From positions 1 to 64,000 of the forward strand of contig CANRMA010000013.1 of the NCBI GenBank assembly GCA_947631625.1: a stretch of DNA of 64,000 nucleotides, written 5' to 3'. Both the position numbers and the translations under genes were made by a program. The stretch is from an uncultured Lachnospiraceae bacterium. GTDB taxonomy: Bacteria; Bacillota; Clostridia; Lachnospirales; Lachnospiraceae. Positions 1 through 64,000 of the stretch are shown here, one piece after another (within the stretch, counting starts at the first letter, position 1; each line of letters opens with the position of its first letter). Below the pieces are notes generated by a model. It ran no database searches. It saw nothing but the letters and a program-made list of their open reading frames with translations, and was not told the DNA's origin.

Positions 1-120
1 GTATATGTAGAAAAAAATATACGGAATTACGATAACTTCAAACAGCTGTACAATATATAGAAAAATAAGAAATAAATAATCAGATTCCATACCATATGTT
101 GTATTGTGCAATATTTTTAT
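1..120. repeat. 120-bp direct repeat, copy A
   Basis: Aligns without gaps to 5481-5600; by hand count 95 of 120 positions agree. The best conserved blocks are the first 30 bases, the AT-rich block at 51-65 and the stretch at 91-115. The two copies frame the IetAS-like island. Copy A starts at the window edge, so it may extend further left. Confidence 0.85.
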
Positions 121-218
121 CATCTAAAAATCATAAGCATTTATACGGAATGAAATAGCCGGGTTGGAGTAAAGATATTGTCAGTTGATAGAAAATAAAT
201 AAAAAGAGTATTGGTTCC

Positions 219-648
219 TTGATGTATAATAATTTCAACCAAAAACAAAAACCGAAAGGATTACCAATACACGTGGATATTATAACACTGATCAAGGAGC
301 TTGTCACCGTATTGTTGGATGCGGAGGAGAAATTTCTGAAACATCTGGAAACTTTCTCAGCATTTGAGGAGAGCGTGCATGGACTGACAGACCGGATGTC
401 GGCAGACTTCCTTGTGTTGGTATTGACAAACGTGGACACCCTGATACGGGGAAGTGGGAAAACCAGATGCCTGCTAGATGAACTGATCCGGCTTCCTGAT
501 AGGGAAAGGCTTACACCTGCAGTTGAGACGGTATACAGCGGCACAGAGGGAAGTCATGAAATATGCAGAAGTGCTGCATAGAAGCATTGCAGAGGGCTCC
601 ACAGTGTGCAAGATACTTGCGATCCGTGAGCAGATTGGGAATATTTAA
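219..648 (+). pseudogene. ISLre2-family transposase remnant
   Basis: The first frame (219-581) reads like the N-terminal part of ISLre2 (UPF0236) transposases: a helical LVTVLLDAEEKFLKHLETF segment, then a VLTNVDTLIR segment, then the family-like LLDELIRLPDRERLTP. Full-length transposases of this family are over 400 residues. Here the segment between the DTLIR region and the LLDEL region is missing. After about position 520 the coding sense moves to another frame (556-648, starting MKYAEVLHRSIAEG and ending at TAA). This is an internally deleted, frameshifted insertion-sequence fossil just inside direct-repeat copy A. The family call is from remembered motifs; no other IS end was recognised. 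Confidence 0.7.
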
Positions 649-675
649 CTTGTCAAAAAAGAATGCCTATGAAAT

Positions 676-993
676 TTACTTCATCATATATTTTATAATT
701 TCTATCAATGTACCACTTGCCACACCTTTAAAAATATCTGACAAAAAAATCTTAGAATTCTTTTTTAAGACATCTATAAAACCATATTTATCTTCTTTCA
801 TTGCACAATTGAGCGCATTTTTAGAAGCATCGTACTCTTTTGATTTTTTAGATAGTTTACCTAATACCTTTATAAATTCATCCTGTAACATTTCCCAATC
901 TATATTATTAACTGAATTCATATTTACTGAATTATTGTTACCTATAACTATTGCATTATTTTCTAATTGGCTATCAGTGATATTTATATTCAT
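676..993 (-). CDS. small protein with N-terminal RHIM/amyloid-like motif
   Basis: 105 residues. The N-terminus is polar and beta-prone and carries AIVIGNNNSVNM at about residues 14-25. This fits the RHIM-type core pattern (I/V)-x-(I/V/L)-G-x-x-N-x-(hydrophobic). The rest (about 30-105) is helical, with a lysine-rich middle and a C-terminal amphipathic/hydrophobic stretch, GVASGTLIEIIKYMMK, that could touch membrane. It starts 8 bp after the stop of the upstream gene on the same strand, so the two are probably co-transcribed. The upstream protein ends in the similar IIIGNEN, which suggests the two interact by homotypic amyloid-like contact. I do not recognise the C-terminal domain. The motif assignment is inference; that this is a real gene is supported by the operon layout and coding character. 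Confidence 0.7.
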   Translation of the reverse strand: MNINITDSQLENNAIVIGNNNSVNMNSVNNIDWEMLQDEFIKVLGKLSKKSKEYDASKNALNCAMKEDKYGFIDVLKKNSKIFLSDIFKGVASGTLIEIIKYMMK

Positions 994-1001
994 TGCTTTA
1001 C

Positions 1002-1472
1002 CTAATTTTCATTTCCTATAATAATTGGCGCATTAGATAATTTACATCGATAAAAATCTACATTAATTTCTTGAATATAGTGATTATTTATACAATATTC
1101 AATTACTTCCATAACTTGTTCTAAAAACTCCATACTATGACAATAAATACAATAAACTTTACCAGAGTTTAAAAATATATTCAAATACATGTCATTATTC
1201 TCATAATTAAATTTAATTAAAAGAACAACATATACAATTACTGCTATAATAAAAAATATACCAATATTTTTCAAAAATCTACTAATATCTATCCCTATAA
1301 AAAATATTCCTATTATCATTAATACAATAGCCCAATAATTAAATTTTTTTTTGGGAGCAGGTTCAGCACTAACATGTGAAATATTACTTATTTGCAATAA
1401 CGTTTTATTAAAGGAAATTATATTGTTTTCAATTTTAAAGTTACTTGTATTAATTTTTTTGCTTTCGTCCAT
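1002..1472 (-). CDS. DUF6232-like membrane protein with C-terminal IIIGNEN tail
   Basis: 156 residues. Residues 10-40 form a short beta-rich segment (FKIENNIISFNKTLLQISNI), followed by two hydrophobic segments at about 48-64 and 70-89 that look like a membrane hairpin. A soluble C-terminal part contains SGKVYCIYCHSMEFLEQVMEV. This order (beta segment, two transmembrane helices, then a segment resembling a PH-like half) matches DUF6232-type proteins, which often occur in bacterial conflict loci. The protein ends in SNAPIIIGNEN, close to the NAIVIGNNN segment of the next gene product. It is first in a two-gene minus-strand operon, divergent from the IetA-like gene. Family call moderate; role unknown. 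Confidence 0.7.
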   Translation of the reverse strand: MDESKKINTSNFKIENNIISFNKTLLQISNISHVSAEPAPKKKFNYWAIVLMIIGIFFIGIDISRFLKNIGIFFIIAVIVYVVLLIKFNYENNDMYLNIFLNSGKVYCIYCHSMEFLEQVMEVIEYCINNHYIQEINVDFYRCKLSNAPIIIGNEN

Positions 1473-2016
1473 TCTCTTTTATTCCTTTCAATAAATAATC
1501 GTATATTTATATTGACTTCATATATTTCTTTTATTATAGCATTTTAATACACTATATAAATTGTATGTGCAAAAAAAGTCAAAAATAAAAGGAAATTGGC
1601 ATATCGGGTATATCTGATCTATCCAATAAACCCAATATGCCCTTATATTTATATATCTTAATCTCTTTCAAACGTGTTTTCATTTCAACTTTAAGTAATA
1701 TTGCATATACAAGTTTTGGTACTTTATTTTTATATATGCAGTCATAATCAAAAAGCAGTCTGTTTTAATAGCTTATAGTTCTCAAATGCCTCATCAGGAG
1801 TACTCTAATTTGTGATACAATGCTTTTGTAAAAGCACATATGTGCGCATGAGACCAGTATTCTATTCGTTAGATGTTGGTTTCTTTTTTATTGGAATTTT
1901 TTTTCCCATACTTAATAAATCACTATCCAAAACAAATGCTAATACAGTACTTGTCCCAATATTGACAAAAATGTCCCATAGTGTTAAGTTATATATATGA
2001 AAGAGGAGTGGATCAT
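1473..2016. other. AT-rich divergent intergenic region with hairpin
   Basis: About 540 bases without a convincing gene between the divergent DUF6232-like and IetA-like genes. It contains an inverted repeat at 1598-1641 (GGCATATCGGGT pairing with ACCCAATATGCC, 11 of 12 matches). Close to the ATPase gene is a short palindrome at 1951-1968 (TTGTC, 8-base spacer, GACAA) that overlaps a TTGACA hexamer at 1962-1967. The position suits control of one or both operons, for example an operator or terminator, but no regulator gene is adjacent. Confidence 0.4.
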
Positions 2017-3066
2017 ATGAAAAAAAAGAGCGTTATTAATTTAATTAAATATCATGCGGAGAATAATGATGTTGGTTTTCGAAGTGAAGCTTATGAAATA
2101 GCAAGATATTTTGATCAAGTGGGGGACTATCAGCTTGCGGAATATATTATGGCTTTGATGTCAAATGCCAATACATTTATTCCTCAAATGAGCGAGAACG
2201 AATCAGCTATGTTTGAAAAAGTTGAAAAGATGAGTGATCCTTTATGGTTACCGGATGATATCACTCAAGATTTATTAGGAATTGTGCACGCGGTAGCGCA
2301 TAATGCAGGAATAAATAAATTTTTGTTTCAGGGAGCGCCGGGAACCGGTAAAACAGAAGCTGTTAAACAGTTGGCGCGAATTTTGGAAAGAGAAATATAT
2401 ATGGTTGATTTTTCAGCCATTGTTGACAGCAAAATGGGTCAGACACAGAAAAATATGTCGGAACTATTTAAGGAGATAAATAGTTTTGTTCATCCGGAAA
2501 AAGTCATAGTATTATTTGACGAGATAGATGCCGTTGCCTTAGACAGAACAAATGCCAATGATTTGCGTGAGATGGGACGAGTAACCTCTTCATTGCTTAA
2601 GAACATGGATCGTATGGATGAAAGAATAGTGTTGGTGGCAACTACAAATCTGTATGAACATTTTGATAAGGCATTGATTAGACGTTTTGATTCAGTTATT
2701 GATTTCAATAGATATTCTCAAAGCGATTTGCTAGATATTTCAGAAGAATATTTGAATAAGTTTTTAACCAAATTTAACTTGGCGAAGAAGGATATAAGAT
2801 TATTTAGAAAAATAATGATGTTGCTTTCTCCATTACCGTATCCGGGAGATTTGAAGAATTTGATAAAAACAGCAGTAGCATTTAGTAAACCGGATGATGA
2901 ATTGGACTATTTTCGGAGATTGTATTATACGATTACAGGTGAAAAACCAGAAGATATTAAAAAGTTGCAAGAACAGAAGTTTACAATAAGAGAAATTGAG
3001 ATTTTAAGTAAAATACCGAAGAGTAGTGTCGCCAGAGAATTAAAGGAGATGAGTGAAGATGAATAA
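2017..3066 (+). CDS. ietA: AAA ATPase, IetA-like
   Basis: 349 residues from the ATG at 2017, chosen because AAGAGGAG lies 8 bases upstream; an upstream in-frame GTG at 1981 has no such site. The AAA core is clear: Walker A GAPGTGKT at about residues 106-113, Walker B VLFDEID with D168/E169, and a sensor/arginine-finger segment ALIRRFD near 215. The C-terminal ~60 residues are helical, with a KFTIREIEILSKIP segment. The gene overlaps the following subtilase gene by 8 bases, so translation is probably coupled. An AAA ATPase followed by an S8 protease is the layout of IetA-IetS, first described as a Ti-plasmid maintenance pair in Agrobacterium and later listed as an anti-phage system. The assignment rests on gene order and domains, not alignment. 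Confidence 0.85.
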   Translation: MKKKSVINLIKYHAENNDVGFRSEAYEIARYFDQVGDYQLAEYIMALMSNANTFIPQMSENESAMFEKVEKMSDPLWLPDDITQDLLGIVHAVAHNAGINKFLFQGAPGTGKTEAVKQLARILEREIYMVDFSAIVDSKMGQTQKNMSELFKEINSFVHPEKVIVLFDEIDAVALDRTNANDLREMGRVTSSLLKNMDRMDERIVLVATTNLYEHFDKALIRRFDSVIDFNRYSQSDLLDISEEYLNKFLTKFNLAKKDIRLFRKIMMLLSPLPYPGDLKNLIKTAVAFSKPDDELDYFRRLYYTITGEKPEDIKKLQEQKFTIREIEILSKIPKSSVARELKEMSEDE

Positions 3067-5299
3067 TATTTTGCAATTAAAAGGTCAATTTCAAAAACGG
3101 AAAGCTCCTGGCAGTTTTGGTCCCACAAATTTGCCAAAAGAGAAAGCTGTCAGCGCAGAGCATGTTTTGAAATTGAAAAGTCAGTTACAAGATATTATTG
3201 CTTTTTGGAACCAAGAAAAAATAATCAATGGAGCTCTGGTCAGTGTATATTACAGAAAGGTTGTAGCAAAGAGTAACAGAATTCAGCTTTTATTGTCGGA
3301 TGGTGGGAGACACCCAAACCAATCCGTACGAGGCGCAAAGTTCATAGAGGGATATAATGAAAAAAATGAATTGGTTCAAAAACATGTAATTACTTATTTT
3401 CTTGCTACAGATTCGTTACAGAAATCAATAGTGCTTTTGGATAAGTGTGCTGCCACTATCCAGAATTTTTATGATGGAAATATTTCAAGTAATGATACAG
3501 AACTGATTAATGCGGGTGTATACAATGATAATACTATGAGTAAAAGTTCTTTTCTAAAAACACTTGTAGATTGTTTTTATGTAGAGAATTTTCGCATGGA
3601 TTGCACGCCTAAAACTGTGAACGGGCAGTCTATTGTGACCATATATAAAACAGGTGTTGATACAATCGAGTTGTTAAGTAGATTAGGTATAAATATGTTT
3701 AATGTCAAAATGATAGATGAAACAACTTTGAGGATGGAAAAAGACGAGATAGACATTTTGTATGATAAAGCACCATATTTGGTTTCTATGAGTGTTAAGG
3801 ATTTTGCTGAAATTGACTATGACATTACTGGCTGCGAGGAATATGAAGAGCAGGTCTTGATAAAAAAGCCTGAGAATGAACCCGTTGTAGGTGTTATTGA
3901 TACGCAATTTGATAAGAGGGTATATTTTAGTGATTGGGTAGAATATCAAAAATGTATAAGTGATGATATTGACTTACATACTGAGGATTTTTTTCACGGG
4001 ACTGCCGTAACATCAATTATTGTCGATGGTCCAACGTTTAATCCAAGATTACAAGATAATTGCGGTAATTTTAGAGTTCGCCATTTTGGAGTGGCTATGG
4101 CAGGTGGATTTAGTTCGTTTGCGATATTGAAGCAGATTCGTGAAATTGTTCGGAATAATAGAGATATAAAAGTGTGGAATTTGTCATTGGGTTCTGCAAT
4201 GGAAATTGACGCAAATTTCATATCTCCTGAAGCAGCTGAATTGGACAAAATTCAGTATGAATATGATGTTATTTTTGTAGTTGCAGGTACAAACAAGAAG
4301 AAAAATTCAAATGTTGATAAAATAGGCGCACCGGCGGATTCGTTGAATTCATTGGTGGTGAATGCAGTGGATTTTAGTGGAAAACCGACATCCTATACTC
4401 GAAGAGGGCCGGTATTATCTTTTTTTTATAAGCCGGATGTGTGTTACTATGGTGGAGATGGACCGGATAAAATAGTGGTTTGTGAACCTTTAGGTAAAGC
4501 AACTGTAACAGGCACATCTTTTGCAGCGCCTTGGATAACTCGTAAAATGGCATATCTCATACATATTATGGGATTAAGCCGTGAAGTGGCAAAAGCGTTA
4601 ATAATCGATTCTGCAGCAGGATGGGATCGACAAGATACCATAAAGTATGAAAAAGGGTATGGTATTGTACCAAAAAGGATTGAGGATATTTTATATTCTA
4701 GAGAAGACGAAATTAAATTTATTATGTCTGGAAGCATTGATGAGTATGAAGTATATACTTATAATATTCCGGTTCCGCAGTATATGAATGCGCACCCTTT
4801 CTTTGCAAAGGCCACGCTTGCGTATTTTCCGCAAAGTGACCGTAATCAAGGTGTTGACTATACATCAACTGAGATGGATATTCACTTTGGAAGAATTGCG
4901 GAGCTGAAAGGAAAAGCAGTAATTAAAGCTATAGATTATAACAAACAAGCAGAAGAAGGTCTCAATACAATCTATGAGGAAGATGCACGAAAGTTGTATC
5001 GTAAGTGGGATAATGTCAAGCATATTAGTGAGGCGTTGAAAGAAAAAGGGCGCCCTCGCAAAGCATATCAATCTGGTATGTGGGGATTGAGTATTAAAAC
5101 CAAGGAGAGACTTGATTCGAAAGCTAGTAGAGGTTTGCGGTTTGGTGTTGTTGTCACTTTACGAGAAATGAATGGTGAAAATAGAATAAATGATTTCATA
5201 AAGCTGTGCATGATGAGAGGATGGGTTGTTTCCAGACTTGATGTGCATACACAGATTGATGTTTATGTTAAATCTGAGGAAGAGATTACGTTTGAATAG
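3059..5299 (+). CDS. ietS: subtilisin-like S8 serine protease, IetS-like
   Basis: About 746 residues. The start may be ATG 3059 (AAAGGAG ends 10 bases upstream) or GTG 3053, too close to that site. The full S8 triad is present; counting from 3053 it is Asp283 in GVIDTQFDK, His315 in HGTAVTSI and Ser489 in GTSFAAPW. The ~270-residue N-terminal extension and ~230-residue C-terminal beta-rich part are typical of the large, cytoplasmic subtilases paired with AAA ATPases, and there is no signal peptide. The likely role is an effector protease held in check or activated by the ATPase upstream during phage infection or plasmid loss. The catalytic residues and pairing are seen; the defence role follows from the known IetAS pair and is inferred here. 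Confidence 0.85.
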   Translation: MNNILQLKGQFQKRKAPGSFGPTNLPKEKAVSAEHVLKLKSQLQDIIAFWNQEKIINGALVSVYYRKVVAKSNRIQLLLSDGGRHPNQSVRGAKFIEGYNEKNELVQKHVITYFLATDSLQKSIVLLDKCAATIQNFYDGNISSNDTELINAGVYNDNTMSKSSFLKTLVDCFYVENFRMDCTPKTVNGQSIVTIYKTGVDTIELLSRLGINMFNVKMIDETTLRMEKDEIDILYDKAPYLVSMSVKDFAEIDYDITGCEEYEEQVLIKKPENEPVVGVIDTQFDKRVYFSDWVEYQKCISDDIDLHTEDFFHGTAVTSIIVDGPTFNPRLQDNCGNFRVRHFGVAMAGGFSSFAILKQIREIVRNNRDIKVWNLSLGSAMEIDANFISPEAAELDKIQYEYDVIFVVAGTNKKKNSNVDKIGAPADSLNSLVVNAVDFSGKPTSYTRRGPVLSFFYKPDVCYYGGDGPDKIVVCEPLGKATVTGTSFAAPWITRKMAYLIHIMGLSREVAKALIIDSAAGWDRQDTIKYEKGYGIVPKRIEDILYSREDEIKFIMSGSIDEYEVYTYNIPVPQYMNAHPFFAKATLAYFPQSDRNQGVDYTSTEMDIHFGRIAELKGKAVIKAIDYNKQAEEGLNTIYEEDARKLYRKWDNVKHISEALKEKGRPRKAYQSGMWGLSIKTKERLDSKASRGLRFGVVVTLREMNGENRINDFIKLCMMRGWVVSRLDVHTQIDVYVKSEEEITFE

Positions 5300-5876
5300 G
5301 GTTAATTATCAGAGGACGATTATTTATGTATTTCACCCGTATATACCGTGCCCTTTTTTATTAAATAATAGAATAACAGATATTTATTTGTTGATAGAAT
5401 TGTTTAAAAATATGTTTTTACGTAATCTTATAGGCCTATAATAAACGATATATTCCGATGATGCAAACATTTTGTCTGTCATATATGTAGAAAAAAATAC
5501 ACGGAATAACGTCAATTATAAATACATATACAATATATAGAAAAATAGTAAAGTGATAATAAAATTTAATACTATATGTTGTATTGTGCAAAATTTTTGC
5601 CGTTCAGAGGATAATTAACATAACGCAGTACTGAATAAGTGTTTACAGCTTGTACTAAAAATATCGGTATGTTAAAATAACCTCAGGCAAAGAAATTCTA
5701 AGAGTCTTATATATCTTAATCAGTTTTTATATTTTATATAAAATCGAAGCTGTCTCAAACAGAAATATCTCTGGAAAACTCCTTGCTTACAACATAATAA
5801 GGCAGGGAGAAAGAGGAGACTAAGAGTTAGAGTTCTCCCTGGCATAATATTTTTGATTATGAAAGAGAGGGCAGTA
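5300..5876. other. intergenic region with direct-repeat copy B and hairpin
   Basis: 577 bases without a convincing gene between the IetS-like gene and the Rpn nuclease. It holds the second copy of the 120-bp repeat (5481-5600) and an inverted repeat close to the nuclease gene: GCAGGGAGAA at 5802-5811 pairs with TTCTCCCTGGC at 5833-5843. The rest is AT-rich with no recognisable signal. Confidence 0.6.
5481..5600. repeat. 120-bp direct repeat, copy B
   Basis: Ungapped match to 1-120 (95 of 120 identical by hand count). It lies downstream of the IetS-like gene and upstream of an Rpn-type nuclease gene. The level of divergence suggests an old duplication. It could be the edge of the island or a leader that both loci once shared. 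Confidence 0.85.
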
Positions 5877-6908
5877 ATGCAGAAGAACGAAACGGAAAAG
5901 ATAAAAGAGAGGGAAAACGAAAAAGAAGAAACGGGAAATAAATCATACGGAAAAGATGAAGTAATAAGCAAAGCAGACGAAAGAGAAAAGCTAAAAAATA
6001 AAGATAATATAAAAGACAATGAAAGAAAAACAGGACTAGAAACAACCCCGGAAACACTAAATAACATAACAGAATTCACACATACCAACCTAAGTGATTT
6101 CGCCCTGTTTTTATCAGTAATGAAAGTAAAAGCCGCATACGAGGATGTGCTTAGCATAATACTCAACGAAGACAGCTTAAAACTCAAAGAAGTCAAGGTA
6201 GAGCAGGTCATACTAAATAAATCCGGAAAGCGGGCAATCCGTCTGGATGCCTGGGCGCAGGATATGAAAGAACGTCAGTTCGATATGGAGATGCAGAACG
6301 ACACCGATTCGGACGATATCCGCAAGCGCTCACGCTTTTATCAGGGAATGCTTGATACCCCAATCCTAAAATCCGGAAGGAAGACACGCTATAAAAACCT
6401 GCCTTCAACAGTGATAATATTTATAACGCAGGACGACATTTTCGAAAAAGACCTTGCACGATATACATTCAGTGAAAGATGCGAGGAAGTACCGGACCTG
6501 CCGCTTAACGACGGAACGAAAAAGATATTTTTAAATATGAGCAGCCGAAACGGAAGGCCTGAGCTCGTGAGCCTGTTACAGTATATGAAAAATACTACGA
6601 TTAATAATCCGGATATAAAAGTCCTGGACAAACGCATACTTGATCTGGACAGGATAGTGGAAGAGGTCAAGCAGTCAGAAGAATGGGAGGATGCCAGTAT
6701 GAACATTTATGAAATGGGGATAGAGCGTGGGAAGGAAGAAGGTATGGAAAAGGGCATAAAGAAAGGCGAAAGATCAGGACTTGAAAAAGGTATAATAAGC
6801 AGTATAGACGCGCTTATGAAAAATTTGAACTGGGATTTGCCCAAAGCTTGTGAAAGTATTGGAATAAGCGTTGAAAAGTATCAAAGAGCAAAGAAGAATC
6901 TTAGTTAA
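5877..6908 (+). CDS. Rpn-family PD-(D/E)XK nuclease (putative transposase)
   Basis: 343 residues from ATG 5877, preceded by GAGAGGG 7 bases upstream; earlier in-frame starts (TTG 5853, ATG 5859) lack a site. After a ~65-residue highly charged, lysine/glutamate-rich leader comes the PD-(D/E)XK core: RLDAWAQD followed by FDMEMQ, then YQGMLD and a beta-strand STVIIFITQDD. This matches the Rpn/TIGR01784 family, whose E. coli members are DNA endonucleases that promote recombination. The C-terminus has the family's charged repeat GIERGKEEGMEKGIKKGERSG, a region prone to length variation. The acidic leader is unusual compared with its relatives. It sits just outside the repeat-framed island. Function as a nuclease is inferred from the family. 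Confidence 0.85.
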   Translation: MQKNETEKIKERENEKEETGNKSYGKDEVISKADEREKLKNKDNIKDNERKTGLETTPETLNNITEFTHTNLSDFALFLSVMKVKAAYEDVLSIILNEDSLKLKEVKVEQVILNKSGKRAIRLDAWAQDMKERQFDMEMQNDTDSDDIRKRSRFYQGMLDTPILKSGRKTRYKNLPSTVIIFITQDDIFEKDLARYTFSERCEEVPDLPLNDGTKKIFLNMSSRNGRPELVSLLQYMKNTTINNPDIKVLDKRILDLDRIVEEVKQSEEWEDASMNIYEMGIERGKEEGMEKGIKKGERSGLEKGIISSIDALMKNLNWDLPKACESIGISVEKYQRAKKNLS

Positions 6909-6953
6909 AAATTTCTTAATGTGGGTATTTTATCCATATCATTAAAAAGATTT

Positions 6954-6981
6954 TTGACAAGAAAAAATGATATGTTACAAT
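6954..6981 (+). promoter_or_regulatory. predicted sigma-A promoter
   Basis: TTGACA at 6954-6959 and TACAAT at 6976-6981 with a 16-base spacer, 53 bases upstream of the acetyltransferase start. Confidence 0.65.
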
Positions 6982-7034
6982 AAAATACAGAAATAAAGCA
7001 TAATAGCGTATAAAAAGGAAATTTATTAAAATAA

Positions 7035-7637
7035 ATGGAAAATATTAAGAATATTGGGAGTATGGACATTAAAATAAGAATTGCCGATCTGTCCGATGCT
7101 GAAGAATTGCTTGGTATATACAGACCTTATGTAGAAAAAACCGCTATATCTTTTGAGTATGAAGTCCCTACGGTTGATGAATTTAGAAAACGTATAGAAA
7201 GAACGCTTCAAAAATATCCATATCTTATTGCAGAGTGTAACGGTGAAATTCTAGGGTATACATATGCAGGGCCTTTTGTGGGGAGAGCGGCATATGAATG
7301 GGGTATCGAAACAACCATATATCTTAAGGAAGATAAGAAGAAGCTGGGGATTGGCAGGAAGCTCTATGAGGCTTTGGAAAGCATATTAAAGAAGCAGAAT
7401 ATCCTTAATATGAATGCGTGTATAGGGTATCCGGACGAAGACGACGAATATCTTAATAAAAACAGCGCCAAATTTCATGAGCATATGGGATTTAAAATGG
7501 TTGGAGAGTTTCATAAGTGCGGTTATAAATTCGGCAGATGGTACAATATGATCTGGATGGAAAAGATAATAGGTGAGCATAAGGCGAATCAGCCTGAGGT
7601 GATAAGGTTTCCGGAGATTAGAGATATGGTGGATTGA
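7035..7637 (+). CDS. GNAT N-acetyltransferase, phosphinothricin acetyltransferase-like
   Basis: 200 residues. The sequence follows the Pat/Bar branch of the GNAT fold: an early IRIADLSDAEELLGIYRPYV, the GEILGYTYAGPF strand, the acyl-CoA-binding loop KKLGIGRKLYEAL (residues about 107-119, a Q/RxxGxG/A-like turn), and the terminal FHEHMGFKMVGEFHKCGYKFG typical of this family. Members acetylate free amino groups of small molecules such as phosphinothricin or methionine sulfoximine. The start at 7035 follows AAAAGGA at about 14 bases, a long gap; ATG 7062 is in frame but has its GGGAG only one base away. It has its own promoter and ends convergently with the peroxidase gene. Substrate unknown. 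Confidence 0.85.
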   Translation: MENIKNIGSMDIKIRIADLSDAEELLGIYRPYVEKTAISFEYEVPTVDEFRKRIERTLQKYPYLIAECNGEILGYTYAGPFVGRAAYEWGIETTIYLKEDKKKLGIGRKLYEALESILKKQNILNMNACIGYPDEDDEYLNKNSAKFHEHMGFKMVGEFHKCGYKFGRWYNMIWMEKIIGEHKANQPEVIRFPEIRDMVD

Positions 7638-7655
7638 AGCGCCTTTAAAGCGCTT
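7635..7655. terminator. short hairpin between convergent genes
   Basis: GAAGCGC, a 7-base loop, then GCGCTTC: a perfect 7-bp stem that overlaps the ends of the acetyltransferase and peroxidase genes. No strong U tract is present, so termination is only likely. Confidence 0.4.
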
Positions 7656-8187
7656 CTTCCACCTTCGCTTTTACTGAGTCCATGGATTCGGTAGGTTCAA
7701 AACGGGTTACGATATTTCCGTCTCTGTCGATTAAAAATTTAGTGAAATTCCATTTTATACTTCCGTTGTTTTTATAATCTTTATCCATTTTTTTGGCGAC
7801 GCCTTTCATAACAAGCGACATAGCGCCTTTGCCGAAGCCTTCAAAGGAAGTATTTTCCGACAAGTATTTAAATAAAGGATCGGCGTTTTCTCCTCGTACC
7901 TCGATTTTGGAGAACTGGGGAAAAGTGATTCCGTAGCGGCCGGTGCAGAAGGAATGTATTTCCTCATCGCTTCCGGGAGCCTGCTCGTTAAATTGGTTAC
8001 AAGGAAAATCAAGTATTTCCAAACCGTCTTTTTTGTGGGCGTCATAAAGGTCCTGTAATTCATCGTATTGCGGGGTAAAACCGCAGCCGGTAGCGGTATT
8101 TACGATAAGAAGAACTTTACCTTTATAATCCGACAGAGCAACTTCGCTTCCGTCCTGAGCTTTTACTTTAAAATCATATACTGACAT
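7645..8187 (-). CDS. glutathione peroxidase-family thiol peroxidase
   Basis: 180 residues. The GPx signature is present: NTATGCGFTPQY with the peroxidatic cysteine at residue 35 (Cys, not selenocysteine), FPCNQFNEQAPG (resolving Cys63, Gln69) and IKWNFTKFLID with the tryptophan and asparagine of the catalytic tetrad. Bacterial enzymes of this kind (BsaA/BtuE-like) reduce hydroperoxides, usually with thioredoxin. Length is normal. GGAGGTGG lies just upstream of the ATG. It stands alone, tail to tail with the acetyltransferase. In an anaerobe its job would be peroxide detoxification. Confidence 0.93.
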   Translation of the reverse strand: MSVYDFKVKAQDGSEVALSDYKGKVLLIVNTATGCGFTPQYDELQDLYDAHKKDGLEILDFPCNQFNEQAPGSDEEIHSFCTGRYGITFPQFSKIEVRGENADPLFKYLSENTSFEGFGKGAMSLVMKGVAKKMDKDYKNNGSIKWNFTKFLIDRDGNIVTRFEPTESMDSVKAKVEEAL

Positions 8188-8411
8188 TTTTCCACCTCCG
8201 AATAATTAAATCGACACAAATTAAATTGTTCACAATTAAATTATATTCAAGGCTTATCACTTTGTCAAGAAATATTATCTTTAGTCTATATTTTTGTTTA
8301 TTATTTTACATTTATATTTTCGTTTGCATTTTATATTAAAGCAGTCAGTATTTTATGAAATATTATTTTTTGGGCGGTCTCTTACAAATATATACTATAT
8401 TATATAGAGAC

Positions 8412-9320
8412 TTATTTATTTTTGGCGTCTATTATAATCGAGACAATTCCGCAGCCTATTCCGAATACGGGGAAGACGACGACGGACGGCATACCCCATT
8501 CGCCAAACACAAAACCGCATATTAAGTAGATAATGGTGGCAATCATCATCAGACAGCCGCATATGGTACCGGTAAGGTTGGCCTTTTTATATGCTTCTGA
8601 TTTCTTATCGTTCATATCATTATATTCTTTAATGTTATATTTTCCCTTTTGCAGACCGAAATATACGAATATATAAACGGCAGCGGTTATAAAAAGGAAA
8701 AATACGCCTGACACAAGGGCGTCAATATCATAGGCAGTGTTAAATGTATTTTCTGATAGAACGGAGTCTGAGCACATTATTATAAGTACTCCGATAAGTA
8801 TAAGAACAATGCCTGTTGCAATAAAAACAGAAAATTTTTTGTTAAAGGCATCTTTTTCTTCTTCCGTATAAAAATCTTCAATTATTTTATTTTTTTCCTT
8901 AAATTGGTCATGCCTCATTCCCATTACAACGAAAATGGCCACTGCTATAATAATGAAAGCAAAAAATACTGCATCCGCAATATTCGTATTAATATTTATT
9001 CCATACAGGAAATTATTTACGGAAAGCCCGAACAATATAAGTCCCACTCCAAGAGCTATCATTCTGCTGAATGTGTTTATGTGGCTGTCATAGTCGGTTT
9101 TATCTTCAACATAAAGTGTGCTTATATCTTTTTTTAGCAAATCGTCCATAGAACACTTGTACAGTTCGCTCAACTGCAGCAGCTTATCCATTTCGGGGTA
9201 AGCTGTATCAGACTCCCATTTAGATATGGACTGTCTTGAAATATTTAATTTTTCGGCAAGCTGCTCCTGCGTGATATTGTTTCTTTTCCTAAGAAACTGT
9301 AAATTTTCTCCTAAACTCAT
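8412..9320 (-). CDS. XRE-family regulator with C-terminal membrane domain
   Basis: 302 residues. Residues 1-60 are a Cro/C1-type helix-turn-helix (LRKRNNITQEQLAEKLNISR followed by QSISKWESDTAYPEMDKLL). After a linker come about six hydrophobic segments at roughly 88-110, 116-136, 166-186, 205-226, 251-271 and 277-297. This arrangement, a DNA-binding domain tethered to the membrane, is frequent in Firmicutes. The regulated genes and signal are unknown; no partner gene is adjacent. The gene has a normal SD (AAAGGAA) before the ATG. Confidence 0.88.
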   Translation of the reverse strand: MSLGENLQFLRKRNNITQEQLAEKLNISRQSISKWESDTAYPEMDKLLQLSELYKCSMDDLLKKDISTLYVEDKTDYDSHINTFSRMIALGVGLILFGLSVNNFLYGININTNIADAVFFAFIIIAVAIFVVMGMRHDQFKEKNKIIEDFYTEEEKDAFNKKFSVFIATGIVLILIGVLIIMCSDSVLSENTFNTAYDIDALVSGVFFLFITAAVYIFVYFGLQKGKYNIKEYNDMNDKKSEAYKKANLTGTICGCLMMIATIIYLICGFVFGEWGMPSVVVFPVFGIGCGIVSIIIDAKNK

Positions 9321-9438
9321 CTTTTTATTCCTTTCATAAATAATAATTTGCTTTCCTCGTACGATGAAGTCAGGTATATTTTATAAAATACAGGATGTAA
9401 ACTCTACCAATTTTATGTTGCTTTAAAGTTTTTTGATG

Positions 9439-10221
9439 TCAATTTGCGGTTGCAAGTATCGCATTTTTCATACTTTTAACGTATTCGCCGATTGGAGCGG
9501 CGGCATCTTTGCCATATTGTGCGACCAGTTTTATGATCGCTGAGCCGACTATTGCGCCGTCAGAAATTCCGGCCATTTTTGCAGCCTGTTCGGGAGTAGA
9601 TATACCGAAGCCGACAGCGCAGGGAATGGAGGAGTTCTCGCGTATAAGTCTGACCATGGAGGCTATATCGGTTTTGATCTCGTTTCTTACGCCGGTAACT
9701 CCGAGGCTTGATACGATATAAATAAATCCCTGAGCCTCTTTGGCTATCATGGATATACGGTTTTCGGATGTAGGCGCGATAAGGGAAATGAGGTCTACGC
9801 CATATTCATAACATATGTTATCAAATTCTCCTTTTTCTTCAAAAGGAAGATCCGGAAGAATGAGGCCGTCTATTCCGATATCCGCGCAGGTCTTAATGAA
9901 TTTTTCTGCATCATATGAAAAAACTACGTTTGCGTAGGTCATAAATACCATAGGTATAGTTACTTCGCGTCTTAAGTCTTTTACCATTTCAAAGATTTTA
10001 TCGGTAGTGACTCCTCCGGTCAACGCACGCAGGTTAGCGGCCTGTATAACGGGGCCTTCTGCGGTCGGATCAGAAAAAGGGATTCCAAGTTCTATTAAGT
10101 CTGCTCCGTTTGCGGCCATGCTTTTAACTATTTCCTTAGTAGTGTCAAGGTCAGGATCTCCGCAGGTTATAAAAGGTATGAAGGCTTTGCCGTTTGCAAA
10201 GGCGTCTGCTATTTTACTCAT
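9439..10221 (-). CDS. trpA: tryptophan synthase alpha subunit
   Basis: 260 residues from the ATG at 10221, preceded by GGGGAGG; an upstream in-frame start would extend it by 9 residues without a site. It cleaves indole-3-glycerol phosphate to indole and glyceraldehyde 3-phosphate. The family signature [16 protein letters not shown], including the catalytic Glu and Asp region, and GVTGVRNE are visible. The start overlaps the trpB stop by 8 bases, giving translational coupling that suits formation of the alpha2-beta2 complex. It is the last gene of the trp operon. Confidence 0.97.
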
Positions 10222-11404
10222 TGATATCCTCCCCTCTGTAACGCGCAATGGCTGCGCAGTCTTTGTCGCCGCGGCCTGAAATTGTGATTACTATTATTTT
10301 ATCTTTCGGATAAGTGGGCGCGATCTTCATGGCATAGGCAACTGCGTGGGCGCTTTCGATTGCCGGAATGATGCCTTCTGTGCGTGAAAGATATTCAAAA
10401 GCGTTGACTGCTTCGTCATCCGTAACCGGAACATACTGTGCTCTGTCTATGTCATGCAGCCATGCATGTTCGGGGCCTATGCCGGGATAATCAAGGCCCG
10501 CCGATATGGAATAAACGGGAGCGATCTGGCCATATTCGTCCTGACAGAAATAAGATTTCATTCCATGGAAAATGCCAAGACGTCCGGTATTGACAGTAGC
10601 GGCAGTTTCAAAGGTATCTATTCCGCGGCCTGCAGCTTCGCAGCCGATTAGTTTTACATTTTTATCTTCTATAAAATGATAGAAACTTCCAATAGCGTTG
10701 CTCCCTCCGCCGACACAGGCCATAACGACATCCGGCAGGCGGCCTTCTTTTTCCATTATCTGCTGTTTGGTCTCACGAGAGATAACGGACTGAAAATCCC
10801 TTACTATCGTAGGAAAAGGATGAGGGCCCATAACGGAGCCTAAGCAGTAGTGGGTGTCGTCAATCCTGTTGGTCCATTCGCGCATAGCTTCTGAAACCGC
10901 ATCTTTTAATGTGGCGGTGCCGCTTTTAACGGGAATCACTTTTGAGCCTAAAAGCTTCATACGATATACGTTCAAAGCCTGTCTTTTCGTATCTTCCTCG
11001 CCCATAAAGACGACACATTCCATGCCAAGCAGTGCGGCGGCAGTCGCCGTAGCAACTCCATGCTGGCCGGCGCCTGTTTCAGCGATAAGCCTTGTTTTTC
11101 CCATTTTTTTGGCGAGAAGCGCCTGCCCCAGTACGTTATTTATTTTGTGAGAGCCTGTGTGGTTTAAATCTTCCCTTTTCAGGTAGATTTTCGCTCCGCC
11201 TAAATCTTTGGTCATCTTTTCCGCATAGTACAGGCGGCTGGGTCTGCCTGCATATTCGTTAAAAAGGGTGGTAAGCTCCTTATTAAATTCGGCGTCGTTT
11301 TTATAGCGGTTGTAAGCATCTTCCAGCTCGATCACCGCATTCATGAGAGTTTCCGGAATGTACTGTCCTCCATGTACGCCGAAACGTCCTTTAGAATTTG
11401 ACAT
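10214..11404 (-). CDS. trpB: tryptophan synthase beta subunit
   Basis: 396 residues, normal length. It makes L-tryptophan from indole and serine with pyridoxal phosphate. The PLP lysine is K87 in [11 protein letters not shown]; the phosphate-binding glycine loop [10 protein letters not shown] and the HAWLHD region of TrpB1-type enzymes are present. SD GGAGG precedes the ATG. Between trpF and trpA in the operon. Confidence 0.98.
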
Positions 11405-11440
11405 GATCTGCCTCCTTTTTTATTTGATAAATTAGCTATA

Positions 11441-12046
11441 TTATTTATCAGTATAACGCACAGCGTCAATAAACGCTTTAATCTTATTAAAATCCTTGCA
11501 TCCGTCGGTTTCCACTCCGGAGCTGGTATCTACTGCATATGGCTTTGTGCGAATAATCGCATCTTGCACGTTTTTTGGAGTAAGGCCGCCGGCGAGGAAA
11601 AAAGGTCTGTCAATGTTTTGTATCAAAGACCAGTCGAAACTTTCTCCGGTACCGAGACCGTTATCCAGTAAAAGATAATCGCAGTCGTATGATAAAGCTT
11701 TTTCCACATCGGCTTTTTCTTTGATTATAAAGGCTTTGATTATTGGTTTGCCGCACAGTTCTTTTAATTTACGGGCATAAGTTATGTCTTCGTGTCCGTG
11801 AAGCTGCGCTGTCTGAATAGTTCCGTTATCAAGCAGAGCCGCTACATTTTCTATCGGTTCGTCTACGAATACGCCGACGCTTTGTATGGAAGGCTTCAGC
11901 AGTTTACGAAGTTCGGCCGCCCATTCGGGGGTAACGTAGCGTTTTCTGCCTTTTAAAAAGACGAAACCAATATAATCGGGATTAAGTTCATTTACATACG
12001 AAATGTCGTTTTCGGATTTTAGCCCGCATATTTTTATCTTAATCAT
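11441..12046 (-). CDS. trpF: phosphoribosylanthranilate isomerase
   Basis: 201 residues starting at MIKIKICGLK (ATG 12046, with GGGGAG 5 bases upstream); the ATG 12 bases earlier lies before that site. TIM-barrel landmarks: KICGL with the catalytic Cys, FVFLKGRKRYV, GVFVDEP, QLHGHED and the C-terminal DTSSGVETDGCKD. It isomerises phosphoribosylanthranilate to CdRP, the step between TrpD and TrpC. TrpF and TrpC are separate proteins here, unlike the fused enterobacterial enzyme. Confidence 0.96.
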   Translation of the reverse strand: MIKIKICGLKSENDISYVNELNPDYIGFVFLKGRKRYVTPEWAAELRKLLKPSIQSVGVFVDEPIENVAALLDNGTIQTAQLHGHEDITYARKLKELCGKPIIKAFIIKEKADVEKALSYDCDYLLLDNGLGTGESFDWSLIQNIDRPFFLAGGLTPKNVQDAIIRTKPYAVDTSSGVETDGCKDFNKIKAFIDAVRYTDK

Positions 12047-12064
12047 ATTGCTCCCCATTCTTAC

Positions 12065-12865
12065 TTAACTGCAGTGTCCGCGAAGTTCGTCTAACATTGC
12101 TTTTTTATCAGCGGCGCGCATAAGTTTTTCGCCTATAAGTACTGCGTCAACATTGGCGTCCTCTAAGGCCTTGACATCTTCCCTTGTGCTTATTCCGCTT
12201 TCTGCGACAAAAAGCACGTTTTTTGGAACGAGACTGCGAAGTCGGCCGCTGTTGTTTATATCTACGCTAAAGTCTTTAAGATTACGGTTATTCACACCGA
12301 TAATGCGCGCGCCCGCGACTGCCGCCTTTTTAATTTCCGTTTCATCATGGGCCTCTACCAGAGCGGAAAGTCCCAGTTTGTCGCAGATTTCAATATAATA
12401 GCTTAATTCTTTTTCGGACAGAAGGGAGCAGATTAAGAGTACCGCGCCTGCGCCCAACAGCTTCGCCTCATAAATCATATATTCGTCCACCGTAAAATCC
12501 TTACGCAGACAGGGAATGGATACGGTATAGGAAATTTCTTTAAGATAATCGTCTTTTCCCAGAAACCACTTAGGCTCTGTCAGAACAGAAATACAGGCCG
12601 CCCCGGCTGTTTCGTATTCTTTGGCAATTTCAATATATGGAAAATCCTCTGCGATCAGTCCCTTAGACGGCGAGGCTTTCTTACATTCGCATATAAAGCT
12701 CATACCCTCGGCCGCCAGTGCCTTTTCAAACAGAAAATCCTTATCATGTTCGTTATTTTTCATGGAAAAAGCAGCCTGCTTTATATCTTCAAGGGGTTTT
12801 AGTTTTTTCGCCTCGGCGACCCTTATTCTTGCATAATCAGCGATCGTGTCCAGAATAGTTGACAT
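12065..12865 (-). CDS. trpC: indole-3-glycerol phosphate synthase
   Basis: 266 residues. Signature FICECKKASPSKGLI with the catalytic lysine, followed by CLRKDFTVDEYMIYEA, VEAHDETE, IGVNNRNLKDF and AESGIS, all typical of IGPS. It closes the indole ring from CdRP. The GGAAGG ribosome site lies just upstream, next to the tandem repeat array in the trpD-trpC gap. Stop and trpF start are 18 bases apart. Confidence 0.97.
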   Translation of the reverse strand: MSTILDTIADYARIRVAEAKKLKPLEDIKQAAFSMKNNEHDKDFLFEKALAAEGMSFICECKKASPSKGLIAEDFPYIEIAKEYETAGAACISVLTEPKWFLGKDDYLKEISYTVSIPCLRKDFTVDEYMIYEAKLLGAGAVLLICSLLSEKELSYYIEICDKLGLSALVEAHDETEIKKAAVAGARIIGVNNRNLKDFSVDINNSGRLRSLVPKNVLFVAESGISTREDVKALEDANVDAVLIGEKLMRAADKKAMLDELRGHCS

Positions 12866-12885
12866 ATTATACCTTCCGTTTTAAT

Positions 12886-13037
12886 TTATTTATTATTTTT
12901 GACTTAAAAAGTTTTCAATATAATCTATTTATTACTTTTGGACTTAAAAGTTTTCAATATAACTTACTTATTGCTTTCCGCGTCAAAAGTTTCCAATTAA
13001 TTTATTTATTGCTTTCAGCCTTAAATGCTTCCAAAGT
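12886..13037. repeat. tandem ~38-bp array derived from the trpD 3' end
   Basis: Read on the minus strand, the last ~35 bases of trpD (GGAAGCATTTAAGG to the stop) are followed by three more degraded copies, each keeping a stop codon and the GAAAACTTTTAAGTC-like core. The copies get more AT-rich and mutually more alike with distance from the gene. They fill nearly the whole trpD-trpC gap. Confidence 0.8.
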
Positions 13038-14018
13038 TTCAAGTACCTTTCCGGAATCAATAATTTCTCCCGCAAGTTTTACTCCGTCTTCAAAAGTCGC
13101 CGCTTTTTTTGCGATATAAAGGGCGGCGCCCGCATTTAATAAAACTGCGTTGCGCTTAGGTCCTTTTTCACCTCTTAAAATATCAAGTGTTATTTTTGCG
13201 TTTTCAGCGGGAGCGCCGCCTACAAGGTCTTCTTTTTTACATGTTGTAAGTCCGAAATCTTCAGGTTTAATGGTGTAGGTTTTATATTCGCCGTTATCAA
13301 ATTCGCAGATACGGGTAGGAGCGCTTGCGGAGATTTCATCCATTTTATCCATTCCGTAAACGACCATGCCTCGTTTTACGCCCAGATTTGTAAGGACTTT
13401 TGCAAGCGGTTCAACCAAAGATTCGTCATATACGCCAAGAAGCTGCATCTTAGGTGAAGCCGGATTGGTGAGGGGGCCTAAGATATTGAATACGGTACGA
13501 ATACCGAGTTCTTTACGGATAGGACCTACATATTTCATTGATGTATGGTATTTCTGCGCAAAAAAGAAGCATATGCCGACTTTTTCAAGCAGTTCCAAAC
13601 ATTTTTCGGGGGAAAGGTCGATGTTTACGCCTAAGGCTTCAAGGCAGTCGGCGGTTCCGCATTTGGAAGAAGCTGCGCGGTTTCCATGTTTGGCGATTTT
13701 TACGCCGCCGCAGGCAGCAACCAGCGCGGAGGTAGTTGAGATGTTGAAGCTGTTAGCGCCGTCGCCGCCGGTCCCGACGATTTCCATAACGTCCATGTCA
13801 CAATTTACTTTCATGGCATGATCACGCATGGCAGCAGCGCAGCCCGCGATCTCATCTATTGTTTCGGCTTTGGTGCTTTTGGTAGAAAGAGCTGCAAGAA
13901 AAGCAGCGTTCTGTGTAGGTGAGGTTTCGCCGCTCATAATTTCGTTTATGACCGCATATGCCTCGTCATAAGTTAAGTCCTGTTTGTCTACGATTTTAAT
14001 TATTGCCTCTTTGATCAT
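13002..14018 (-). CDS. trpD: anthranilate phosphoribosyltransferase
   Basis: 338 residues. The PRPP-binding [15 protein letters not shown] motif, [21 protein letters not shown] and [22 protein letters not shown] are diagnostic. It transfers phosphoribose from PRPP to anthranilate. It is a stand-alone enzyme (not fused to TrpG), 23 bases after trpG. Its 3' end has been copied into the downstream gap. Confidence 0.97.
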
Positions 14019-14041
14019 TTCTTTTTCCGCCTTTCTTATAT

Positions 14042-14614
14042 TTATTTTATTAAGTTGATAAAATTACTAAGTATGGTCTTACCGTCCGGAGTAAGTATTG
14101 ACTCCGGGTGAAACTGCAGTCCGTATACGGGGTACTCTTTGTGCATAACAGCCATTATCTCGCCGTCGGTAGTCCTTGCGGTTATTTCAAGACATTCCGG
14201 TAAGGTTTCTTCTAAAAGTGCAAGAGAGTGATATCTTGCAACCGGTATTATATCGGGAAGATTGTTAAATAAATAACAATCTTTGTCAAGTCTGGTATCG
14301 GATTGTTTTCCATGCATAAGCTTTTTGGCATAGGAGATAGTGCCGCCGTAAGCTGTGCAGATAGCCTGATGTCCGAGACATACGCCAAGAAGCGGTATTT
14401 TGCCGCCAAGTTCTTTTACCACAGGAATACAGATCCCCGCATCTTCCGGCCTTCCCGGACCGGGAGATAAGATTATGGCGTCGGGTTTCATATCTTCTAT
14501 TTCTTTAACCGTATAAGCATCGTTTCGTATAACTTTGATATCGGGATCAAGTGAGCCGACTAACTGAAAAAGGTTGTATGAAAAACTGTCGTAATTATCG
14601 ATCAATAGGATCAT
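14042..14614 (-). CDS. trpG: anthranilate synthase glutamine amidotransferase subunit
   Basis: 190 residues. Class I glutamine amidotransferase: [11 protein letters not shown] at the N-terminus, [12 protein letters not shown], the nucleophile elbow GVCLGHQAI with the catalytic Cys (about residue 79), and GLQFHPESI with the His-Glu pair. It supplies ammonia to TrpE. Such subunits are often shared with para-aminobenzoate synthase; folate genes lie at the right end of the window but no pabB was seen. Its ATG overlaps the trpE stop by one base (TAATGA). Confidence 0.96.
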
Positions 14615-16074
14615 TAGTCTGTCTCCTCTGCCATTTTTAATGCTTTTACTACGGCTGCAGCTTTATTCAGACATTCCTGAAATTCGTTTTCGGGAACGGA
14701 ATCCGCTACTATTCCCGCGCCGCTGCGGACGAAAACCTTGTCATTTTTCTTATAAGCGATCCTGATCGCTATACAGGTATCAAGATTGCCCGTAAAATCA
14801 AGATATCCGATTGCGCCGCCGTATATGCCGCGCTTATTGTTCTCAAGATCATTGATAAGTTGGCAGGCTTTGATCTTAGGCGCGCCGGAAAGGGTGCCGG
14901 CGGGAAGCACTGCATCTATCGCAGAAAGCGCGTCTTCATTTTCCCGAATTTCGCCTTTAACGGTGGAGCCGATATGCATTACGTGTGAATATCTTTCTAT
15001 ACTCATGTATTTTTCCACTTCTACCGTACCGAATCTGCTTATCTTGCCTATATCGTTTCTGCCCAGATCGACAAGCATATTGTGCTCCGCAAGCTCCTTC
15101 GGGTCTGCAAGAAGTTCGGCTTCCAGAGCTTGGTCTTCCTCCTCGGTCGCGCCCCGTCTGCGCGTCCCCGCAAGCGGAAAAGTATGAAGGATTCCGTCTT
15201 CCAGTTTCACAAGCGTTTCCGGAGAAGCCCCGGCCACTTCTATATCGCTGCTGGAGAAATAGAACATATAAGGCGAAGGGTTGAGTGTCCGCAGTATTCG
15301 GTAAGCGTTTAATAAGCTGCCGTCAAATTCCGCTTCCAGTCGATTAGAAAGTACGATCTGGAATATATCGCCTTCTTTTATATGGCGCTTGGCTTTTTCT
15401 ACCATTGCACAGTATTCTTCCTTATTAAAAAGAGGTTTAAAATCGGTCATACATTTTCCGGGCTTATCTTTAGCGGGCGCTCCGTTTTTAATAAGATTTG
15501 CCATATTTTCAAGTTCGAAAACTGCTCTGTTATATTCTGTCTCAAGGTCATCAAGATTTATGTTAACTATTAAGATGATCTTTTGCCTGAAATTATCGAA
15601 AGCGATCACCTTATCAAAAAGCATAAGATCCACATCCTTAAAACCTTCGGTATCAACGGCGTCGAGATTTAACGTCGGTTCGGCGTATTTAAGATAATCA
15701 TATGAAAAATAACCTACCAGACCGCCCGTAAATGAAGGAAGATACGAGAAACGAGGACTTTTGTGCTCCCCGATCACCTGACGGATATATTTGTTGGGAT
15801 CGTCTGTTTCAAAAGAAAGCGAACCGGCCCTCATATGTCCGTTTTGACAGGTAATTTCCAATTTAGGATCATAGCCTAAGAAGGTATAGCGCCCCCACTT
15901 TTCATGGTCGGCGACCGACTCCAGAAGATAGCAGTGTCCGGAGACATTTTTAAGTATACGCAGAACTTCTATCGGCGTTCTGATATCTGACAAAATTTCC
16001 ATGCTTACCGGAGCGGTTTTGTAAATATTTTGTTTTTTAAGTTTTTTTAACGCATTTAATTCAGGTTGTATCAT
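14614..16074 (-). CDS. trpE: anthranilate synthase component I
   Basis: About 486 residues from ATG 16074 (an ATG at 16086 sits directly on the AAAGGAA site, so the later start is preferred). The chorismate-binding core is clear: GDIFQIVLSNR, NPSPYMFYF, GASPETLVKLEDG, FPLAGTRRRG, LLADPKELAEH, DLGRNDIGK and GAGIVADSVPENE. The N-terminal region carries the LLES segment of the feedback tryptophan site. It is the first gene of the trpEGDCFBA operon, directly behind the T-box leader. Confidence 0.97.
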   Translation of the reverse strand: MIQPELNALKKLKKQNIYKTAPVSMEILSDIRTPIEVLRILKNVSGHCYLLESVADHEKWGRYTFLGYDPKLEITCQNGHMRAGSLSFETDDPNKYIRQVIGEHKSPRFSYLPSFTGGLVGYFSYDYLKYAEPTLNLDAVDTEGFKDVDLMLFDKVIAFDNFRQKIILIVNINLDDLETEYNRAVFELENMANLIKNGAPAKDKPGKCMTDFKPLFNKEEYCAMVEKAKRHIKEGDIFQIVLSNRLEAEFDGSLLNAYRILRTLNPSPYMFYFSSSDIEVAGASPETLVKLEDGILHTFPLAGTRRRGATEEEDQALEAELLADPKELAEHNMLVDLGRNDIGKISRFGTVEVEKYMSIERYSHVMHIGSTVKGEIRENEDALSAIDAVLPAGTLSGAPKIKACQLINDLENNKRGIYGGAIGYLDFTGNLDTCIAIRIAYKKNDKVFVRSGAGIVADSVPENEFQECLNKAAAVVKALKMAEETD

Positions 16075-16097
16075 AGCTGTATCCATTCCTTTCGTTC

Positions 16098-16390
16098 GGG
16101 AACAAAAAAGTCCCTGACAAAAATAACTTTTGCCAAGGACGAATATTTAATCCGCGGTGCCACCTTGATTTACAGTAATGACTGTACTCTTAACAGGATA
16201 CTGACATATCCACGACAACTGACGTATGTCTTCACGTTGCAGGATACTGGGCGGTAAAAAATAACTCCGCTTTTCACTGCACCCTCGGCGGCCCATTTGA
16301 TGACTTGTTTTCTGCCCCTTCTCAGCAATCGGGACTCTCTGTAAGAGCATAATCACCTTTACTTCCGCGTCAACGGTTTAGATGATATGA
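16098..16390 (-). promoter_or_regulatory. T-box leader (tryptophan) of the trp operon
   Basis: On the minus strand the leader carries the T-box core AAGGTGGCACCGCGG (16152-16166), the AGAGAG and GATTGCTGAGA elements of stem I, and a TGG triplet (16293-16295) in the right region to be the tryptophan specifier. It ends in a terminator hairpin just before trpE. Uncharged tRNA-Trp would pair with TGG and with the T-box bulge and stabilise the antiterminator. The T-box identity is strong; the exact specifier assignment is tentative. Confidence 0.92.
16105..16140 (-). terminator. T-box attenuator terminator
   Basis: Minus strand GTCCTTGGCAAAA (16128-16140) pairs with TTTTGTCAGGGAC (16110-16122) and is followed by six T. 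This is the terminator form that competes with the T-box antiterminator. Confidence 0.85.
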
Positions 16391-16400
16391 AATTTTTTAT

Positions 16401-16429
16401 ATAATAACTCTATATATTTGAATTGTCAA
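16401..16429 (-). promoter_or_regulatory. trp operon promoter
   Basis: On the minus strand TTGACA (16424-16429), a 17-base spacer and TATTAT (16401-16406). A near-consensus sigma-A promoter immediately upstream of the T-box leader. Confidence 0.8.
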
Positions 16430-16437
16430 TCATATTT

Positions 16438-16545
16438 TTAAAATTGCTGAAACCACATTTGCTGAAACCAAATTTGCCAAAACCAAACCTGTCAAACCTT
16501 AAACTTGCAAAATTTTAAACTTGTTAAGCTTTAAATTTGCCATAC
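16438..16545. repeat. degenerate ~15-bp tandem array
   Basis: Repeated TTGCTGAAACCAAAT-like units drifting into TTGCAAAATTTTAAAC-like ones, between the trp promoter and the rubredoxin gene end. Six or seven degraded units are visible. Confidence 0.6.
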
Positions 16546-16551
16546 CGAAGT

Positions 16552-17163
16552 TTATACTATTTTTTCAAAATCATCCGCGCCATGCTTGCACCATGGACAT
16601 ATAAAATCGGGCGGCAGTTCCTCTCCTTCATAGACATAGCCGCATACGGTGCAGCGCCAGCCTTTTTTGGTCTCGGAGGGCGTAGCTTCCGGCTTGGGTT
16701 TTACGTTTTCGTGATAATATGCATAGGTCATTGCCTTTTCGGAAGATATCACGTCCGCGTCCACCACTTCGGCGAGGAACATTCTGTGAGTATCCAGGTC
16801 ATATGAACTGATGACTTTACAATCCAGCCATGCGGTCGTATGCTCTGTCAGATAAGGCAGTTCCTGAGGAGTGATCGCAAAGGGTACGCCGACAAATTTA
16901 TCCGTATCGCGTCCGCTCTGGAAACCGAACTGCTTAAAAAGAGAAAACGGCGCCGATTCTGAAAGTACGGAAATAGAAAAAATGCCCGCTTTTTCGACAA
17001 GTTCACTTGTAAGATTCTGTTTATTGATTGCAACGATAACGCGTTTGGGGTTATCCGCAACCTGAGTTACTGTGTTTACGATGCAGCCGTTCATTTTTGT
17101 ATCATATTTGGCTGCCGCCACGTACAGGCCGTAGGATAACTGAAACAATGCTTTTTGATTCAT
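16552..17163 (-). CDS. hrb: flavin reductase-rubredoxin fusion (high-molecular-weight rubredoxin)
   Basis: 203 residues. Residues 1-150 are a flavin reductase-like FMN-binding domain (LSYGLYVAAAKYDTKMNGCI; FSISVLSESAP; HTTAWLDCKVI). After a Pro/Glu linker, residues 167-203 form a rubredoxin with both Cys pairs (WRCTVCGYVYEG and ICPWCKHG). This is the domain order of Hrb from acetogens such as Moorella, which passes electrons to flavodiiron proteins for oxygen or NO reduction. No flavodiiron protein gene is in the window. It is divergent from the MATE gene, with a MITE-like element between them. Confidence 0.92.
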   Translation of the reverse strand: MNQKALFQLSYGLYVAAAKYDTKMNGCIVNTVTQVADNPKRVIVAINKQNLTSELVEKAGIFSISVLSESAPFSLFKQFGFQSGRDTDKFVGVPFAITPQELPYLTEHTTAWLDCKVISSYDLDTHRMFLAEVVDADVISSEKAMTYAYYHENVKPKPEATPSETKKGWRCTVCGYVYEGEELPPDFICPWCKHGADDFEKIV

Positions 17164-17193
17164 AGGATGTTCCTCCTTATAATAATATGATTA

Positions 17194-17410
17194 TTCAGGT
17201 GATTGCGAAAATCCGATTTACGTCTTTGAGATTGTGCAGATTTAACAAAACCCTTGCAGGTCGCTTTCGCTGCGTTGAGCCTCGCAACGGTGCTAAGGCT
17301 GCAAAATACGCAGCCTAAGAACCGGCGGGCTCAGAGCGCCTGCAACGGTGTTTGTTAAATCTGTACAATCAATGTACGTTGTGGTGGTGTTTCGCAATTT
17401 TTTATCTAAT
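17194..17410. mobile_element. MITE-like palindromic element, copy 1
   Basis: About 215 bp, an imperfect full-length inverted repeat. Ends are GGTGATTGCGAAAA and GTTTCGCAAT; subterminal TGTGCAGATTTAACAAAACC pairs with GGTGTTTGTTAAATCTGTAC. The same ends and subterminal blocks occur in copies at 60157 and 62092, but the central hairpin differs. It codes for nothing. It lies between the divergent hrb and MATE genes. Confidence 0.85.
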
Positions 17411-17609
17411 ATTTGATTTTATATTAAAAAGAGAGTATCATTTTATTAATGACAATAGAAAGCCCGCAGAGCGTGTTTTCTATTGTTTATATCATTAGTT
17501 TTTGCCATATATCGGTATAATATCCATAATCAGTATATCAGGCTGTATATTAAGTATACAATCTTATGAGAAAAAATGGAAGTATAAATAATCAGAACGG
17601 AGGCTTTTT

Positions 17610-18974
17610 ATGAAATATCAGAATGCGGAAGAAAAAAGGACTTATATGTTGGAGACTCCGGTTAAAAAACTGGTGTGTACGCTGGCGGGTCCTACTATTT
17701 TAAGTATGCTTGTTACTTCTTTTTATAATATGGCGGATACTTTTTTCGTGGGAAGGATCAATACTCAGGCTACGGCCGCGGTAGGCGTTGTATTTTCCGT
17801 TATGGCGATAATACAGGCGACGGGCTTCTTTTTCGGGCACGGTTCGGGGAATTACATATCCAGAAAACTTGGCGCGGGAGATACCAAGGAAGCGGAAAAA
17901 ATGTCGTCAATAGGTTTTTTTACCGCGCTTATGGCGGGCGTGGTGATATTGGTAGTATGTACGATCTTCGTAAGACCGCTTGCGTATCTTTTGGGCTCAA
18001 CCGAGACTATACTTCCGTATACGGTCAGCTATATGAGGATAATACTGCTTGGAGCGCCGGCCATGACGTCTTCGCTGGTTTTAAATAATCAGATGCGTTT
18101 TCAGGGGAGCGCGTTTTATGCCATGATAGGAATTGTTTCGGGAGCGGTGCTTAATATAGTTCTGGACCCGCTTCTTATATTCAAATTCGGCTTTGGCATA
18201 GCGGGAGCGGCGATTGCAACGACTATAAGCCAGTATGTGAGCTTTGTTTTTCTTATTTTCATGTCAAGGCAGGGCGGAAACGTAAGGATCAGATTTTCCA
18301 ATTTTAAACCGAGCCTTCATTATTATAAGGAGATCATAAGAGGCGGTACGCCGTCGCTGTGCAGGCAGGGTCTGGCGAGTCTGGCGACCATATGTCTTAA
18401 TCACGGCGCGGGCTTCTATGGAGATGCGGCTATCGCGGGTATGTCCATAGTAACCAGGATATCCATGTTTGCCAATTCGGCGCTTGTAGGTTTCGGGCAG
18501 GGCTTCCAGCCGGTATGCGGTTTTAACTATGGCGCAGGAAAATATAAAAGGGTTTTGGATTCATTTTGGTTCTGTGTCAAATATTCGTTTGTATTTCTGC
18601 TGGTCATTGCGGCGGCAGGCTATGTTTCCGCGCCGGGACTTATATCTTTGTTCCGTAAAGGAGATATGGATGTAATAGAGGTAGGAACCGCGGCGCTTAG
18701 ATTTCAGGCGGTAACGTTCCCCTTAAACGCATGGATAGTGATGTGTAATATGATGCTGCAGTCAATAGGAAAAGGGTTAAAGGCTTCCATTGTCGCATCG
18801 GCCAGACAGGGGCTTTGCTTTATTCCGTTTATATTCATACTGCCTAAGTTTATAGGGCTTACGGGTGTTGAAATGAGCCAGATGTGTTCAGACATAATAA
18901 CACTTGTTATTTCAATTCCAATCGGTTTCAGCGTCATAAAAGAAATGCAGAGAGATTCCGAAGTCCAACAGTAG
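17610..18974 (+). CDS. MATE-family multidrug/cation antiporter
   Basis: 454 residues, normal for the family, with twelve hydrophobic segments. Typical MATE features are the early LAGPTILSMLVTSFYNMADTFFVG, the GHGSGNYISRKLGAGD loop, and the mid-protein GFGQGFQPVCGFNYGAGKY that marks the second half. It would export organic cations by sodium or proton exchange; substrate unknown. AACGGAGG precedes the ATG. A MITE-like element sits in its upstream region. Confidence 0.94.
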   Translation: MKYQNAEEKRTYMLETPVKKLVCTLAGPTILSMLVTSFYNMADTFFVGRINTQATAAVGVVFSVMAIIQATGFFFGHGSGNYISRKLGAGDTKEAEKMSSIGFFTALMAGVVILVVCTIFVRPLAYLLGSTETILPYTVSYMRIILLGAPAMTSSLVLNNQMRFQGSAFYAMIGIVSGAVLNIVLDPLLIFKFGFGIAGAAIATTISQYVSFVFLIFMSRQGGNVRIRFSNFKPSLHYYKEIIRGGTPSLCRQGLASLATICLNHGAGFYGDAAIAGMSIVTRISMFANSALVGFGQGFQPVCGFNYGAGKYKRVLDSFWFCVKYSFVFLLVIAAAGYVSAPGLISLFRKGDMDVIEVGTAALRFQAVTFPLNAWIVMCNMMLQSIGKGLKASIVASARQGLCFIPFIFILPKFIGLTGVEMSQMCSDIITLVISIPIGFSVIKEMQRDSEVQQ

Positions 18975-19112
18975 GTAAAAATTTAACGTACTAAGGGATA
19001 AAAATTTAACGGACTAACGAGTAAAAATTTAACAGACTAACAGATAAAAATTTAACGGACTAACGAGTAAAAATTTAACATACTAACAGATAAAAATTTA
19101 ACAGATCAACGG
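18975..19112. repeat. 23-bp tandem array
   Basis: About six units of GATAAAAATTTAACRGACTAAC alternating between two subtypes (starting GAG or AGA), immediately after the MATE stop codon. The gap 18975-19288 otherwise holds only AT-rich DNA and the chemoreceptor promoter. Confidence 0.85.
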
Positions 19113-19217
19113 AAGATATTGACGGCAGGCAAAATAAAAACCAAGAGAAACGAAAAAATACAAGGAATAAAAATCGTAAAAATAACAGAATAAAAATTGT
19201 AAAAAACGCAAATTGTA

Positions 19218-19246
19218 TTGAGATAATTTTTAATAAATATTATAAT
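19218..19246 (+). promoter_or_regulatory. predicted promoter for the chemoreceptor gene
   Basis: TTGAGA at 19218, 17-base spacer, TATAAT at 19241-19246. Confidence 0.7.
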
Positions 19247-19288
19247 AAATTATAGATAATTTTTTATGAAACAGGGGGTATGAAAATT

Positions 19289-20749
19289 ATGACTGAAGAA
19301 CAATACAAAAGAGCGAATAATGCGGTATTTCCGGTGGTTTTGGTAATTATAGGTTATATCGCGATTTCCATGCTGTTGTTTGCGGCGTCAAGCGGAGCGA
19401 CGTGGAGGACTTGGCTGCAGTTTGTGGCGGCGCTTATATGCCTTGTTGTTTCAATAGTTTCTTATGTTATGTATAATAAAAGCAAGAAGTGCGGCGTTAT
19501 TATGATGGCAAGCATGGCGGTGGTTTATGCCGTAGTAAGTCTGTTTGGGACTACGGTAAGCACCTGGGTATATTCAATACCGGTTCTGTTTGCAACTGTT
19601 GCATATCTTAATATTAATCTTGTAAAGTGCGGAAGTATAGTTTCGATAATAGTGACGGGAATAAGGCTTGTAATGTCTGTGATAAAAAAGAACAGTTCAG
19701 ATACTTCGGATCTTGTTATTGCGTTGGTGATACTTGTGCTCATAGCTTTTTCGGCGATTCGCGCCGTAACGCTTTTGATCAGATTTAATGAAGAGAATAT
19801 GGCAAGCATCAGCGAGGGCGCCAGGAAGCAGGAAGAAAGCAATAAAAAGATGGTGTTGGTCGCTGAAAATATCTCAAAACATTTTGAAAGCGCCATGGAG
19901 ATGATCAGCGGTCTGGAATCAAGCATCGAAACCAGCAGTTTTGCAATGGGAAATATAGTTGATTCCACGGAAAGTACGGCGGAGGCTATCCAAAATCAGG
20001 CTGCTATGTGCGCCGCCATACAGGACAGCATGGACAAGGCGGAAGTCGGGACCAAAAGAATGCTTGAAGTATCGCACAGTACGGACGAGACAGTTGCGGA
20101 AGGCTCCGATATGGTAAGAGAGCTTAAGGAGCAGGCTCACAATGTTGAAGAAGCAAGTAATATTACGGTAGAAGTTATAGAAAGGCTTACTACCAAAGTT
20201 GAAGAAGTACAGACTTTTGTAGGCGCTATTCTGGATATCTCCAATCAGACCAATCTGCTTGCGCTTAACGCGTCTATCGAAGCTGCGCGCGCAGGTGAAG
20301 CGGGTAAAGGTTTTGCGGTAGTTGCTGAGGAGATAAGACATCTTTCCGAGCAGACCAAAGAGGCTTCCAATAATATCACGCATATCATAGGCGAGCTCAA
20401 TGAAGACACGAAGCGCGCCAACGAGACGATTGGAAATTCAGCGGCGTCGGTTAAGAAGCAGAATGAACTCATCGAAAATACCAGACAGAAATTTGAAAGA
20501 GTTAATGATGAAGTTACAGAGCTTACGAGCAATATCAAAGACACCGAGGAGATCATATCAAGCATATTGGAATCGACGAGCACAATCTCCGACAATATAT
20601 CACAGCTTTCCGCTACAAGCGAGGAGGTTGCGGCGTCATCTACCGAGAGTCTGAGCACATTTGAAACTACGGTATCCAATATGAAGAGTACCAAGGAAAT
20701 TCTGGAGAGCATATTTACGCTTGCGCAGGATCTTGGAGGTTCGGTATAA
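19289..20749 (+). CDS. methyl-accepting chemotaxis protein with polytopic membrane domain
   Basis: 486 residues from ATG 19289 (MTEEQYKR), which has AGGGGG 10 bases upstream; ATG 19280 is only one base from it. The N-terminal ~180 residues contain about six hydrophobic segments and no large extracellular loop, so it probably senses within or at the membrane. The signalling domain is intact: [32 protein letters not shown] is the kinase-contact hairpin tip, flanked by long coiled-coil methylation helices. No HAMP domain is evident. Its own promoter is at 19218. Confidence 0.93.
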
Positions 20750-20768
20750 CGTATAAATATAAGAATAA

Positions 20769-20821
20769 ACATACAAGATATGGCATTGTTTCTGAATTTT
20801 TTCAAACCATATCTTGTATGT
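20769..20821. terminator. bidirectional terminator
   Basis: ACATACAAGATATGG (20769-20783) pairs perfectly with CCATATCTTGTATGT (20807-20821) across a 23-base loop, between the convergent chemoreceptor and anti-sigma-like genes. T-rich sequence follows on the plus strand. Confidence 0.75.
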
Positions 20822-20885
20822 GTCTTTCTTATTACGGCAGCCTTTATAGTATATTAAGAACGAGCGATTTTATTGCTGCGGTCTT

Positions 20886-22079
20886 TTATTGGGTTATTGG
20901 TTGGGTTGTCGGCTGAATTATTGGCTGATAGACCGCAAACTCTACTGTTCCGTCTTCTTTTAACTTAAACACTTCTATATTGAGAGTATCAAGGCTTCCA
21001 CTGGAGCTCCAACCGCCGATCACGGTAGCCGGCTTCATGTCCGGAAAGATCCAGTCAACCCGTATTTTTGCGCCTTCGGAGCCTGCGCCGTCTTCCAGCT
21101 TCCAGTTGTAAGATATCATGCCGTCCGCATCAGGCGTACACACCATTTTGGTATATTCTACCGGAGCGGCATATTCATCAAGATTTTCGGGCGTCAGTTT
21201 CTCCATGAAAATATCTGCCTCGGTTTTGGCAAGGTCTTCTTCCGAAACATTTTCTTCATCTGAGCCGTTCATCTCTTTCTCAAATTCTTCCAGATAGGCA
21301 GCCGCTGCGGCCGGATCTGCTTTCGCAGGATCAATCGGAAGCGTAAAGAGCGCGTTTACTCCGTCATAGTCGGCGTTGCGTGTCATTTCTCCGGTATCTT
21401 CATTATAGATATATGCGTTTACATCATAGAAGTTGCCGGAGTTGGCGCCTACGTATATGCCTTTGTCCGCAAACATTTCTATGTTATCCATTTCCATAAG
21501 CCTGTATTCGATCCCGTCTTTTACAAAAGCCGAGTAGTTGCCATGCATGCTCGCAATACTGTAAACTTTCGGGTCCAAACCCTTAACATAGCAGGATACA
21601 TAAAAGGGTTCGTTTCCGTATTCGTCAGAGCTTGTATTGGGCATGGGGGTACCGTCGGTGTGTTCAATGGCGACGACTGTATAAATTCTGTCATCTAAAG
21701 CGATGCCATTGCCATATGCCACAAAGTCGCTGATATCGGTGCCTGCGACACTTCCCAAAAGCGTTATGCGGTAGCCGTTCATCTCTTGGTTTTCATTTAC
21801 AAAAACGGCGTCTTCACCCGTAAATGCGTTTTGCAAAGCTGTGTCCTCCAATTCCGAAGCCACCTGTGAGGGGTTTAAATATTTGTAGGCTGCAAATGCG
21901 GTAAGCGAGCCCAGTAAAAGTGTGGCTGCGGCTGTGACCGCCGCGGCGCGAAATCTTTTTCTGTTTATCATGTTCGTTCTCTCCTTTGCTTTCATAAGAA
22001 CCTGAATATTCAGCGAAGCTTGCGGCGCAGCGTCCGGAGTGAGGGCAGCTTTTAACAATTCGTCTATGTTTTTATCCAT
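20886..22079 (-). CDS. anti-sigma-like membrane protein
   Basis: 397 residues from ATG 22079 (MDKNIDELL), which has GGGAG 9 bases upstream; the ATG at 22088 touches that site. A short cytoplasmic N-terminus (about 1-43), one transmembrane segment (RFRAAAVTAAATLLLGSLTAF, about 43-64) and a large extracytoplasmic domain follow. The domain includes VASELEDTALQNAFTGEDAV and YRITLLGSVAG, as in DUF4179-like anti-sigma proteins. It is encoded 68 bases behind an ECF sigma factor gene, the usual place for its anti-sigma partner. The C-terminus is a short PTTQPIT tail. The family is recognised only loosely. Confidence 0.75.
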   Translation of the reverse strand: MDKNIDELLKAALTPDAAPQASLNIQVLMKAKERTNMINRKRFRAAAVTAAATLLLGSLTAFAAYKYLNPSQVASELEDTALQNAFTGEDAVFVNENQEMNGYRITLLGSVAGTDISDFVAYGNGIALDDRIYTVVAIEHTDGTPMPNTSSDEYGNEPFYVSCYVKGLDPKVYSIASMHGNYSAFVKDGIEYRLMEMDNIEMFADKGIYVGANSGNFYDVNAYIYNEDTGEMTRNADYDGVNALFTLPIDPAKADPAAAAAYLEEFEKEMNGSDEENVSEEDLAKTEADIFMEKLTPENLDEYAAPVEYTKMVCTPDADGMISYNWKLEDGAGSEGAKIRVDWIFPDMKPATVIGGWSSSGSLDTLNIEVFKLKEDGTVEFAVYQPIIQPTTQPITQ

Positions 22080-22147
22080 AATGATCATCTCCCTATTTTA
22101 TATATTTGGCCGAAGCTTTTATAATAAAAAGTACGGCGGCCGATCAA

Positions 22148-22672
22148 TTAAACTGCGAAGTCCTGCTCCAGTTTCCGTTTTAAAATATTTTTAGCTCTGT
22201 GAAGCCTTGTTTTGACTGTTCCTACGGGCAGTTTCAATATTTTTGAGATCTCCGTAAGCGGCAGCTCCTCCATATAAAAGAGCAGGATCGGAAGTTTGTA
22301 CTTATCGGGAAGTTTATTTATTTCAGCCCGTAAAAGCCTGTATTCTTCCTGTATCACAATCTGCGTGTCAGGCTGCGCATCTTTTGACGCAATAACGTCC
22401 ATATAATCTTCGACGGAAGCCTCGCCTCCCGTAATGGCCATTCTGACGGCGTGTTTGCGTTTATAATTTCTGTACAGATTGACTGATATGGTCATTATGT
22501 AACTTTTAGGATTCTTTTCTATAACTGTTTTTTCACGTATTTCATACAGTTTAAGAAAGGTATCCTGATATAAGTCGTCTGCCTCATAGCGGTTATGCGT
22601 GATAAAACGGCAAAAGGAATATAAATCCCGGCCATAAGTGTGAATAATGTTTTCAAGTTCTTCAAAACTCAT
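22148..22672 (-). CDS. ECF-type RNA polymerase sigma factor
   Basis: 174 residues. Region 2 is LYSFCRFITHNRYEADDLYQDTFLKLYE, and region 4 is INKLPDKYKLPILLFYMEELPLTEISKILKLPVGTVKTRLHRAK, with a clear helix-turn-helix. It would direct RNA polymerase to a small regulon when released from the membrane anti-sigma protein encoded downstream. The target promoters are unknown. Confidence 0.93.
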   Translation of the reverse strand: MSFEELENIIHTYGRDLYSFCRFITHNRYEADDLYQDTFLKLYEIREKTVIEKNPKSYIMTISVNLYRNYKRKHAVRMAITGGEASVEDYMDVIASKDAQPDTQIVIQEEYRLLRAEINKLPDKYKLPILLFYMEELPLTEISKILKLPVGTVKTRLHRAKNILKRKLEQDFAV

Positions 22673-23245
22673 TAATTACCTCCGGTTTTACAACCGCCCT
22701 CATGATGACGGCCGTACATGGGATATCCCGTAAGTAAAATGTCCCCGACGCCGCTTAAATATGCAGTTTATTATTTTAAAGCTGCAAATAAGGATGTCGG
22801 TATTTTACTTTTCACTGATATAGGGTAATATCAATTTAAAAAGTTTCATTTTGCAATACAACTTTTTTAGTATACTAATTTTTAAATGAATTAATTTTTC
22901 AATTTACTATTTTATTATTTATTTGATGTATTAATTTTTTTAATATACTAATTTTTTTGATGTATTAATTTTTTTAATATACTAATTTTTTCGATGTATT
23001 AATTTTTTCAATATACTAATTTTTTAAATGTATTAATTCTTTAAATATATTATTTTTTCAATATATTAAACTTTTTCTGTTCGTTATACGTTATTTTAAT
23101 GTAGGCGTTTATTGTAATATTAATATAGACGGCCGCAAGACTCAATAAGACCGTAAGGGTTATGGGTTGTGAAAAATTTAACAATCTGTGGTTTGCAATT
23201 ATCTATCGTTATTACATGTTATTACATAATGAAAAGAGGCCCCTT
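22673..23245. other. AT-rich divergent region between two sigma-factor operons
   Basis: About 570 bases. The first 150 bases contain short GC-rich segments without a gene. 22855-23075 is a degenerate tandem array of units like TTTTTAATATACTAATTTTT and TTTTTGATGTATTAATTTTT (about 30 bases per pair). The remainder leads to the second sigma gene; an in-frame GTG/ATG upstream of the accepted start exists but lacks a ribosome site. Confidence 0.6.
22855..23075. repeat. AT-only tandem array
   Basis: Alternating TACTAATTTTTT and TGTATTAATTTTTT units, roughly 15 bases each, about a dozen copies, almost free of G and C. Confidence 0.75.
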
Positions 23246-23770
23246 ATGACCGATAAGGATTTGATCCGTATGCTTCACAATGGGGATAATGAAGCTTTTA
23301 GTATTATTATAAGTAAATATTATGATGATATTTATCGTTTCTGTTTTTATCTTACGGGACAGGAGACGGATTCATATGACATCACGCAGGAGGTATTTGT
23401 CAAATTTATCAGATATAGCGATTCTTTTCGGTATAAAAATCTGAAAGGATACCTTTTAATAATTGCGCGCAATTTGTGCTATGATTATTTTCGCAGCAGA
23501 AAAGATACCGCCGCGCTCGAAGAGATATCGGAGTTGGGAGGGGAAGATACGCGGATAACCAATAAAGAGGACAAGCTGTTTCTTGAAAGGGCGTTAAAAA
23601 GCATAGCCCCAAAGCAAAGAGAAGTCATAATACTGCGTATCTATGAAGGGTATAAATTCAGGGAGATAGCCAAAATGCTCGGCATAAGCATTTCCACCGT
23701 AAAATCGAGGTATACTCTTGGCATTAAAAATATGGGAAAGGAGCTTGAAAATGGAAGAAAAACTTCGTGA
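23246..23770 (+). CDS. ECF-type sigma factor of an ABC operon
   Basis: 174 residues from ATG 23246 (MTDKDLIRML), with AGAGG 6 bases upstream. Region 2 is IYRFCFYLTGQETDSYDITQEVFVKFIRY, and region 4 ends IAKMLGISISTVKSRYTLGIK. The stop lies inside the next gene (20-base overlap), so sigma factor and membrane partner are translated together. It is the first gene of a four-gene operon: sigma, membrane protein, ABC ATPase and ABC permease. It probably controls its own operon in response to an envelope signal or antibiotic. Confidence 0.92.
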   Translation: MTDKDLIRMLHNGDNEAFSIIISKYYDDIYRFCFYLTGQETDSYDITQEVFVKFIRYSDSFRYKNLKGYLLIIARNLCYDYFRSRKDTAALEEISELGGEDTRITNKEDKLFLERALKSIAPKQREVIILRIYEGYKFREIAKMLGISISTVKSRYTLGIKNMGKELENGRKTS

Positions 23771-24518
23771 AAAATTTAACAATGCTGATGCTGCCATTGA
23801 AATAGATGAAAAAAAGAAAAGCGAAACACTGCTTTTTTTAAAAAATAAGATCGAAGAAAAGCAGCCGAGCCTGATTTGTAATAAAAGAAAGCTTTTGTTA
23901 AATCAGCTAAAATATATGGATAAGACTATATTTATATATCATCTGGTCATATGCGTTATAATGCTGCCTGTGTTGGAAGCTATGAGCAGAAACGGAGTCG
24001 CGGAGAAAGAAATTGTAATAACAAGCGTTATTTTATCTGGAATAGCAGGTGTTATTTCAATCGCCGAAATAGGTCGGATTTTTTCTTCGGGCATAGCCGA
24101 GATCAGCGAGACCGGTTATTTTAATGTGCGTCAGATAGTAGCGTTTAATATGTTTATTTCGGGAGTGATCAATCTGACGCTTTTGTCTGTGGGGATTTTT
24201 TTCGTAAGTTTCAGGTGGAAAATAGAGATATTGCGTATCGGACTGTATGTACTTGTGCCTTTCGTGTTTGTGGAGTGCGGCTGTCTGGGAGCGCTTCTTA
24301 TGGAGGTCGGAAGAAAAAATCCGTATATTCAGGTAATAGTGGGCGCGTTTATGATAATCTTATTTTATATTATCCTTGTATCGGACTCAAGGGTATACTC
24401 AGCCGCGGCGCTGGCGGTATGGGGAGCGGCGTTTGTATTCGGTCTTACGCTGCTTGCGGCGCAGATAGGCGTTTTGTTTAACGGCATTAAGAAGGGGGAA
24501 ATAATATGCATGAACTGA
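23751..24518 (+). CDS. polytopic membrane protein, probable anti-sigma partner
   Basis: 255 residues from ATG 23751, with AAAGGAG upstream inside the sigma gene. The N-terminal ~60 residues are charged and cytoplasmic, followed by about six transmembrane segments. Translational coupling to the sigma gene and the cytoplasmic N-terminus suggest it holds the sigma factor; it could instead be an accessory membrane part of the transporter. No family recognised. It overlaps the ATPase gene by 13 bases. Confidence 0.75.
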   Translation: MEEKLREKFNNADAAIEIDEKKKSETLLFLKNKIEEKQPSLICNKRKLLLNQLKYMDKTIFIYHLVICVIMLPVLEAMSRNGVAEKEIVITSVILSGIAGVISIAEIGRIFSSGIAEISETGYFNVRQIVAFNMFISGVINLTLLSVGIFFVSFRWKIEILRIGLYVLVPFVFVECGCLGALLMEVGRKNPYIQVIVGAFMIILFYIILVSDSRVYSAAALAVWGAAFVFGLTLLAAQIGVLFNGIKKGEIICMN

Positions 24519-25378
24519 GGCTTGTGGATATAGGAAAAAGCTATAAGGATAAGACGGCGGTAAAAGATATTAATGTTACGATAAAAAACGGTGTCTATGG
24601 CCTGCTTGGAGAAAACGGGGCGGGCAAGACCACGCTGCTTAGGATAATCTGCGGGATTTTAGAGCCGACCTGCGGGCAGGTTTTGTATGATAATACGGAA
24701 ATAGGGCTGTTGGGGGGGGACTATCGGAACATTCTGGGTTATCTGCCGCAGGATTTCGGATATTATGAAGACTTCAGCGCATACCGTTTTTTGCATTATA
24801 TGGCCGCGCTGAAAGCTGTGCCTGAAAATTATGCCAGAGAAAAGATTGAAGAGCTGCTTGAGCTTGTGGAGCTTAGCAATGTCAAAAATAAGAAGCTTAA
24901 GACTTTTTCCGGCGGTATGCTTAGAAGGGTAGGAATAGCGCAAGCGCTTTTAAATAATCCGGAGCTGCTTATAATGGACGAGCCGACGTCCGGTCTTGAT
25001 CCCAAGGAGAGAGTGCGTTTCAGAAATATCATAAGTTCGCTTGGTAAAAACCGCACAGTCATTCTTTCGACGCATATCGTGTCTGATGTGGAATATATCG
25101 CGGATAACATAATGATAATGAAAGACGGAAAACTAATAAAAATGGGCAGGGAGGCGGAGCTTTTAAAAGAAGCGGAGCGTTATGTCTGGAAATGCGCGGT
25201 TACGGAAAAAGAAGCTGATGAGCTTAGTAAAAAATATATAGTCAGCAATCTTAAAAACAAAAATGATAAGGTGGAGCTCAGGATAGTGTCTAAGGAAAAA
25301 CCTGTGGATGACGCGGTAAGCGCGGAGGCGGTGCTGGAAGACTTTTATCTGTACTGTGTGCAGAATGAGCAGAGGTGA
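24506..25378 (+). CDS. ABC transporter ATP-binding protein
   Basis: 290 residues. Walker A GENGAGKTT (about 36-44), Q-loop YLPQDFGYY, signature FSGGMLRRVGIAQAL, Walker B LLIMDEPTSGLD and the switch histidine in LSTHIVSDVEY. It resembles the bacitracin/lantibiotic export group (BcrA-like) ATPases. The start codon sits behind GGGGG within the previous gene. The C-terminal ~80 residues are an accessory region. It pairs with the permease at 25456. Confidence 0.93.
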   Translation: MHELRLVDIGKSYKDKTAVKDINVTIKNGVYGLLGENGAGKTTLLRIICGILEPTCGQVLYDNTEIGLLGGDYRNILGYLPQDFGYYEDFSAYRFLHYMAALKAVPENYAREKIEELLELVELSNVKNKKLKTFSGGMLRRVGIAQALLNNPELLIMDEPTSGLDPKERVRFRNIISSLGKNRTVILSTHIVSDVEYIADNIMIMKDGKLIKMGREAELLKEAERYVWKCAVTEKEADELSKKYIVSNLKNKNDKVELRIVSKEKPVDDAVSAEAVLEDFYLYCVQNEQR

Positions 25379-25395
25379 TTGCGAAATGTCCGGAT
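25373..25395. repeat. possible solo MITE end
   Basis: GGTGATTGCGAAA followed by CCGGAT resembles the left end of the palindromic element at 17201 (GGTGATTGCGAAA then CCGATT). It overlaps the stop codon of the ATPase gene. No right end is seen nearby; the match is short and may be chance. Confidence 0.35.
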
Positions 25396-25455
25396 ATTTG
25401 TGCGACTATTATTATATTCCAAAACGTAGGGATATGGGAAAACGGAGAATAAGTT

Positions 25456-26553
25456 ATGCGGCTGTATAAAATGGAATTGTATAAGCTTTGTCATAAAAAA
25501 TTTTTCATATGGGGATTTGCCGTTATGGCAGCAGCCATGCTTTATATTTTTTATATGCAGCTTATGAATGAAGCTTCGTGGATAGACGGACTTGGATATA
25601 CAGGATATAGCGCGGTGCAGGCCGACAGACGGATAACCGAGGAGTTTAAAGGCGTCATGACCGATGAAAAAGTGCAAAGGATAGTTGAAAAGTACGGTTA
25701 TGAACAGTTTTTATATGGAAAACTTTATGGAGAAACCAATTTTTTAAGCGAGTTTATTCTGGATTATCTGGCAGTCGTCAGCGAAAAGGATTTGGAAAAA
25801 GGTAAAATAACATATGTTACGAAATCGCTTGACGAGTCTGATTTGGGAAAAGTTACGGCTATGACCGGCAAAGGCATAGTTTTTGAATACTATAAGGGTT
25901 GGCAGGTATTTGTTAACGTATCAATGGTAGGACTGCTTATGGGAAGCATACTGCTTATATTTGACATATCGTCAATGTTTTCGGGGGAGAAACAGAGCAA
26001 AATGCTGCCGCTGCTGTTTACTTCCGCGGAAGGCGCGAAAAAAGATGTCTATGCCAAGCTTGCGGCGGCGTTTACGATCGTCATAAGTCTGTGGCTTTTT
26101 ATAATGCTTTTTGCGCTGCTTATGTGCGGCAGCGTTTACGGACTTGACGGACTTAACTGCTATGACGGGTTGGCGCTTAGTCATCTTTGGCCGGAGCCAA
26201 GCCGTATTATACCTATGTACAAATTTATTTTGATACAGTCTGCGTTATCGTTTTTGAGCCTGCATTCGCTGTGCGCGGTCACACTGTTTATTTCCGCCTG
26301 CTGTAAAAATAATTTTAACTCTGTAACGATAGCGCTTGCATACTTTGGCCTGCCGGTACTTGTATTAGCGATTTCCGGCGAGCTGACCGGCATACTTGAG
26401 TATATTTATGCAGCGCCTGTTTTTATAATATTGTACATGATCATTTTCAAGGGTTACAATATTTTAGGGCAGCTTTCTCTGATCTCGGCAGCGGTTTTTG
26501 TCATATTTGCCTGCGCCGCCTGCCTGAAGTACGGACGCGTTATTTTAAAATAA
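25456..26553 (+). CDS. ABC-2 type permease
   Basis: 365 residues. One hydrophobic segment near the N-terminus ([19 protein letters not shown], about 17-35), a ~130-residue extracytoplasmic loop, then five further membrane segments in the C-terminal half. This layout is typical of ABC-2 exporters. Last gene of the sigma-regulated operon; its end overlaps the convergent exonuclease gene by 14 bases. Confidence 0.82.
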
Positions 26554-27292
26554 GCCCTACCGGACAGTGATCAGAACCTAAAACGTCCTTATATATAACG
26601 GCGTCTTCAAGCCGCTCTTTCAATAGCTGTGAAACAACGAAGTAATCTATACGCCACCCTATATCCTTTTCTCTGGCGTGGAAACGGTATGACCACCATG
26701 AATAAGCGCCCTCCTTATCAGGATAAAAATAACGGAAGGTATCTATAAGCCCCGCCTGTGTGACAGCCGTAAATTTTCCGCGCTCTTCATCGGTAAAACC
26801 GGGATTTCTGTGATTGTTTTTTGGATTTTTCAGGTCTATGTCGTTGTGCGCCACGTTTAAGTCGCCGCAGAATATGACGGGTTTATTTTCTTCAAGTTTT
26901 TTGATATAAGCCAGGAAATCATCTTCCCACTGCATGCGGTAATCGAGTCTGAGAAGCCCGTCTTTGGAGTTGGGGGTGTAGACTGTGATAATATAAAATT
27001 CGGGAAATTCCAAAGTGATAACACGGCCTTCGTGGTCATGTTCTTCTATGCCCATGCCATAGGAAACCGAAAGCGGTTCTTCTTTCGTAAAGACAGCCGT
27101 GCCCGAATAGCCTTTTTTCTCCGCATAATTCCAATACTGGTGATAGCCGGGAAGCTCAAGGTTTATCTGGCCCGCCTGCAGTTTCGTCTCCTGGAGACAG
27201 AAAATATCTGCGTCCTGCGCCTCGAAAAATTCCATAAAGCCTTTACCCATACAAGCCCGAAGGCCGTTTACGTTCCATGATATTAATTTCAT
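26540..27292 (-). CDS. xth: exodeoxyribonuclease III
   Basis: 250 residues. The exonuclease/endonuclease/phosphatase fold is complete: [19 protein letters not shown] with the metal-binding Glu, [22 protein letters not shown] and the terminal GSDHCPVGL with the catalytic Asp-His. It cuts at abasic sites and trims 3' ends in base excision repair. Normal length. Monocistronic, converging with the ABC permease gene. Confidence 0.96.
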
Positions 27293-27351
27293 ATTTTCCC
27301 TCTTTTCCGCATAATAAATTCTTTTAACGCAAGCCGCCCTGCTTACGTTTT

Positions 27352-28410
27352 TTACTTTGAATAGTATAATAAAATATCTTTATTGACGATCCTGTCCGAT
27401 AATTCATACATATGATCGAGCCGAGCCTCATAGTTTTCCTTAGTTAGTCTGTCCTTACCCGCGATCAGATCATCGCAGATAAGCTTATTAATGTCTTTGG
27501 AAAAGTGAATCATATCCATATAATTTTCAAGATTTGTAATAACTTCTTCCATATCCTGATAATAATAAATCTCTACATTGTCATAATCAAGCAGAGCTTT
27601 GACGGCCGCTTTTTCATTATAGATTATGGCGTCACGCTCGCCTGTGCGGTATGCGTTATCCCACCAGAGCATTGAATATGGGGAAAAGAAGAATTTAAAA
27701 GTGGTTTCGGGGTGTGACTTTACCATAGTTGTGAGCAGTTCTATATTTCCCGCAAGGTTTTTTTCATAATAAGTTTCCGAATACATTGGCAGGACGGATG
27801 AACGCCTGTTATACATTCCGATCGCCAGTTCCGAGTTAAAGCTTTTCCACTGCGCCCAGTTGTAGGAATTGCCCTCGTCATAGTCACTTTTAAGGGAAAA
27901 AGCCAGCATATACGGTATTTTCTCCATTAGGACGTCTTTGTTGAGCACATAAGATATATCGTTTAAGTAATTGTTATCATACAGATACATAGGGCAGCCG
28001 GTAGATTCATAAGTGGTCTTCGTATCCGCATACAGCGACGACGGATCTATATTGTAAAACACGTATCTCAGCTTACGGTTTTCATACGCTTCGTCCAACA
28101 GATAGCACAGATCGGCGGTAGCGCCGTAGGAGCGGATCGCCTTTATGGTTTTGCAGCCAAAACCTTCGTCGAACCAGTGATCGTTATAATTTTCACAAAC
28201 TGAAGAACCCACGATAAGAGAGTCATAGTCAAATGTGCGCAGAGTGCCGACACATTGATATTCCTTGTCCGTAAGGACGCTTTTTAGGCCGGCAAGCGGT
28301 TTATGATACTGATAAAAGGGATCGAAAAAAACCACTGCCGCAATCACCAACAGCAACAGCGCAATGCCCCTTAAGAAAAAATTTTTGACGAACTTTTTTT
28401 CCGCAGCCAT
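27352..28410 (-). CDS. SGNH-like protein of an O-acyltransferase locus
   Basis: 352 residues with one N-terminal transmembrane segment (about 12-29), so mostly extracytoplasmic. A nucleophile-like [11 protein letters not shown] replaces the GDS block, and DMIHFS near the C-terminus (about 310-315) supplies the Asp-x-x-His pair of SGNH/AlgX-DltD type enzymes. It follows the MBOAT gene by 35 bases, the usual two-gene arrangement in which the MBOAT protein brings an acyl group across the membrane and the SGNH protein places it on a cell-wall or extracellular polysaccharide. Substrate unknown. Confidence 0.75.
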
Positions 28411-28445
28411 TTTTGGGTTCCTTTCCTTTTTTATTCTAAATCGTT

Positions 28446-29954
28446 TTAAAAGTTAAAATACAAAAACGTACTCACCTGCGATAATGAAATAATGCACCAT
28501 ATAAAAATGATTGAGACAGCCCAACATTTCTTTGAAGTAAGTTTGCCGTCCGTGGCGATCTGCAAGGCATTTTTGCCGGATATAAGGAAGAACGAAAACA
28601 GCAGATATACAACAAAAACAAGTAAGCTCACATATTTTACAACGGAAGGCGCGGCGAGACCCACGGCTTCTTTTATCATATAAAATTCCGGAACATTCAT
28701 TGCATTGGCGACTTCAAATATTTTACCTGTATGATCGAAGCTTAGCAGATTTTTGAACATCTGCAGAGCATCGCCCATATCCTCGCTTCTAAAGAAGAAT
28801 AAAGAAAGGTTAAAAAAGCCGAAAGTCAGGATACGGCCGCACCATGCGGGAATATGGAATTTGGCCGGACGTTTTTCTTCCCTGCCTTTTATGCCGACGA
28901 TCCCAAGATTATCCCAGACTACCAGAAGGCCCTGCATTGTTCCCCACGCGATGTAAGTCCATGCGGCGCCGTGCCAGAGCCCGCTTAAAAAGAATACTAT
29001 TATGGTATTTACCGCAGTGCGCAGCTTTCCCTTTTTGCTGCCGCCGAGCGGAATATAAACGTAGGTTATAAAAAAGCGCGACAGGGTTATGTGCCACCTC
29101 TGCCAGAGTTCTTTTACCGTGCAGGCGCGGTAAGGCGAGTTGAAATTGACGGGTATTATGATGTTGAACATTCTGCCAAGCCCCATCGCCATATCGGAGT
29201 AACCGCTGAAATCGAAATATATCTCAAAGGTATAAGCCAGAATGACAAATACCGTGGAAACCGAGTCCAGGCTGTAAGTCTGCGCAAAGCCGTAATTGAC
29301 GGCAAGTCCAAGTACATCCGCCAATAGCACCTTTTTTCCAAGTCCCAGAACAAACAAAATAATGCCCTCGGAAAAATTTTTCGCATTGAAACGGCGGTTT
29401 TTGGCGTCTTCAAACTGAGGGATTATTTCGTTATAAAGAACAATGGGCCCCGCTATTAACTGCGGGAAAAAAGTAACAAATGTTATGTAATTAATAAAAG
29501 AATAATGCTCTGCCCTGCCAAGAGCGCGGTCAATTACAAAAGAGAGCTGTTGAAAAGTAAAAAAGCTTATGCCCAGAGGCAGCAGTATATGTTTTAAATT
29601 AAAGTCGGCATTAAAAACCAAATTTATGTTTTCAATAAAAAAATCGTAGTATTTAAAATAAAAAAGCAGTCCCAGATTAAAGAATATACCCACAGATAAA
29701 CCGATACGGCGCAAGATGCGCTCATGCGGCTTATTTTCGGCAAAGGTAAGCGCAAAGCTAAGCAGATAATTGACCATGATACTTGCTATGATGATCGCCA
29801 GATAATAAACATTAAAATACCCGTAAAACCACAGAGACATACCGGCCAGAAAAACTTTGGCAGTTTTAATATGGCCGTAATGTATCAAAATATACCAGCC
29901 AAACAATGTAAGCGGCAGAAATATGAATATAAATAAATAAGAATTAAACAGCAT
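28446..29954 (-). CDS. MBOAT-family O-acyltransferase (AlgI/DltB-like)
   Basis: 502 residues with about eleven hydrophobic segments. The MBOAT signatures are KELWQRWHITLSRFF and FFLSGLWHGAAWTYIAWG, the latter with the conserved catalytic histidine (about residue 329). Also typical is the early FPQLIAGPI. Such proteins acetylate alginate, teichoic acid or other glycans with the partner encoded downstream. Start behind GGAG. Confidence 0.94.
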   Translation of the reverse strand: MLFNSYLFIFIFLPLTLFGWYILIHYGHIKTAKVFLAGMSLWFYGYFNVYYLAIIIASIMVNYLLSFALTFAENKPHERILRRIGLSVGIFFNLGLLFYFKYYDFFIENINLVFNADFNLKHILLPLGISFFTFQQLSFVIDRALGRAEHYSFINYITFVTFFPQLIAGPIVLYNEIIPQFEDAKNRRFNAKNFSEGIILFVLGLGKKVLLADVLGLAVNYGFAQTYSLDSVSTVFVILAYTFEIYFDFSGYSDMAMGLGRMFNIIIPVNFNSPYRACTVKELWQRWHITLSRFFITYVYIPLGGSKKGKLRTAVNTIIVFFLSGLWHGAAWTYIAWGTMQGLLVVWDNLGIVGIKGREEKRPAKFHIPAWCGRILTFGFFNLSLFFFRSEDMGDALQMFKNLLSFDHTGKIFEVANAMNVPEFYMIKEAVGLAAPSVVKYVSLLVFVVYLLFSFFLISGKNALQIATDGKLTSKKCWAVSIIFIWCIISLSQVSTFLYFNF

Positions 29955-30039
29955 AGCTACTCCATAATCGTAAATCAGTTAATATATCCTAAATCAGAGC
30001 AAACGATATAAATCTTATATTGATAATATAAATAAAAAA

Positions 30040-30110
30040 TTATGAATTTAAAATTTATTAAATTAAAAAGTTATCAAATTAAAAGTTATCAAATTAAAAA
30101 TTTGATATGG
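30040..30110. repeat. short AT-rich tandem array
   Basis: Repeated AAATTAAAAGTTATC units (about 15 bases, four to five copies) in the 234-base gap before the lipoprotein gene. Confidence 0.6.
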
Positions 30111-30188
30111 AATAGTATACCAAATACGCAAAAGGGTTACAATGGATAATAGTCTGATAAATAATTTTTTATTAAAGGGGGTTGTTTT

Positions 30189-30827
30189 ATGATCAAAAAA
30201 GCTGCCTTAAAAATTTTGATATGCGGAGCGCTGTTGAACATACTTACCGGCTGCGGAACCGATTCCCCATCAGGTGAAATGGTGGATAAAGGTGCCGGCA
30301 GTAAATCGCAGGAGAGCGATCTTCAGGCCGGCAGTTCTTATGTGGAAAATGATAAGGGTCTATGGTTTAACGATAAAAAAATATCGCTTGAGCAGTTGCA
30401 GGAAAATGTAAAAGGAGCGCTTAAAGAAAAATATCTGCCCGATATTTCATTATCGGAAGAAGAACTTGAAGAAAAAACAGGAATTACAAAAGATATGTAT
30501 GAGGATTTTTTGGCGCAAAAGCAGGAGGCGGGTTCAAATATAGATATGATGATCCTGATACATGCCAAAGAAGATTACGTGGGAACCATCGAGCAGAAGC
30601 TTGAGGAATACAGGGATGGCGTAATAGAAGCTAATCTTGATCATCTTCGGAATTTGGGGAAAGCCAAAGCTTCACGCATGGAGACGATTGAGAATTATGT
30701 ATGCTTTGTACAATTAGGCGCGGATACATCCGCGGTTGCCGACAAGGGAGAAAATGATATCATAGCCTTTTGTCAGGAAGATAATGAAAGGGCTATCGAT
30801 ATTCTGGAGAAAAGTATATTTAATTAA
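30189..30827 (+). CDS. DUF4358-like lipoprotein
   Basis: 212 residues. Lipoprotein signal peptide with lipobox LTGC (Cys about residue 19), a Ser/Gly/Asp-rich spacer to about 55, then a domain with SLEQLQENVKGAL, LPDISLSEEELEEKTGI, MYEDFLAQ and GKAKASRMETIENYVCFVQLG. This pattern matches DUF4358 proteins, common in Lachnospiraceae and of unknown function. AAAGGGGG precedes the ATG. It ends two bases from the convergent membrane-protein gene. Confidence 0.8.
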   Translation: MIKKAALKILICGALLNILTGCGTDSPSGEMVDKGAGSKSQESDLQAGSSYVENDKGLWFNDKKISLEQLQENVKGALKEKYLPDISLSEEELEEKTGITKDMYEDFLAQKQEAGSNIDMMILIHAKEDYVGTIEQKLEEYRDGVIEANLDHLRNLGKAKASRMETIENYVCFVQLGADTSAVADKGENDIIAFCQEDNERAIDILEKSIFN

Positions 30828-30829
30828 GA

Positions 30830-31489
30830 CTACGCCAGAAATTCTTTAAGCAGGCTGCCCAATTCTTCGGTTTCTGCGGCAGAGAGTATGTTGTCTTTTT
30901 CATTTTCCTTTGAAGTATCTGTTTCAGACGTGTCCTCATTTTCACCATTTACGATCTTTAAATCCAGTTTGGCCTGTTCCAGTCTTCCCGCGAGATGATT
31001 TTCCAGATAATCTATCAGATTGGTACGGAGTTTTCCGGTTTTGTCCGCGATGTCAATTAAAGAAGAAATTGCAAAATAGCAGTATAATCCCAAAAAACTC
31101 ACAGCATAATAAGGAACGATAAATATTATGGAATCTCCGGCGACAATTCCAATACATGCGCCTATTCCCGCGACCAGTATGGATAATAAGACTAACTGCC
31201 CGGATATGTGTTTAAAAGTAGACAGTGAAATGCCGCATACTTTTATGCTGCTTATATACTTGTCCACAAAAATCGGAACGTTGGATATGCCCTCATGCAT
31301 TTTACAGCAGCTTGAAAATTTCAGTTTCAATTGTTGTAAGGATTTATTTTTGGCCGCAGACATATTTTCGGTTTCCCTTATTAATCTGTGGCATAGAACA
31401 CCCATAATTATCTGGCATATTATACTTAGAGACAGTAAAATTAAGATCGGAATCATAAATTCAGGATGTGAAAACAAAATTTTAAACAT
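30830..31489 (-). CDS. membrane protein of unknown function
   Basis: 219 residues. Transmembrane segments at about 13-33, 98-118 and 121-142; the middle holds a cysteine pair (SSCCKMHEG) and helical region, and the C-terminal ~70 residues are acidic, rich in Glu/Asp/Ser/Thr (ENEDTSETDTSKENEKD). I do not recognise the family. It converges with the lipoprotein gene. Confidence 0.7.
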   Translation of the reverse strand: MFKILFSHPEFMIPILILLSLSIICQIIMGVLCHRLIRETENMSAAKNKSLQQLKLKFSSCCKMHEGISNVPIFVDKYISSIKVCGISLSTFKHISGQLVLLSILVAGIGACIGIVAGDSIIFIVPYYAVSFLGLYCYFAISSLIDIADKTGKLRTNLIDYLENHLAGRLEQAKLDLKIVNGENEDTSETDTSKENEKDNILSAAETEELGSLLKEFLA

Positions 31490-31729
31490 ATTTTTCCCTG
31501 CCTTTCCACGGGTACAAGTTCTTAAATCATATTATAAGGACTGCGCAAAATAATCTCAATAATTAAGGGGATTTAAAGCATCGACAGGTTTCGCGTTTTT
31601 AATATGTAAAAACAGAGTAAGTTTTGGACGAATATGACGGTAAGGACTGGAAAGTAACCGAAATTTGTGATATAGTGGGGAAAATACATAAGCAAATAAA
31701 ACAGACATATGGTCAGGAGGCTTCTCTTA

Positions 31730-32806
31730 ATGGATAAGAAGATCGTATTAACCGGAGGCGGCACGGCCGGACATGTGACGCCTAATATAGCGCTTATTCC
31801 CAGGCTGAAGGAACTTGGATATGAAATTTATTATATGGGTTCTTACGATGGCATAGAGAAAAAATTGATCGAGGATTTTGACATTCCCTATTATGGGATA
31901 GCAACCGGTAAGTTCCGCAGATATTTTGATCCTAAGAATTTTTCAGACCCTTTTCGTGTAATAAAAGGAATGGCGGAAGCCAGGAAATATTTAAAAGAAA
32001 TAAAGCCTGATATAGTGTTTTCAAAGGGCGGTTTCGTAAGCGTGCCTGTTGTCAGGGCGGCGGCGTCGTTAAAAATACCCTGTATCGTGCATGAATCCGA
32101 TATGACGCCGGGACTGGCCAATAAACTTTGTATTCCCGTGGCGGCAAAGGTGTGCTGTAATTTCCCGGAAACATTAAAACAGCTTCCGGGCGATAAGGCC
32201 GTTTTAACAGGTTCGCCTATAAGAGAGGAACTTCTTAAAGGAAATAAGGAAGCGGCATATAAATTATGCGGTTTTGATTCTTCCAAGCCCGTGATAATGG
32301 TGATAGGAGGAAGTCAGGGCTCGGCTGCGATCAATCAGGCTGTCAGGGACGCGTTATCGGAGCTTCTTAAGGATTTTCAGGTAGTGCATTTATGCGGAAA
32401 AGAAAAGATGGATAACCTGCTTTTGACTACAAAAGGGTATAAGCAGTTTGAATATATCAAATCCGAGCTGAAAGATATCTTTGCAATGGCCGATATTGTG
32501 ATCTCAAGGGCCGGGGCAAATGCGATAAACGAGCTTCTTGCGCTTAAAAAACCCAATCTTTTGATCCCGCTGCCGTCCGCAAGCAGCCGCGGAGACCAGA
32601 TATTGAATGCCGCGTCTTTTGAATCACAGGGTTTCAGCATGGTGGTAGACGAAGACGATCTGACTGCCAGACTGTTGGTTGAGAAGGTGCAGGAATTGTA
32701 TTTTACAAGGCTGACTTACATCGAAACCATGAGTAAAAGCACCCAGAGAGACGCCATCGGAACAATTATCGATATTATAGAAGAGTTGTCATCAAAAAAA
32801 GGATAA
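31730..32806 (+). CDS. murG: UDP-GlcNAc:undecaprenyl-PP-MurNAc-pentapeptide GlcNAc transferase
   Basis: 358 residues from ATG 31730 ([11 protein letters not shown]), with AGGAGG 9 bases upstream; the track of coding continues 7 codons further but without a site. GT28 family: [12 protein letters not shown] loop, [29 protein letters not shown] and the UDP-GlcNAc pocket [29 protein letters not shown]. It makes lipid II on the inner face of the membrane. Here it stands alone, outside a mur/fts cluster, which suggests it could be a second copy; that cannot be judged from the window. Confidence 0.95.
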
Positions 32807-32811
32807 AAAGC

Positions 32812-32840
32812 TTGGAAAATACCAAATTATTTGCTACAAT
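32812..32840 (+). promoter_or_regulatory. predicted promoter for Cache chemoreceptor
   Basis: TTGGAA at 32812-32817, 17-base spacer, TACAAT at 32835-32840, directly behind the murG stop. Confidence 0.6.
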
Positions 32841-32882
32841 GTATTCAGGGGCATCGGAACCCTTGAAGGGAGTGGCGGATAT

Positions 32883-34607
32883 ATGAAACAGAAAACCAGA
32901 AAACTTAGCATTAATGTTAAGATATTGTTGCCGGTCAGTTTGCTTATTCTGATAGTCTGCGTCGTTATGGGCGTTGCCGCATATAAAAGGATCAATGACG
33001 GAATGGTTGGGATAGGCGTTGAAGAGGCGCAGATGGCGGCACAGATCGTGGCGGATTCAATAGACGGCGACTTAGTTGCCGCGCTCGTTCCGGGGTGTGA
33101 GGATACCGAAGGATATCAGACCTTGCTTACGGTCATGCGGGATGCGCAGGAACGTCTTGGTATAGCTTATCTGTATACAATATATACGGACGGCAAACAG
33201 GTCTATTACGGAGTGGATACCGATAAGAGCAAGGGACAGTATAAAGTCGGGGATGTTTTTGAAACTGCTTATGAGGACCTCGAAGATACTTTTGAGGGAG
33301 AAGAGTATGTAGAGAATTATATAGACAGAACGGAATTCGGAGATCTTATTTCCGTATATATGCCCATAGCGGACAGTACGGGAAAAGTCGTTGGAGTGCT
33401 TGGTTGTGATTATGATGCGGCTGATATTGTAAAAAGGCTTAACAATACGACCGTACAAATCATAATTATAACATTACTGTGCATGATAGCTGCCATTGTC
33501 GTACTCAGCATAATAGTAAGACGCATCATGAAAAATCTGCGGGTTGTGGATACCAAGATATATGATCTTGTGCATAGTGAAGGAGATCTTACCAAAACGC
33601 TTGATATTGCAACCGGTGATGAGATGGAGCTTATTGCCGAAAATGTTAATGAGCTTTTGGGTTATATCAAAACCATTATGCTTGGGATCGCAAAGAATTC
33701 TTCACAGTTGAGCGATTCTTCCAAGAATATTGTAGAAAGTCTTTCAAAAGTAGAAATGAGCATAACCGATGTGTCGGCTACCATGCAGGAAATGAGCGCT
33801 TCCATGGAGGAGACTAGCGCGACGTTAAATCAGGTTGATGAAAATGTGGGGAATATATACGATACGATAGATAGTATTTCTCATGACGCCAACAAGGGAA
33901 AAATTTCTTCCGACGACATCATGAAGAAGGCCTCCGAGATTTATGAGGATGCCGTGGTGGCGCAGGGAGAAGCCAAGGAGCAGGCTCGTGAGATGGCTGT
34001 TTCCGTCAATGAAAAGATAGAGAAATCAAAAGCGGTCGAGGAGATCAGCCTGCTTACCGAAAATATCATAAGCATTACGGAAGAAACCAATCTGCTTGCC
34101 TTAAATGCAAGTATTGAAGCTGCCCGCGCAGGGGAAGCCGGACGGGGTTTTGCGGTTGTTGCAGATGAGATAGGGAAACTTGCGGCAAGCTCCGCGGATG
34201 CGGCGGTCAAGATCCAACAGGTAAGCGAAGCCGTAATACTGGCAGTAGATGAACTTGCCAAGAATGCGGAAATGATGATAGAGTTTATGGATGAAACCGC
34301 CATGAGCGGATATAATAAACTGCTTGAAACCAGTGAAAATTATCGTAATGACGTCGGTAATATGAGCAGTATGATGAGTAATTTTGCGAATGAAAGTGAT
34401 TCAGTCAAGGAGAGCGTAGATCAGATAAAAGATGCGATATCGGCAATTAATATAGCGGTATCGGAAAGCGCCAAAGGCGTGACAAACGTAACGGAGGTCG
34501 CCGTTGACTTGACCGGTCAAATGAGCGATATAGGAAATGAAGCAGACAGTAACATGAATATCGCAAAAAAGCTTGATGAGGAAGTAAATAAGTTTAAATT
34601 AGAATAG
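32883..34607 (+). CDS. methyl-accepting chemotaxis protein with Cache-like sensor
   Basis: 574 residues. A transmembrane segment at about 14-33, an extracellular sensor of roughly 150 residues with [21 protein letters not shown] and [21 protein letters not shown] (Cache type), a second membrane segment at about 193-213, HAMP-like linker, then the signalling domain with [33 protein letters not shown] at the tip. It would detect a small extracellular ligand and signal to CheA; no che or flagellar genes are in the window. Confidence 0.93.
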
Positions 34608-34700
34608 GTAAATTGCAATAACGATAATTGCAATAACGATAATCGCAATAACGATAATCGCAATAACGATAATTGAAATAACAATAATTGTAAAAGAACC
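34608..34700. repeat. 15-bp tandem array
   Basis: About six near-perfect units of GCAATAACGATAATT (with C/T and A/G variants) immediately after the chemoreceptor stop codon. Confidence 0.85.
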
Positions 34701-34762
34701 TGATGAAGAATTAAGTTTAAATCAAAGTAAAAACTGCAATAAAAAGATAAGAGGACAGCCGT

Positions 34763-35065
34763 ATGGAGAAAAAGAACGGTGTTTTAACAGAAGAACAAAT
34801 GATAAAAAGAGCGTCTGAGGGCATGTTCGTGAGAGATCTGGAAAAGGATCGCGTATATTGCCCGGCAGGCGAGGTGCTGCGCAGAAAATCCGTAAGAAAA
34901 AACGGAGATGTAAGATATGCAAATAAAATGGCCTGTAAGAATTGTGATTATAAGGCTATGTGTACGCGGTCGCCGTGGAAAGAAGTGGATTTCCCGGATA
35001 AGGTCACTGAAGCAAGGAATTTAAACTGGCTTAAAGCCAAAGAAGACGGCGCCTTTTCTATCTGA
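34763..35065 (+). CDS. stand-alone zinc-ribbon protein related to IS1182-type transposase middle domain
   Basis: 100 residues with AGAGGA 8 bases before ATG. It contains YCPAGEVLRRKSVRKNGD, ACKNCDYKAMCTRSPWKEVDF, a Cys-x-x-Cys/Cys arrangement seen in the middle of IS1182-like DDE transposases between the catalytic blocks. No other part of a transposase is encoded nearby, and the ORF is intact with its own ribosome site. It may be a transposase remnant or an adopted zinc protein. Family link moderate. Confidence 0.65.
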   Translation: MEKKNGVLTEEQMIKRASEGMFVRDLEKDRVYCPAGEVLRRKSVRKNGDVRYANKMACKNCDYKAMCTRSPWKEVDFPDKVTEARNLNWLKAKEDGAFSI

Positions 35066-35110
35066 GGAAGGGCGCCTGATTTGGTAATGTCAAAGATTTT
35101 ATTTCCGCTT

Positions 35111-35896
35111 TTATTCCTGATTAAATCGGGATAAAAACTGTCGCGTGCGTTCTTCACGCGGGTTGCCGAATACCTGTTTGGGATCGCCCTGTTCAAGTAT
35201 GCGCCCGTCGTCCATAAATATCACATGATTTGCCACATCTCTTGCAAATGCCATCTCATGCGTAACTATGATCATAGTCGTGTTTTTATCGGCCAACTCC
35301 CTTATAACTTTTAATACCTCCCCAGTCAGTTCCGGATCCAGAGCCGAGGTAGGTTCGTCGAAACAGAGTATATCCGGAGTGAGCGCAAGCGCGCGCGCAA
35401 TCGCAACACGTTGGCACTGTCCACCGGAGAGCTGATGGGGGTAATGATTCATTCTGTCTGCAAGCCCCATTTGATCCAGAAGTTCTTTCGCCTGTTTTTC
35501 TATTTCGCCATATAACTCTTTTTTCTTTGCCTTGTATTCCGGAAGCTCCTTGGCAAGAAGCTGCCTGGCAAGCATTACATTCTGAATGGCCGTATACTGC
35601 GGAAACAGATTAAATGACTGGAAGACCAAACCAAAGTGCAGTCTCTTTTTGCGGATCTCGGCTTCTCTTTGTGTCGCAGGATCGTCGGAATCAAACAAAG
35701 TCTCACCGTTTACGCGGATGACGCCCCGGTCGGGACGCTCCAGAAAATTAAGACACCGGAGCAGAGTCGTTTTCCCGCTTCCCGATGAGCCTATAATAGA
35801 AACCACCTGCCCCTTTTCAAGCGAAAAACTGATATCTTCCAAAACCTGCGTATTTTCAAAAGTTTTACGGATATGTCCGACCTCTAAAATTGGCAT
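35111..35896 (-). CDS. amino-acid ABC transporter ATP-binding protein
   Basis: 261 residues. Walker A IGSSGSGKTT, Q-loop VFQSFNLFPQYTAIQNV, signature LSGGQCQRVAIARALA, Walker B ILCFDEPTSALDPEL and switch VTHEMAFARDVA. The sequence is of the GlnQ/HisP polar amino-acid group. It is the third gene of a binding-protein/permease/ATPase operon transcribed leftward. Confidence 0.96.
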   Translation of the reverse strand: MPILEVGHIRKTFENTQVLEDISFSLEKGQVVSIIGSSGSGKTTLLRCLNFLERPDRGVIRVNGETLFDSDDPATQREAEIRKKRLHFGLVFQSFNLFPQYTAIQNVMLARQLLAKELPEYKAKKKELYGEIEKQAKELLDQMGLADRMNHYPHQLSGGQCQRVAIARALALTPDILCFDEPTSALDPELTGEVLKVIRELADKNTTMIIVTHEMAFARDVANHVIFMDDGRILEQGDPKQVFGNPREERTRQFLSRFNQE

Positions 35897-35940
35897 TTAT
35901 TTTAATTCCTTTCTAAATTTGCAATCGCCTGTTCATAACA

Positions 35941-36627
35941 TTACCTGAAATATTCCAGTTTTTTTTCAAGCCGCCCTAAAATGACCGTCAAAATTCCGTT
36001 GCAGACCAGATAATATACCGCTGTAAAAAACAACGGCCAGATCGCGCCGGAAATACCCTGCGAGCCTTTCATAAAGGACTGGCCCGCCCATATGATCTCC
36101 TGCAGCGCTATTATACGCGCCAAAGAAGTATCTTTTACCAGAGTTATTATTTCGTTGGACATAGGCGGAACAATGCGCTTGATCATCTGAAGCAGAGTAA
36201 CTTTAAAGAATATCTGGATTTTGGTCATACCGAGAACCAGACCGGCTTCAGTCTGCCCTATGGGGATGCCCTGAATACCGCCGCGGTAGATCTCAGAAAA
36301 ATAACACGCGTAATTTATTATAAAGGAGACGGAAGCAGCCAAAAACCGTCCTGTTTCTCCGCCGCCCCATATAGGCTTATGTAATACAAGACCGGGGAAA
36401 TAATAGATTATCAAAAGCTGGATCATTAGCGGAGTCCCGCGCACTATCCATACAATTAATTTGGTGAAGTAACTGAGCGGTTTAAAATTGGACATTGAGC
36501 CAAAGGCAATGATAAGCCCGAGAGGAAACGCGCCTATAAGTGTTACGAAAAAGAGTTTCAGGGTCTGCAGAAAGCCGACATTTAAAGAACGTATTACTAT
36601 AGGCATCTGCTCCAGAATCAAATCCAT
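35941..36627 (-). CDS. amino-acid ABC transporter permease
   Basis: 228 residues, about five transmembrane segments. Start motif SLNVGFLQTLKLFFVTLIGAF is the HisM/GlnP-type TMD1, and the EAA loop reads EAGLVLGMTKIQIFFKVTLLQM. Works as a homodimer with the ATPase encoded 44 bases downstream. Confidence 0.95.
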   Translation of the reverse strand: MDLILEQMPIVIRSLNVGFLQTLKLFFVTLIGAFPLGLIIAFGSMSNFKPLSYFTKLIVWIVRGTPLMIQLLIIYYFPGLVLHKPIWGGGETGRFLAASVSFIINYACYFSEIYRGGIQGIPIGQTEAGLVLGMTKIQIFFKVTLLQMIKRIVPPMSNEIITLVKDTSLARIIALQEIIWAGQSFMKGSQGISGAIWPLFFTAVYYLVCNGILTVILGRLEKKLEYFR

Positions 36628-36719
36628 CTATATTTTCCCGCCTTTGATATTTATTTTTGCGGGCAACGAACCGAACGCCGTGACCGCGCAGGCGTTTGGC
36701 TCATTGCCGCAAGCATTTA

Positions 36720-37646
36720 TCACTGCTCTACGATAGCAGCTGCAACGCCGTAAGTTTCGGCACATTCCATCATTGAACCGTCTTCGTAGCTTGTTACGAA
36801 AAAGTCATTCAAAGCGGCGGCAAGGTCTGAGCCTTTTCTGAAACCGACGCCGTATTCTTCATCATTTAAGCTTATCGTATAAGTAAGATCAGCATAACCG
36901 GTGCCTTCGCCTACCATAGCCGAAGCCATAAGAATGTCGATTATAGCGGCGTCTGAAGTTCCGGCGGCAACTTCCATTAAGGCGTCTGACTGAGCCTTGA
37001 CGGGTGTGAAGTTAAGACCAAGCTCTGTGGCCTGCTCCTCGCCCGCGCTGCCTGCCTCTACCGCAAAAGTCAGATCGCTTAAGCTTTCCGTATCCTGATA
37101 CTTGTCCGCCACGTCTGCGGGAACGATTACGACCTGCGCATTATTACAGTAAGCATTGGAACATTCCATAGAACTTGTAACTTCCGAATTAAGCGTCATG
37201 CCGTTCCATACACAGTCTATGGTCTTACCGTCCAATTCCATAATTTTGTTGTCCCAGTCGATTTCTACAAATTCAACGTCTACGCCTAAACTTGCGCCGA
37301 ACGCCTTAGCCATATCCGCATCAAAACCGATCCATTCGCCGTTTTCGTCTTTGTAATCCATAGGCTCAAAATCCGTAATGCCTACTACAAGAGTGCCTTT
37401 TCCCTGAACGTAAGCCAGATCGCTGTCGCTGTCGCCGGTCGTCTCGGCAGTTGTTTCGCCGGACTGTTCGTTTTCAGCCTGAGTTGTATCTGTCGTGGCG
37501 TCCGCCGTTGTGTCGCCTGCAGAAGCATCCGATGATTCTGCACCGTTTTGTGTATCGGCGGAAGTTGCTGCACTGTCTGAACCGCCGCAGGCCATAAGAG
37601 ACATTGACAGCGTAAGCGCAAGTGTCATTGCAATAAGTTTTTTCAT
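36720..37646 (-). CDS. amino-acid ABC transporter substrate-binding lipoprotein
   Basis: 308 residues from ATG 37646 (MKKLIAMTL), chosen because GGAGGAGGAAT lies directly upstream. Signal peptide with lipobox LMACGG, then a ~45-residue Thr/Ser/Asp/Glu linker, then the SBP family 3 domain: LVVGITDFEPMDYKDENGEW, GFDADMAKAFG, DCVWNGMT and the closing GVGFRKGSDLAAALNDF. Binds a polar amino acid outside the membrane; which one cannot be told. Promoter at 37688-37716. Confidence 0.95.
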   Translation of the reverse strand: MKKLIAMTLALTLSMSLMACGGSDSAATSADTQNGAESSDASAGDTTADATTDTTQAENEQSGETTAETTGDSDSDLAYVQGKGTLVVGITDFEPMDYKDENGEWIGFDADMAKAFGASLGVDVEFVEIDWDNKIMELDGKTIDCVWNGMTLNSEVTSSMECSNAYCNNAQVVIVPADVADKYQDTESLSDLTFAVEAGSAGEEQATELGLNFTPVKAQSDALMEVAAGTSDAAIIDILMASAMVGEGTGYADLTYTISLNDEEYGVGFRKGSDLAAALNDFFVTSYEDGSMMECAETYGVAAAIVEQ

Positions 37647-37687
37647 AATGATTCCTCCTCCTAAAATATATACCATAATTCTTTACT

Positions 37688-37716
37688 ATACTAGCAGTTT
37701 GGCTAAGCAAAGTCAA
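37688..37716 (-). promoter_or_regulatory. promoter of the amino-acid ABC operon
   Basis: On the minus strand TTGACT (37711-37716), 17-base spacer, TAGTAT (37688-37693), 42 bases before the binding-protein start. Confidence 0.7.
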
Positions 37717-37876
37717 TATTTACATAGCTTATGGCTTTAAAACGGCTTTAAAATGTGCGTATCAAAACAGGAAATCGAAGTATTATGATCTAAAAATAAA
37801 TATTCGGTAAATAATATATTGACAACTGATATGCACTGTTATATACTGTTTATTGCAAGGCGCTTTGATATATTTA

Positions 37877-37926
37877 TATGCAATTGCGAAATATTTTTCA
37901 AAGCTTCCGAATTTCGCAATTGTCTA
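37877..37926. mobile_element. mini palindromic element with MITE ends
   Basis: About 50 bp: ATGCAATTGCGAAAT, a short AT-rich centre, then ATTTCGCAATTGTCTAA. The ends match those of the ~207-bp elements (GTTTCGCAATTGCCTAA). It lies just upstream of the GntR regulator gene. Confidence 0.65.
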
Positions 37927-37964
37927 ATTATTTTAAAGAATTAAAAGAAAGGCATAACTGTAAC

Positions 37965-38336
37965 ATGAAAATAATAATCAGCAATTCATCTATGGAACCG
38001 ATCTATGAGCAGATAATAGGGCAGATCAAGGGAATGATAATAGACGGGAGTATTAAGGAAGACACGATGCTTCCGTCAGTGAGGTCGTTATCTAAGGATT
38101 TAAAGATAAGCGCCCTTACGGTCAAGAAGGCGTATGACGCTCTTGAAGATGAGGGTTTTATAGTTACCGTACATGGTAAAGGAAGTTTTGTGGTTGCCAA
38201 CAACCGGAATCTGGTGCGGGAAGAACAGAGAAAAAGAGCTGAGGATAAACTTGAAGAAGCAATCCGCGGATGCCGCAGCATAGGCATGAAAGATGCGGAG
38301 ATAAAGGAATTGTTTGATTTGATAATGGAGGAATAA
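37965..38336 (+). CDS. GntR-family regulator (YtrA type)
   Basis: 123 residues from ATG 37965; GAAAGG is 12 bases upstream. The winged helix-turn-helix occupies residues 10-75 (SMEPIYEQIIGQIKGMI, LPSVRSLSKDLKISALTVKKAYDALEDEGFI, GKGSFVV), followed by a short helical dimerisation tail of about 45 residues, as in the YtrA subfamily. These usually repress the ABC transporter operon they begin; two ABC genes follow directly. Ligand unknown. Confidence 0.93.
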   Translation: MKIIISNSSMEPIYEQIIGQIKGMIIDGSIKEDTMLPSVRSLSKDLKISALTVKKAYDALEDEGFIVTVHGKGSFVVANNRNLVREEQRKRAEDKLEEAIRGCRSIGMKDAEIKELFDLIMEE

Positions 38337-38339
38337 ACT

Positions 38340-39194
38340 ATGCTCGTACAACTTGACAATATGCGTAAATGCTATGGAAATTTTAATCTCGATTGTTCCA
38401 TTGAACTGAATGAAGGCAGGATAACAGGTATAGTAGGGCCTAACGGAGCCGGTAAAAGTACGATATTTAAAGCCGCTCTCGGTCTGATAAAGACGGACGG
38501 CGGGAGCGCAAAGATCTTAGGAAAAGACAGCCGTAAGCTTGTAGCCGCAGACAGAAGCCAAATAGGAGTTGTATTGGCGGAAAGCGGTTTCAACGGAATG
38601 CTCACAATAAATGACATAACGACTGTTATGGAATCTATGTATAAAACTTTTGATAAGAAAACATATCTTGAAAAGTGTGAAAGCTTCGGCTTGGAAAGGA
38701 ATAAAAAAATCAACGATTTTTCAACGGGAATGAAAGCTAAATTCAAGCTTCTTACGGCTATGAGCTACGGCGCGAAAGTACTGGTGTTGGACGAACCCAT
38801 GATAGGACTTGATTCTGTGGTAAGGAGCGAGCTTTTGGACGAGATTCGCGCATTTATGGATAAAGAGGACCGCGCGATACTGATAAGTTCGCATATTTCC
38901 TCAGATTTGGAGGGCCTTTGTGACGACTTATATTTTATAAAAGACGGTAAAATATTTTTTCATGAAGATACCGACGTTATCTTAGCCGATTATGCGGTTT
39001 TGAAGGTGAGCGAAGAACAATACGCCGATATCGACAAAACGCACATTTTATATCGTAAAAAAGAACCCTTCGGCTACAGCCTTTTAACAAAGGAAAGGCA
39101 GTATTATGCGGACAATTATAGGGGAATAGCTGTCGAACGCGGCAGTATAGATGATGTGGAGCTTATGATGGTAAAAGGAGAAAAGTGTTATTGA
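38340..39194 (+). CDS. ABC transporter ATP-binding protein of the GntR operon
   Basis: 284 residues. Walker A GPNGAGKST, signature FSTGMKAKFKLLTAM (a degenerate LSGGQ, normal for this group), Walker B VLVLDEPMIGLD, switch ISSHISSDLE. Starts 3 bases after the regulator stop. YtrB-like ATPases of this type drive exporters used under antibiotic or envelope stress. Confidence 0.92.
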   Translation: MLVQLDNMRKCYGNFNLDCSIELNEGRITGIVGPNGAGKSTIFKAALGLIKTDGGSAKILGKDSRKLVAADRSQIGVVLAESGFNGMLTINDITTVMESMYKTFDKKTYLEKCESFGLERNKKINDFSTGMKAKFKLLTAMSYGAKVLVLDEPMIGLDSVVRSELLDEIRAFMDKEDRAILISSHISSDLEGLCDDLYFIKDGKIFFHEDTDVILADYAVLKVSEEQYADIDKTHILYRKKEPFGYSLLTKERQYYADNYRGIAVERGSIDDVELMMVKGEKCY

Positions 39195-39271
39195 ATTTAA
39201 TTTGTATCGTGGAAGCCCGTTTTGCGGCTGACTTACGAGGCAATATAGTAAAAATGGAGGAAACGTAAATT

Positions 39272-39961
39272 ATGAGAGGATTATTAATAAAGGATATGCG
39301 CCTATTGTCCAAATATAAAAAAACATATGTTATTTATCTGCTTGTTATAGCGGCTATGATGATACGTTTAAACAATACTGATAATGTGGCTTTTATCGCA
39401 GGCTATACTATAATGATTGTGGGGATCTTTGTAACCAATACGATCTCAATGGACTATAACGGCCAATGCCTGCCCTATATTATGACGCTGCCCGTCACCA
39501 GGAAAACTTATGTGGCCGAAAAATATATTTTATATATGCTCAGCTCCTTCTTGAGCGCGTTTGCGGTAATGTTGATTTTTTCCCTGATAAAAATTTCAAG
39601 CGTGGATAAATTTGGAACATATCTGGTAGAGATTTTTCTATGCTACATTATAATCGGCACATATAATATGATAATGCTGCCCCTTCAGTTTAAATATAAT
39701 GACAGAGCCAGAAATATTTTGTTTATAATATTGGCTGTTTTGATAATAGCGGGAGTAACCATTTCTAATGCGAATAACAGCCTTATAGTTGAACGTCTGC
39801 ATCTGTCTGTATTTAAGACGGGGATGTCCGGTTTTGCAAAATGGCTTAATGAGCTTGAAAATCAGCCGTCGAAGCTGATATCGTTTTTTATCTTATGGCT
39901 CATATGCTGGGGAATTTCTTATCTTATAAGCGAGAGAGTCATTCAAAACCGAGAATTTTGA
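39272..39961 (+). CDS. ABC-2 permease-like membrane protein
   Basis: 229 residues with about six hydrophobic segments (first near 19-33). YIMTLPVTRKTYVAEKYILY is the cytoplasmic loop typical of ABC2_membrane proteins that pair with GntR-linked ATPases. AATGGAGG precedes the ATG. Third gene of the operon. Confidence 0.85.
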   Translation: MRGLLIKDMRLLSKYKKTYVIYLLVIAAMMIRLNNTDNVAFIAGYTIMIVGIFVTNTISMDYNGQCLPYIMTLPVTRKTYVAEKYILYMLSSFLSAFAVMLIFSLIKISSVDKFGTYLVEIFLCYIIIGTYNMIMLPLQFKYNDRARNILFIILAVLIIAGVTISNANNSLIVERLHLSVFKTGMSGFAKWLNELENQPSKLISFFILWLICWGISYLISERVIQNREF

Positions 39962-40123
39962 CATATATACGGATAATATGGGAATTGTTATAAAATACTG
40001 CGGATTTGTACAGATTTTTATAAGCGTTTTGGTAAATTTAGTCAGATGACATCTTGAAAAAGCGTATAAGCAATGCTAAACTAAGATAAAAGCATTGACT
40101 CTATGAGAAGGAGAGGGAAAACG

Positions 40124-41470
40124 ATGAGCAAAGTTACATTTGACTATTCCAAGGCGGCTTCCTTTGTCGGAGAGACAGAGATTGAATCTATGAAGAAGCT
40201 GACACTGGACGCAAAAGAGGTACTGGTAAAAAAGACAGGCGCAGGAAACGATTTTTTGGGGTGGATAGATCTTCCGGTGGATTATGATAAGGAAGAGTTT
40301 GCGAGGATCAAGAAAGCGGCCGCGAAGATACAGAGTGATTCGGAGGTTCTGCTTGTAATCGGTATCGGCGGTTCTTATCTTGGCGCAAGAGCGGCGATTG
40401 AATTTTTAAGACACAGTTTTTATAATATCGTGGATAAATCCATAAGAAAAACACCTGAAATTTATTTCGTAGGAAATTCCATAAGCTCTACTTATATCAA
40501 ACACCTGATCGACGTTATAGGAGACAGAGATTTCTCTATAAATATGATATCCAAGTCAGGCACGACGACCGAGCCTGCTATCGCATTCCGCGTATTTAAA
40601 GAAATGGCCGAGAAAAAATACGGCAAGGAAGGCGCGGCTAAGAGAATTTACGCGACGACTGACAAGGCAAGAGGCTCGCTTAAAAACCTTGCAAACGAAG
40701 AAGGTTACGAAAGCTTCGTAGTTCCCGATGACGTAGGCGGACGTTTTTCAGTGCTTACCGCAGTAGGACTTCTTCCGATAGCCGTATCGGGCGCGGATAT
40801 AGACAAGCTTATGGAAGGCGCGGCGGAAGGGAGAAAAATGGCGCTTGAGAACGCTTTTGAAGATAATGACGCGCTCAAATATGCCGCACTGCGTAACATT
40901 ATGCTCCGCAAAGGCAAAGGCGTTGAGATCCTTGCCAATTATGAGCCGAGAGTCCACTATGTTTCCGAATGGTGGAAACAGTTATACGGCGAGTCTGAAG
41001 GCAAAGACAAAAAAGGTATTTTCCCGGCGAGCGTAGATCTGACCACAGACCTTCATTCTATGGGACAGTTTATTCAGGACGGCGCAAGAATAATGTTTGA
41101 AACCGTTATAAATATCGAAAAGAGTTCGGAAGAAATACTTATCGGCGAGGAACCGGTCGACCTTGACGGACTTAACTATCTGGCGGGAAAGAACGTGGAT
41201 TTCGTAAATAAGAGCGCGATGAACGGTACTATTCTGGCGCATACCGACGGACAGGTGCCGAACTTTATCGTAAATGTTCCCGAAGTCAATGAGTTTTATC
41301 TTGGCGAACTTTTCTACTTCTTTGAGTTTGCCTGCGGCGTAAGCGGATATTTACTTGGAGTTAATCCGTTCAATCAGCCCGGAGTTGAGAGCTATAAGAA
41401 GAACATGTTCGCGCTCCTTGGCAAGCCGGGATATGAGGCACAGAGAGAAGAACTGCTTAAGAGATTATAA
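40124..41470 (+). CDS. pgi: glucose-6-phosphate isomerase
   Basis: 448 residues from ATG 40124 ([10 protein letters not shown]), with AGGAGAGGG upstream. Short Firmicutes-type PGI. Landmarks: [48 protein letters not shown], the active-site region [13 protein letters not shown] and the C-terminal [21 protein letters not shown]. Interconverts glucose 6-phosphate and fructose 6-phosphate. Monocistronic, with a terminator downstream. Confidence 0.98.
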
Positions 41471-41550
41471 AAGGCGGGCCCTCCGGGAAGTAAGAAAGCG
41501 GGGGTTGGATATCGCATATCGTGATAGGATTAGCGCACAGCAGACAAAAT

Positions 41551-41576
41551 ATAAGCGGGCAGAATCGGGCCCGCTT
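41551..41576 (+). terminator. terminator after pgi
   Basis: AAGCGGGC, loop AGAATCGG, GCCCGCTT, followed by a T-rich stretch. Confidence 0.75.
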
Positions 41577-41617
41577 ATGTTTTGTCGTTCCTGTTAATAG
41601 AAAGAGGGAACAATAAC

Positions 41618-41683
41618 ATGAGAGATGCAGTATTTACATTTGAAATTATGGGATTAATCAAGACAAAAAAGAGGATTTGTTGA
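41618..41683 (+). pseudogene. 21-residue truncated ORF at island edge
   Basis: AAAGAGGGA followed by an ATG and the peptide MRDAVFTFEIMGLIKTKKRIC, then TGA. A good ribosome site with almost no reading frame suggests the start of a gene whose remainder was lost when the neighbouring island inserted. Too short to identify. Confidence 0.35.
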
Positions 41684-41707
41684 GGGAAACTGCTCTACAA
41701 TAGCTTT

Positions 41708-42073
41708 TTATGATTTTATATATTCGTTCCAATCTAATGTAGACCAACCACCAATTGGTGTTAATGGACGCAATGGTGTTAATGGTGTCAGTGGATGTAA
41801 TGGTGTTAACGGACACAATGGCACCATTGGTATTGTTGGTGCCATTAAAACATTTACACCAAACGGAATGCTTCCTTCAATCCATGCTACAGGTCTTCCT
41901 TTTTTATCAACGTATGTTCCATTTATAAAACCACCTAGCCAACGAGCAGATTTTGAGAAAAAATACCCATTATTTATAAATCCAATCCATTGCATTTCTT
42001 TGCTAAATACATTCTTCTTTTGAGATTCATACCACCCAACAAGTACACAGTTTCTATTAAATATAGCTTTCAC
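41708..42073 (-). CDS. 4-fold beta-flower domain protein
   Basis: 121 residues from a GTG at 42073 with AGGAGAG 5 bases upstream. The N-terminal ~68 residues hold four similar beta motifs: NCVLVGWYE..KNVFS, QWIGFINNGYFFS, RWLGGFINGTYVD and RPVAWIEGS. This matches the 4-fold beta-flower family. The C-terminal part is a PLTPLHPLTPLTPLRPLTPI repeat followed by GGWSTLDWNEYI, encoded by imperfect 9/18-base repeats. Only 9 bases separate it from the HEPN gene upstream, so the two form an operon. Function unknown; such domains are found near conflict genes. Family call from memory. Confidence 0.75.
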   Translation of the reverse strand: MKAIFNRNCVLVGWYESQKKNVFSKEMQWIGFINNGYFFSKSARWLGGFINGTYVDKKGRPVAWIEGSIPFGVNVLMAPTIPMVPLCPLTPLHPLTPLTPLRPLTPIGGWSTLDWNEYIKS

Positions 42074-42082
42074 AATTCTCTC

Positions 42083-43876
42083 CTATATTAAATTTAATAT
42101 ACCAGTACAAAACAATCCAACTTCTAATACTAGATATTTTCCAGTCTTCTTTTTACCATTCGCTAAATCAACAAATTGTTGATAATTATCTTTAATGATT
42201 TCAAAAATTATTTCAATTTGATCAACATTCTTTTCCTCTGTAGTTCTGATAATTTCAGCTACAAATTCCGACAAGTAATCTTCTAAATGCTCAATGTACC
42301 TTATCATCTTAACATCTTCTAATGCCGCTGTATGCGCAATTGCATTTCTGATTCTATATAATCTACTCAGCTGTTGTCTAACATTCTTGTAGTGTTTCAT
42401 AATAGAACTAACCATTCTCTCACCATCCACAGCTTGCTTTTGCAATTCCATACATCTGTACGCCAACAACGAATTAACTTTACATTTATTAAGTAACTCT
42501 GAATATAACTGTTCATTTTTAAATATTGATAAAATATTTTTTACTAATTGATATTTATCAGGATTCTTAATCGGATACGTTTGAGATGAAAATTTTAAAT
42601 CAACTCCACACCTAATACAGTCTTCCGCAAAGTTTCGATATTTCCTATATACATATCTATTGCATAAAGCAGCTGGTACAGTTTCCAATACATTGCTAAT
42701 AATATTATCATACACGTCTGATCTACATAACGATTCCAAGGCTACCCACATATTCATATACTTTTCTTCAATGGCATATGATGCCTTACTCATATTGGCA
42801 TAACTATATGTAGCATTTAATCTTACTTTCAATGTACCTTCGCCATGTATAATAGAAAGTGACTCTCTAAGTGTTTTAGCTGCTCCTTCTAAATATGCAT
42901 AAGTTCCATACAAATCTTTTGAACTTATTTTCTTCCATTGTTGCAAACTTATATTTATTGCAGTCCAACTTATATCTTTAATATTCCATGCCTCTATTAC
43001 GTTATAAAAACTAAACATATTCAGAAGGTTTGCATATTTTGAAAGAGCAATGTGTGATGCAGAATAATAATCAAACGCTAAAACAGATACATCTAAATAT
43101 TTCACATCGGTAGAAAAACCACTAATATAGCTATATGTAGAACTTAATTCTTCAATGCTTGATACGTTTATTCCCATAGATTTGATATTTTCAATAAGTT
43201 TTTCTTCAACGCTTTCATGTGTAGACTTATTTGCAATTATTCTTACCTTCAATGGAATTAAAACATGATACTCATCTGGTTGACTTTTTAATATCTTTTC
43301 TTTAAATATATCCCACTTGGAAATATCACTTTTAGAATCAATCAAAATATCAACAAAATCATATAATGCAGTTGTTGACCATCCACGCATAACACAATTA
43401 CTAACTACACGATTGGCATTTTCAATAATCTCCCTTATGTCTCCATTATTAAGACTACTTTCTAACTCATTCACAAGTTTTTCAAAATAGTCTACTGCAA
43501 TTTGATTATATATATATTCAAGTTGATATCTCATTGCCCTTTGTTGTGCATCAGTTTCCACTGGTGCTGCCAAATGGTTTATCAATACATTCCAATATGT
43601 AAAATAATATTTTTTCAACACCGGATCATCTTTTATGATGCTCATCGCTTCAGACTTACATTCATTGATATTATGATTACTTGTATGAACTCCACGTAAT
43701 CGGTTGTTTAGAACATCAACTAATTCACTGATTGCTGACAGAGAATTCATAATCTTGTATTGATACGAATCAAGTGTCCGAAAATCTGTCAATTCTTTCC
43801 ACACCTGATAGAGCACTAAATATTTCTCATCTATACCTCTCCGTAATAATTCATCATCGTTTGTATTATTTTTCAT
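42083..43876 (-). CDS. Apea-like HEPN domain protein
   Basis: 597 residues from ATG 43876, preceded by TTGAGG 8 bases upstream; an in-frame ATG at 43900 has no site. The C-terminal part is HEPN-like: EKYMNMWVALESLCRS (the family's helix before the core), then at about residues 510-515 the RNAIAH motif, an R-x4-H active site as in HEPN ribonucleases. The ~350-residue N-terminal part is helical and unrecognised. HEPN proteins are common RNA-cutting effectors of abortive infection and toxin-antitoxin loci. Low G+C compared with the flanking core genes supports acquisition. Role in defence is inference. Confidence 0.75.
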   Translation of the reverse strand: MKNNTNDDELLRRGIDEKYLVLYQVWKELTDFRTLDSYQYKIMNSLSAISELVDVLNNRLRGVHTSNHNINECKSEAMSIIKDDPVLKKYYFTYWNVLINHLAAPVETDAQQRAMRYQLEYIYNQIAVDYFEKLVNELESSLNNGDIREIIENANRVVSNCVMRGWSTTALYDFVDILIDSKSDISKWDIFKEKILKSQPDEYHVLIPLKVRIIANKSTHESVEEKLIENIKSMGINVSSIEELSSTYSYISGFSTDVKYLDVSVLAFDYYSASHIALSKYANLLNMFSFYNVIEAWNIKDISWTAINISLQQWKKISSKDLYGTYAYLEGAAKTLRESLSIIHGEGTLKVRLNATYSYANMSKASYAIEEKYMNMWVALESLCRSDVYDNIISNVLETVPAALCNRYVYRKYRNFAEDCIRCGVDLKFSSQTYPIKNPDKYQLVKNILSIFKNEQLYSELLNKCKVNSLLAYRCMELQKQAVDGERMVSSIMKHYKNVRQQLSRLYRIRNAIAHTAALEDVKMIRYIEHLEDYLSEFVAEIIRTTEEKNVDQIEIIFEIIKDNYQQFVDLANGKKKTGKYLVLEVGLFCTGILNLI

Positions 43877-44164
43877 ATTTGGCCTCAATTTTCTTGACAT
43901 ATATGTCAGACTATTATATAGTTATATTGTAGATAAATCTATATATAGAAGAGACTCGTTTAGAATTGTATGAGGCAATGCCCGCCTTTCTTTACCTGTC
44001 TCTTTTTTCTTTTCATATGCTATCCTTAGTATAATCTTTAACTTCCATGCTTTCAATCCCTATATTTTAACTTTACAAACGATTCTATCTTAATGCCAAC
44101 TTATAATAATAAACCACTTTAATAAACGACAAAGTTCATCAGGCTTTAGTTTCTTGACACCGTT

Positions 44165-44542
44165 TTGACACTACTTTTTACTGATTACTTAATAATAATA
44201 GTAGTCTTACCGGAGCTTGCTATAAATTATTCATATTTATATGATTCTGATCGTATAATTTCAGAAATGCAACTGTCGCATTTATTCGCCGCCAATCGTC
44301 GGAAAAATAATTCGCCAATCGTCGGCTTTATCTTTGAAACGCTCTGTATCAGAGATCTTCGTGTTTTTGCAGACGCTCTGAATGGGGAGGTTTACCACTA
44401 TCGGGATAAAGACGGACAGGAGTGTGACGCGGTCATTCATTTGAGAAACGGTCGGTACGGTCTTATAGAAATTAAACTTGGCGGCGACAAATTAATTGAG
44501 GACGGCGTATATATAGTTCCTATCGGCTGCTTGAAAAACTGA
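44165..44542 (+). pseudogene. C-terminal fragment of a DUF4143 AAA ATPase
   Basis: The readable similarity begins around 44240 (ISEMQLSHLFAANRR) and includes VGFIFETLCIRDLRVFADAL, GEVYHYRDKDGQECDAVIHL and YGLIEIKLGGDKLIE, the PD-(D/E)XK-like C-terminal half of AAA_14/DUF4143 ATPases. It then jumps to EDGVYIVPIGCLKN, the usual extreme C-terminus, so about 40-50 residues are deleted internally. The N-terminal ATPase half is missing. A broken gene. Confidence 0.8.
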
Positions 44543-44546
44543 TTTA

Positions 44547-44651
44547 TTAAAACAGCCGTCCGTCTTTCATAAAATAGAGCAGTTCGTCAGAAATGGTCTG
44601 CATGAAGCTTGATTTGCTGCATCTTCTGATACCGGTAATTACCTTGATAAA
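44547..44651 (-). pseudogene. N-terminal shard of an AAA_14 ATPase
   Basis: On the minus strand the codons read FIKVITGIRRCSKSSFMQTI and end GRLF-stop. This matches the start of AAA_14/DUF4143 ATPases (IKVITGIRRCGKST), with the Walker A Gly and Thr changed to Ser (CSKSS). No start codon and no downstream domain remain. It is oriented opposite to the C-terminal fragment only 5 bases away. Confidence 0.6.
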
Positions 44652-45028
44652 TATACGTTAACTCGCAAGCGTGTTGTCTATTGTTTATTAAGGGTGTGCG
44701 TATTTATATCAATATAATTTATAAAAATTATAGAAGAAAAAATTACAGGCGTTATTCAAAAAGAGAACCTATAAATTAATAATTATCCCTTGAAAAAATA
44801 TACACATTATGATATTATAATCGAAATAAAACAAATCTTGGTTCTAAATTATGATAACTGTTAATTGAATATACAGCTACATAATCCGGCAGTTCTGCCA
44901 GGAATCCACTTTTTGTTTGGCAGGATTGCGCGGCTTGGGGCATATGATATGCCCGGTCTTTTTCAAGTTCGCCACTCCTGCGCGCTAAAATAACATATCC
45001 ATAATGCAAAGGAGGACGAAAAGATAAC
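44652..45028. other. intergenic region upstream of second Rpn gene
   Basis: About 375 AT-rich bases with no gene. It holds a perfect 17-base palindrome, GGGCATATGATATGCCC at 44938-44954, shortly before the nuclease gene, and the ribosome site AAAGGAGG at 45008. Confidence 0.5.
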
Positions 45029-46096
45029 TTGAATGAAAAAACTGAATTAAAGAAAGATCTGCCGGGGAAAGACCGCAGGGTGCAAAATATTTTGTCAAAA
45101 CACATTGACACTTTTGACCAAAATAAAGTATCACTGGACAGTTCGTGTAAGAAGCTGCTTTCAAATAAAAGCATCCTGGCATGGATACTGAAATACTGCG
45201 CGGAAGAATATTCGGCCTGCAGCATAAAAGAGATCGAAGAAACGTATATAGAGGGAAATCCCGAAATATCGAAGGCAGCGCTGCACATGGATGAAGGCAT
45301 TGAAGACCCGGAAGATTTTTCGGAAATGATAGAAGGCTTACGCAATGAAAATTCATCAATGCTTGAGGGAACGGTGACTTATGATGTTATATTTAATGCC
45401 GCCAGATCTCCGAAACCATACGGTTCACTGGGAATGATAGTAAACATAGAAGCGCAGACGAAATTTTACGCAGGCTATCCGCTTACCAAACGCGGAATAT
45501 ATTACGGGGGAAGAATGATATCCTCACAATACGGAAGCGTATTTGCCGAAAGCCATTATGAAAAGCTGAGGAAAGTATACAGCATATGGATATGCTTAAA
45601 TCCTCCAAAATACCGAAGAAACAGCATAAATCAATATTCATTCTGCGAAAAAAGGCTGATAGGTAATGTAAAAGAGAAAAAGGAAAACTACGATCTTATC
45701 ACAGTGATAATGATATGCCTTGGCGACGAAGACAGCCCGGACTGCAGCAGCCTGATACGGCTGCTGTCGGTACTGTTTTCTCAAAAGAAGAATGCAGAAG
45801 AAAAGAAAGAGATACTGGAAAAAGAATTTAATATACCAATGACCGAAGAACTAAGAGAGGAGATGCGAAAAATGTGCGATTACAGTGATTATGTAGAAGA
45901 ACTGGGCATTAAAAAAGGACGTAAAGCCGGACTTGAAAAAGGTCGCAGAGAAGGCCACAGACTCGGCGAGCAGCTTATGTCAACCTTAATAAAACGCCTG
46001 TTTGCCGACGGCAGGACAGAAGATGTATTGCTTGCAGTAAACGACGAACAGGCCAGAAAACTTTTATATAAGGAATACGGCCTGTCTTATCGTTAA
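45029..46096 (+). CDS. Rpn-family PD-(D/E)XK nuclease (putative transposase)
   Basis: 355 residues from a TTG at 45029, the first usable start after AAAGGAGG (13-base gap, so the start is uncertain). PD-(D/E)XK core: VTYDVIFNAARS, then LGMIVNIEAQTKFYAGYPLTKRG, with the Asp and Glu-x-Gln of the Rpn family. YSIWICLNPP and a long charged tail with GIKKGRKAGLEKGRREGHRLG follow. It is of a different subgroup from the gene at 5877 (longer spacing, YxxRxxYY motif KRGIYYGGRMISSQ). Like that gene it lies beside an accessory island. Confidence 0.85.
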   Translation: MNEKTELKKDLPGKDRRVQNILSKHIDTFDQNKVSLDSSCKKLLSNKSILAWILKYCAEEYSACSIKEIEETYIEGNPEISKAALHMDEGIEDPEDFSEMIEGLRNENSSMLEGTVTYDVIFNAARSPKPYGSLGMIVNIEAQTKFYAGYPLTKRGIYYGGRMISSQYGSVFAESHYEKLRKVYSIWICLNPPKYRRNSINQYSFCEKRLIGNVKEKKENYDLITVIMICLGDEDSPDCSSLIRLLSVLFSQKKNAEEKKEILEKEFNIPMTEELREEMRKMCDYSDYVEELGIKKGRKAGLEKGRREGHRLGEQLMSTLIKRLFADGRTEDVLLAVNDEQARKLLYKEYGLSYR

Positions 46097-46214
46097 AATA
46101 CCGTACAAAAGCCCATATAAAAGCCCGTTATAATGGCAACAGGCAGAAGCGCAGAAGAAGTAATGTTCTCATATTCTGCTTAAGGGTGATTTTAATATCA
46201 GCTCACAATAAAAT

Positions 46215-46310
46215 ATATGAATTGAAGATCCAAATTGAAGATCCAAATTGAAAATCCGAATTAAATATCCGAACTAAATATCCAAACTAAATATCCAAAT
46301 TAAATATCTT
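46215..46310. repeat. 13-bp tandem array
   Basis: About seven units drifting from GAAGATCCAAATT to AAATATCCAAACT, directly upstream of the surface-protein promoter. Confidence 0.85.
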
Positions 46311-46327
46311 AAACGATAAATATTGTA

Positions 46328-46356
46328 TTGAACCACAAATAGTAGTATCATATATA
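46328..46356 (+). promoter_or_regulatory. predicted promoter of the surface-protein gene
   Basis: TTGAAC at 46328, 17-base spacer, TATATA at 46351-46356. Confidence 0.6.
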
Positions 46357-46404
46357 AATATACAATCATTCATTTTATTAAAAAACAGGAAGGAGAATAT
46401 TATT

Positions 46405-49400
46405 ATGAAACAGATGAAAAGGTGGACGGCGCTGATGCTTGCGGCCTGCCTTGTTGTGGACGGAGGCGCCTTTAATGTATTGGCGGCCGAGAACAGCGCA
46501 GGGTATGTGCAGGAAGCGGATGAGCCTGCTTCGGAAAGCGGTGTCGAAAGCGGGGGGGGGCAGAGCTGAAAACGCGGAAAGCGAAACTAAGGCTAATGCT
46601 GACGACAGCGACACAACGCTTGAAGAAGACGGCGTAAGGAAAAGCGATACGGAAGAAACCGACGCAGAGGAAGCAGGTGCGGAAGAAGACGGCTCTTTTG
46701 ATGCTGTAGAAGAAAGCGCTCCCGATACGGAAGAAGATAATGCTTCGAACGTTGTAGAGGGAGAGATTTCAAATAATGAAGAAGATAATATCCCGGGAGC
46801 TGAAGAAGCTGATCCTGCCGAAACTACGGATAACGATGTTTTCGAGATCAGCGCGGAAGAACAGGATATGACCGTTGATGAGCTCATGGCGCTGCCGGTT
46901 GAGGACAGGCTTGCGCAAATGAGTTCGGATGATGAAATCGCCAGCGGGACTTATGGTGATGTTGCGTGGGTTATTGATGCTTCCGGTAAGCTGACGGTTA
47001 ATGGCACGTGGCCAAATCCTACTAATACGAATATGCCGTGGGTTTCTAAGAGAGATTCTATCATATCCGCAGAAATTAATCTTAGCGGTTTGAAAAATGC
47101 AGGTGGAATGTTTAATTCTTACAGCAACCTGAAAAGTTTGGATCTAAGCGGTTTTGATACATCTGAAGTAACCTGGATGGGCGGTATGTTTTCAGGCTGT
47201 ACCAGTCTTACGGATATTGATTTGAGCGGCAGCTTTAACACATCAAAAGTAGAAAACATGAACGGTATGTTCGAAAAGTGCAGCAGCTTGGAAAGTCTGG
47301 ATCTGAGCAGCTTTGATGTGTCGAAAGTGGAAAATATGCAGATGATGTTCTATTGTTGTGCTGCTCTTACAGATATTGATTTAAGCAGTTTTGGTAAATC
47401 AAACGTAAAGGATATTAGGTATATGTTCGCCGGGTGCAGCAGCTTAAAAAGTCTGGATCTAAGCAGCTTTGATGTGTCGAAAGTGGAAATTATGTGGGGT
47501 ATGTTCAATGGATGCACAGCTCTTACAGAGATTAAATTAGGCGACTTTGATACCTCGAATGTAACTGGTATGAGCAGAATGTTTGCTGGTTGCGAAAACC
47601 TTGCCAGTCTGGATGTAAGCGGCTTTAATACATCAAAAGTAACGAGTATGAGCGGCATGTTTTCTGGGTGCAAAAACCTTGCCGGTCTGGATGTAAGCGG
47701 CTTTGATACCTCGAATGTAATTACTATGCAAAACATGTTTAATAGTTGCGAAAACCTTGCCAATCTGGATGTAAGCGGCTTTAAAACATCTAATGTAACG
47801 AATATGTCCGGAATGTTTTCTGGGTGCGAAAACCTTGCCGGTCTGGACGTAAGCGGCTTTGATACCTCGAAAGTAACGGATATGAATCATATGTTCGAGT
47901 CTTGTAGAAACCTTAAGGAACTTGATGTAAGCCATTTTGATACGTCGAATGTAACAGACATGAGTTATATGTTTGATGGATGCAAAAACTTTGCCAGTCT
48001 GGATGTAAGCGGCTTTAAAACATCGAAGGTAACAAACATGAATGATATGTTTTCTCAGTGCGAAAACCTTGTCAGTCTGGATGTAAGCGGCTTTGATACC
48101 TCGAATGTAACTACTATGCAAGGCATGTTTGGTTATTGCTACAATCTAAGCAGTCTGGATCTGAGCAGCTTTGATGCGTCTAATGCAAGAATGGGACATA
48201 TATTTATGTACAGTAACAACCTTAAAGTAATCAATACTCCAAAGAATGTTAAAGAATCGGTTGAACTGCCCGAAGGAACGTGGCTTATGCCCGACGGTAA
48301 AGAGATTAATGAACTTCCGATGAACAATAGCGAAAGTATAACGATAACCAGGAAAGACAGCGGCAGCGGCGGAACCGGAGGCGGCAGTACAGATAATCCC
48401 GGCGGCGGAACCGGAGACAGCGGCGGTACGGACAATCCCGGCGGCGGTTCGGGAGACAGCGGTGAAACAGACACCCCCGGCGGCGGTTCGGGAGGCAGCG
48501 GTGAAACGGATAAACCCGAAAATACGGAAGGCCTCAAGTTCGGTTTTGTAAGCAGCGACGGCAGCCTTACGGATAAGGTAACTTATATCTACACCGGAAA
48601 CGCCATAACCCCTGCCGTATCGGTGACCAACAACGGCGAAACCCTTGTGGAAGGTACCGATTATACGGTCAAATATTCAAACAATATCAAAGTGACTGAG
48701 AGCGCACAAGTCACCATAAGCGGCAAAGGCAACCTGTCCGGCAAAAACCGGTCTCTTACATTTACAATTAAGGCAAAGAAGCTCGATAACTCCGATATAT
48801 CAACAGATGATAAAACCGCGCCCGCGGTTGAAGTCGATACCGTAACGGTGGCAGAGGGCGCCAAAGCCTCTCCGGTCATCACATATAACGGAGTACAGCT
48901 TAAAAATAACAAGGACTTTACCCTTTCCGATAACGATAAGAACCATAAGTGGTCTCTTAATGAAAGCAATCCGACCATAACAGTCACAGGCAAGGGGAAT
49001 TTTGAAGGAACCACAACGCTTAAGGTTGTCGTGATATCCAAAGCGCAGCAGAAGAATGTCAAGATCAAAGCCGACATAACCAAAGGCTTCAAAGGCTATA
49101 CATATGACGGAACGCCCAAGTATCTTGAGAAAAACTTAAGCGTATATACGGCGCAGACTCAGGCAGGACAGGCAGAACAGCTTAAAAAAGACACTGATTA
49201 TGTCATATCCTATCCTTCGGATATCACAAGTGCGGGAACCAAGAAGATAATCATTACGGGAATAAGCGAAAGATGCATGGGAAGCGTCACCAAGTCCTAC
49301 AAGATCACTCCCAATAAAGCCGTTCTTACGGTTGAATATGATAAAGATAACAAAGGTTATGCTTATGTAAGGACGGGAACGAAAGTAGACGACCTTGTAG

Positions 49401-50176
49401 TAAAAGTTGGAAATACCGTATTAACGGAAGGAAAAGACTACAAGGTAACGTACAGCGGCAACAAGAATGTAGGAAGCAAGGCCAAATTCACCGTAACGGG
49501 CATCGGAAACTACAAAGGCAGCAAAGCAGCCAATAACAAATTTACAATAAATGCAGTGGTACTGAACAATAATAAGAACAGCGGATCGACAGAAGGGCTT
49601 AAGATAATCTCCAAAGACATGGTATTTAAAAAAGCGGGCGTCTATAAATCTGCGCCATATGTGGATCTTGACGGAGTGACGCTCAAGAGATCTGACTATA
49701 CGGTCAGCTACTACCTTGACGATCCGCGGGATAACCCGAGTCCCAGGGTGATGGATAGTCATAATAAGGTGACAGCAGGAGACACCACCGTATGGGTGAA
49801 AGTAGTCGGGAAAGGCAATTACAAGAGTGATGATAACACCTGTTATGCAGTAGGTTCATATAAGGTCTGCGCTAAACCGGACACAGGAATTGACCTGTCC
49901 AAAGCCAAGATAAGCTTTAAGGACAGTAAGGGAACAGCCATAAAGAAGACAGAGTACACCGGAAATCCTATAGACGGCGACAACATCAAAGTGGAAGTGA
50001 CCTGTAAGGTAAACGGTCAGAACAAAGTATTGGAAGAGAATAAAGATTACACGGTAGAATTTGTCAACAACGTAAACAAAGGCAAGGCGACAGTGATAAT
50101 CAAGGGCGCCGAAGGTCAGACAGCCTATGTAGGCAGCAAGACGGCCACTTTCAGCATAGTTGCCAGGAAACTATAA
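46405..50176 (+). CDS. large secreted BspA-like repeat protein, frame broken at a G9 tract
   Basis: Starts at ATG 46405 behind AGGAAGGAG. Residues 1-28 are a Sec signal peptide (MKQMKRWTALMLAAC start, cleavage near VLAA). At 46552-46560 nine G residues push the frame into a TGA six codons later; with eight G the reading continues for a ~1,256-residue protein. Downstream, in the shifted frame: a Glu/Asp/Ala-rich stretch, about 14 BspA/DUF285 repeats of 26 residues (MFSGC, then LDVSGF, DTSNVT), a Gly/Ser/Asp/Pro linker and several MBG/Ig-like modules (ITPAVSV, YTVKYSNN; FTIKAKKL). No LPXTG or clear anchor. Likely a cell-surface adhesin whose expression depends on the G count. Confidence 0.88.
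46552..46560 (+). promoter_or_regulatory. G9 homopolymer, candidate phase-variation switch
   Basis: Nine G inside the coding sequence 49 codons after the start. With nine the product stops after GGGQS; with eight it enters the long open frame (GGGRAENAE). Poly-G tracts of this size are the classical substrate for slipped-strand phase variation. A sequencing or assembly error is possible. Confidence 0.75.
47110..48230 (+). repeat. 78-bp coding repeats of the BspA-like protein
   Basis: About 14 copies of a 26-codon unit. Copies 7-13 (about 47579-48130) are nearly identical at DNA level around AACCTTGCCAGTCTGGATG; outer copies are more diverged. This internal homogeneity implies recent duplication or conversion. 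Confidence 0.85.
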
Positions 50177-50191
50177 AACAGTATTGTTTAT

Positions 50192-50235
50192 AAAAATCAT
50201 GACCACCGATCCGTAAAGACGGTGGTTATGATTTT
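50192..50235 (+). terminator. terminator after the surface-protein gene
   Basis: AAAATCATGACCACCG pairs with CGGTGGTTATGATTTT, followed by T-rich sequence. Confidence 0.85.
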
Positions 50236-50261
50236 TTATATTTTATGGTAACTGAAAGTGT

Positions 50262-50290
50262 TTGCATAAACTGTTCTGCTATGATACAAT
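50262..50290 (+). promoter_or_regulatory. predicted promoter
   Basis: TTGCAT at 50262-50267, 17-base spacer, TACAAT at 50285-50290, about 60 bases before the SHOCT-like gene. Confidence 0.65.
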
Positions 50291-50349
50291 TATATAGAAA
50301 AGAATTATATTGTCGAGTTTCGACATAATTTTTAATTGGGGTGATAGAT

Positions 50350-51918
50350 GTGGCACAAATGTTTGAATGTGAACTTCCAAAGGGATTTTTAAAAAAAGTA
50401 CACAGTAGAGAAAAGAGCCTTTTTCTTTCGATATCCCCTACGACGATAACCGGAAAAGCGATAATATATCAGGAGAGCGCCCAGATGGAGTATGTGGGTG
50501 ATGTTAATTATCAGATAAACGCGGTTACAAGATATGAGAGGACCATGTATAAGAAAATGAATGCCTTTGCTGTAAGTGTGCGCAGCGGAACTCTTTACGG
50601 GATGGAAAAGTTTAAATTGATATTTCCCGTGATGAAAGATATTGATAAGGCCATATCCATGTTGGATGAATATACGATTGCCAGTAAGGGAGACGTAAGG
50701 GGCTATGTTTCCCAGACGCCTGTAAAACCGATCATGGTAACGCCGCTTCCGGAAAGGGTAGCAAAACCGATGGAGGAACCGAATCGGGATATTGCCCGGG
50801 CACAGAAACAGGTACCGGAGCGCCAACCTGCGGCATCGCATGAAGCGCAGCGTCCCGTAAATGCTCCTGCGCAGCCGCAGCCCGCGCCGACCGTTAAAGC
50901 ACAGCCTGCAACGGAGACGTCGCCGTCAAAGTCCGGCAGCGGAAAGAATGCGGAGGAAGAGCTTAAAAAGCTTGAAGCCATTTATCAGACCGGAATGATC
51001 TCCAAAGAGGAATATAAGAGCAAAAAAGCGGAGTGTGTCAGCGATATATACGGATTAAATGAATTTTACGATAAGCTTAAAGTCAATCTTCAGTATCAGG
51101 AGATCGGTTTCCTTTCCAAAGAAGAGTTTGTTGATTTTAAGAAAGAAACGATCGACTCCTGTTCTGATTTTACCAATGTATCCAATGACGTTTATACACG
51201 TAATCTGAAGAAGATAGTGCTTCTAAATCTCACTGATATAGTAACGGACGCCGAGTATGACAGTATACGTGATAAGATTATCAAAGATGTGCAATATGAA
51301 GCCGACGATCCGGAAGATGTGGTCGTATCGAAAGTGGAAAGATGGCCCATCTTAAAGGAGTATGAGTTTATCTCAAAGGAGCAGTGCGACAGTTTTATAA
51401 ATGAGGTGGCGGAGGATACCAAGATCAAGGCTGCGGACAGCGTTTCCGAGTTGGAGCATAAGCTTAAGCGCCTGACTACGCTTTCCAATACTTTCATTTT
51501 TACGCCGAAAGAGTTTGAGCAGAAAAAGAAAGACTTTATTGCCGACATGTCCGAGATAGATTATGCTTCCGATGCAAAATTCAAGAGGCAGATCGAGCAT
51601 CTTATGACTTTATATCGGTGCGGTTGGCTGAAAGAGGCGGAATACCAGGATAAGACGAAGGAAATATTGCAGACTATTGATAAGGAAAGTGATGCGGTCA
51701 GGAAATTACAGATGTACGGACTGCTTGTTGACGTCAAATTTATTACGCCGGACGTTTATGATAAGTACAAACAGAACATGATCGATAAGATATTCTCAAA
51801 TTACAGCGATATCAATGAACTGAAACGGCGGGCGCAGACTTTGATGGAGCTTAACAAGGCCGGCGTTATCAACGAAAACGAATTTGCGGGATTCAAGAAA
51901 AAATTGCTGTCCATGTAA
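50350..51918 (+). CDS. SHOCT-like repeat protein of unknown function
   Basis: 522 residues from a GTG at 50350 (7 bases after GGGGTG); a GTG at 50341 and ATG at 50359 are alternatives. Residues 1-110 are a small beta-rich domain (SLFLSISPTTITGKAIIY). Residues about 115-205 are low complexity, rich in Pro/Ala/Gln. From about 208 there are repeated short helical hairpins with the SHOCT look: LKKLEAIYQTGMISKEEYKSKK, LQYQEIGFLSKEEFVDFK, TLSNTFIFTPKEFEQKK, LYRCGWLKEAEYQDK and ELNKAGVINENEFAGFK. No signal peptide. SHOCT units occur in oligomerising proteins; role not known. Confidence 0.75.
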   Translation: MAQMFECELPKGFLKKVHSREKSLFLSISPTTITGKAIIYQESAQMEYVGDVNYQINAVTRYERTMYKKMNAFAVSVRSGTLYGMEKFKLIFPVMKDIDKAISMLDEYTIASKGDVRGYVSQTPVKPIMVTPLPERVAKPMEEPNRDIARAQKQVPERQPAASHEAQRPVNAPAQPQPAPTVKAQPATETSPSKSGSGKNAEEELKKLEAIYQTGMISKEEYKSKKAECVSDIYGLNEFYDKLKVNLQYQEIGFLSKEEFVDFKKETIDSCSDFTNVSNDVYTRNLKKIVLLNLTDIVTDAEYDSIRDKIIKDVQYEADDPEDVVVSKVERWPILKEYEFISKEQCDSFINEVAEDTKIKAADSVSELEHKLKRLTTLSNTFIFTPKEFEQKKKDFIADMSEIDYASDAKFKRQIEHLMTLYRCGWLKEAEYQDKTKEILQTIDKESDAVRKLQMYGLLVDVKFITPDVYDKYKQNMIDKIFSNYSDINELKRRAQTLMELNKAGVINENEFAGFKKKLLSM

Positions 51919-51972
51919 TTGCGTTGATTTATATACGTGATTATGGCAAATGTTATAATTAAAAATTCCCTC

Positions 51973-52001
51973 TTGTCAAATGTTATCCTAAGTGGTAAAA
52001 T
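51973..52001 (+). promoter_or_regulatory. rpsO promoter
   Basis: TTGTCA at 51973-51978, 17-base spacer, TAAAAT at 51996-52001. The ~85-base leader up to the rpsO ATG contains self-complementary segments, as expected where S15 binds its own mRNA; the structure was not computed. Confidence 0.75.
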
Positions 52002-52091
52002 ACTAGAGTATGAGTTCAGCCGATGCCCAGATTGCGGAGACTCCAACCTTAATCTTAGTATCAGGCGGTTTGAAAAGAGAGGAGAAAAAAT

Positions 52092-52358
52092 ATGATTTCC
52101 AAAGAAAAGAAAGCAGCAATCATCAAAGATTATGCAAGAACGGAAGGCGACACAGGTTCACCGGAGGTTCAGATCGCAATTCTGACAGCAAGGATTCAGG
52201 AGTTGACAGAGCATTTAAAAGTTAATCCCAAAGACCATCATTCCAGAAGAGGTCTTCTTAAAATGGTAGGTCAGAGACGTGGATTGCTTACCTATCTTAA
52301 AAATAAAGATATCGAGAGATATCGTGCTCTGATAGAGAAATTAGGACTTAGAAAATAA
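52092..52358 (+). CDS. rpsO: 30S ribosomal protein S15
   Basis: 88 residues, full length. Signatures: [22 protein letters not shown] and [21 protein letters not shown], the helices that bind 16S rRNA helix 22. AAGAGGAG before ATG. rpsO is followed by pnp, the arrangement conserved in many bacteria. Confidence 0.99.
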
Positions 52359-52414
52359 AAGGCGAAAGGCGGGCGCAGAGCCGGTTAATACCGGCTTTTC
52401 CGTCTTTGCCTTTT
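52357..52414 (+). terminator. rpsO-pnp intergenic hairpin
   Basis: AAAAGGCGAAAGGCGG pairs imperfectly with CCGTCTTTGCCTTTT around an inner GCCGGT-TAAT-ACCGGC stem, followed by TATTTTT. Likely a partial terminator or RNA-processing site between rpsO and pnp. Confidence 0.7.
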
Positions 52415-52445
52415 ATTTTTGCAATATCATTAAGGAGAGAAAATT

Positions 52446-54536
52446 ATGTATAAGAGTTACACAATGGAGCTTGCCGGACGTACGCTTCGCGTAGATATCG
52501 GCAGAGTAGGAAAACAGGCAAACGGCTGCGCCTTTATGCAGTACGGTGATACTACGGTATTATCTACGGCAACTGCGTCGGAGAAACCCAGAGAAGGAAT
52601 TGACTTTTTCCCCTGCAGTGTTGAGTACGAAGAGAAATTATATGCGGTAGGTAAGATACCCGGTGGTTTTAACAAAAGAGAAGGTAAAGCGTCTGAGAAC
52701 GCGATATTGACCAGTAGAGTCATTGACCGTCCTATGAGACCTTTATTTCCGAAGGATTACAGAAATGATGTAACTTTAAATAATATGGTAATGAGCGTGG
52801 ATCCCGAATGCCGTCCCGAACTTGTTGCGATGCTTGGAACGGCCATTGCAACCTGCATTTCGGATATTCCTTTTGACGGTCCCTGCGCAATGACACAGAT
52901 CGGCATGGTTGACGGTGAATTTATCGTAAACCCTTCACAGGAAAAATGGGACAAGGGTGATTTGAGACTGACTGTTGCCTCGACTGCGCAGAAGGTCATT
53001 ATGATCGAGGCAGGCGCCAATGAGATCCCGGAAGAGAAGATGATTGAGGCCATTTATAAGGCTCATGAAATAAACCAGACCATAATCGCTTTTATTAATC
53101 AGATAGTGGCGGAGGTGGGCAAGCCCAAGCACAGTTATGAAAGCTGTGCGGTTCCCGAAGAACTTTTTGAAGAGATTAAGAAGATAGTTCCGCCCGCTGA
53201 GATGGAAGAAGCAGTATTTACGGACGAGAAACAGGTTCGTGAAGATAATATAAGAAAGATAACCGAGAAGTTGGAAGAGGCTTTTGCGGAGAATGAAGAT
53301 TATCTTGCGGTATTGGGCGAAGCCATTTATCAGTATCAGAAAAAGACGGTCCGCAAGATGATATTAAAAGACCATAAACGTCCTGACGGTCGTGAATTGA
53401 CGCAGATCCGTCCGCTTGCGGCGGAAGTGGATATCATTCCCAGAGTGCATGGCTCCGCAATGTTCACCCGCGGACAGACGCAGATATGCAACGTATGTAC
53501 GCTCGCGCCTTTATCCGAGGTTCAGAAGGTGGACGGCTTAGACGAGAACATAACAACCAAACGATATATGCACCATTATAATTTCCCTTCATATTCGGTA
53601 GGAGAGACTAAGGTAAGCCGCGGTCCCGGACGCAGGGAGATAGGTCATGGAGCGCTTGCCGAGAGGGCGCTTTTGCCGGTGCTTCCTTCGGAAGAGGAGT
53701 TCCCTTATGCGATACGTACCGTATCGGAGACTTTTGAGTCCAACGGCTCTACCTCAATGGCGTCTACCTGCGCTTCCTGTATGTCGCTTATGGCTGCAGG
53801 CGTGCCGATCAAGAAAATGGTGGCAGGTATTTCATGCGGTCTTGTAACCGGAGATACGGATGATGATTTCGTACTTCTTACGGATATTCAGGGCCTTGAA
53901 GATTTCTTCGGCGATATGGACTTTAAAGTTACGGGTACGCATGACGGTATTACGGCTATCCAGATGGATATCAAGATTCACGGCCTTACCAGACCTATCG
54001 TAGAAGGCGCTATCGCAAGATGCCGTGACGCAAGGGAATACATTATGGCTAACTGTATGGTTCCTGCGATCGCAGAGCCCAGAAAAGAAGTCGGAAAATA
54101 TGCGCCTAAGATCATATCCATTAATATCGATCCCGAAAAGATCGGCGATGTAGTCGGACAGCGCGGAAAGACTATAAATGAGATAATTGCCCGCACCGGA
54201 GTTAAGATCGACATTACCGACGACGGTCAGGTGTCTGTATGCGGCACCGAAAAAGATATGATGGACAAGGCTGTCGAGATGATTAAGATCATCACTACGG
54301 ATTTTGAGGAAGGCCAGATCTTCAAGGGTACGGTAGTAAGCATAAAAGAATTTGGCGCATTCATAGAATTTGCGCCCGGCAAAGAAGGCATGGTCCATAT
54401 TTCCAAGATCGCCAAGGAGAGGATCAACCGAGTTGAAGATGTGCTTACTCTTGGCGACAAAGTTACGGTAGTCTGCCTGGGTAAAGATAAAATGGGACGC
54501 TTAAGCTTCTCAATGAAGGATGTTGCTCAGATGTAA
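52446..54536 (+). CDS. pnp: polyribonucleotide nucleotidyltransferase (PNPase)
   Basis: 696 residues, normal. Two RNase PH domains (N-terminal FFPCSVEYEEKLYAVGKIPGG with DRPMRPLFP; second PRVHGSAMFTRGQTQ, GPGRREIGHGALAERAL), then KH (GDVVGQRGKTINEII) and S1 (GTVVSIKEFGAFIEFAPGKEGMVHISKI) at the C-terminus. Phosphorolytic 3'-to-5' mRNA decay. SD AAGGAGAG. Confidence 0.99.
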   Translation: MYKSYTMELAGRTLRVDIGRVGKQANGCAFMQYGDTTVLSTATASEKPREGIDFFPCSVEYEEKLYAVGKIPGGFNKREGKASENAILTSRVIDRPMRPLFPKDYRNDVTLNNMVMSVDPECRPELVAMLGTAIATCISDIPFDGPCAMTQIGMVDGEFIVNPSQEKWDKGDLRLTVASTAQKVIMIEAGANEIPEEKMIEAIYKAHEINQTIIAFINQIVAEVGKPKHSYESCAVPEELFEEIKKIVPPAEMEEAVFTDEKQVREDNIRKITEKLEEAFAENEDYLAVLGEAIYQYQKKTVRKMILKDHKRPDGRELTQIRPLAAEVDIIPRVHGSAMFTRGQTQICNVCTLAPLSEVQKVDGLDENITTKRYMHHYNFPSYSVGETKVSRGPGRREIGHGALAERALLPVLPSEEEFPYAIRTVSETFESNGSTSMASTCASCMSLMAAGVPIKKMVAGISCGLVTGDTDDDFVLLTDIQGLEDFFGDMDFKVTGTHDGITAIQMDIKIHGLTRPIVEGAIARCRDAREYIMANCMVPAIAEPRKEVGKYAPKIISINIDPEKIGDVVGQRGKTINEIIARTGVKIDITDDGQVSVCGTEKDMMDKAVEMIKIITTDFEEGQIFKGTVVSIKEFGAFIEFAPGKEGMVHISKIAKERINRVEDVLTLGDKVTVVCLGKDKMGRLSFSMKDVAQM

Positions 54537-54543
54537 TATCACG

Positions 54544-54579
54544 CCCCTTTTCCCTATTGTATTTTTAGCGGAAAAGGGG
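54544..54579 (+). terminator. terminator after pnp
   Basis: CCCCTTTTCC (54544-54553) pairs perfectly with GGAAAAGGGG (54570-54579); T-rich sequence follows. Confidence 0.8.
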
Positions 54580-54639
54580 TATTATTGTATTATTCTGTCG
54601 TAATAAATATATCGGGTTCAGAAAGGCATAGCTGTAAAA

Positions 54640-55182
54640 GTGGAGAGTAAATATACCAGACAAAGCGCAATAGAGAAATTATTGGATGGTTATGCAGCAT
54701 ATTATAATATAACAAGATTTCCGAAGGAGGAAAAACCGCTCACAGCCCTCTGTGAGTTTTTTGAACATTCGGAGAAATATGTCCTCTCCAGAAAGGCGGA
54801 GCTTTGGTCTGCCGACTGCGAGGAATTTATTTACGTATTTGATATGGAGGTGCTTACAAAAGAACTTTTTGAGAAGTGTATAGACTACGTCAAAGAGGAC
54901 GGGCTGAAAAAGGCGGATATTAAACAGGGGCATATGTATACATATATAACCCCGATTTTTATCTGTGATACTTATGAGGACATTGCTGTTAAAGCGTTAA
55001 AAAAATATCGTTTTTACAAAAGTTTTCATTTTTCACTGCATGGCTGGGCGCAGATAAATGCGGCTGCGCTTGCGCTTGCAAATGATGAGGACTGCATCAT
55101 TGCAAACAAAAGCGGACGCTATGCGGCGAAAGTTATGAAAAAAATATTATTTTCTACCAAAAAGAAAGGAAGGTTTTTTTAA
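54640..55182 (+). CDS. conserved protein encoded next to cstA
   Basis: 180 residues from GTG 54640 (GAAAGG 14 bases upstream). Soluble, no signal peptide; contains EFIYVFDMEVLTKELFEKCI, HMYTYITPIFICD and SFHFSLHGWAQINAAALAL. No family recognised with certainty. Its stop is one base before the cstA start, so co-translation is likely and a link to CstA function is reasonable. Confidence 0.75.
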   Translation: MESKYTRQSAIEKLLDGYAAYYNITRFPKEEKPLTALCEFFEHSEKYVLSRKAELWSADCEEFIYVFDMEVLTKELFEKCIDYVKEDGLKKADIKQGHMYTYITPIFICDTYEDIAVKALKKYRFYKSFHFSLHGWAQINAAALALANDEDCIIANKSGRYAAKVMKKILFSTKKKGRFF

Positions 55183-55183
55183 C

Positions 55184-56899
55184 ATGAACACATTAGTGCT
55201 TTTACTTATCTGTGTTGCAGTCCTGATCTGCGGGTATATCTTTTACGGAAGATGGCTCTGCAAGCAGTGGGGCGTAGGAGAAGGCGACATACCCACTCCC
55301 GCGCATACTATGGAGGACGGTGTAGATTACGTTCCTGCCAAAGCGCCTGTGCTTATGGGACATCATTTTTCCTCAATAGCGGGCGCAGGACCTATAACCG
55401 GTCCTATCAGTGCGGCTATTTTCGGATGGCTGCCGGTAACGCTCTGGGTATTAGTGGGCGGTATCTTTTTCGGAGGCGTGCATGACTTTGGCGCTCTGTT
55501 TGCCTCAATTCGCCACAAAGGACAGTCCATAGGCGAAATCATTTCCATTAACATGAGCAGGAGAGCAAAGAGACTTTTTATAATATTTGCTTACCTTACC
55601 CTGATCCTTGTCGTAGCGGCGTTCGCTTCGATAGTTGCTTCTACTTTCGGCGCTACATATGTTGACGGAGTCTTGGATAAGACTGCAAGCGCGGCCAATG
55701 CGTCAGTTGCGATGGTTTCTTTACTTTTTATCGCAATTGCGATAATTTTCGGCTTCTGCGTATACCGCAGAAATGCGCCCATGCTTGTTTCAACAATTTT
55801 GGGCATTGTCGCTATAGTTATATGTATGGCTGTCGGTATGAATTTCCACCCGATATATCTTTCCAATTCAGCATGGATGATAATAGTAGGGATATATATT
55901 GCGATTGCGTCCGTAACGCCTGTGTGGATACTGCTTCAGCCGCGTGACTATTTAAGTTCATTCTTATTATATGCAATGTTAATAGTGGCTTTCCTCGGAG
56001 TAATAGGCTGCCATCCCAATATCGATCCCAATCTGTTCCCGGCATTTACGGGATTTGCTGTTGCAAGCGAAAACGGTACGCAGTATCTGTTCCCGATCCT
56101 GTTTACAACGGTTGCCTGCGGCGCGATTTCCGGTTTCCATTCACTGGTATCTTCCGGCACGACGTCCAAGCAGCTTGACCATGAAAAAGAAGCAAAGCCC
56201 ATTGCATACGGCGGAATGCTTCTTGAGTGCGTACTTGCAGTACTTACTCTGTGCGCGATCGCATATGCGAGACAGATCGGCCATACTGCGGGAGCAACGG
56301 ATATTTTCGCAGGCGGTATTGCAGGTATGGTAGCCGCTATTCCTGGATTTGCAGGACTTGAAAATGTTTTGTATACGCTTTTGGTATTGACATATTCGGC
56401 ATTCTGCCTTACCTCGCTCGATACCGCAACCAGACTTGCGCGTTTTATGTTCCAGGAATTCTGGCTTGAGCCGGGACAGACCGCCAAAGACATTACCTCA
56501 GGTTGGAAAAAGGTCGCAGTTAATCCTTATTTTGCAACGATAATAACCGTTGTACTTGGCATTTTGCTTGGAATGAACGGTTACGGCAAGATATGGGGAC
56601 TGTTCGGAGCTGCCAATCAGCTTCTTGCGGGACTTGGACTTTTGGCTGTTGCCACATGGCTTGGCAATGCAGGCAAAAACAACAAGATGTTCCTTTTGCC
56701 CATGGCGTTTATGATGGTCGTGACCATATGCTCGCTTGCCATCACCGTAAAAAATCAGGTCGGCATAATTTCAGCCGGAAGCGCAGACTGGGGCGCATAT
56801 GCGCAGGTAATACTGGCAGTTTTGCTTATCGTGCTTGCGGTAGTGCTTGTTATCGAAGGAATACAGACATTGTTTGGCGGTAAGAAGAAGACTGCTTAA
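55184..56899 (+). CDS. cstA: CstA-family carbon starvation transporter
   Basis: 571 residues, about 15 hydrophobic segments. CstA signatures: HHFSSIAGAGPITGPI, GWLPVTLWVLVGGIFFGGVHDF, SGTTSKQLDHEKEAKPIAYGGM and the late LDTATRLARFMFQE. CstA/BtsT proteins import pyruvate or peptides. Shorter than E. coli CstA (about 700) but typical for Firmicutes homologues. Preceded by AGGAAGG. Confidence 0.95.
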   Translation: MNTLVLLLICVAVLICGYIFYGRWLCKQWGVGEGDIPTPAHTMEDGVDYVPAKAPVLMGHHFSSIAGAGPITGPISAAIFGWLPVTLWVLVGGIFFGGVHDFGALFASIRHKGQSIGEIISINMSRRAKRLFIIFAYLTLILVVAAFASIVASTFGATYVDGVLDKTASAANASVAMVSLLFIAIAIIFGFCVYRRNAPMLVSTILGIVAIVICMAVGMNFHPIYLSNSAWMIIVGIYIAIASVTPVWILLQPRDYLSSFLLYAMLIVAFLGVIGCHPNIDPNLFPAFTGFAVASENGTQYLFPILFTTVACGAISGFHSLVSSGTTSKQLDHEKEAKPIAYGGMLLECVLAVLTLCAIAYARQIGHTAGATDIFAGGIAGMVAAIPGFAGLENVLYTLLVLTYSAFCLTSLDTATRLARFMFQEFWLEPGQTAKDITSGWKKVAVNPYFATIITVVLGILLGMNGYGKIWGLFGAANQLLAGLGLLAVATWLGNAGKNNKMFLLPMAFMMVVTICSLAITVKNQVGIISAGSADWGAYAQVILAVLLIVLAVVLVIEGIQTLFGGKKKTA

Positions 56900-57019
56900 T
56901 TGGAGAATGCCTTGTTTCTTTTGAATGAAAACGGTATTAACGTGTAGTTTAAATATCTATGTGTCTTATTTTTATATAGGAAAAACAATTGAAAAGAATA
57001 GAAACATAGCATCATAAAT

Positions 57020-57053
57020 AAAAAGCCGACGCAGAAAATTACGTCGGCTTTTT
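57020..57053 (+). terminator. terminator after cstA
   Basis: AAAAAGCCGACG, loop, CGTCGGCTTTTT; stem is perfect, T run present. Also usable from the other strand. Confidence 0.85.
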
Positions 57054-57203
57054 ATTAAGATTTAAATACAAAGATTTAAAATACAAAAATTTAAAATTAG
57101 AAGATTTTAAATGCAAATGTTAAGCATACGGTGAACCTTCCGACAAGAGAACGGAGATCATTGAAAAATAATACCCGATCCGTCTGACCGTATTTAAGCC
57201 ATA

Positions 57204-57449
57204 TTAAATACTTTCATGGAAAGTACGGCTTATGACATCTGCCTGCTGTTCAGGCGTAAGTTTGATGAAATTAACCGCATATCCCGATACACGGATAGTA
57301 AGTTGAGGATAATTCTCAGGGTGTTTCTGCGCGTCTAAAAGAGTATCGCGGTTTAATACGTTTACATTGAGGTGATGTCCACCCTTTGTTGCATATCCGT
57401 CCAATAAAGTTACCAGATTGTTTACCTGTGCTGCATTACTCTGTGCCAT
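57204..57449 (-). CDS. stand-alone glycyl-radical domain protein (GrcA/YfiD-like)
   Basis: 81 residues with AGGAGG before ATG. It equals the C-terminal end of pyruvate formate-lyase: [37 protein letters not shown] with the radical glycine at residue 59 (RVSGYAV), and [17 protein letters not shown]. YfiD/GrcA of E. coli (127 residues) replaces an oxygen-damaged PFL C-terminus by supplying a fresh radical domain. This version is shorter, retaining only ~25 residues before the homologous region. No full-length PFL lies in the window. Confidence 0.9.
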
Positions 57450-58051
57450 AATATTGTCCTCCTATATTTGTTTTAAAAATTTGTTTTTAAAAGTAGTAAT
57501 CATTACTGTTATTGATATTATTATATCATAATTTTAAATTATGTCTATACATTTTATTAAAAATTTTCCAAAAAATTTATTATTAAAAAGGTATTTATAA
57601 AATAAATTTTTTGGAAAAATCTTTTTATCAATAAAACTGTCATAAAATTAAATTTTTGTTAATATAATAAAATGTTGGGTGTAAGTCTTAAAATTATGTT
57701 AAATAACAGCCGCATTCATTGACATGTAAGCAGAGTGGGAGTATCTTAAGATTAGATGTTAATTAGATATTAAAATTTAGCTTTTAAATAGTGAAAAACA
57801 GTAAGGTATAAATAAGGTTTTTGGTAAACCAAAATGGTAGTACATATAAAATGTAGTTCAGTAAAACCAAGATAGTAATAAATATAAAATATAGTTTGAT
57901 AAAACCAAGATAGTAATAAATATAAAATACAGTTTGATAGACCCAAAATATTAGTAAATATAAATAATAGCTTAAGAGAATCGAAATATTATACGCATAA
58001 AATATACTTTCAGAAAGCAATAAATAATTTAATGATAACAGGAATGGAAAA
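57450..58051. other. 600-base AT-rich gap with tandem array
   Basis: No gene seen. 57450-57815 is AT-rich and unremarkable apart from the ribosome site of the glycyl-radical gene. 57820-57985 holds a 37-bp tandem array leading into the alarmone synthetase gene. Confidence 0.6.
57820..57985. repeat. 37-bp tandem array
   Basis: Three to four copies containing AAACCAAGATAGTAATAAAT and TATAAAATAYAGTTTGAT, with a degraded copy at each end. Confidence 0.8.
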
Positions 58052-58708
58052 ATGGAGTTGGGAACAGAGAAGGAATTGAGACGTAATGATGAGGAACAGG
58101 GAAGTATCACTCAGGAGGAGTATGACAGCCTGATCAAGCCTTATTCAGAGGCGCTTACGATCATACAGATACGGTTGGAGAGTCTGAATGCCGAGTATCG
58201 CAGAAGAAGTCTTGAATATCCGATACATAATATTCAGCATAGGATCAAGAGTAAGCGCAGTATAGCCAAGAAGCTTGAAAAAAAGAATCTGGAAGTTTCG
58301 TCAGATATGGCGAGGGATACGCTTACGGATATTGCGGGAATAAGGGTCATCTGCTATTTTGAGGATGATATTTACAGCGTGGTCAGCGCAATACGGAAGC
58401 AAACTGATGTTCTGATCATAAAAGAAAGAGATTATGTAAAAACTCCTAAAAATAACGGATACAGAAGCTATCACATAGTTTTGGGAGTTCCAATCTATAC
58501 GCTTGAAGAAACTCAATATTATCCTGTTGAAGTGCAGATAAGGACAATATCAATGGATTTCTGGGCAAGTATGGAACACAGAATATGTTATAAAAACGGG
58601 CATGATCGGGACGTGGAGGAACAGACCAGAGAAACGTTAAAGGCCTACGCCGATGAGCTTATGAGTATAGAGTCGGGAATGTTTAAGCATAGTGAAAAGG
58701 GGCTGTAG
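58052..58708 (+). CDS. relQ: small alarmone synthetase (RelQ-like GTP pyrophosphokinase)
   Basis: 218 residues. RelA/SpoT synthetase domain: RIKSKRSIAKKLEKKN, GIRVICYFEDDIY (metal site), NNGYRSYHIVLGVPIY and VEVQIRTISMDFWASMEH. No HD hydrolase, TGS or ACT domain. Makes (p)ppGpp from ATP and GDP/GTP in stress. A hairpin terminator follows. Confidence 0.93.
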   Translation: MELGTEKELRRNDEEQGSITQEEYDSLIKPYSEALTIIQIRLESLNAEYRRRSLEYPIHNIQHRIKSKRSIAKKLEKKNLEVSSDMARDTLTDIAGIRVICYFEDDIYSVVSAIRKQTDVLIIKERDYVKTPKNNGYRSYHIVLGVPIYTLEETQYYPVEVQIRTISMDFWASMEHRICYKNGHDRDVEEQTRETLKAYADELMSIESGMFKHSEKGL

Positions 58709-58739
58709 CAATAAGAAACAAGCCTTAAAGCGACAGCCC
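58700..58739. terminator. bidirectional terminator
   Basis: GGGCTGT (58700-58706) pairs with ACAGCCC (58733-58739), with extension of the stem, between the convergent alarmone synthetase and pyrI genes. Confidence 0.6.
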
Positions 58740-58751
58740 GAATACAAAAGA

Positions 58752-59189
58752 TCACTCAAAATCCCTGCGGTTGTATTTTTCTTCACAATATTTACAGCGG
58801 TAAACTTCATTTTTTTCATCGGCAAGGACAAATATGTGGGGAAGTTCCTGTTCTATTGAGGTAATGCACCTTGGGTTTTTGCATTTTATGATATTTTTGA
58901 TCTCTTTGGGAAGAACCAGATCTTTTTTATCTACAAGCTCACCGTCTTTTATCACATTGACGGTAATGTTATGGTCTATGAAAGCCAGTACGTCGAGATT
59001 AAGCGTATCTATATCGCATTCCACTTTGAGTATATCCTTTTTTCCCATCTTATTACTTCTGGCGTTTTTGATGATCGCGACCATGCAGTCGAGTTTATCC
59101 AACTGCAAATGATGATAAATGGACAGGCTTTTGCCCGCTTCTATATGGTCAAGAACAAAACCTTCTTCGATTTTTCCTACGTTTAACAT
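58752..59189 (-). CDS. pyrI: aspartate carbamoyltransferase regulatory chain
   Basis: 145 residues. N-terminal allosteric domain (VGKIEEGFVLDHIEAGKSL) and C-terminal zinc domain with the four cysteines in CKNPRCITS and RCKYCEEKY. Binds nucleotide effectors and connects catalytic trimers. Start behind GGAGG. 20 bases after pyrB on the same strand. Confidence 0.97.
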   Translation of the reverse strand: MLNVGKIEEGFVLDHIEAGKSLSIYHHLQLDKLDCMVAIIKNARSNKMGKKDILKVECDIDTLNLDVLAFIDHNITVNVIKDGELVDKKDLVLPKEIKNIIKCKNPRCITSIEQELPHIFVLADEKNEVYRCKYCEEKYNRRDFE

Positions 59190-59209
59190 AATGAACCTCC
59201 ATTCTGCTG

Positions 59210-60124
59210 CTATATATTTATTTCCAACAAAGTTAAGATCAACGCCATTCTGACGTAGACGCCGTATTGAACCTGTTTAAAGTAAACTGCCCTGGGATCG
59301 TCATCCACCTCAACCGAGATTTCATTTACACGCGGCAGGGGGTGCAGTACCAGCATGTCCTCTTTGGCCATTGCCATTTTGGCCTTATTAAGGATATAGA
59401 AATCTTTAAGACGGACATAATCTTCTTCATTGAAGAAACGTTCGCGCTGAACGCGGGTCATATAGAGCAGATCCAGTTTGGACATGCATTCTTCAAGCCC
59501 GATAACTTCTTCATAATTTATGTGTTTTTCATTCAACATTTCGATAATATAGTCGGGAACTTTAAGTTCCGGCGGTGAGATGAAGATGAAGTTTATATCG
59601 GGATAGCGTACCAGGGCATTTATGAGGGAATGTACCGTTCTGCCAAATTTTAAGTCGCCGCACAGACCTATGGTAAATCCGCCTAAGCGTCCTTTCAGGG
59701 AGCGTATGGTCAGCAGGTCGGTAAGAGTCTGCGTGGGATGCTGATGACCTCCGTCGCCTGCGTTTATGACGGGAATGCCGGATTTTTCAGCCGCTACCAT
59801 AGGAGCGCCTTCTTTGGGATGGCGCATAGCGCAGATATCCGCAAAGCAGGAGATGACTCTGATAGTGTCGGAAACGCTCTCGCCTTTTGAGGCGGAAGAG
59901 GAGGCGGCGTCGGAAAAGCCGATAACCTGTCCGCCCAGATTTAACATTGCGGATTCAAAGCTCAGTCTGGTACGTGTGCTTGGCTCATAAAAACAGGTAG
60001 CCAGTTTTTTGCCTTCACAGGCATGCGCATACTTTGAGGGATTTTTTTCGATATCGTTTGCGAGATCAAAGAGCCTGTCAAGCTCATCTACCGTGAAGTC
60101 AAGAGGATTCATTAAGTGTCTCAT
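59210..60124 (-). CDS. pyrB: aspartate carbamoyltransferase catalytic chain
   Basis: 304 residues from ATG 60124 ([10 protein letters not shown]), with AAAGGAG 9 bases upstream; the longer open frame reaching to 60208 is read from the neighbouring repeat element. Carbamoyl-phosphate loop STRT (about 49-52), [19 protein letters not shown], the 80s-loop region [13 protein letters not shown] and HPLPRVNEI. Forms ATCase with PyrI in pyrimidine synthesis. The MITE-like element ends only 33 bases upstream of the start codon. Confidence 0.98.
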
Positions 60125-60156
60125 ATAAAGAATGCTCCTTTCGTTTATGATAAGTA

Positions 60157-60363
60157 TTAGATAATTGCGAAACTCTCTCAACGTATATTGATTGTACAGA
60201 TTTAACAAACACCATTGCAGGCGCTATGAGCGCGTCGGCACTTAGCGAGGTATTTTCGAGCTTAGTGCCGCTACTGCGCTCAACGCAGCGAAAGCGGACT
60301 GCAAGGGTTTTGTTAAATCTGCACAATGTCAAAGATGTAAATCAGCGTTTCGCAATTGCCTAA
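60157..60363. mobile_element. MITE-like palindromic element, copy 2
   Basis: 207 bp. Terminal inverted repeats TTAGATAATTGCGAAAC and GTTTCGCAATTGCCTAA, flanked by TA on both sides as in IS630/mariner-type insertions. Inside, CAGATTTAACAAACACC pairs with the opposite GGGTTTTGTTAAATCTG, and the centre carries a CGGCACTTAGC hairpin. Lies between the nitroreductase stop and the pyrB start. Nearly identical to copy 3. Non-coding. Confidence 0.88.
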
Positions 60364-60430
60364 TAAAAGTATTCGCACTTATCTGCTCACTCAAAAAAAT
60401 AGAAGAGATGTGATCCCTTCTATTTAATGG

Positions 60431-60973
60431 TCATGACATAAATGACAATAATTCGTCTACGGTTTTACGTTTGGGCGCTGTCGGTGCTTCGTCAGGATAC
60501 CCGATCGGAATTAAAGCGACAAGCTCGCGGTCATCGGATAAACCGATGAGCTCTTCGATCTTATCCCTGTCAAATATACCCAAAATGACTGAGCCGATTC
60601 CATGCTCATAGGCCGACAGACAAAAAGTCTGTGACGCAACGCCCGCGTCGTACATCTGCCATGTATCTTTGCGGGAAGTGGTAAAAGATCCGTCCCTTTC
60701 ATAGCCGCATCTGTTCTTGATGACGGTAACGGCGATCAGCGCGGGAGCGCCGGAAATGATATTACCGTTGGGCGGATAGGGTGTGGTGCCTTCTTTCGCG
60801 ATCTTTTCTTTTAAATCGCCCTCTATGGCTATATAGCGGGTGATCTGGGTGTTTTTCCAACTTGGAGCAAAAGAAGCTGCTTCAACGATCCGTGAAAGAA
60901 GCTCATGGTCAACTTTGTCTGTTTTGAATCTGCGGATGCTTCTGCGTCCTTTGATACATTCGTCTGCTGTCAT
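60431..60973 (-). CDS. nitroreductase-family FMN oxidoreductase
   Basis: 180 residues. RRSIRRFKTDKVDHE near the N-terminus and SFAPSWKNTQITRYI are FMN-binding segments of the nitroreductase fold; C-terminal LVALIPIGYPDEAP is typical. Reduces nitro compounds, quinones or flavins with NAD(P)H; substrate unknown. AGGAGG upstream. Monocistronic, upstream of the MITE. Confidence 0.92.
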   Translation of the reverse strand: MTADECIKGRRSIRRFKTDKVDHELLSRIVEAASFAPSWKNTQITRYIAIEGDLKEKIAKEGTTPYPPNGNIISGAPALIAVTVIKNRCGYERDGSFTTSRKDTWQMYDAGVASQTFCLSAYEHGIGSVILGIFDRDKIEELIGLSDDRELVALIPIGYPDEAPTAPKRKTVDELLSFMS

Positions 60974-61138
60974 ATGCTTATGCCGCCTCCTTTTTTACAT
61001 GGTGAAATCAGCGTATTGTGTCTGATTTCCGGTAACTGCCAACATATTGTGTATATAATACCATAAAGTCAGATAGGTTTCAATGAAAAAAATTCTAAAA
61101 ATATTGATAAAAATATTGAGGTGTTTTATTATATGAAG

Positions 61139-61167
61139 TTGTGGAAAAAGCATTAATATGCTATATT
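61139..61167 (+). promoter_or_regulatory. predicted promoter
   Basis: TTGTGG at 61139-61144, 17-base spacer, TATATT at 61162-61167, for the PH-like gene. Confidence 0.45.
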
Positions 61168-61212
61168 ATTATTAAAAGTATTTTTATTCAAAAGAAAGCA
61201 GGTGTTTCCGTT

Positions 61213-61584
61213 ATGGAATATAAAGAGAAAAAAAGGTGGCTGTTTTTCGGTCTGCCGTTATCATTTACAAATTATATCGTTGGCGAAGAAGTGATAACGA
61301 TGCAAAGCGGGCTTTTAAATACGATTGAAAATGACTGTTATATGTATAAAGTACAGGATGTTGAGTTAGAGACAAGTCTCATAGAACGTATGTTCGGACT
61401 GGGCACGGTAGTATGCTATACGGGAGATACAACGCATCCGACTCTGCGCCTGGAGCATATTAAGAATGCCAAAGAGATAAAGAATTTTATATTAAAGGAG
61501 TCCGAGGAACAGAGACGTAAACGCCGCACCCTGAATACCCTTGATATCGGCTCGGCGTCTCTGGACGATGCGGATTTATCATAA
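61213..61584 (+). CDS. PH-like domain protein (bPH2 type)
   Basis: 123 residues from ATG 61213 ([10 protein letters not shown]); AAAGAAAGCAGG ends about 10 bases upstream. The sequence [36 protein letters not shown], then [51 protein letters not shown], fits the bacterial PH-like domain (YdbS/YvbH-type). The final 25 residues are basic and polar. No membrane segment. Function unknown. Confidence 0.8.
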
Positions 61585-61618
61585 TATCGGCACATTGTAA
61601 AGCTTGTTTTGTTCTGAG

Positions 61619-62020
61619 TTAAATTTCATCATTTTGCGTTAAAAGGCGTTCAAATAAAAGCCCCATTATGAACCAGCATGGAGCATAGTCAAGGCGGATG
61701 ACATTTTTGACATTCCATCTGGAACTTTCGTAATTCCAGGGACATATGCCTTTTTTGCACAGCAAGCTTCCGGAGAAAAATTCGCAGGTGAATATTATGC
61801 CTGTGTATACAAGACCGCGGAATATGAAGTTTCTGCCTTTTAGCATACGGCTTATCGGCGCGAGAGCGGCGGCCGTTCCGTATATTGGGAACATCCAGAC
61901 GGAAGTTCTGCCGGACAGACTCAGATCCCTTCGGCGGTAGGAATCAAACGATGTAAATAGTATTTCCATGCACCAGCCAAGCAGGCCGCAGCTGATAAAA
62001 TTCTGAATAAACTTTTTCAT
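61619..62020 (-). CDS. small membrane protein, PF06541/CmpB-like
   Basis: 133 residues from ATG 62020 (MKKFIQNF); the start is uncertain because no good ribosome site is visible and the frame stays open through the MITE-like element upstream. Three to four hydrophobic segments. Conserved pieces are GWCMEILFTS, WMFPIYGTAAAL, CPWNYESSRWN, IRLDYAPCWFIMGLLFE, which match the family named putative ABC-transporter type IV (PF06541). Function unknown. Its 5' region has been displaced by the element at 62092. Confidence 0.75.
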   Translation of the reverse strand: MKKFIQNFISCGLLGWCMEILFTSFDSYRRRDLSLSGRTSVWMFPIYGTAAALAPISRMLKGRNFIFRGLVYTGIIFTCEFFSGSLLCKKGICPWNYESSRWNVKNVIRLDYAPCWFIMGLLFERLLTQNDEI

Positions 62021-62091
62021 AATAACAGTTTGCCCGAATTGGCCGGATTTATACATAACGGCGGAGTTTCGCGATAATCTTATAAATGGAA

Positions 62092-62300
62092 GTAGACAAT
62101 TGTGAAACTCGTTCTTAACGTATATTGATTGTACAGATTTAACAAACACCATTGCAGGTGCTATGAGCGCGTCGGCACTTAGCGAGGTATTTTCGAGCTT
62201 AGTGCCGCTACTGCGCTCAACGCAGCGAAAGCGGCCTGCAAGGGTTTTGTTAAATCTGCACAATCTCAAAGACATAAATCGGTGTTTCGCAATTGCCTAA
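62092..62300. mobile_element. MITE-like palindromic element, copy 3
   Basis: 209 bp, nearly the same as copy 2 (left end slightly altered: GTAGACAATTGTGAAAC; right end GTTTCGCAATTGCCTAA). Sits between the PF06541 gene and folC, ending 28 bases before the folC start. Confidence 0.88.
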
Positions 62301-62327
62301 TATACATGGCAGCGGCAAAAGGAGAAC

Positions 62328-63701
62328 ATGATGAACTATAAAGAAGCGACGGAATATGTGGAATCCTTGCAGCCCTACGGCTGTGTGCCGGGGCTTGACA
62401 GTATAAGCTGTCTGTGCGCTCATCTGGGGAACCCTCAGGATAAACTTAAATTTGTGCATATTGCGGGTACCAACGGCAAAGGTTCCGTACTTGCTTATAT
62501 TTCGACGATACTTACCGCTGCGGGTTATAGGGTGGGACGTTACATCTCACCGGCCGTAAGCGATTACAGGGAGCATTTCCAGATAGACGGCAGAATGATA
62601 TCCAAGCAGGCTTTCTGCAAATATTTAGAGCCTGTGAAAGAGGCGGCTGAGCGTATGGTTTCGGATGGCAGACCGCACCCGACGCCGTTTGAGATTGAGA
62701 CTGCGACGGCTTTTTTATATTTTCAGGATAAAAAGTGCGATATTGTGGCGCTTGAAACCGGGATGGGCGGAGAGTTAGACGCAACTAACATAATAAAAAC
62801 GCCGTTATGCGCGGTACTTACGTCAATCAGTATGGATCATATGGCGCAGCTTGGGAATTCGTTAAAAGAGATAGCGTCGCAAAAAGCGGGTATCATAAAA
62901 GAGGGCGTATGCGTGGTATCTGCAAGGCAGGACCCTGAAGCCGCAGAGGTCATAAAACAGAGGGCGGAGCTTTTGCATTGTGATCTTAGGATAGCCGACG
63001 AGGGTAAAATTTTTAACCTGAAATTTTTTAAAAGCGCTCTGACCAAACGCGTTCCGTCAGGCGAAGCTTTGCCCGGGCAGCGTTTCAGCTATGGCAGCCA
63101 TAAGGATCTGGAGATATCTCTTTTGGGAAAATATCAGACGCAAAACGCCATAGTTGCCATAGAAGCGGTTGAGGCGCTTAAGGACGCGGGATTTAAGATA
63201 TCGGAACAGCAGCTTAAGCGCGGCCTGTCCGGGACAAGGTGGAGAGGGCGCTTTGAAATAATAGGGAAAGATCCGCTTTTTATTGCGGACGGGGCACACA
63301 ATGAGGATGCGGCGCTTAAGTTGGCGGAGTCGATAAGATTTTATTTTCCGGATAAAAAAATAATTTATATAATGGGAGCGCTTAGGGATAAAGACTACGA
63401 TAAAGTTATAAGCGCGACACATATGTTGGCAAAACAGATAATTACAGTGACCCCGCCGGGCAATAAGAGGGCGCTTGACGGTTATGAGCTGGCCAAGGCG
63501 GTAAAAGAGTATCATGACAGCGTAACTGCGGCCGACAGTCTTATGGAGGCGGTCGAGTCGGCTTATCTTCTTGCCGGCAAAGATAAAGACGCGGTGATAA
63601 TAGCGTTCGGTTCACTGTCGTTTCTGGGCGCGCTTACCGATATAGTAGAACACAGGGACAGGATCAGGAGAGATTCTCATGGTAAATCAGAAGAAAATTG
63701 A
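62328..63701 (+). CDS. folC: bifunctional folylpolyglutamate/dihydrofolate synthase
   Basis: 457 residues; ATG 62328 or 62331, with AAAAGGAG just upstream. P-loop [28 protein letters not shown]-like segment [55 protein letters not shown] and [10 protein letters not shown]. Adds glutamate to folates. Next gene is folE, overlapping by 23 bases, so this is a folate operon whose promoter must lie in or beyond the MITE. Confidence 0.97.
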
Positions 63702-64000
63702 GGAAGCGGTAAAGTTATTTTTGGAAGGGATAGGCGAAGATGCGGCCAGAGAGGGTCTTGTTGAAACTCCCGAGCGGATCGCGCGCATGTGTACGGAACT
63801 TTTTGCCGGTATGGACGAGAGCGCAAAGACACATCTTACGAAAACGTTTTCGTCTGACAATAACGATATAGTTTTGGAAAAAGACATCACGTTTTATTCG
63901 TTCTGCGAGCATCATCTGCTGCCTTTTTACGGCAAAGCCCATATCGCATATGTGCCGGACGGAAAGGTGGCAGGTATAAGCAAACTTGCGCGCACTGTGG
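63679..64000 (+). CDS. folE: GTP cyclohydrolase I, 3' end cut by window edge
   Basis: 107 residues visible from ATG 63679 ([14 protein letters not shown]), with CAGGAG 8 bases upstream, inside the end of folC. Conserved: [68 protein letters not shown], including the zinc Cys-His-His group. First step of folate synthesis from GTP. Confidence 0.97.

What the first reader, a model, noticed from the sequence alone, without database searches (positions are those of the whole stretch)
46405..50176. Phase-variable BspA-like surface protein, caught in the OFF state
A signal peptide and ribosome site start a frame that stops just after a run of nine G (46552-46560). Removing one G joins it to a ~1,200-codon open frame with 14 BspA repeats and Ig-like modules. 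The signal peptide and the long frame are useless without each other, so the G tract most likely switches the adhesin on and off by slippage. This is seen directly in the sequence; the switching itself is inferred. Homopolymer sequencing error is the main rival.
Basis: partly seen in the sequence, partly recalled or inferred. Interest (0 to 1): 0.8.

Follow-up and report, generated by a model that had tools for sequence, protein, structure and literature searches.

The report
Slippery-tract switch on a surface protein
A run of identical DNA letters near the start of a large bacterial surface-protein gene probably turns it on and off by copying slips, and many similar runs in this bacterium and its relatives suggest a whole set of such switches.

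Summary
A signal-peptide frame (ATG 46405, stop 46567-46569) runs into nine G (46552-46560); a 1,204-codon frame follows out of register. The 14 repeats have the 26-residue PARCEL/DUF285 period, not the classical BspA one; "Ig-like" modules were not confirmed.

Phase variation by tract slippage is the best reading (about 0.82); switching was not observed. (1) A paralog in the same genome repeats the layout. (2) Apparent orthologs in two related species carry nine G at another site with the same kind of frame break, yet their downstream frames are under purifying selection (dN/dS 0.18, 1,859 codons). (3) In this genome 0 of 10 tracts of nine or more G lie inside an uninterrupted frame, against 15 of 18 eight-G tracts. 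(4) Across 77 genomes of the genus, G9 followed by a -10-like box occurs 93 times, reversed control 0; a clear -35 box was seen in 5 of 30 inspected.

Such switching of PARCEL/BspA-like genes is described or proposed in mycoplasmas, so the gene is a new member of a known kind. The larger lead is a genus-wide poly-G switch set. Nine of ten frame breaks fall in one out-of-frame class, unexplained.

The parts
46220..46308 (.). 13-bp tandem repeat (AATTAAATATCCA, 6.8 copies) upstream of the gene
   Evidence: Tandem Repeats Finder; 7 units counted by simple text match here and 2 upstream of the C19 paralog
46390..46395 (+). ribosome-binding site AAGGAG
   Evidence: read directly
46405..46569 (+). 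signal-peptide frame, 54 codons, ends at TGA just after the tract
   Evidence: same frame present in the C19 paralog, dN/dS 0.42 over 49 codons (13 differences only)
46405..46488 (+). signal-peptide-like segment (MKQMKRW...VLAA), assigned by eye
   Evidence: translation; no dedicated predictor was available
46552..46560 (+). nine-G tract at the register change (proposed slippage switch)
46562..50176 (+). long downstream frame, 1,204 codons plus stop: acidic linker, PARCEL repeats, Gly/Pro-rich linker, C-terminal modules
47050..48210 (+). 14 PARCEL/DUF285 leucine-rich repeats (26-residue period; edges approximate)
   Evidence: phmmer matches to solved LRR proteins, best 4gt6 (E 4e-9)
48366..48518 (+). 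Gly/Pro-rich linker coded by a 39-bp tandem repeat
48521..50173 (+). C-terminal modules of unknown fold, shared with other long secreted-type frames of the genus
   Evidence: 84% identity in the C19 paralog, 62% in G027, 61% in G026; no confident Pfam or solved-structure match

Best explanation
This is a translational contingency locus. A G tract sits between the signal peptide and the body of a secreted PARCEL (DUF285/BspA-like) leucine-rich-repeat protein. DNA polymerase slippage changes the tract length; only one of the three length classes keeps both frames in register, so cells flip at random between making the full secreted protein and making a 54-residue stub. The assembled consensus is in an unproductive (OFF) class. 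Shown: the anatomy, the same gate in a paralog, gates in homologs, and selection on both frames. Inferred: the slippage itself, its rate, export and any role in binding.
For: Paralog C19 with the same layout and nine G, offset 1,910-codon frame. Pieces compared apart between the two paralogs: dN/dS 0.42 (signal-peptide piece, 49 codons, few differences), 0.45 (linker, 107 codons), 0.40 (C-terminus, 559 codons). Apparent orthologs in G034 and G035: signal peptide and acidic linker, nine G, then an offset frame; downstream dN/dS 0.18 over 1,859 codons with dS 0.137. Of 24 homologous genes with a visible 5' end (not a random sample), 18 have signal peptide and body in one frame with no run of six or more G near the start, so the two halves belong together; 6 are gated, 4 in the coding part and 2 in a promoter spacer. 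Own genome, classed by hand: of 10 tracts of G9 or longer, 5 are at frame breaks, 3 in leaders just before a start, 1 in a TTGACA-19-TATAAT spacer, 1 intergenic, 0 inside an uninterrupted frame; of 18 G8 tracts, 15 are in an uninterrupted frame on the G strand (Fisher p 2e-5). Genus: G9TAWAAT 93 matches in 47 of 77 genomes, reversed control 0.
Against: No read-level or strain-level length variation could be examined. All four coding-gated PARCEL genes seen have exactly nine G and are out of frame. Of the 10 frame-break tracts with coding signal on both sides, 9 fall in the same one of the two out-of-frame classes, which random slippage does not predict by itself (two pairs among them are related genes). 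Most homologs sampled (18 of 24) have no tract. The upstream frame of G034/G035 is only weakly constrained (dN/dS 0.67, 170 codons). Of 30 inspected G9TAWAAT loci only 5 have an exact TTGACA at a promoter-like distance and 25 have two or more mismatches; 6 show no downstream frame by the script's rules, and loci in different species can be copies by descent, so the 93 are neither all promoters nor all independent.
Confidence: 0.82

Rival explanations
1. Homopolymer sequencing or assembly error: the true tract has a length that keeps one frame and the gene is simply on.
For: Own genome is an 81%-complete, 30-contig assembly of unknown read type. In B. breve the deposited length of a G tract differed from the majority length in cells. 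Nine of ten frame breaks share one class, as a systematic error could produce.
Against: The same kind of break recurs in a paralog and in two other species' assemblies. A length error does not explain where the tracts lie: G9TAWAAT 93 against 0 reversed, and no G9+ tract inside an uninterrupted frame. Even if the assembled length is wrong, the site would remain slippage-prone; only the OFF call would fall.
Confidence: 0.1
2. Programmed transcriptional slippage or ribosomal frameshifting at the G tract: the gene is always 'on' at a low level although its DNA frames are offset.
For: Same length and same offset class in all four gated PARCEL genes. The downstream frame is conserved although untranslated in the simple reading.
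Against: Other tracts in the genus show the other class (L163) or one frame across G9/G10 (L158, L165), and promoter-spacer tracts cannot work this way. Strong RNA-level slippage is recalled mainly for A/T runs.
Confidence: 0.06
3. A dead gene: a chance G run caught a frameshift and the downstream frame is a relic.
For: The assembled frame is broken.
Against: 1,204 and 1,910 open codons after the tract. Purifying selection downstream in two species both out of frame: at dS 0.137 roughly 26 stop codons would be expected under neutrality (my arithmetic: 5,577 sites x 0.137 x 0.034) and none is seen; long open frames were what the search looked for, so this favours the open ones.
Confidence: 0.02

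Closest known systems
PARCEL lipoproteins of Mycoplasma agalactiae (MAG1330, MAG3260) and M. capricolum (PMC2996958; passages seen)
   Same: PARCEL/DUF285/TIGR02167 repeats; [quoted passage not shown] agalactiae genes, proposed to allow phase-variable expression by frameshift
   Different: Mollicutes lipoproteins; here a signal-peptide protein of a probably clostridial genus (inference), with its own C-terminal modules and promoter-spacer versions in relatives
BspA-like surface proteins of Candidatus Mycoplasma girerdii (PMC5476646; passages seen)
   Same: BspA-like genes with length-variable simple repeats, a number of affected genes predicted OFF in the consensus, length variants seen in reads
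   Different: Mostly dinucleotide repeats; read-level variation was shown there and could not be examined here
Bifidobacterium breve sortase-pilus G-tract switch (PMC9187656; passages seen)
   Same: Gram-positive gut commensal; intragenic G tract between two out-of-register parts of a surface gene; other tracts in promoter spacers are mentioned
   Different: Pili rather than PARCEL proteins; two loci studied; a different phylum (recalled); slippage measured
Campylobacter poly-G phasome (PMC6321876, PMC4965091; search listings with abstract starts only)
   Same: Many poly-G/C tracts per genome (29 loci of seven or more in C. jejuni NCTC11168, listing of PMC4965091). Surface and flagellar glycan genes among the targets is recalled
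   Different: Unrelated lineage; here a number of tracts sit in promoter-like spacers and before flagellin starts; no switching has been shown

Membership tests
Simple-repeat (poly-G) phase-variable contingency locus | Homopolymer tract in the 5' coding part with register change across it | tested here: met
Simple-repeat (poly-G) phase-variable contingency locus | Both pieces kept by selection although out of register | tested here: met
   (dN/dS 0.40-0.45 between paralogs; 0.18 downstream but only 0.67 upstream in G034/G035)
Simple-repeat (poly-G) phase-variable contingency locus | Tracts recur at regulatory or junction sites beyond chance | tested here: met
Simple-repeat (poly-G) phase-variable contingency locus | Tract length varies within a population or between strains | not testable with these tools
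Simple-repeat (poly-G) phase-variable contingency locus | Reversible ON/OFF protein expression | not testable with these tools
   needs cells
PARCEL (TIGR02167 / DUF285) surface proteins | Match to the family model above its curated cut-off | tested here: met
   TIGR02167 405.1 bits (cut-off 30), DUF285 275.2 bits (cut-off 25)
PARCEL (TIGR02167 / DUF285) surface proteins | Tandem 26-residue units | tested here: met
   14 cores, spacing 26 (one 27)
PARCEL (TIGR02167 / DUF285) surface proteins | Palindromic coding sequence within the repeat | not tested
   -
PARCEL (TIGR02167 / DUF285) surface proteins | Surface or membrane location | tested here: inconclusive
   signal-peptide-like N-terminus in the other frame (by eye); no cell-wall anchor or membrane helix seen by eye at the C-terminus
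BspA-type LRR (LRR_5) | Match to LRR_5 above its cut-off | tested here: met
   77.8 bits, cut-off 27.7; weaker than DUF285
BspA-type LRR (LRR_5) | 23-residue repeat period (recalled) | tested here: not met
   period 26

The most novel reading that the evidence does not exclude
This gene is one locus of a genus-wide poly-G switch set (phasome) in a presumed commensal gut clostridial genus. It has three architectures: coding-frame gates between signal peptide and protein body, promoter-spacer gates directly before the -10 box, and leader gates at the start of flagellin and surface-protein genes. It would make a genus not known for disease (presumed) with tens of slippage switches in many of its genomes, placing gates at different sites in homologous surface proteins.
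Probability: 0.55. Interest if true: 0.72.

Novelty: new member of a known kind. Interest (0 to 1): 0.56.

Why it matters
[quoted passage not shown] If tract lengths vary in cells, and if this unnamed genus is indeed non-pathogenic (no call establishes that), it would be a large counter-example spread over many species. The question could then be tested directly by re-reading existing metagenomes for tract lengths. The gene also shows one surface-protein family gated in different ways within one genus, which bears on how such switches arise.

Tried and rejected
A scan of genome contigs for relatives gave one distant hit only (27% identity). The plasmid collection gave matches in 87 records, all below 60% identity, in other genera and did not name the organism. 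Structure prediction of the C-terminal modules was busy twice, queued and not finished at any later look, so no fold search was made. The promoter scan of the gene region found no more sites than shuffles (9 against a mean of 8.5), so no promoter is assigned. Considered and rejected: dead gene (selection). Considered and kept as rivals: assembly error, programmed slippage.

Hand counts: the classing of the 28 tracts of G000 (from; the G8 tract in L023 is counted as in frame although the script scored it 'none', because it lies in one open acyltransferase frame); the 93 matches; genomes with at least 12 G9 starts (56 of 77 in the genus; 33 of 297 from other genera). Genomes were not matched for base composition, and some listed places in other genera lie within 100 bases of a contig end, where a G run may be an artefact. 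The 20 homolog stretches were taken mostly from the top of the listing and are not a random sample. One of the 25 frames seen (L135) was dropped from the gate count because its 5' end lies off the contig; a second long frame in L144 is another gene and was not counted.

Full report
What is there. ATG 46405 follows AAGGAG and opens a 54-codon frame with a signal-peptide-like start (by eye); the frame meets nine G at 46552-46560 and ends at TGA 46567-46569. A frame in another register continues for 1,204 codons to 50176. It codes an acidic linker, 14 repeats with a 26-residue period, a Gly/Pro-rich linker from a 39-bp tandem repeat and C-terminal modules. The repeats match NCBIfam TIGR02167, 'PARCEL repeat-containing surface protein' (13 stretches, E 9e-125) and Pfam DUF285 (E 5e-83), with LRR_5 (BspA type) weaker (E 9e-22). 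So 'BspA-like' holds in the broad sense; PARCEL is the exact name. The Ig-like claim is not confirmed. A 13-bp tandem repeat lies upstream of the gene (46220-46308).

The genome. The window lies in G000, 2.67 Mb in 30 contigs, 81% complete. No tool names the organism. A family with at least 298 genera and the gene types seen suggest Lachnospiraceae; that is inference and recall. G000 has 40 starts of G8 and 12 of G9, that is 28 tracts of at least eight G, 10 of them nine or ten long. Second- to fourth-order Markov models trained on the window expect 0.5-1.1 G9 starts; a first-order model expects 5.1. The ten long tracts: five at frame breaks (this gene, its paralog on C19, a NAD-dependent epimerase, and two frames with sub-threshold methyltransferase and radical-SAM matches); three in leaders 9 to 32 bases before a likely start (a flagellin, a signal-peptide protein with a transglutaminase domain, a prepilin peptidase); one between TTGACA and TATAAT before a signal-peptide protein; one intergenic and unexplained. 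None lies inside an uninterrupted frame, while 15 of the 18 G8 tracts do so on the G strand and one more on the other strand (p 2e-5 for 15 of 18 against 0 of 10; classing by hand). Several G8 genes are secreted-type proteins with the tract after the signal peptide (subtilase, RCC1 repeats, pectate lyase, GDSL hydrolase, solute-binding lipoprotein). These are in frame, and I do not claim that they switch.

The paralog. C19 carries the same signal peptide, nine G and an offset 1,910-codon frame. TIGR02167 counts 30 stretches in it. Compared piece by piece, dN/dS is 0.42 (signal-peptide piece, only 13 differences), 0.45 (linker) and 0.40 (C-terminus). A third PARCEL gene of the genome (C9) has signal peptide and body in one frame and no tract.

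Homologs in the genus. 52 of 77 genomes, own included, have a match to the long frame. I looked at 25 long frames, 22 of them from the 20 stretches; 24 show their 5' end. Some match mainly through the C-terminal modules. Eighteen have no G run of six or more from 300 bases before to 900 bases after the start of the open frame and read straight through from a signal peptide (by eye). Six are gated: the two above; apparent orthologs in G034 and G035, where nine G sit after the acidic linker, a different site; and G050 C10 and G044 C1, where ten G lie in a 19-base spacer between TTGACA and TAGAAT or TATAAT. For G034/G035 the downstream frames differ with dS 0.137 and dN 0.025 (dN/dS 0.18, 1,859 codons, one gap); the upstream frames give 0.67 over 170 codons. 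Both assemblies are out of register, yet the downstream frame is constrained. That is hard to explain unless the product is made at times.

The genus. G9 starts per genome have a median of 25 (77 genomes), with at least 12 in 56 of 77; in 297 genomes of other genera of the family, at least 12 occur in 33 and none in 115 (not matched for base composition). Four genomes of the genus have none (G021, G027, G040, G042), and three genomes of other genera have more than 100 (G221, G223, G271), so the trait is patchy; some G runs in other genera lie near contig ends and may be artefacts. As a composition control, the ratio of G9 to G4HG4 starts has a median of 0.71 in the genus (12 to 10 in G000), against roughly 0.25-0.3 if the middle base were drawn by composition (my arithmetic). 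TTGACA-N(3-8)-G8-N(2-8)-TATAAT occurs 6 times, in 6 of 77 genomes, reversed control 0; 5 of the 6 have a secreted or lipoprotein-like frame just downstream, the sixth locus is cut short (by eye). G9TAWAAT occurs 93 times in 47 of 77 genomes, reversed control 0. I inspected 30 of the 93: 5 have an exact TTGACA 16 or 19 bases upstream of the -10-like box, 25 have two or more mismatches; at least 7 precede a signal-peptide protein; 3 are probably flagellin leaders in which TAAAATG is the start rather than a -10 box (one shown, two by the same downstream frame); 6 show no downstream frame by the script's rules. Loci in different species can be copies by descent, so the 93 are not independent events. 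All 24 tracts of nine or more G in G001 and G003 were fetched; they mix promoter-like sites, leaders, frame breaks and in-frame cases.

Mechanism. The best reading is replication slippage that moves the tract among three length classes, one of which gives the full secreted protein. Anatomy, recurrence and selection are shown; slippage, rate, export and binding are inferred. Against it: no length variation could be seen, and 9 of the 10 frame breaks with coding signal on both sides fall in one class (two pairs among them are related genes). That bias could come from biased slippage, systematic assembly error or programmed slippage. I put error at 0.10 and programmed slippage at 0.06.

What is known. 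[quoted passage not shown] agalactiae, and notes homopolymer or dinucleotide contingency loci in the 5' flanks of some others in M. capricolum. Ca. M. girerdii BspA-like genes vary in repeat length in reads, and a number of affected genes are OFF in the consensus (PMC5476646, passages). B. breve pili have a measured G-tract switch, and other tracts in promoter spacers are mentioned (PMC9187656, passages). The gene is thus a new member of a known kind. I saw no paper on poly-G switches in Lachnospiraceae in the listings of searches; the listings are capped, the library is partial and the family is itself an inference. [quoted passage not shown] PMC2831843 (passages) surveys homopolymers across prokaryotes; the passages seen do not treat this case.

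Noticed in passing
G000 C3:62843-62852 (L064); G001 C17:52226 (L149); G003 C1:20412 (L154): Ten G just before the start of a flagellin gene in three species; the run may act as, or modulate, the ribosome-binding site. The G000 gene is confirmed by Pfam Flagellin_N; the other two are named by eye.
   Followed up: partly
G000 C2:15995, 27836, 33150, 34228: Four G8/G9 tracts within about 18 kb, including a NeuC-type UDP-GlcNAc 2-epimerase (in frame), a NAD-dependent epimerase (frame break) and a frame with a sub-threshold methyltransferase match (frame break).
   Followed up: partly
G003 C54:213122-228837 (L165): Five tracts of nine or ten G within 16 kb.
   Followed up: no
G221, G223, G271: Genomes of three other genera of the family with 149, 112 and 117 G9 starts; not inspected.
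   Followed up: no
window 46220-46308: 13-bp tandem repeat upstream of the gene, 7 units against 2 in the C19 paralog by simple text match; a possible second variable element.
   Followed up: partly
frame-break tracts: Nine of ten frame breaks fall in the same out-of-frame class; unexplained.
   Followed up: no
window 24712-24719: Eight G inside an uninterrupted ABC-transporter ATPase frame.
   Followed up: no
G044 C43:29167 and G075 C52:5016: G9 with a -10-like box on the 5' side of further PARCEL-type matches, by position only; not fetched.
   Followed up: no
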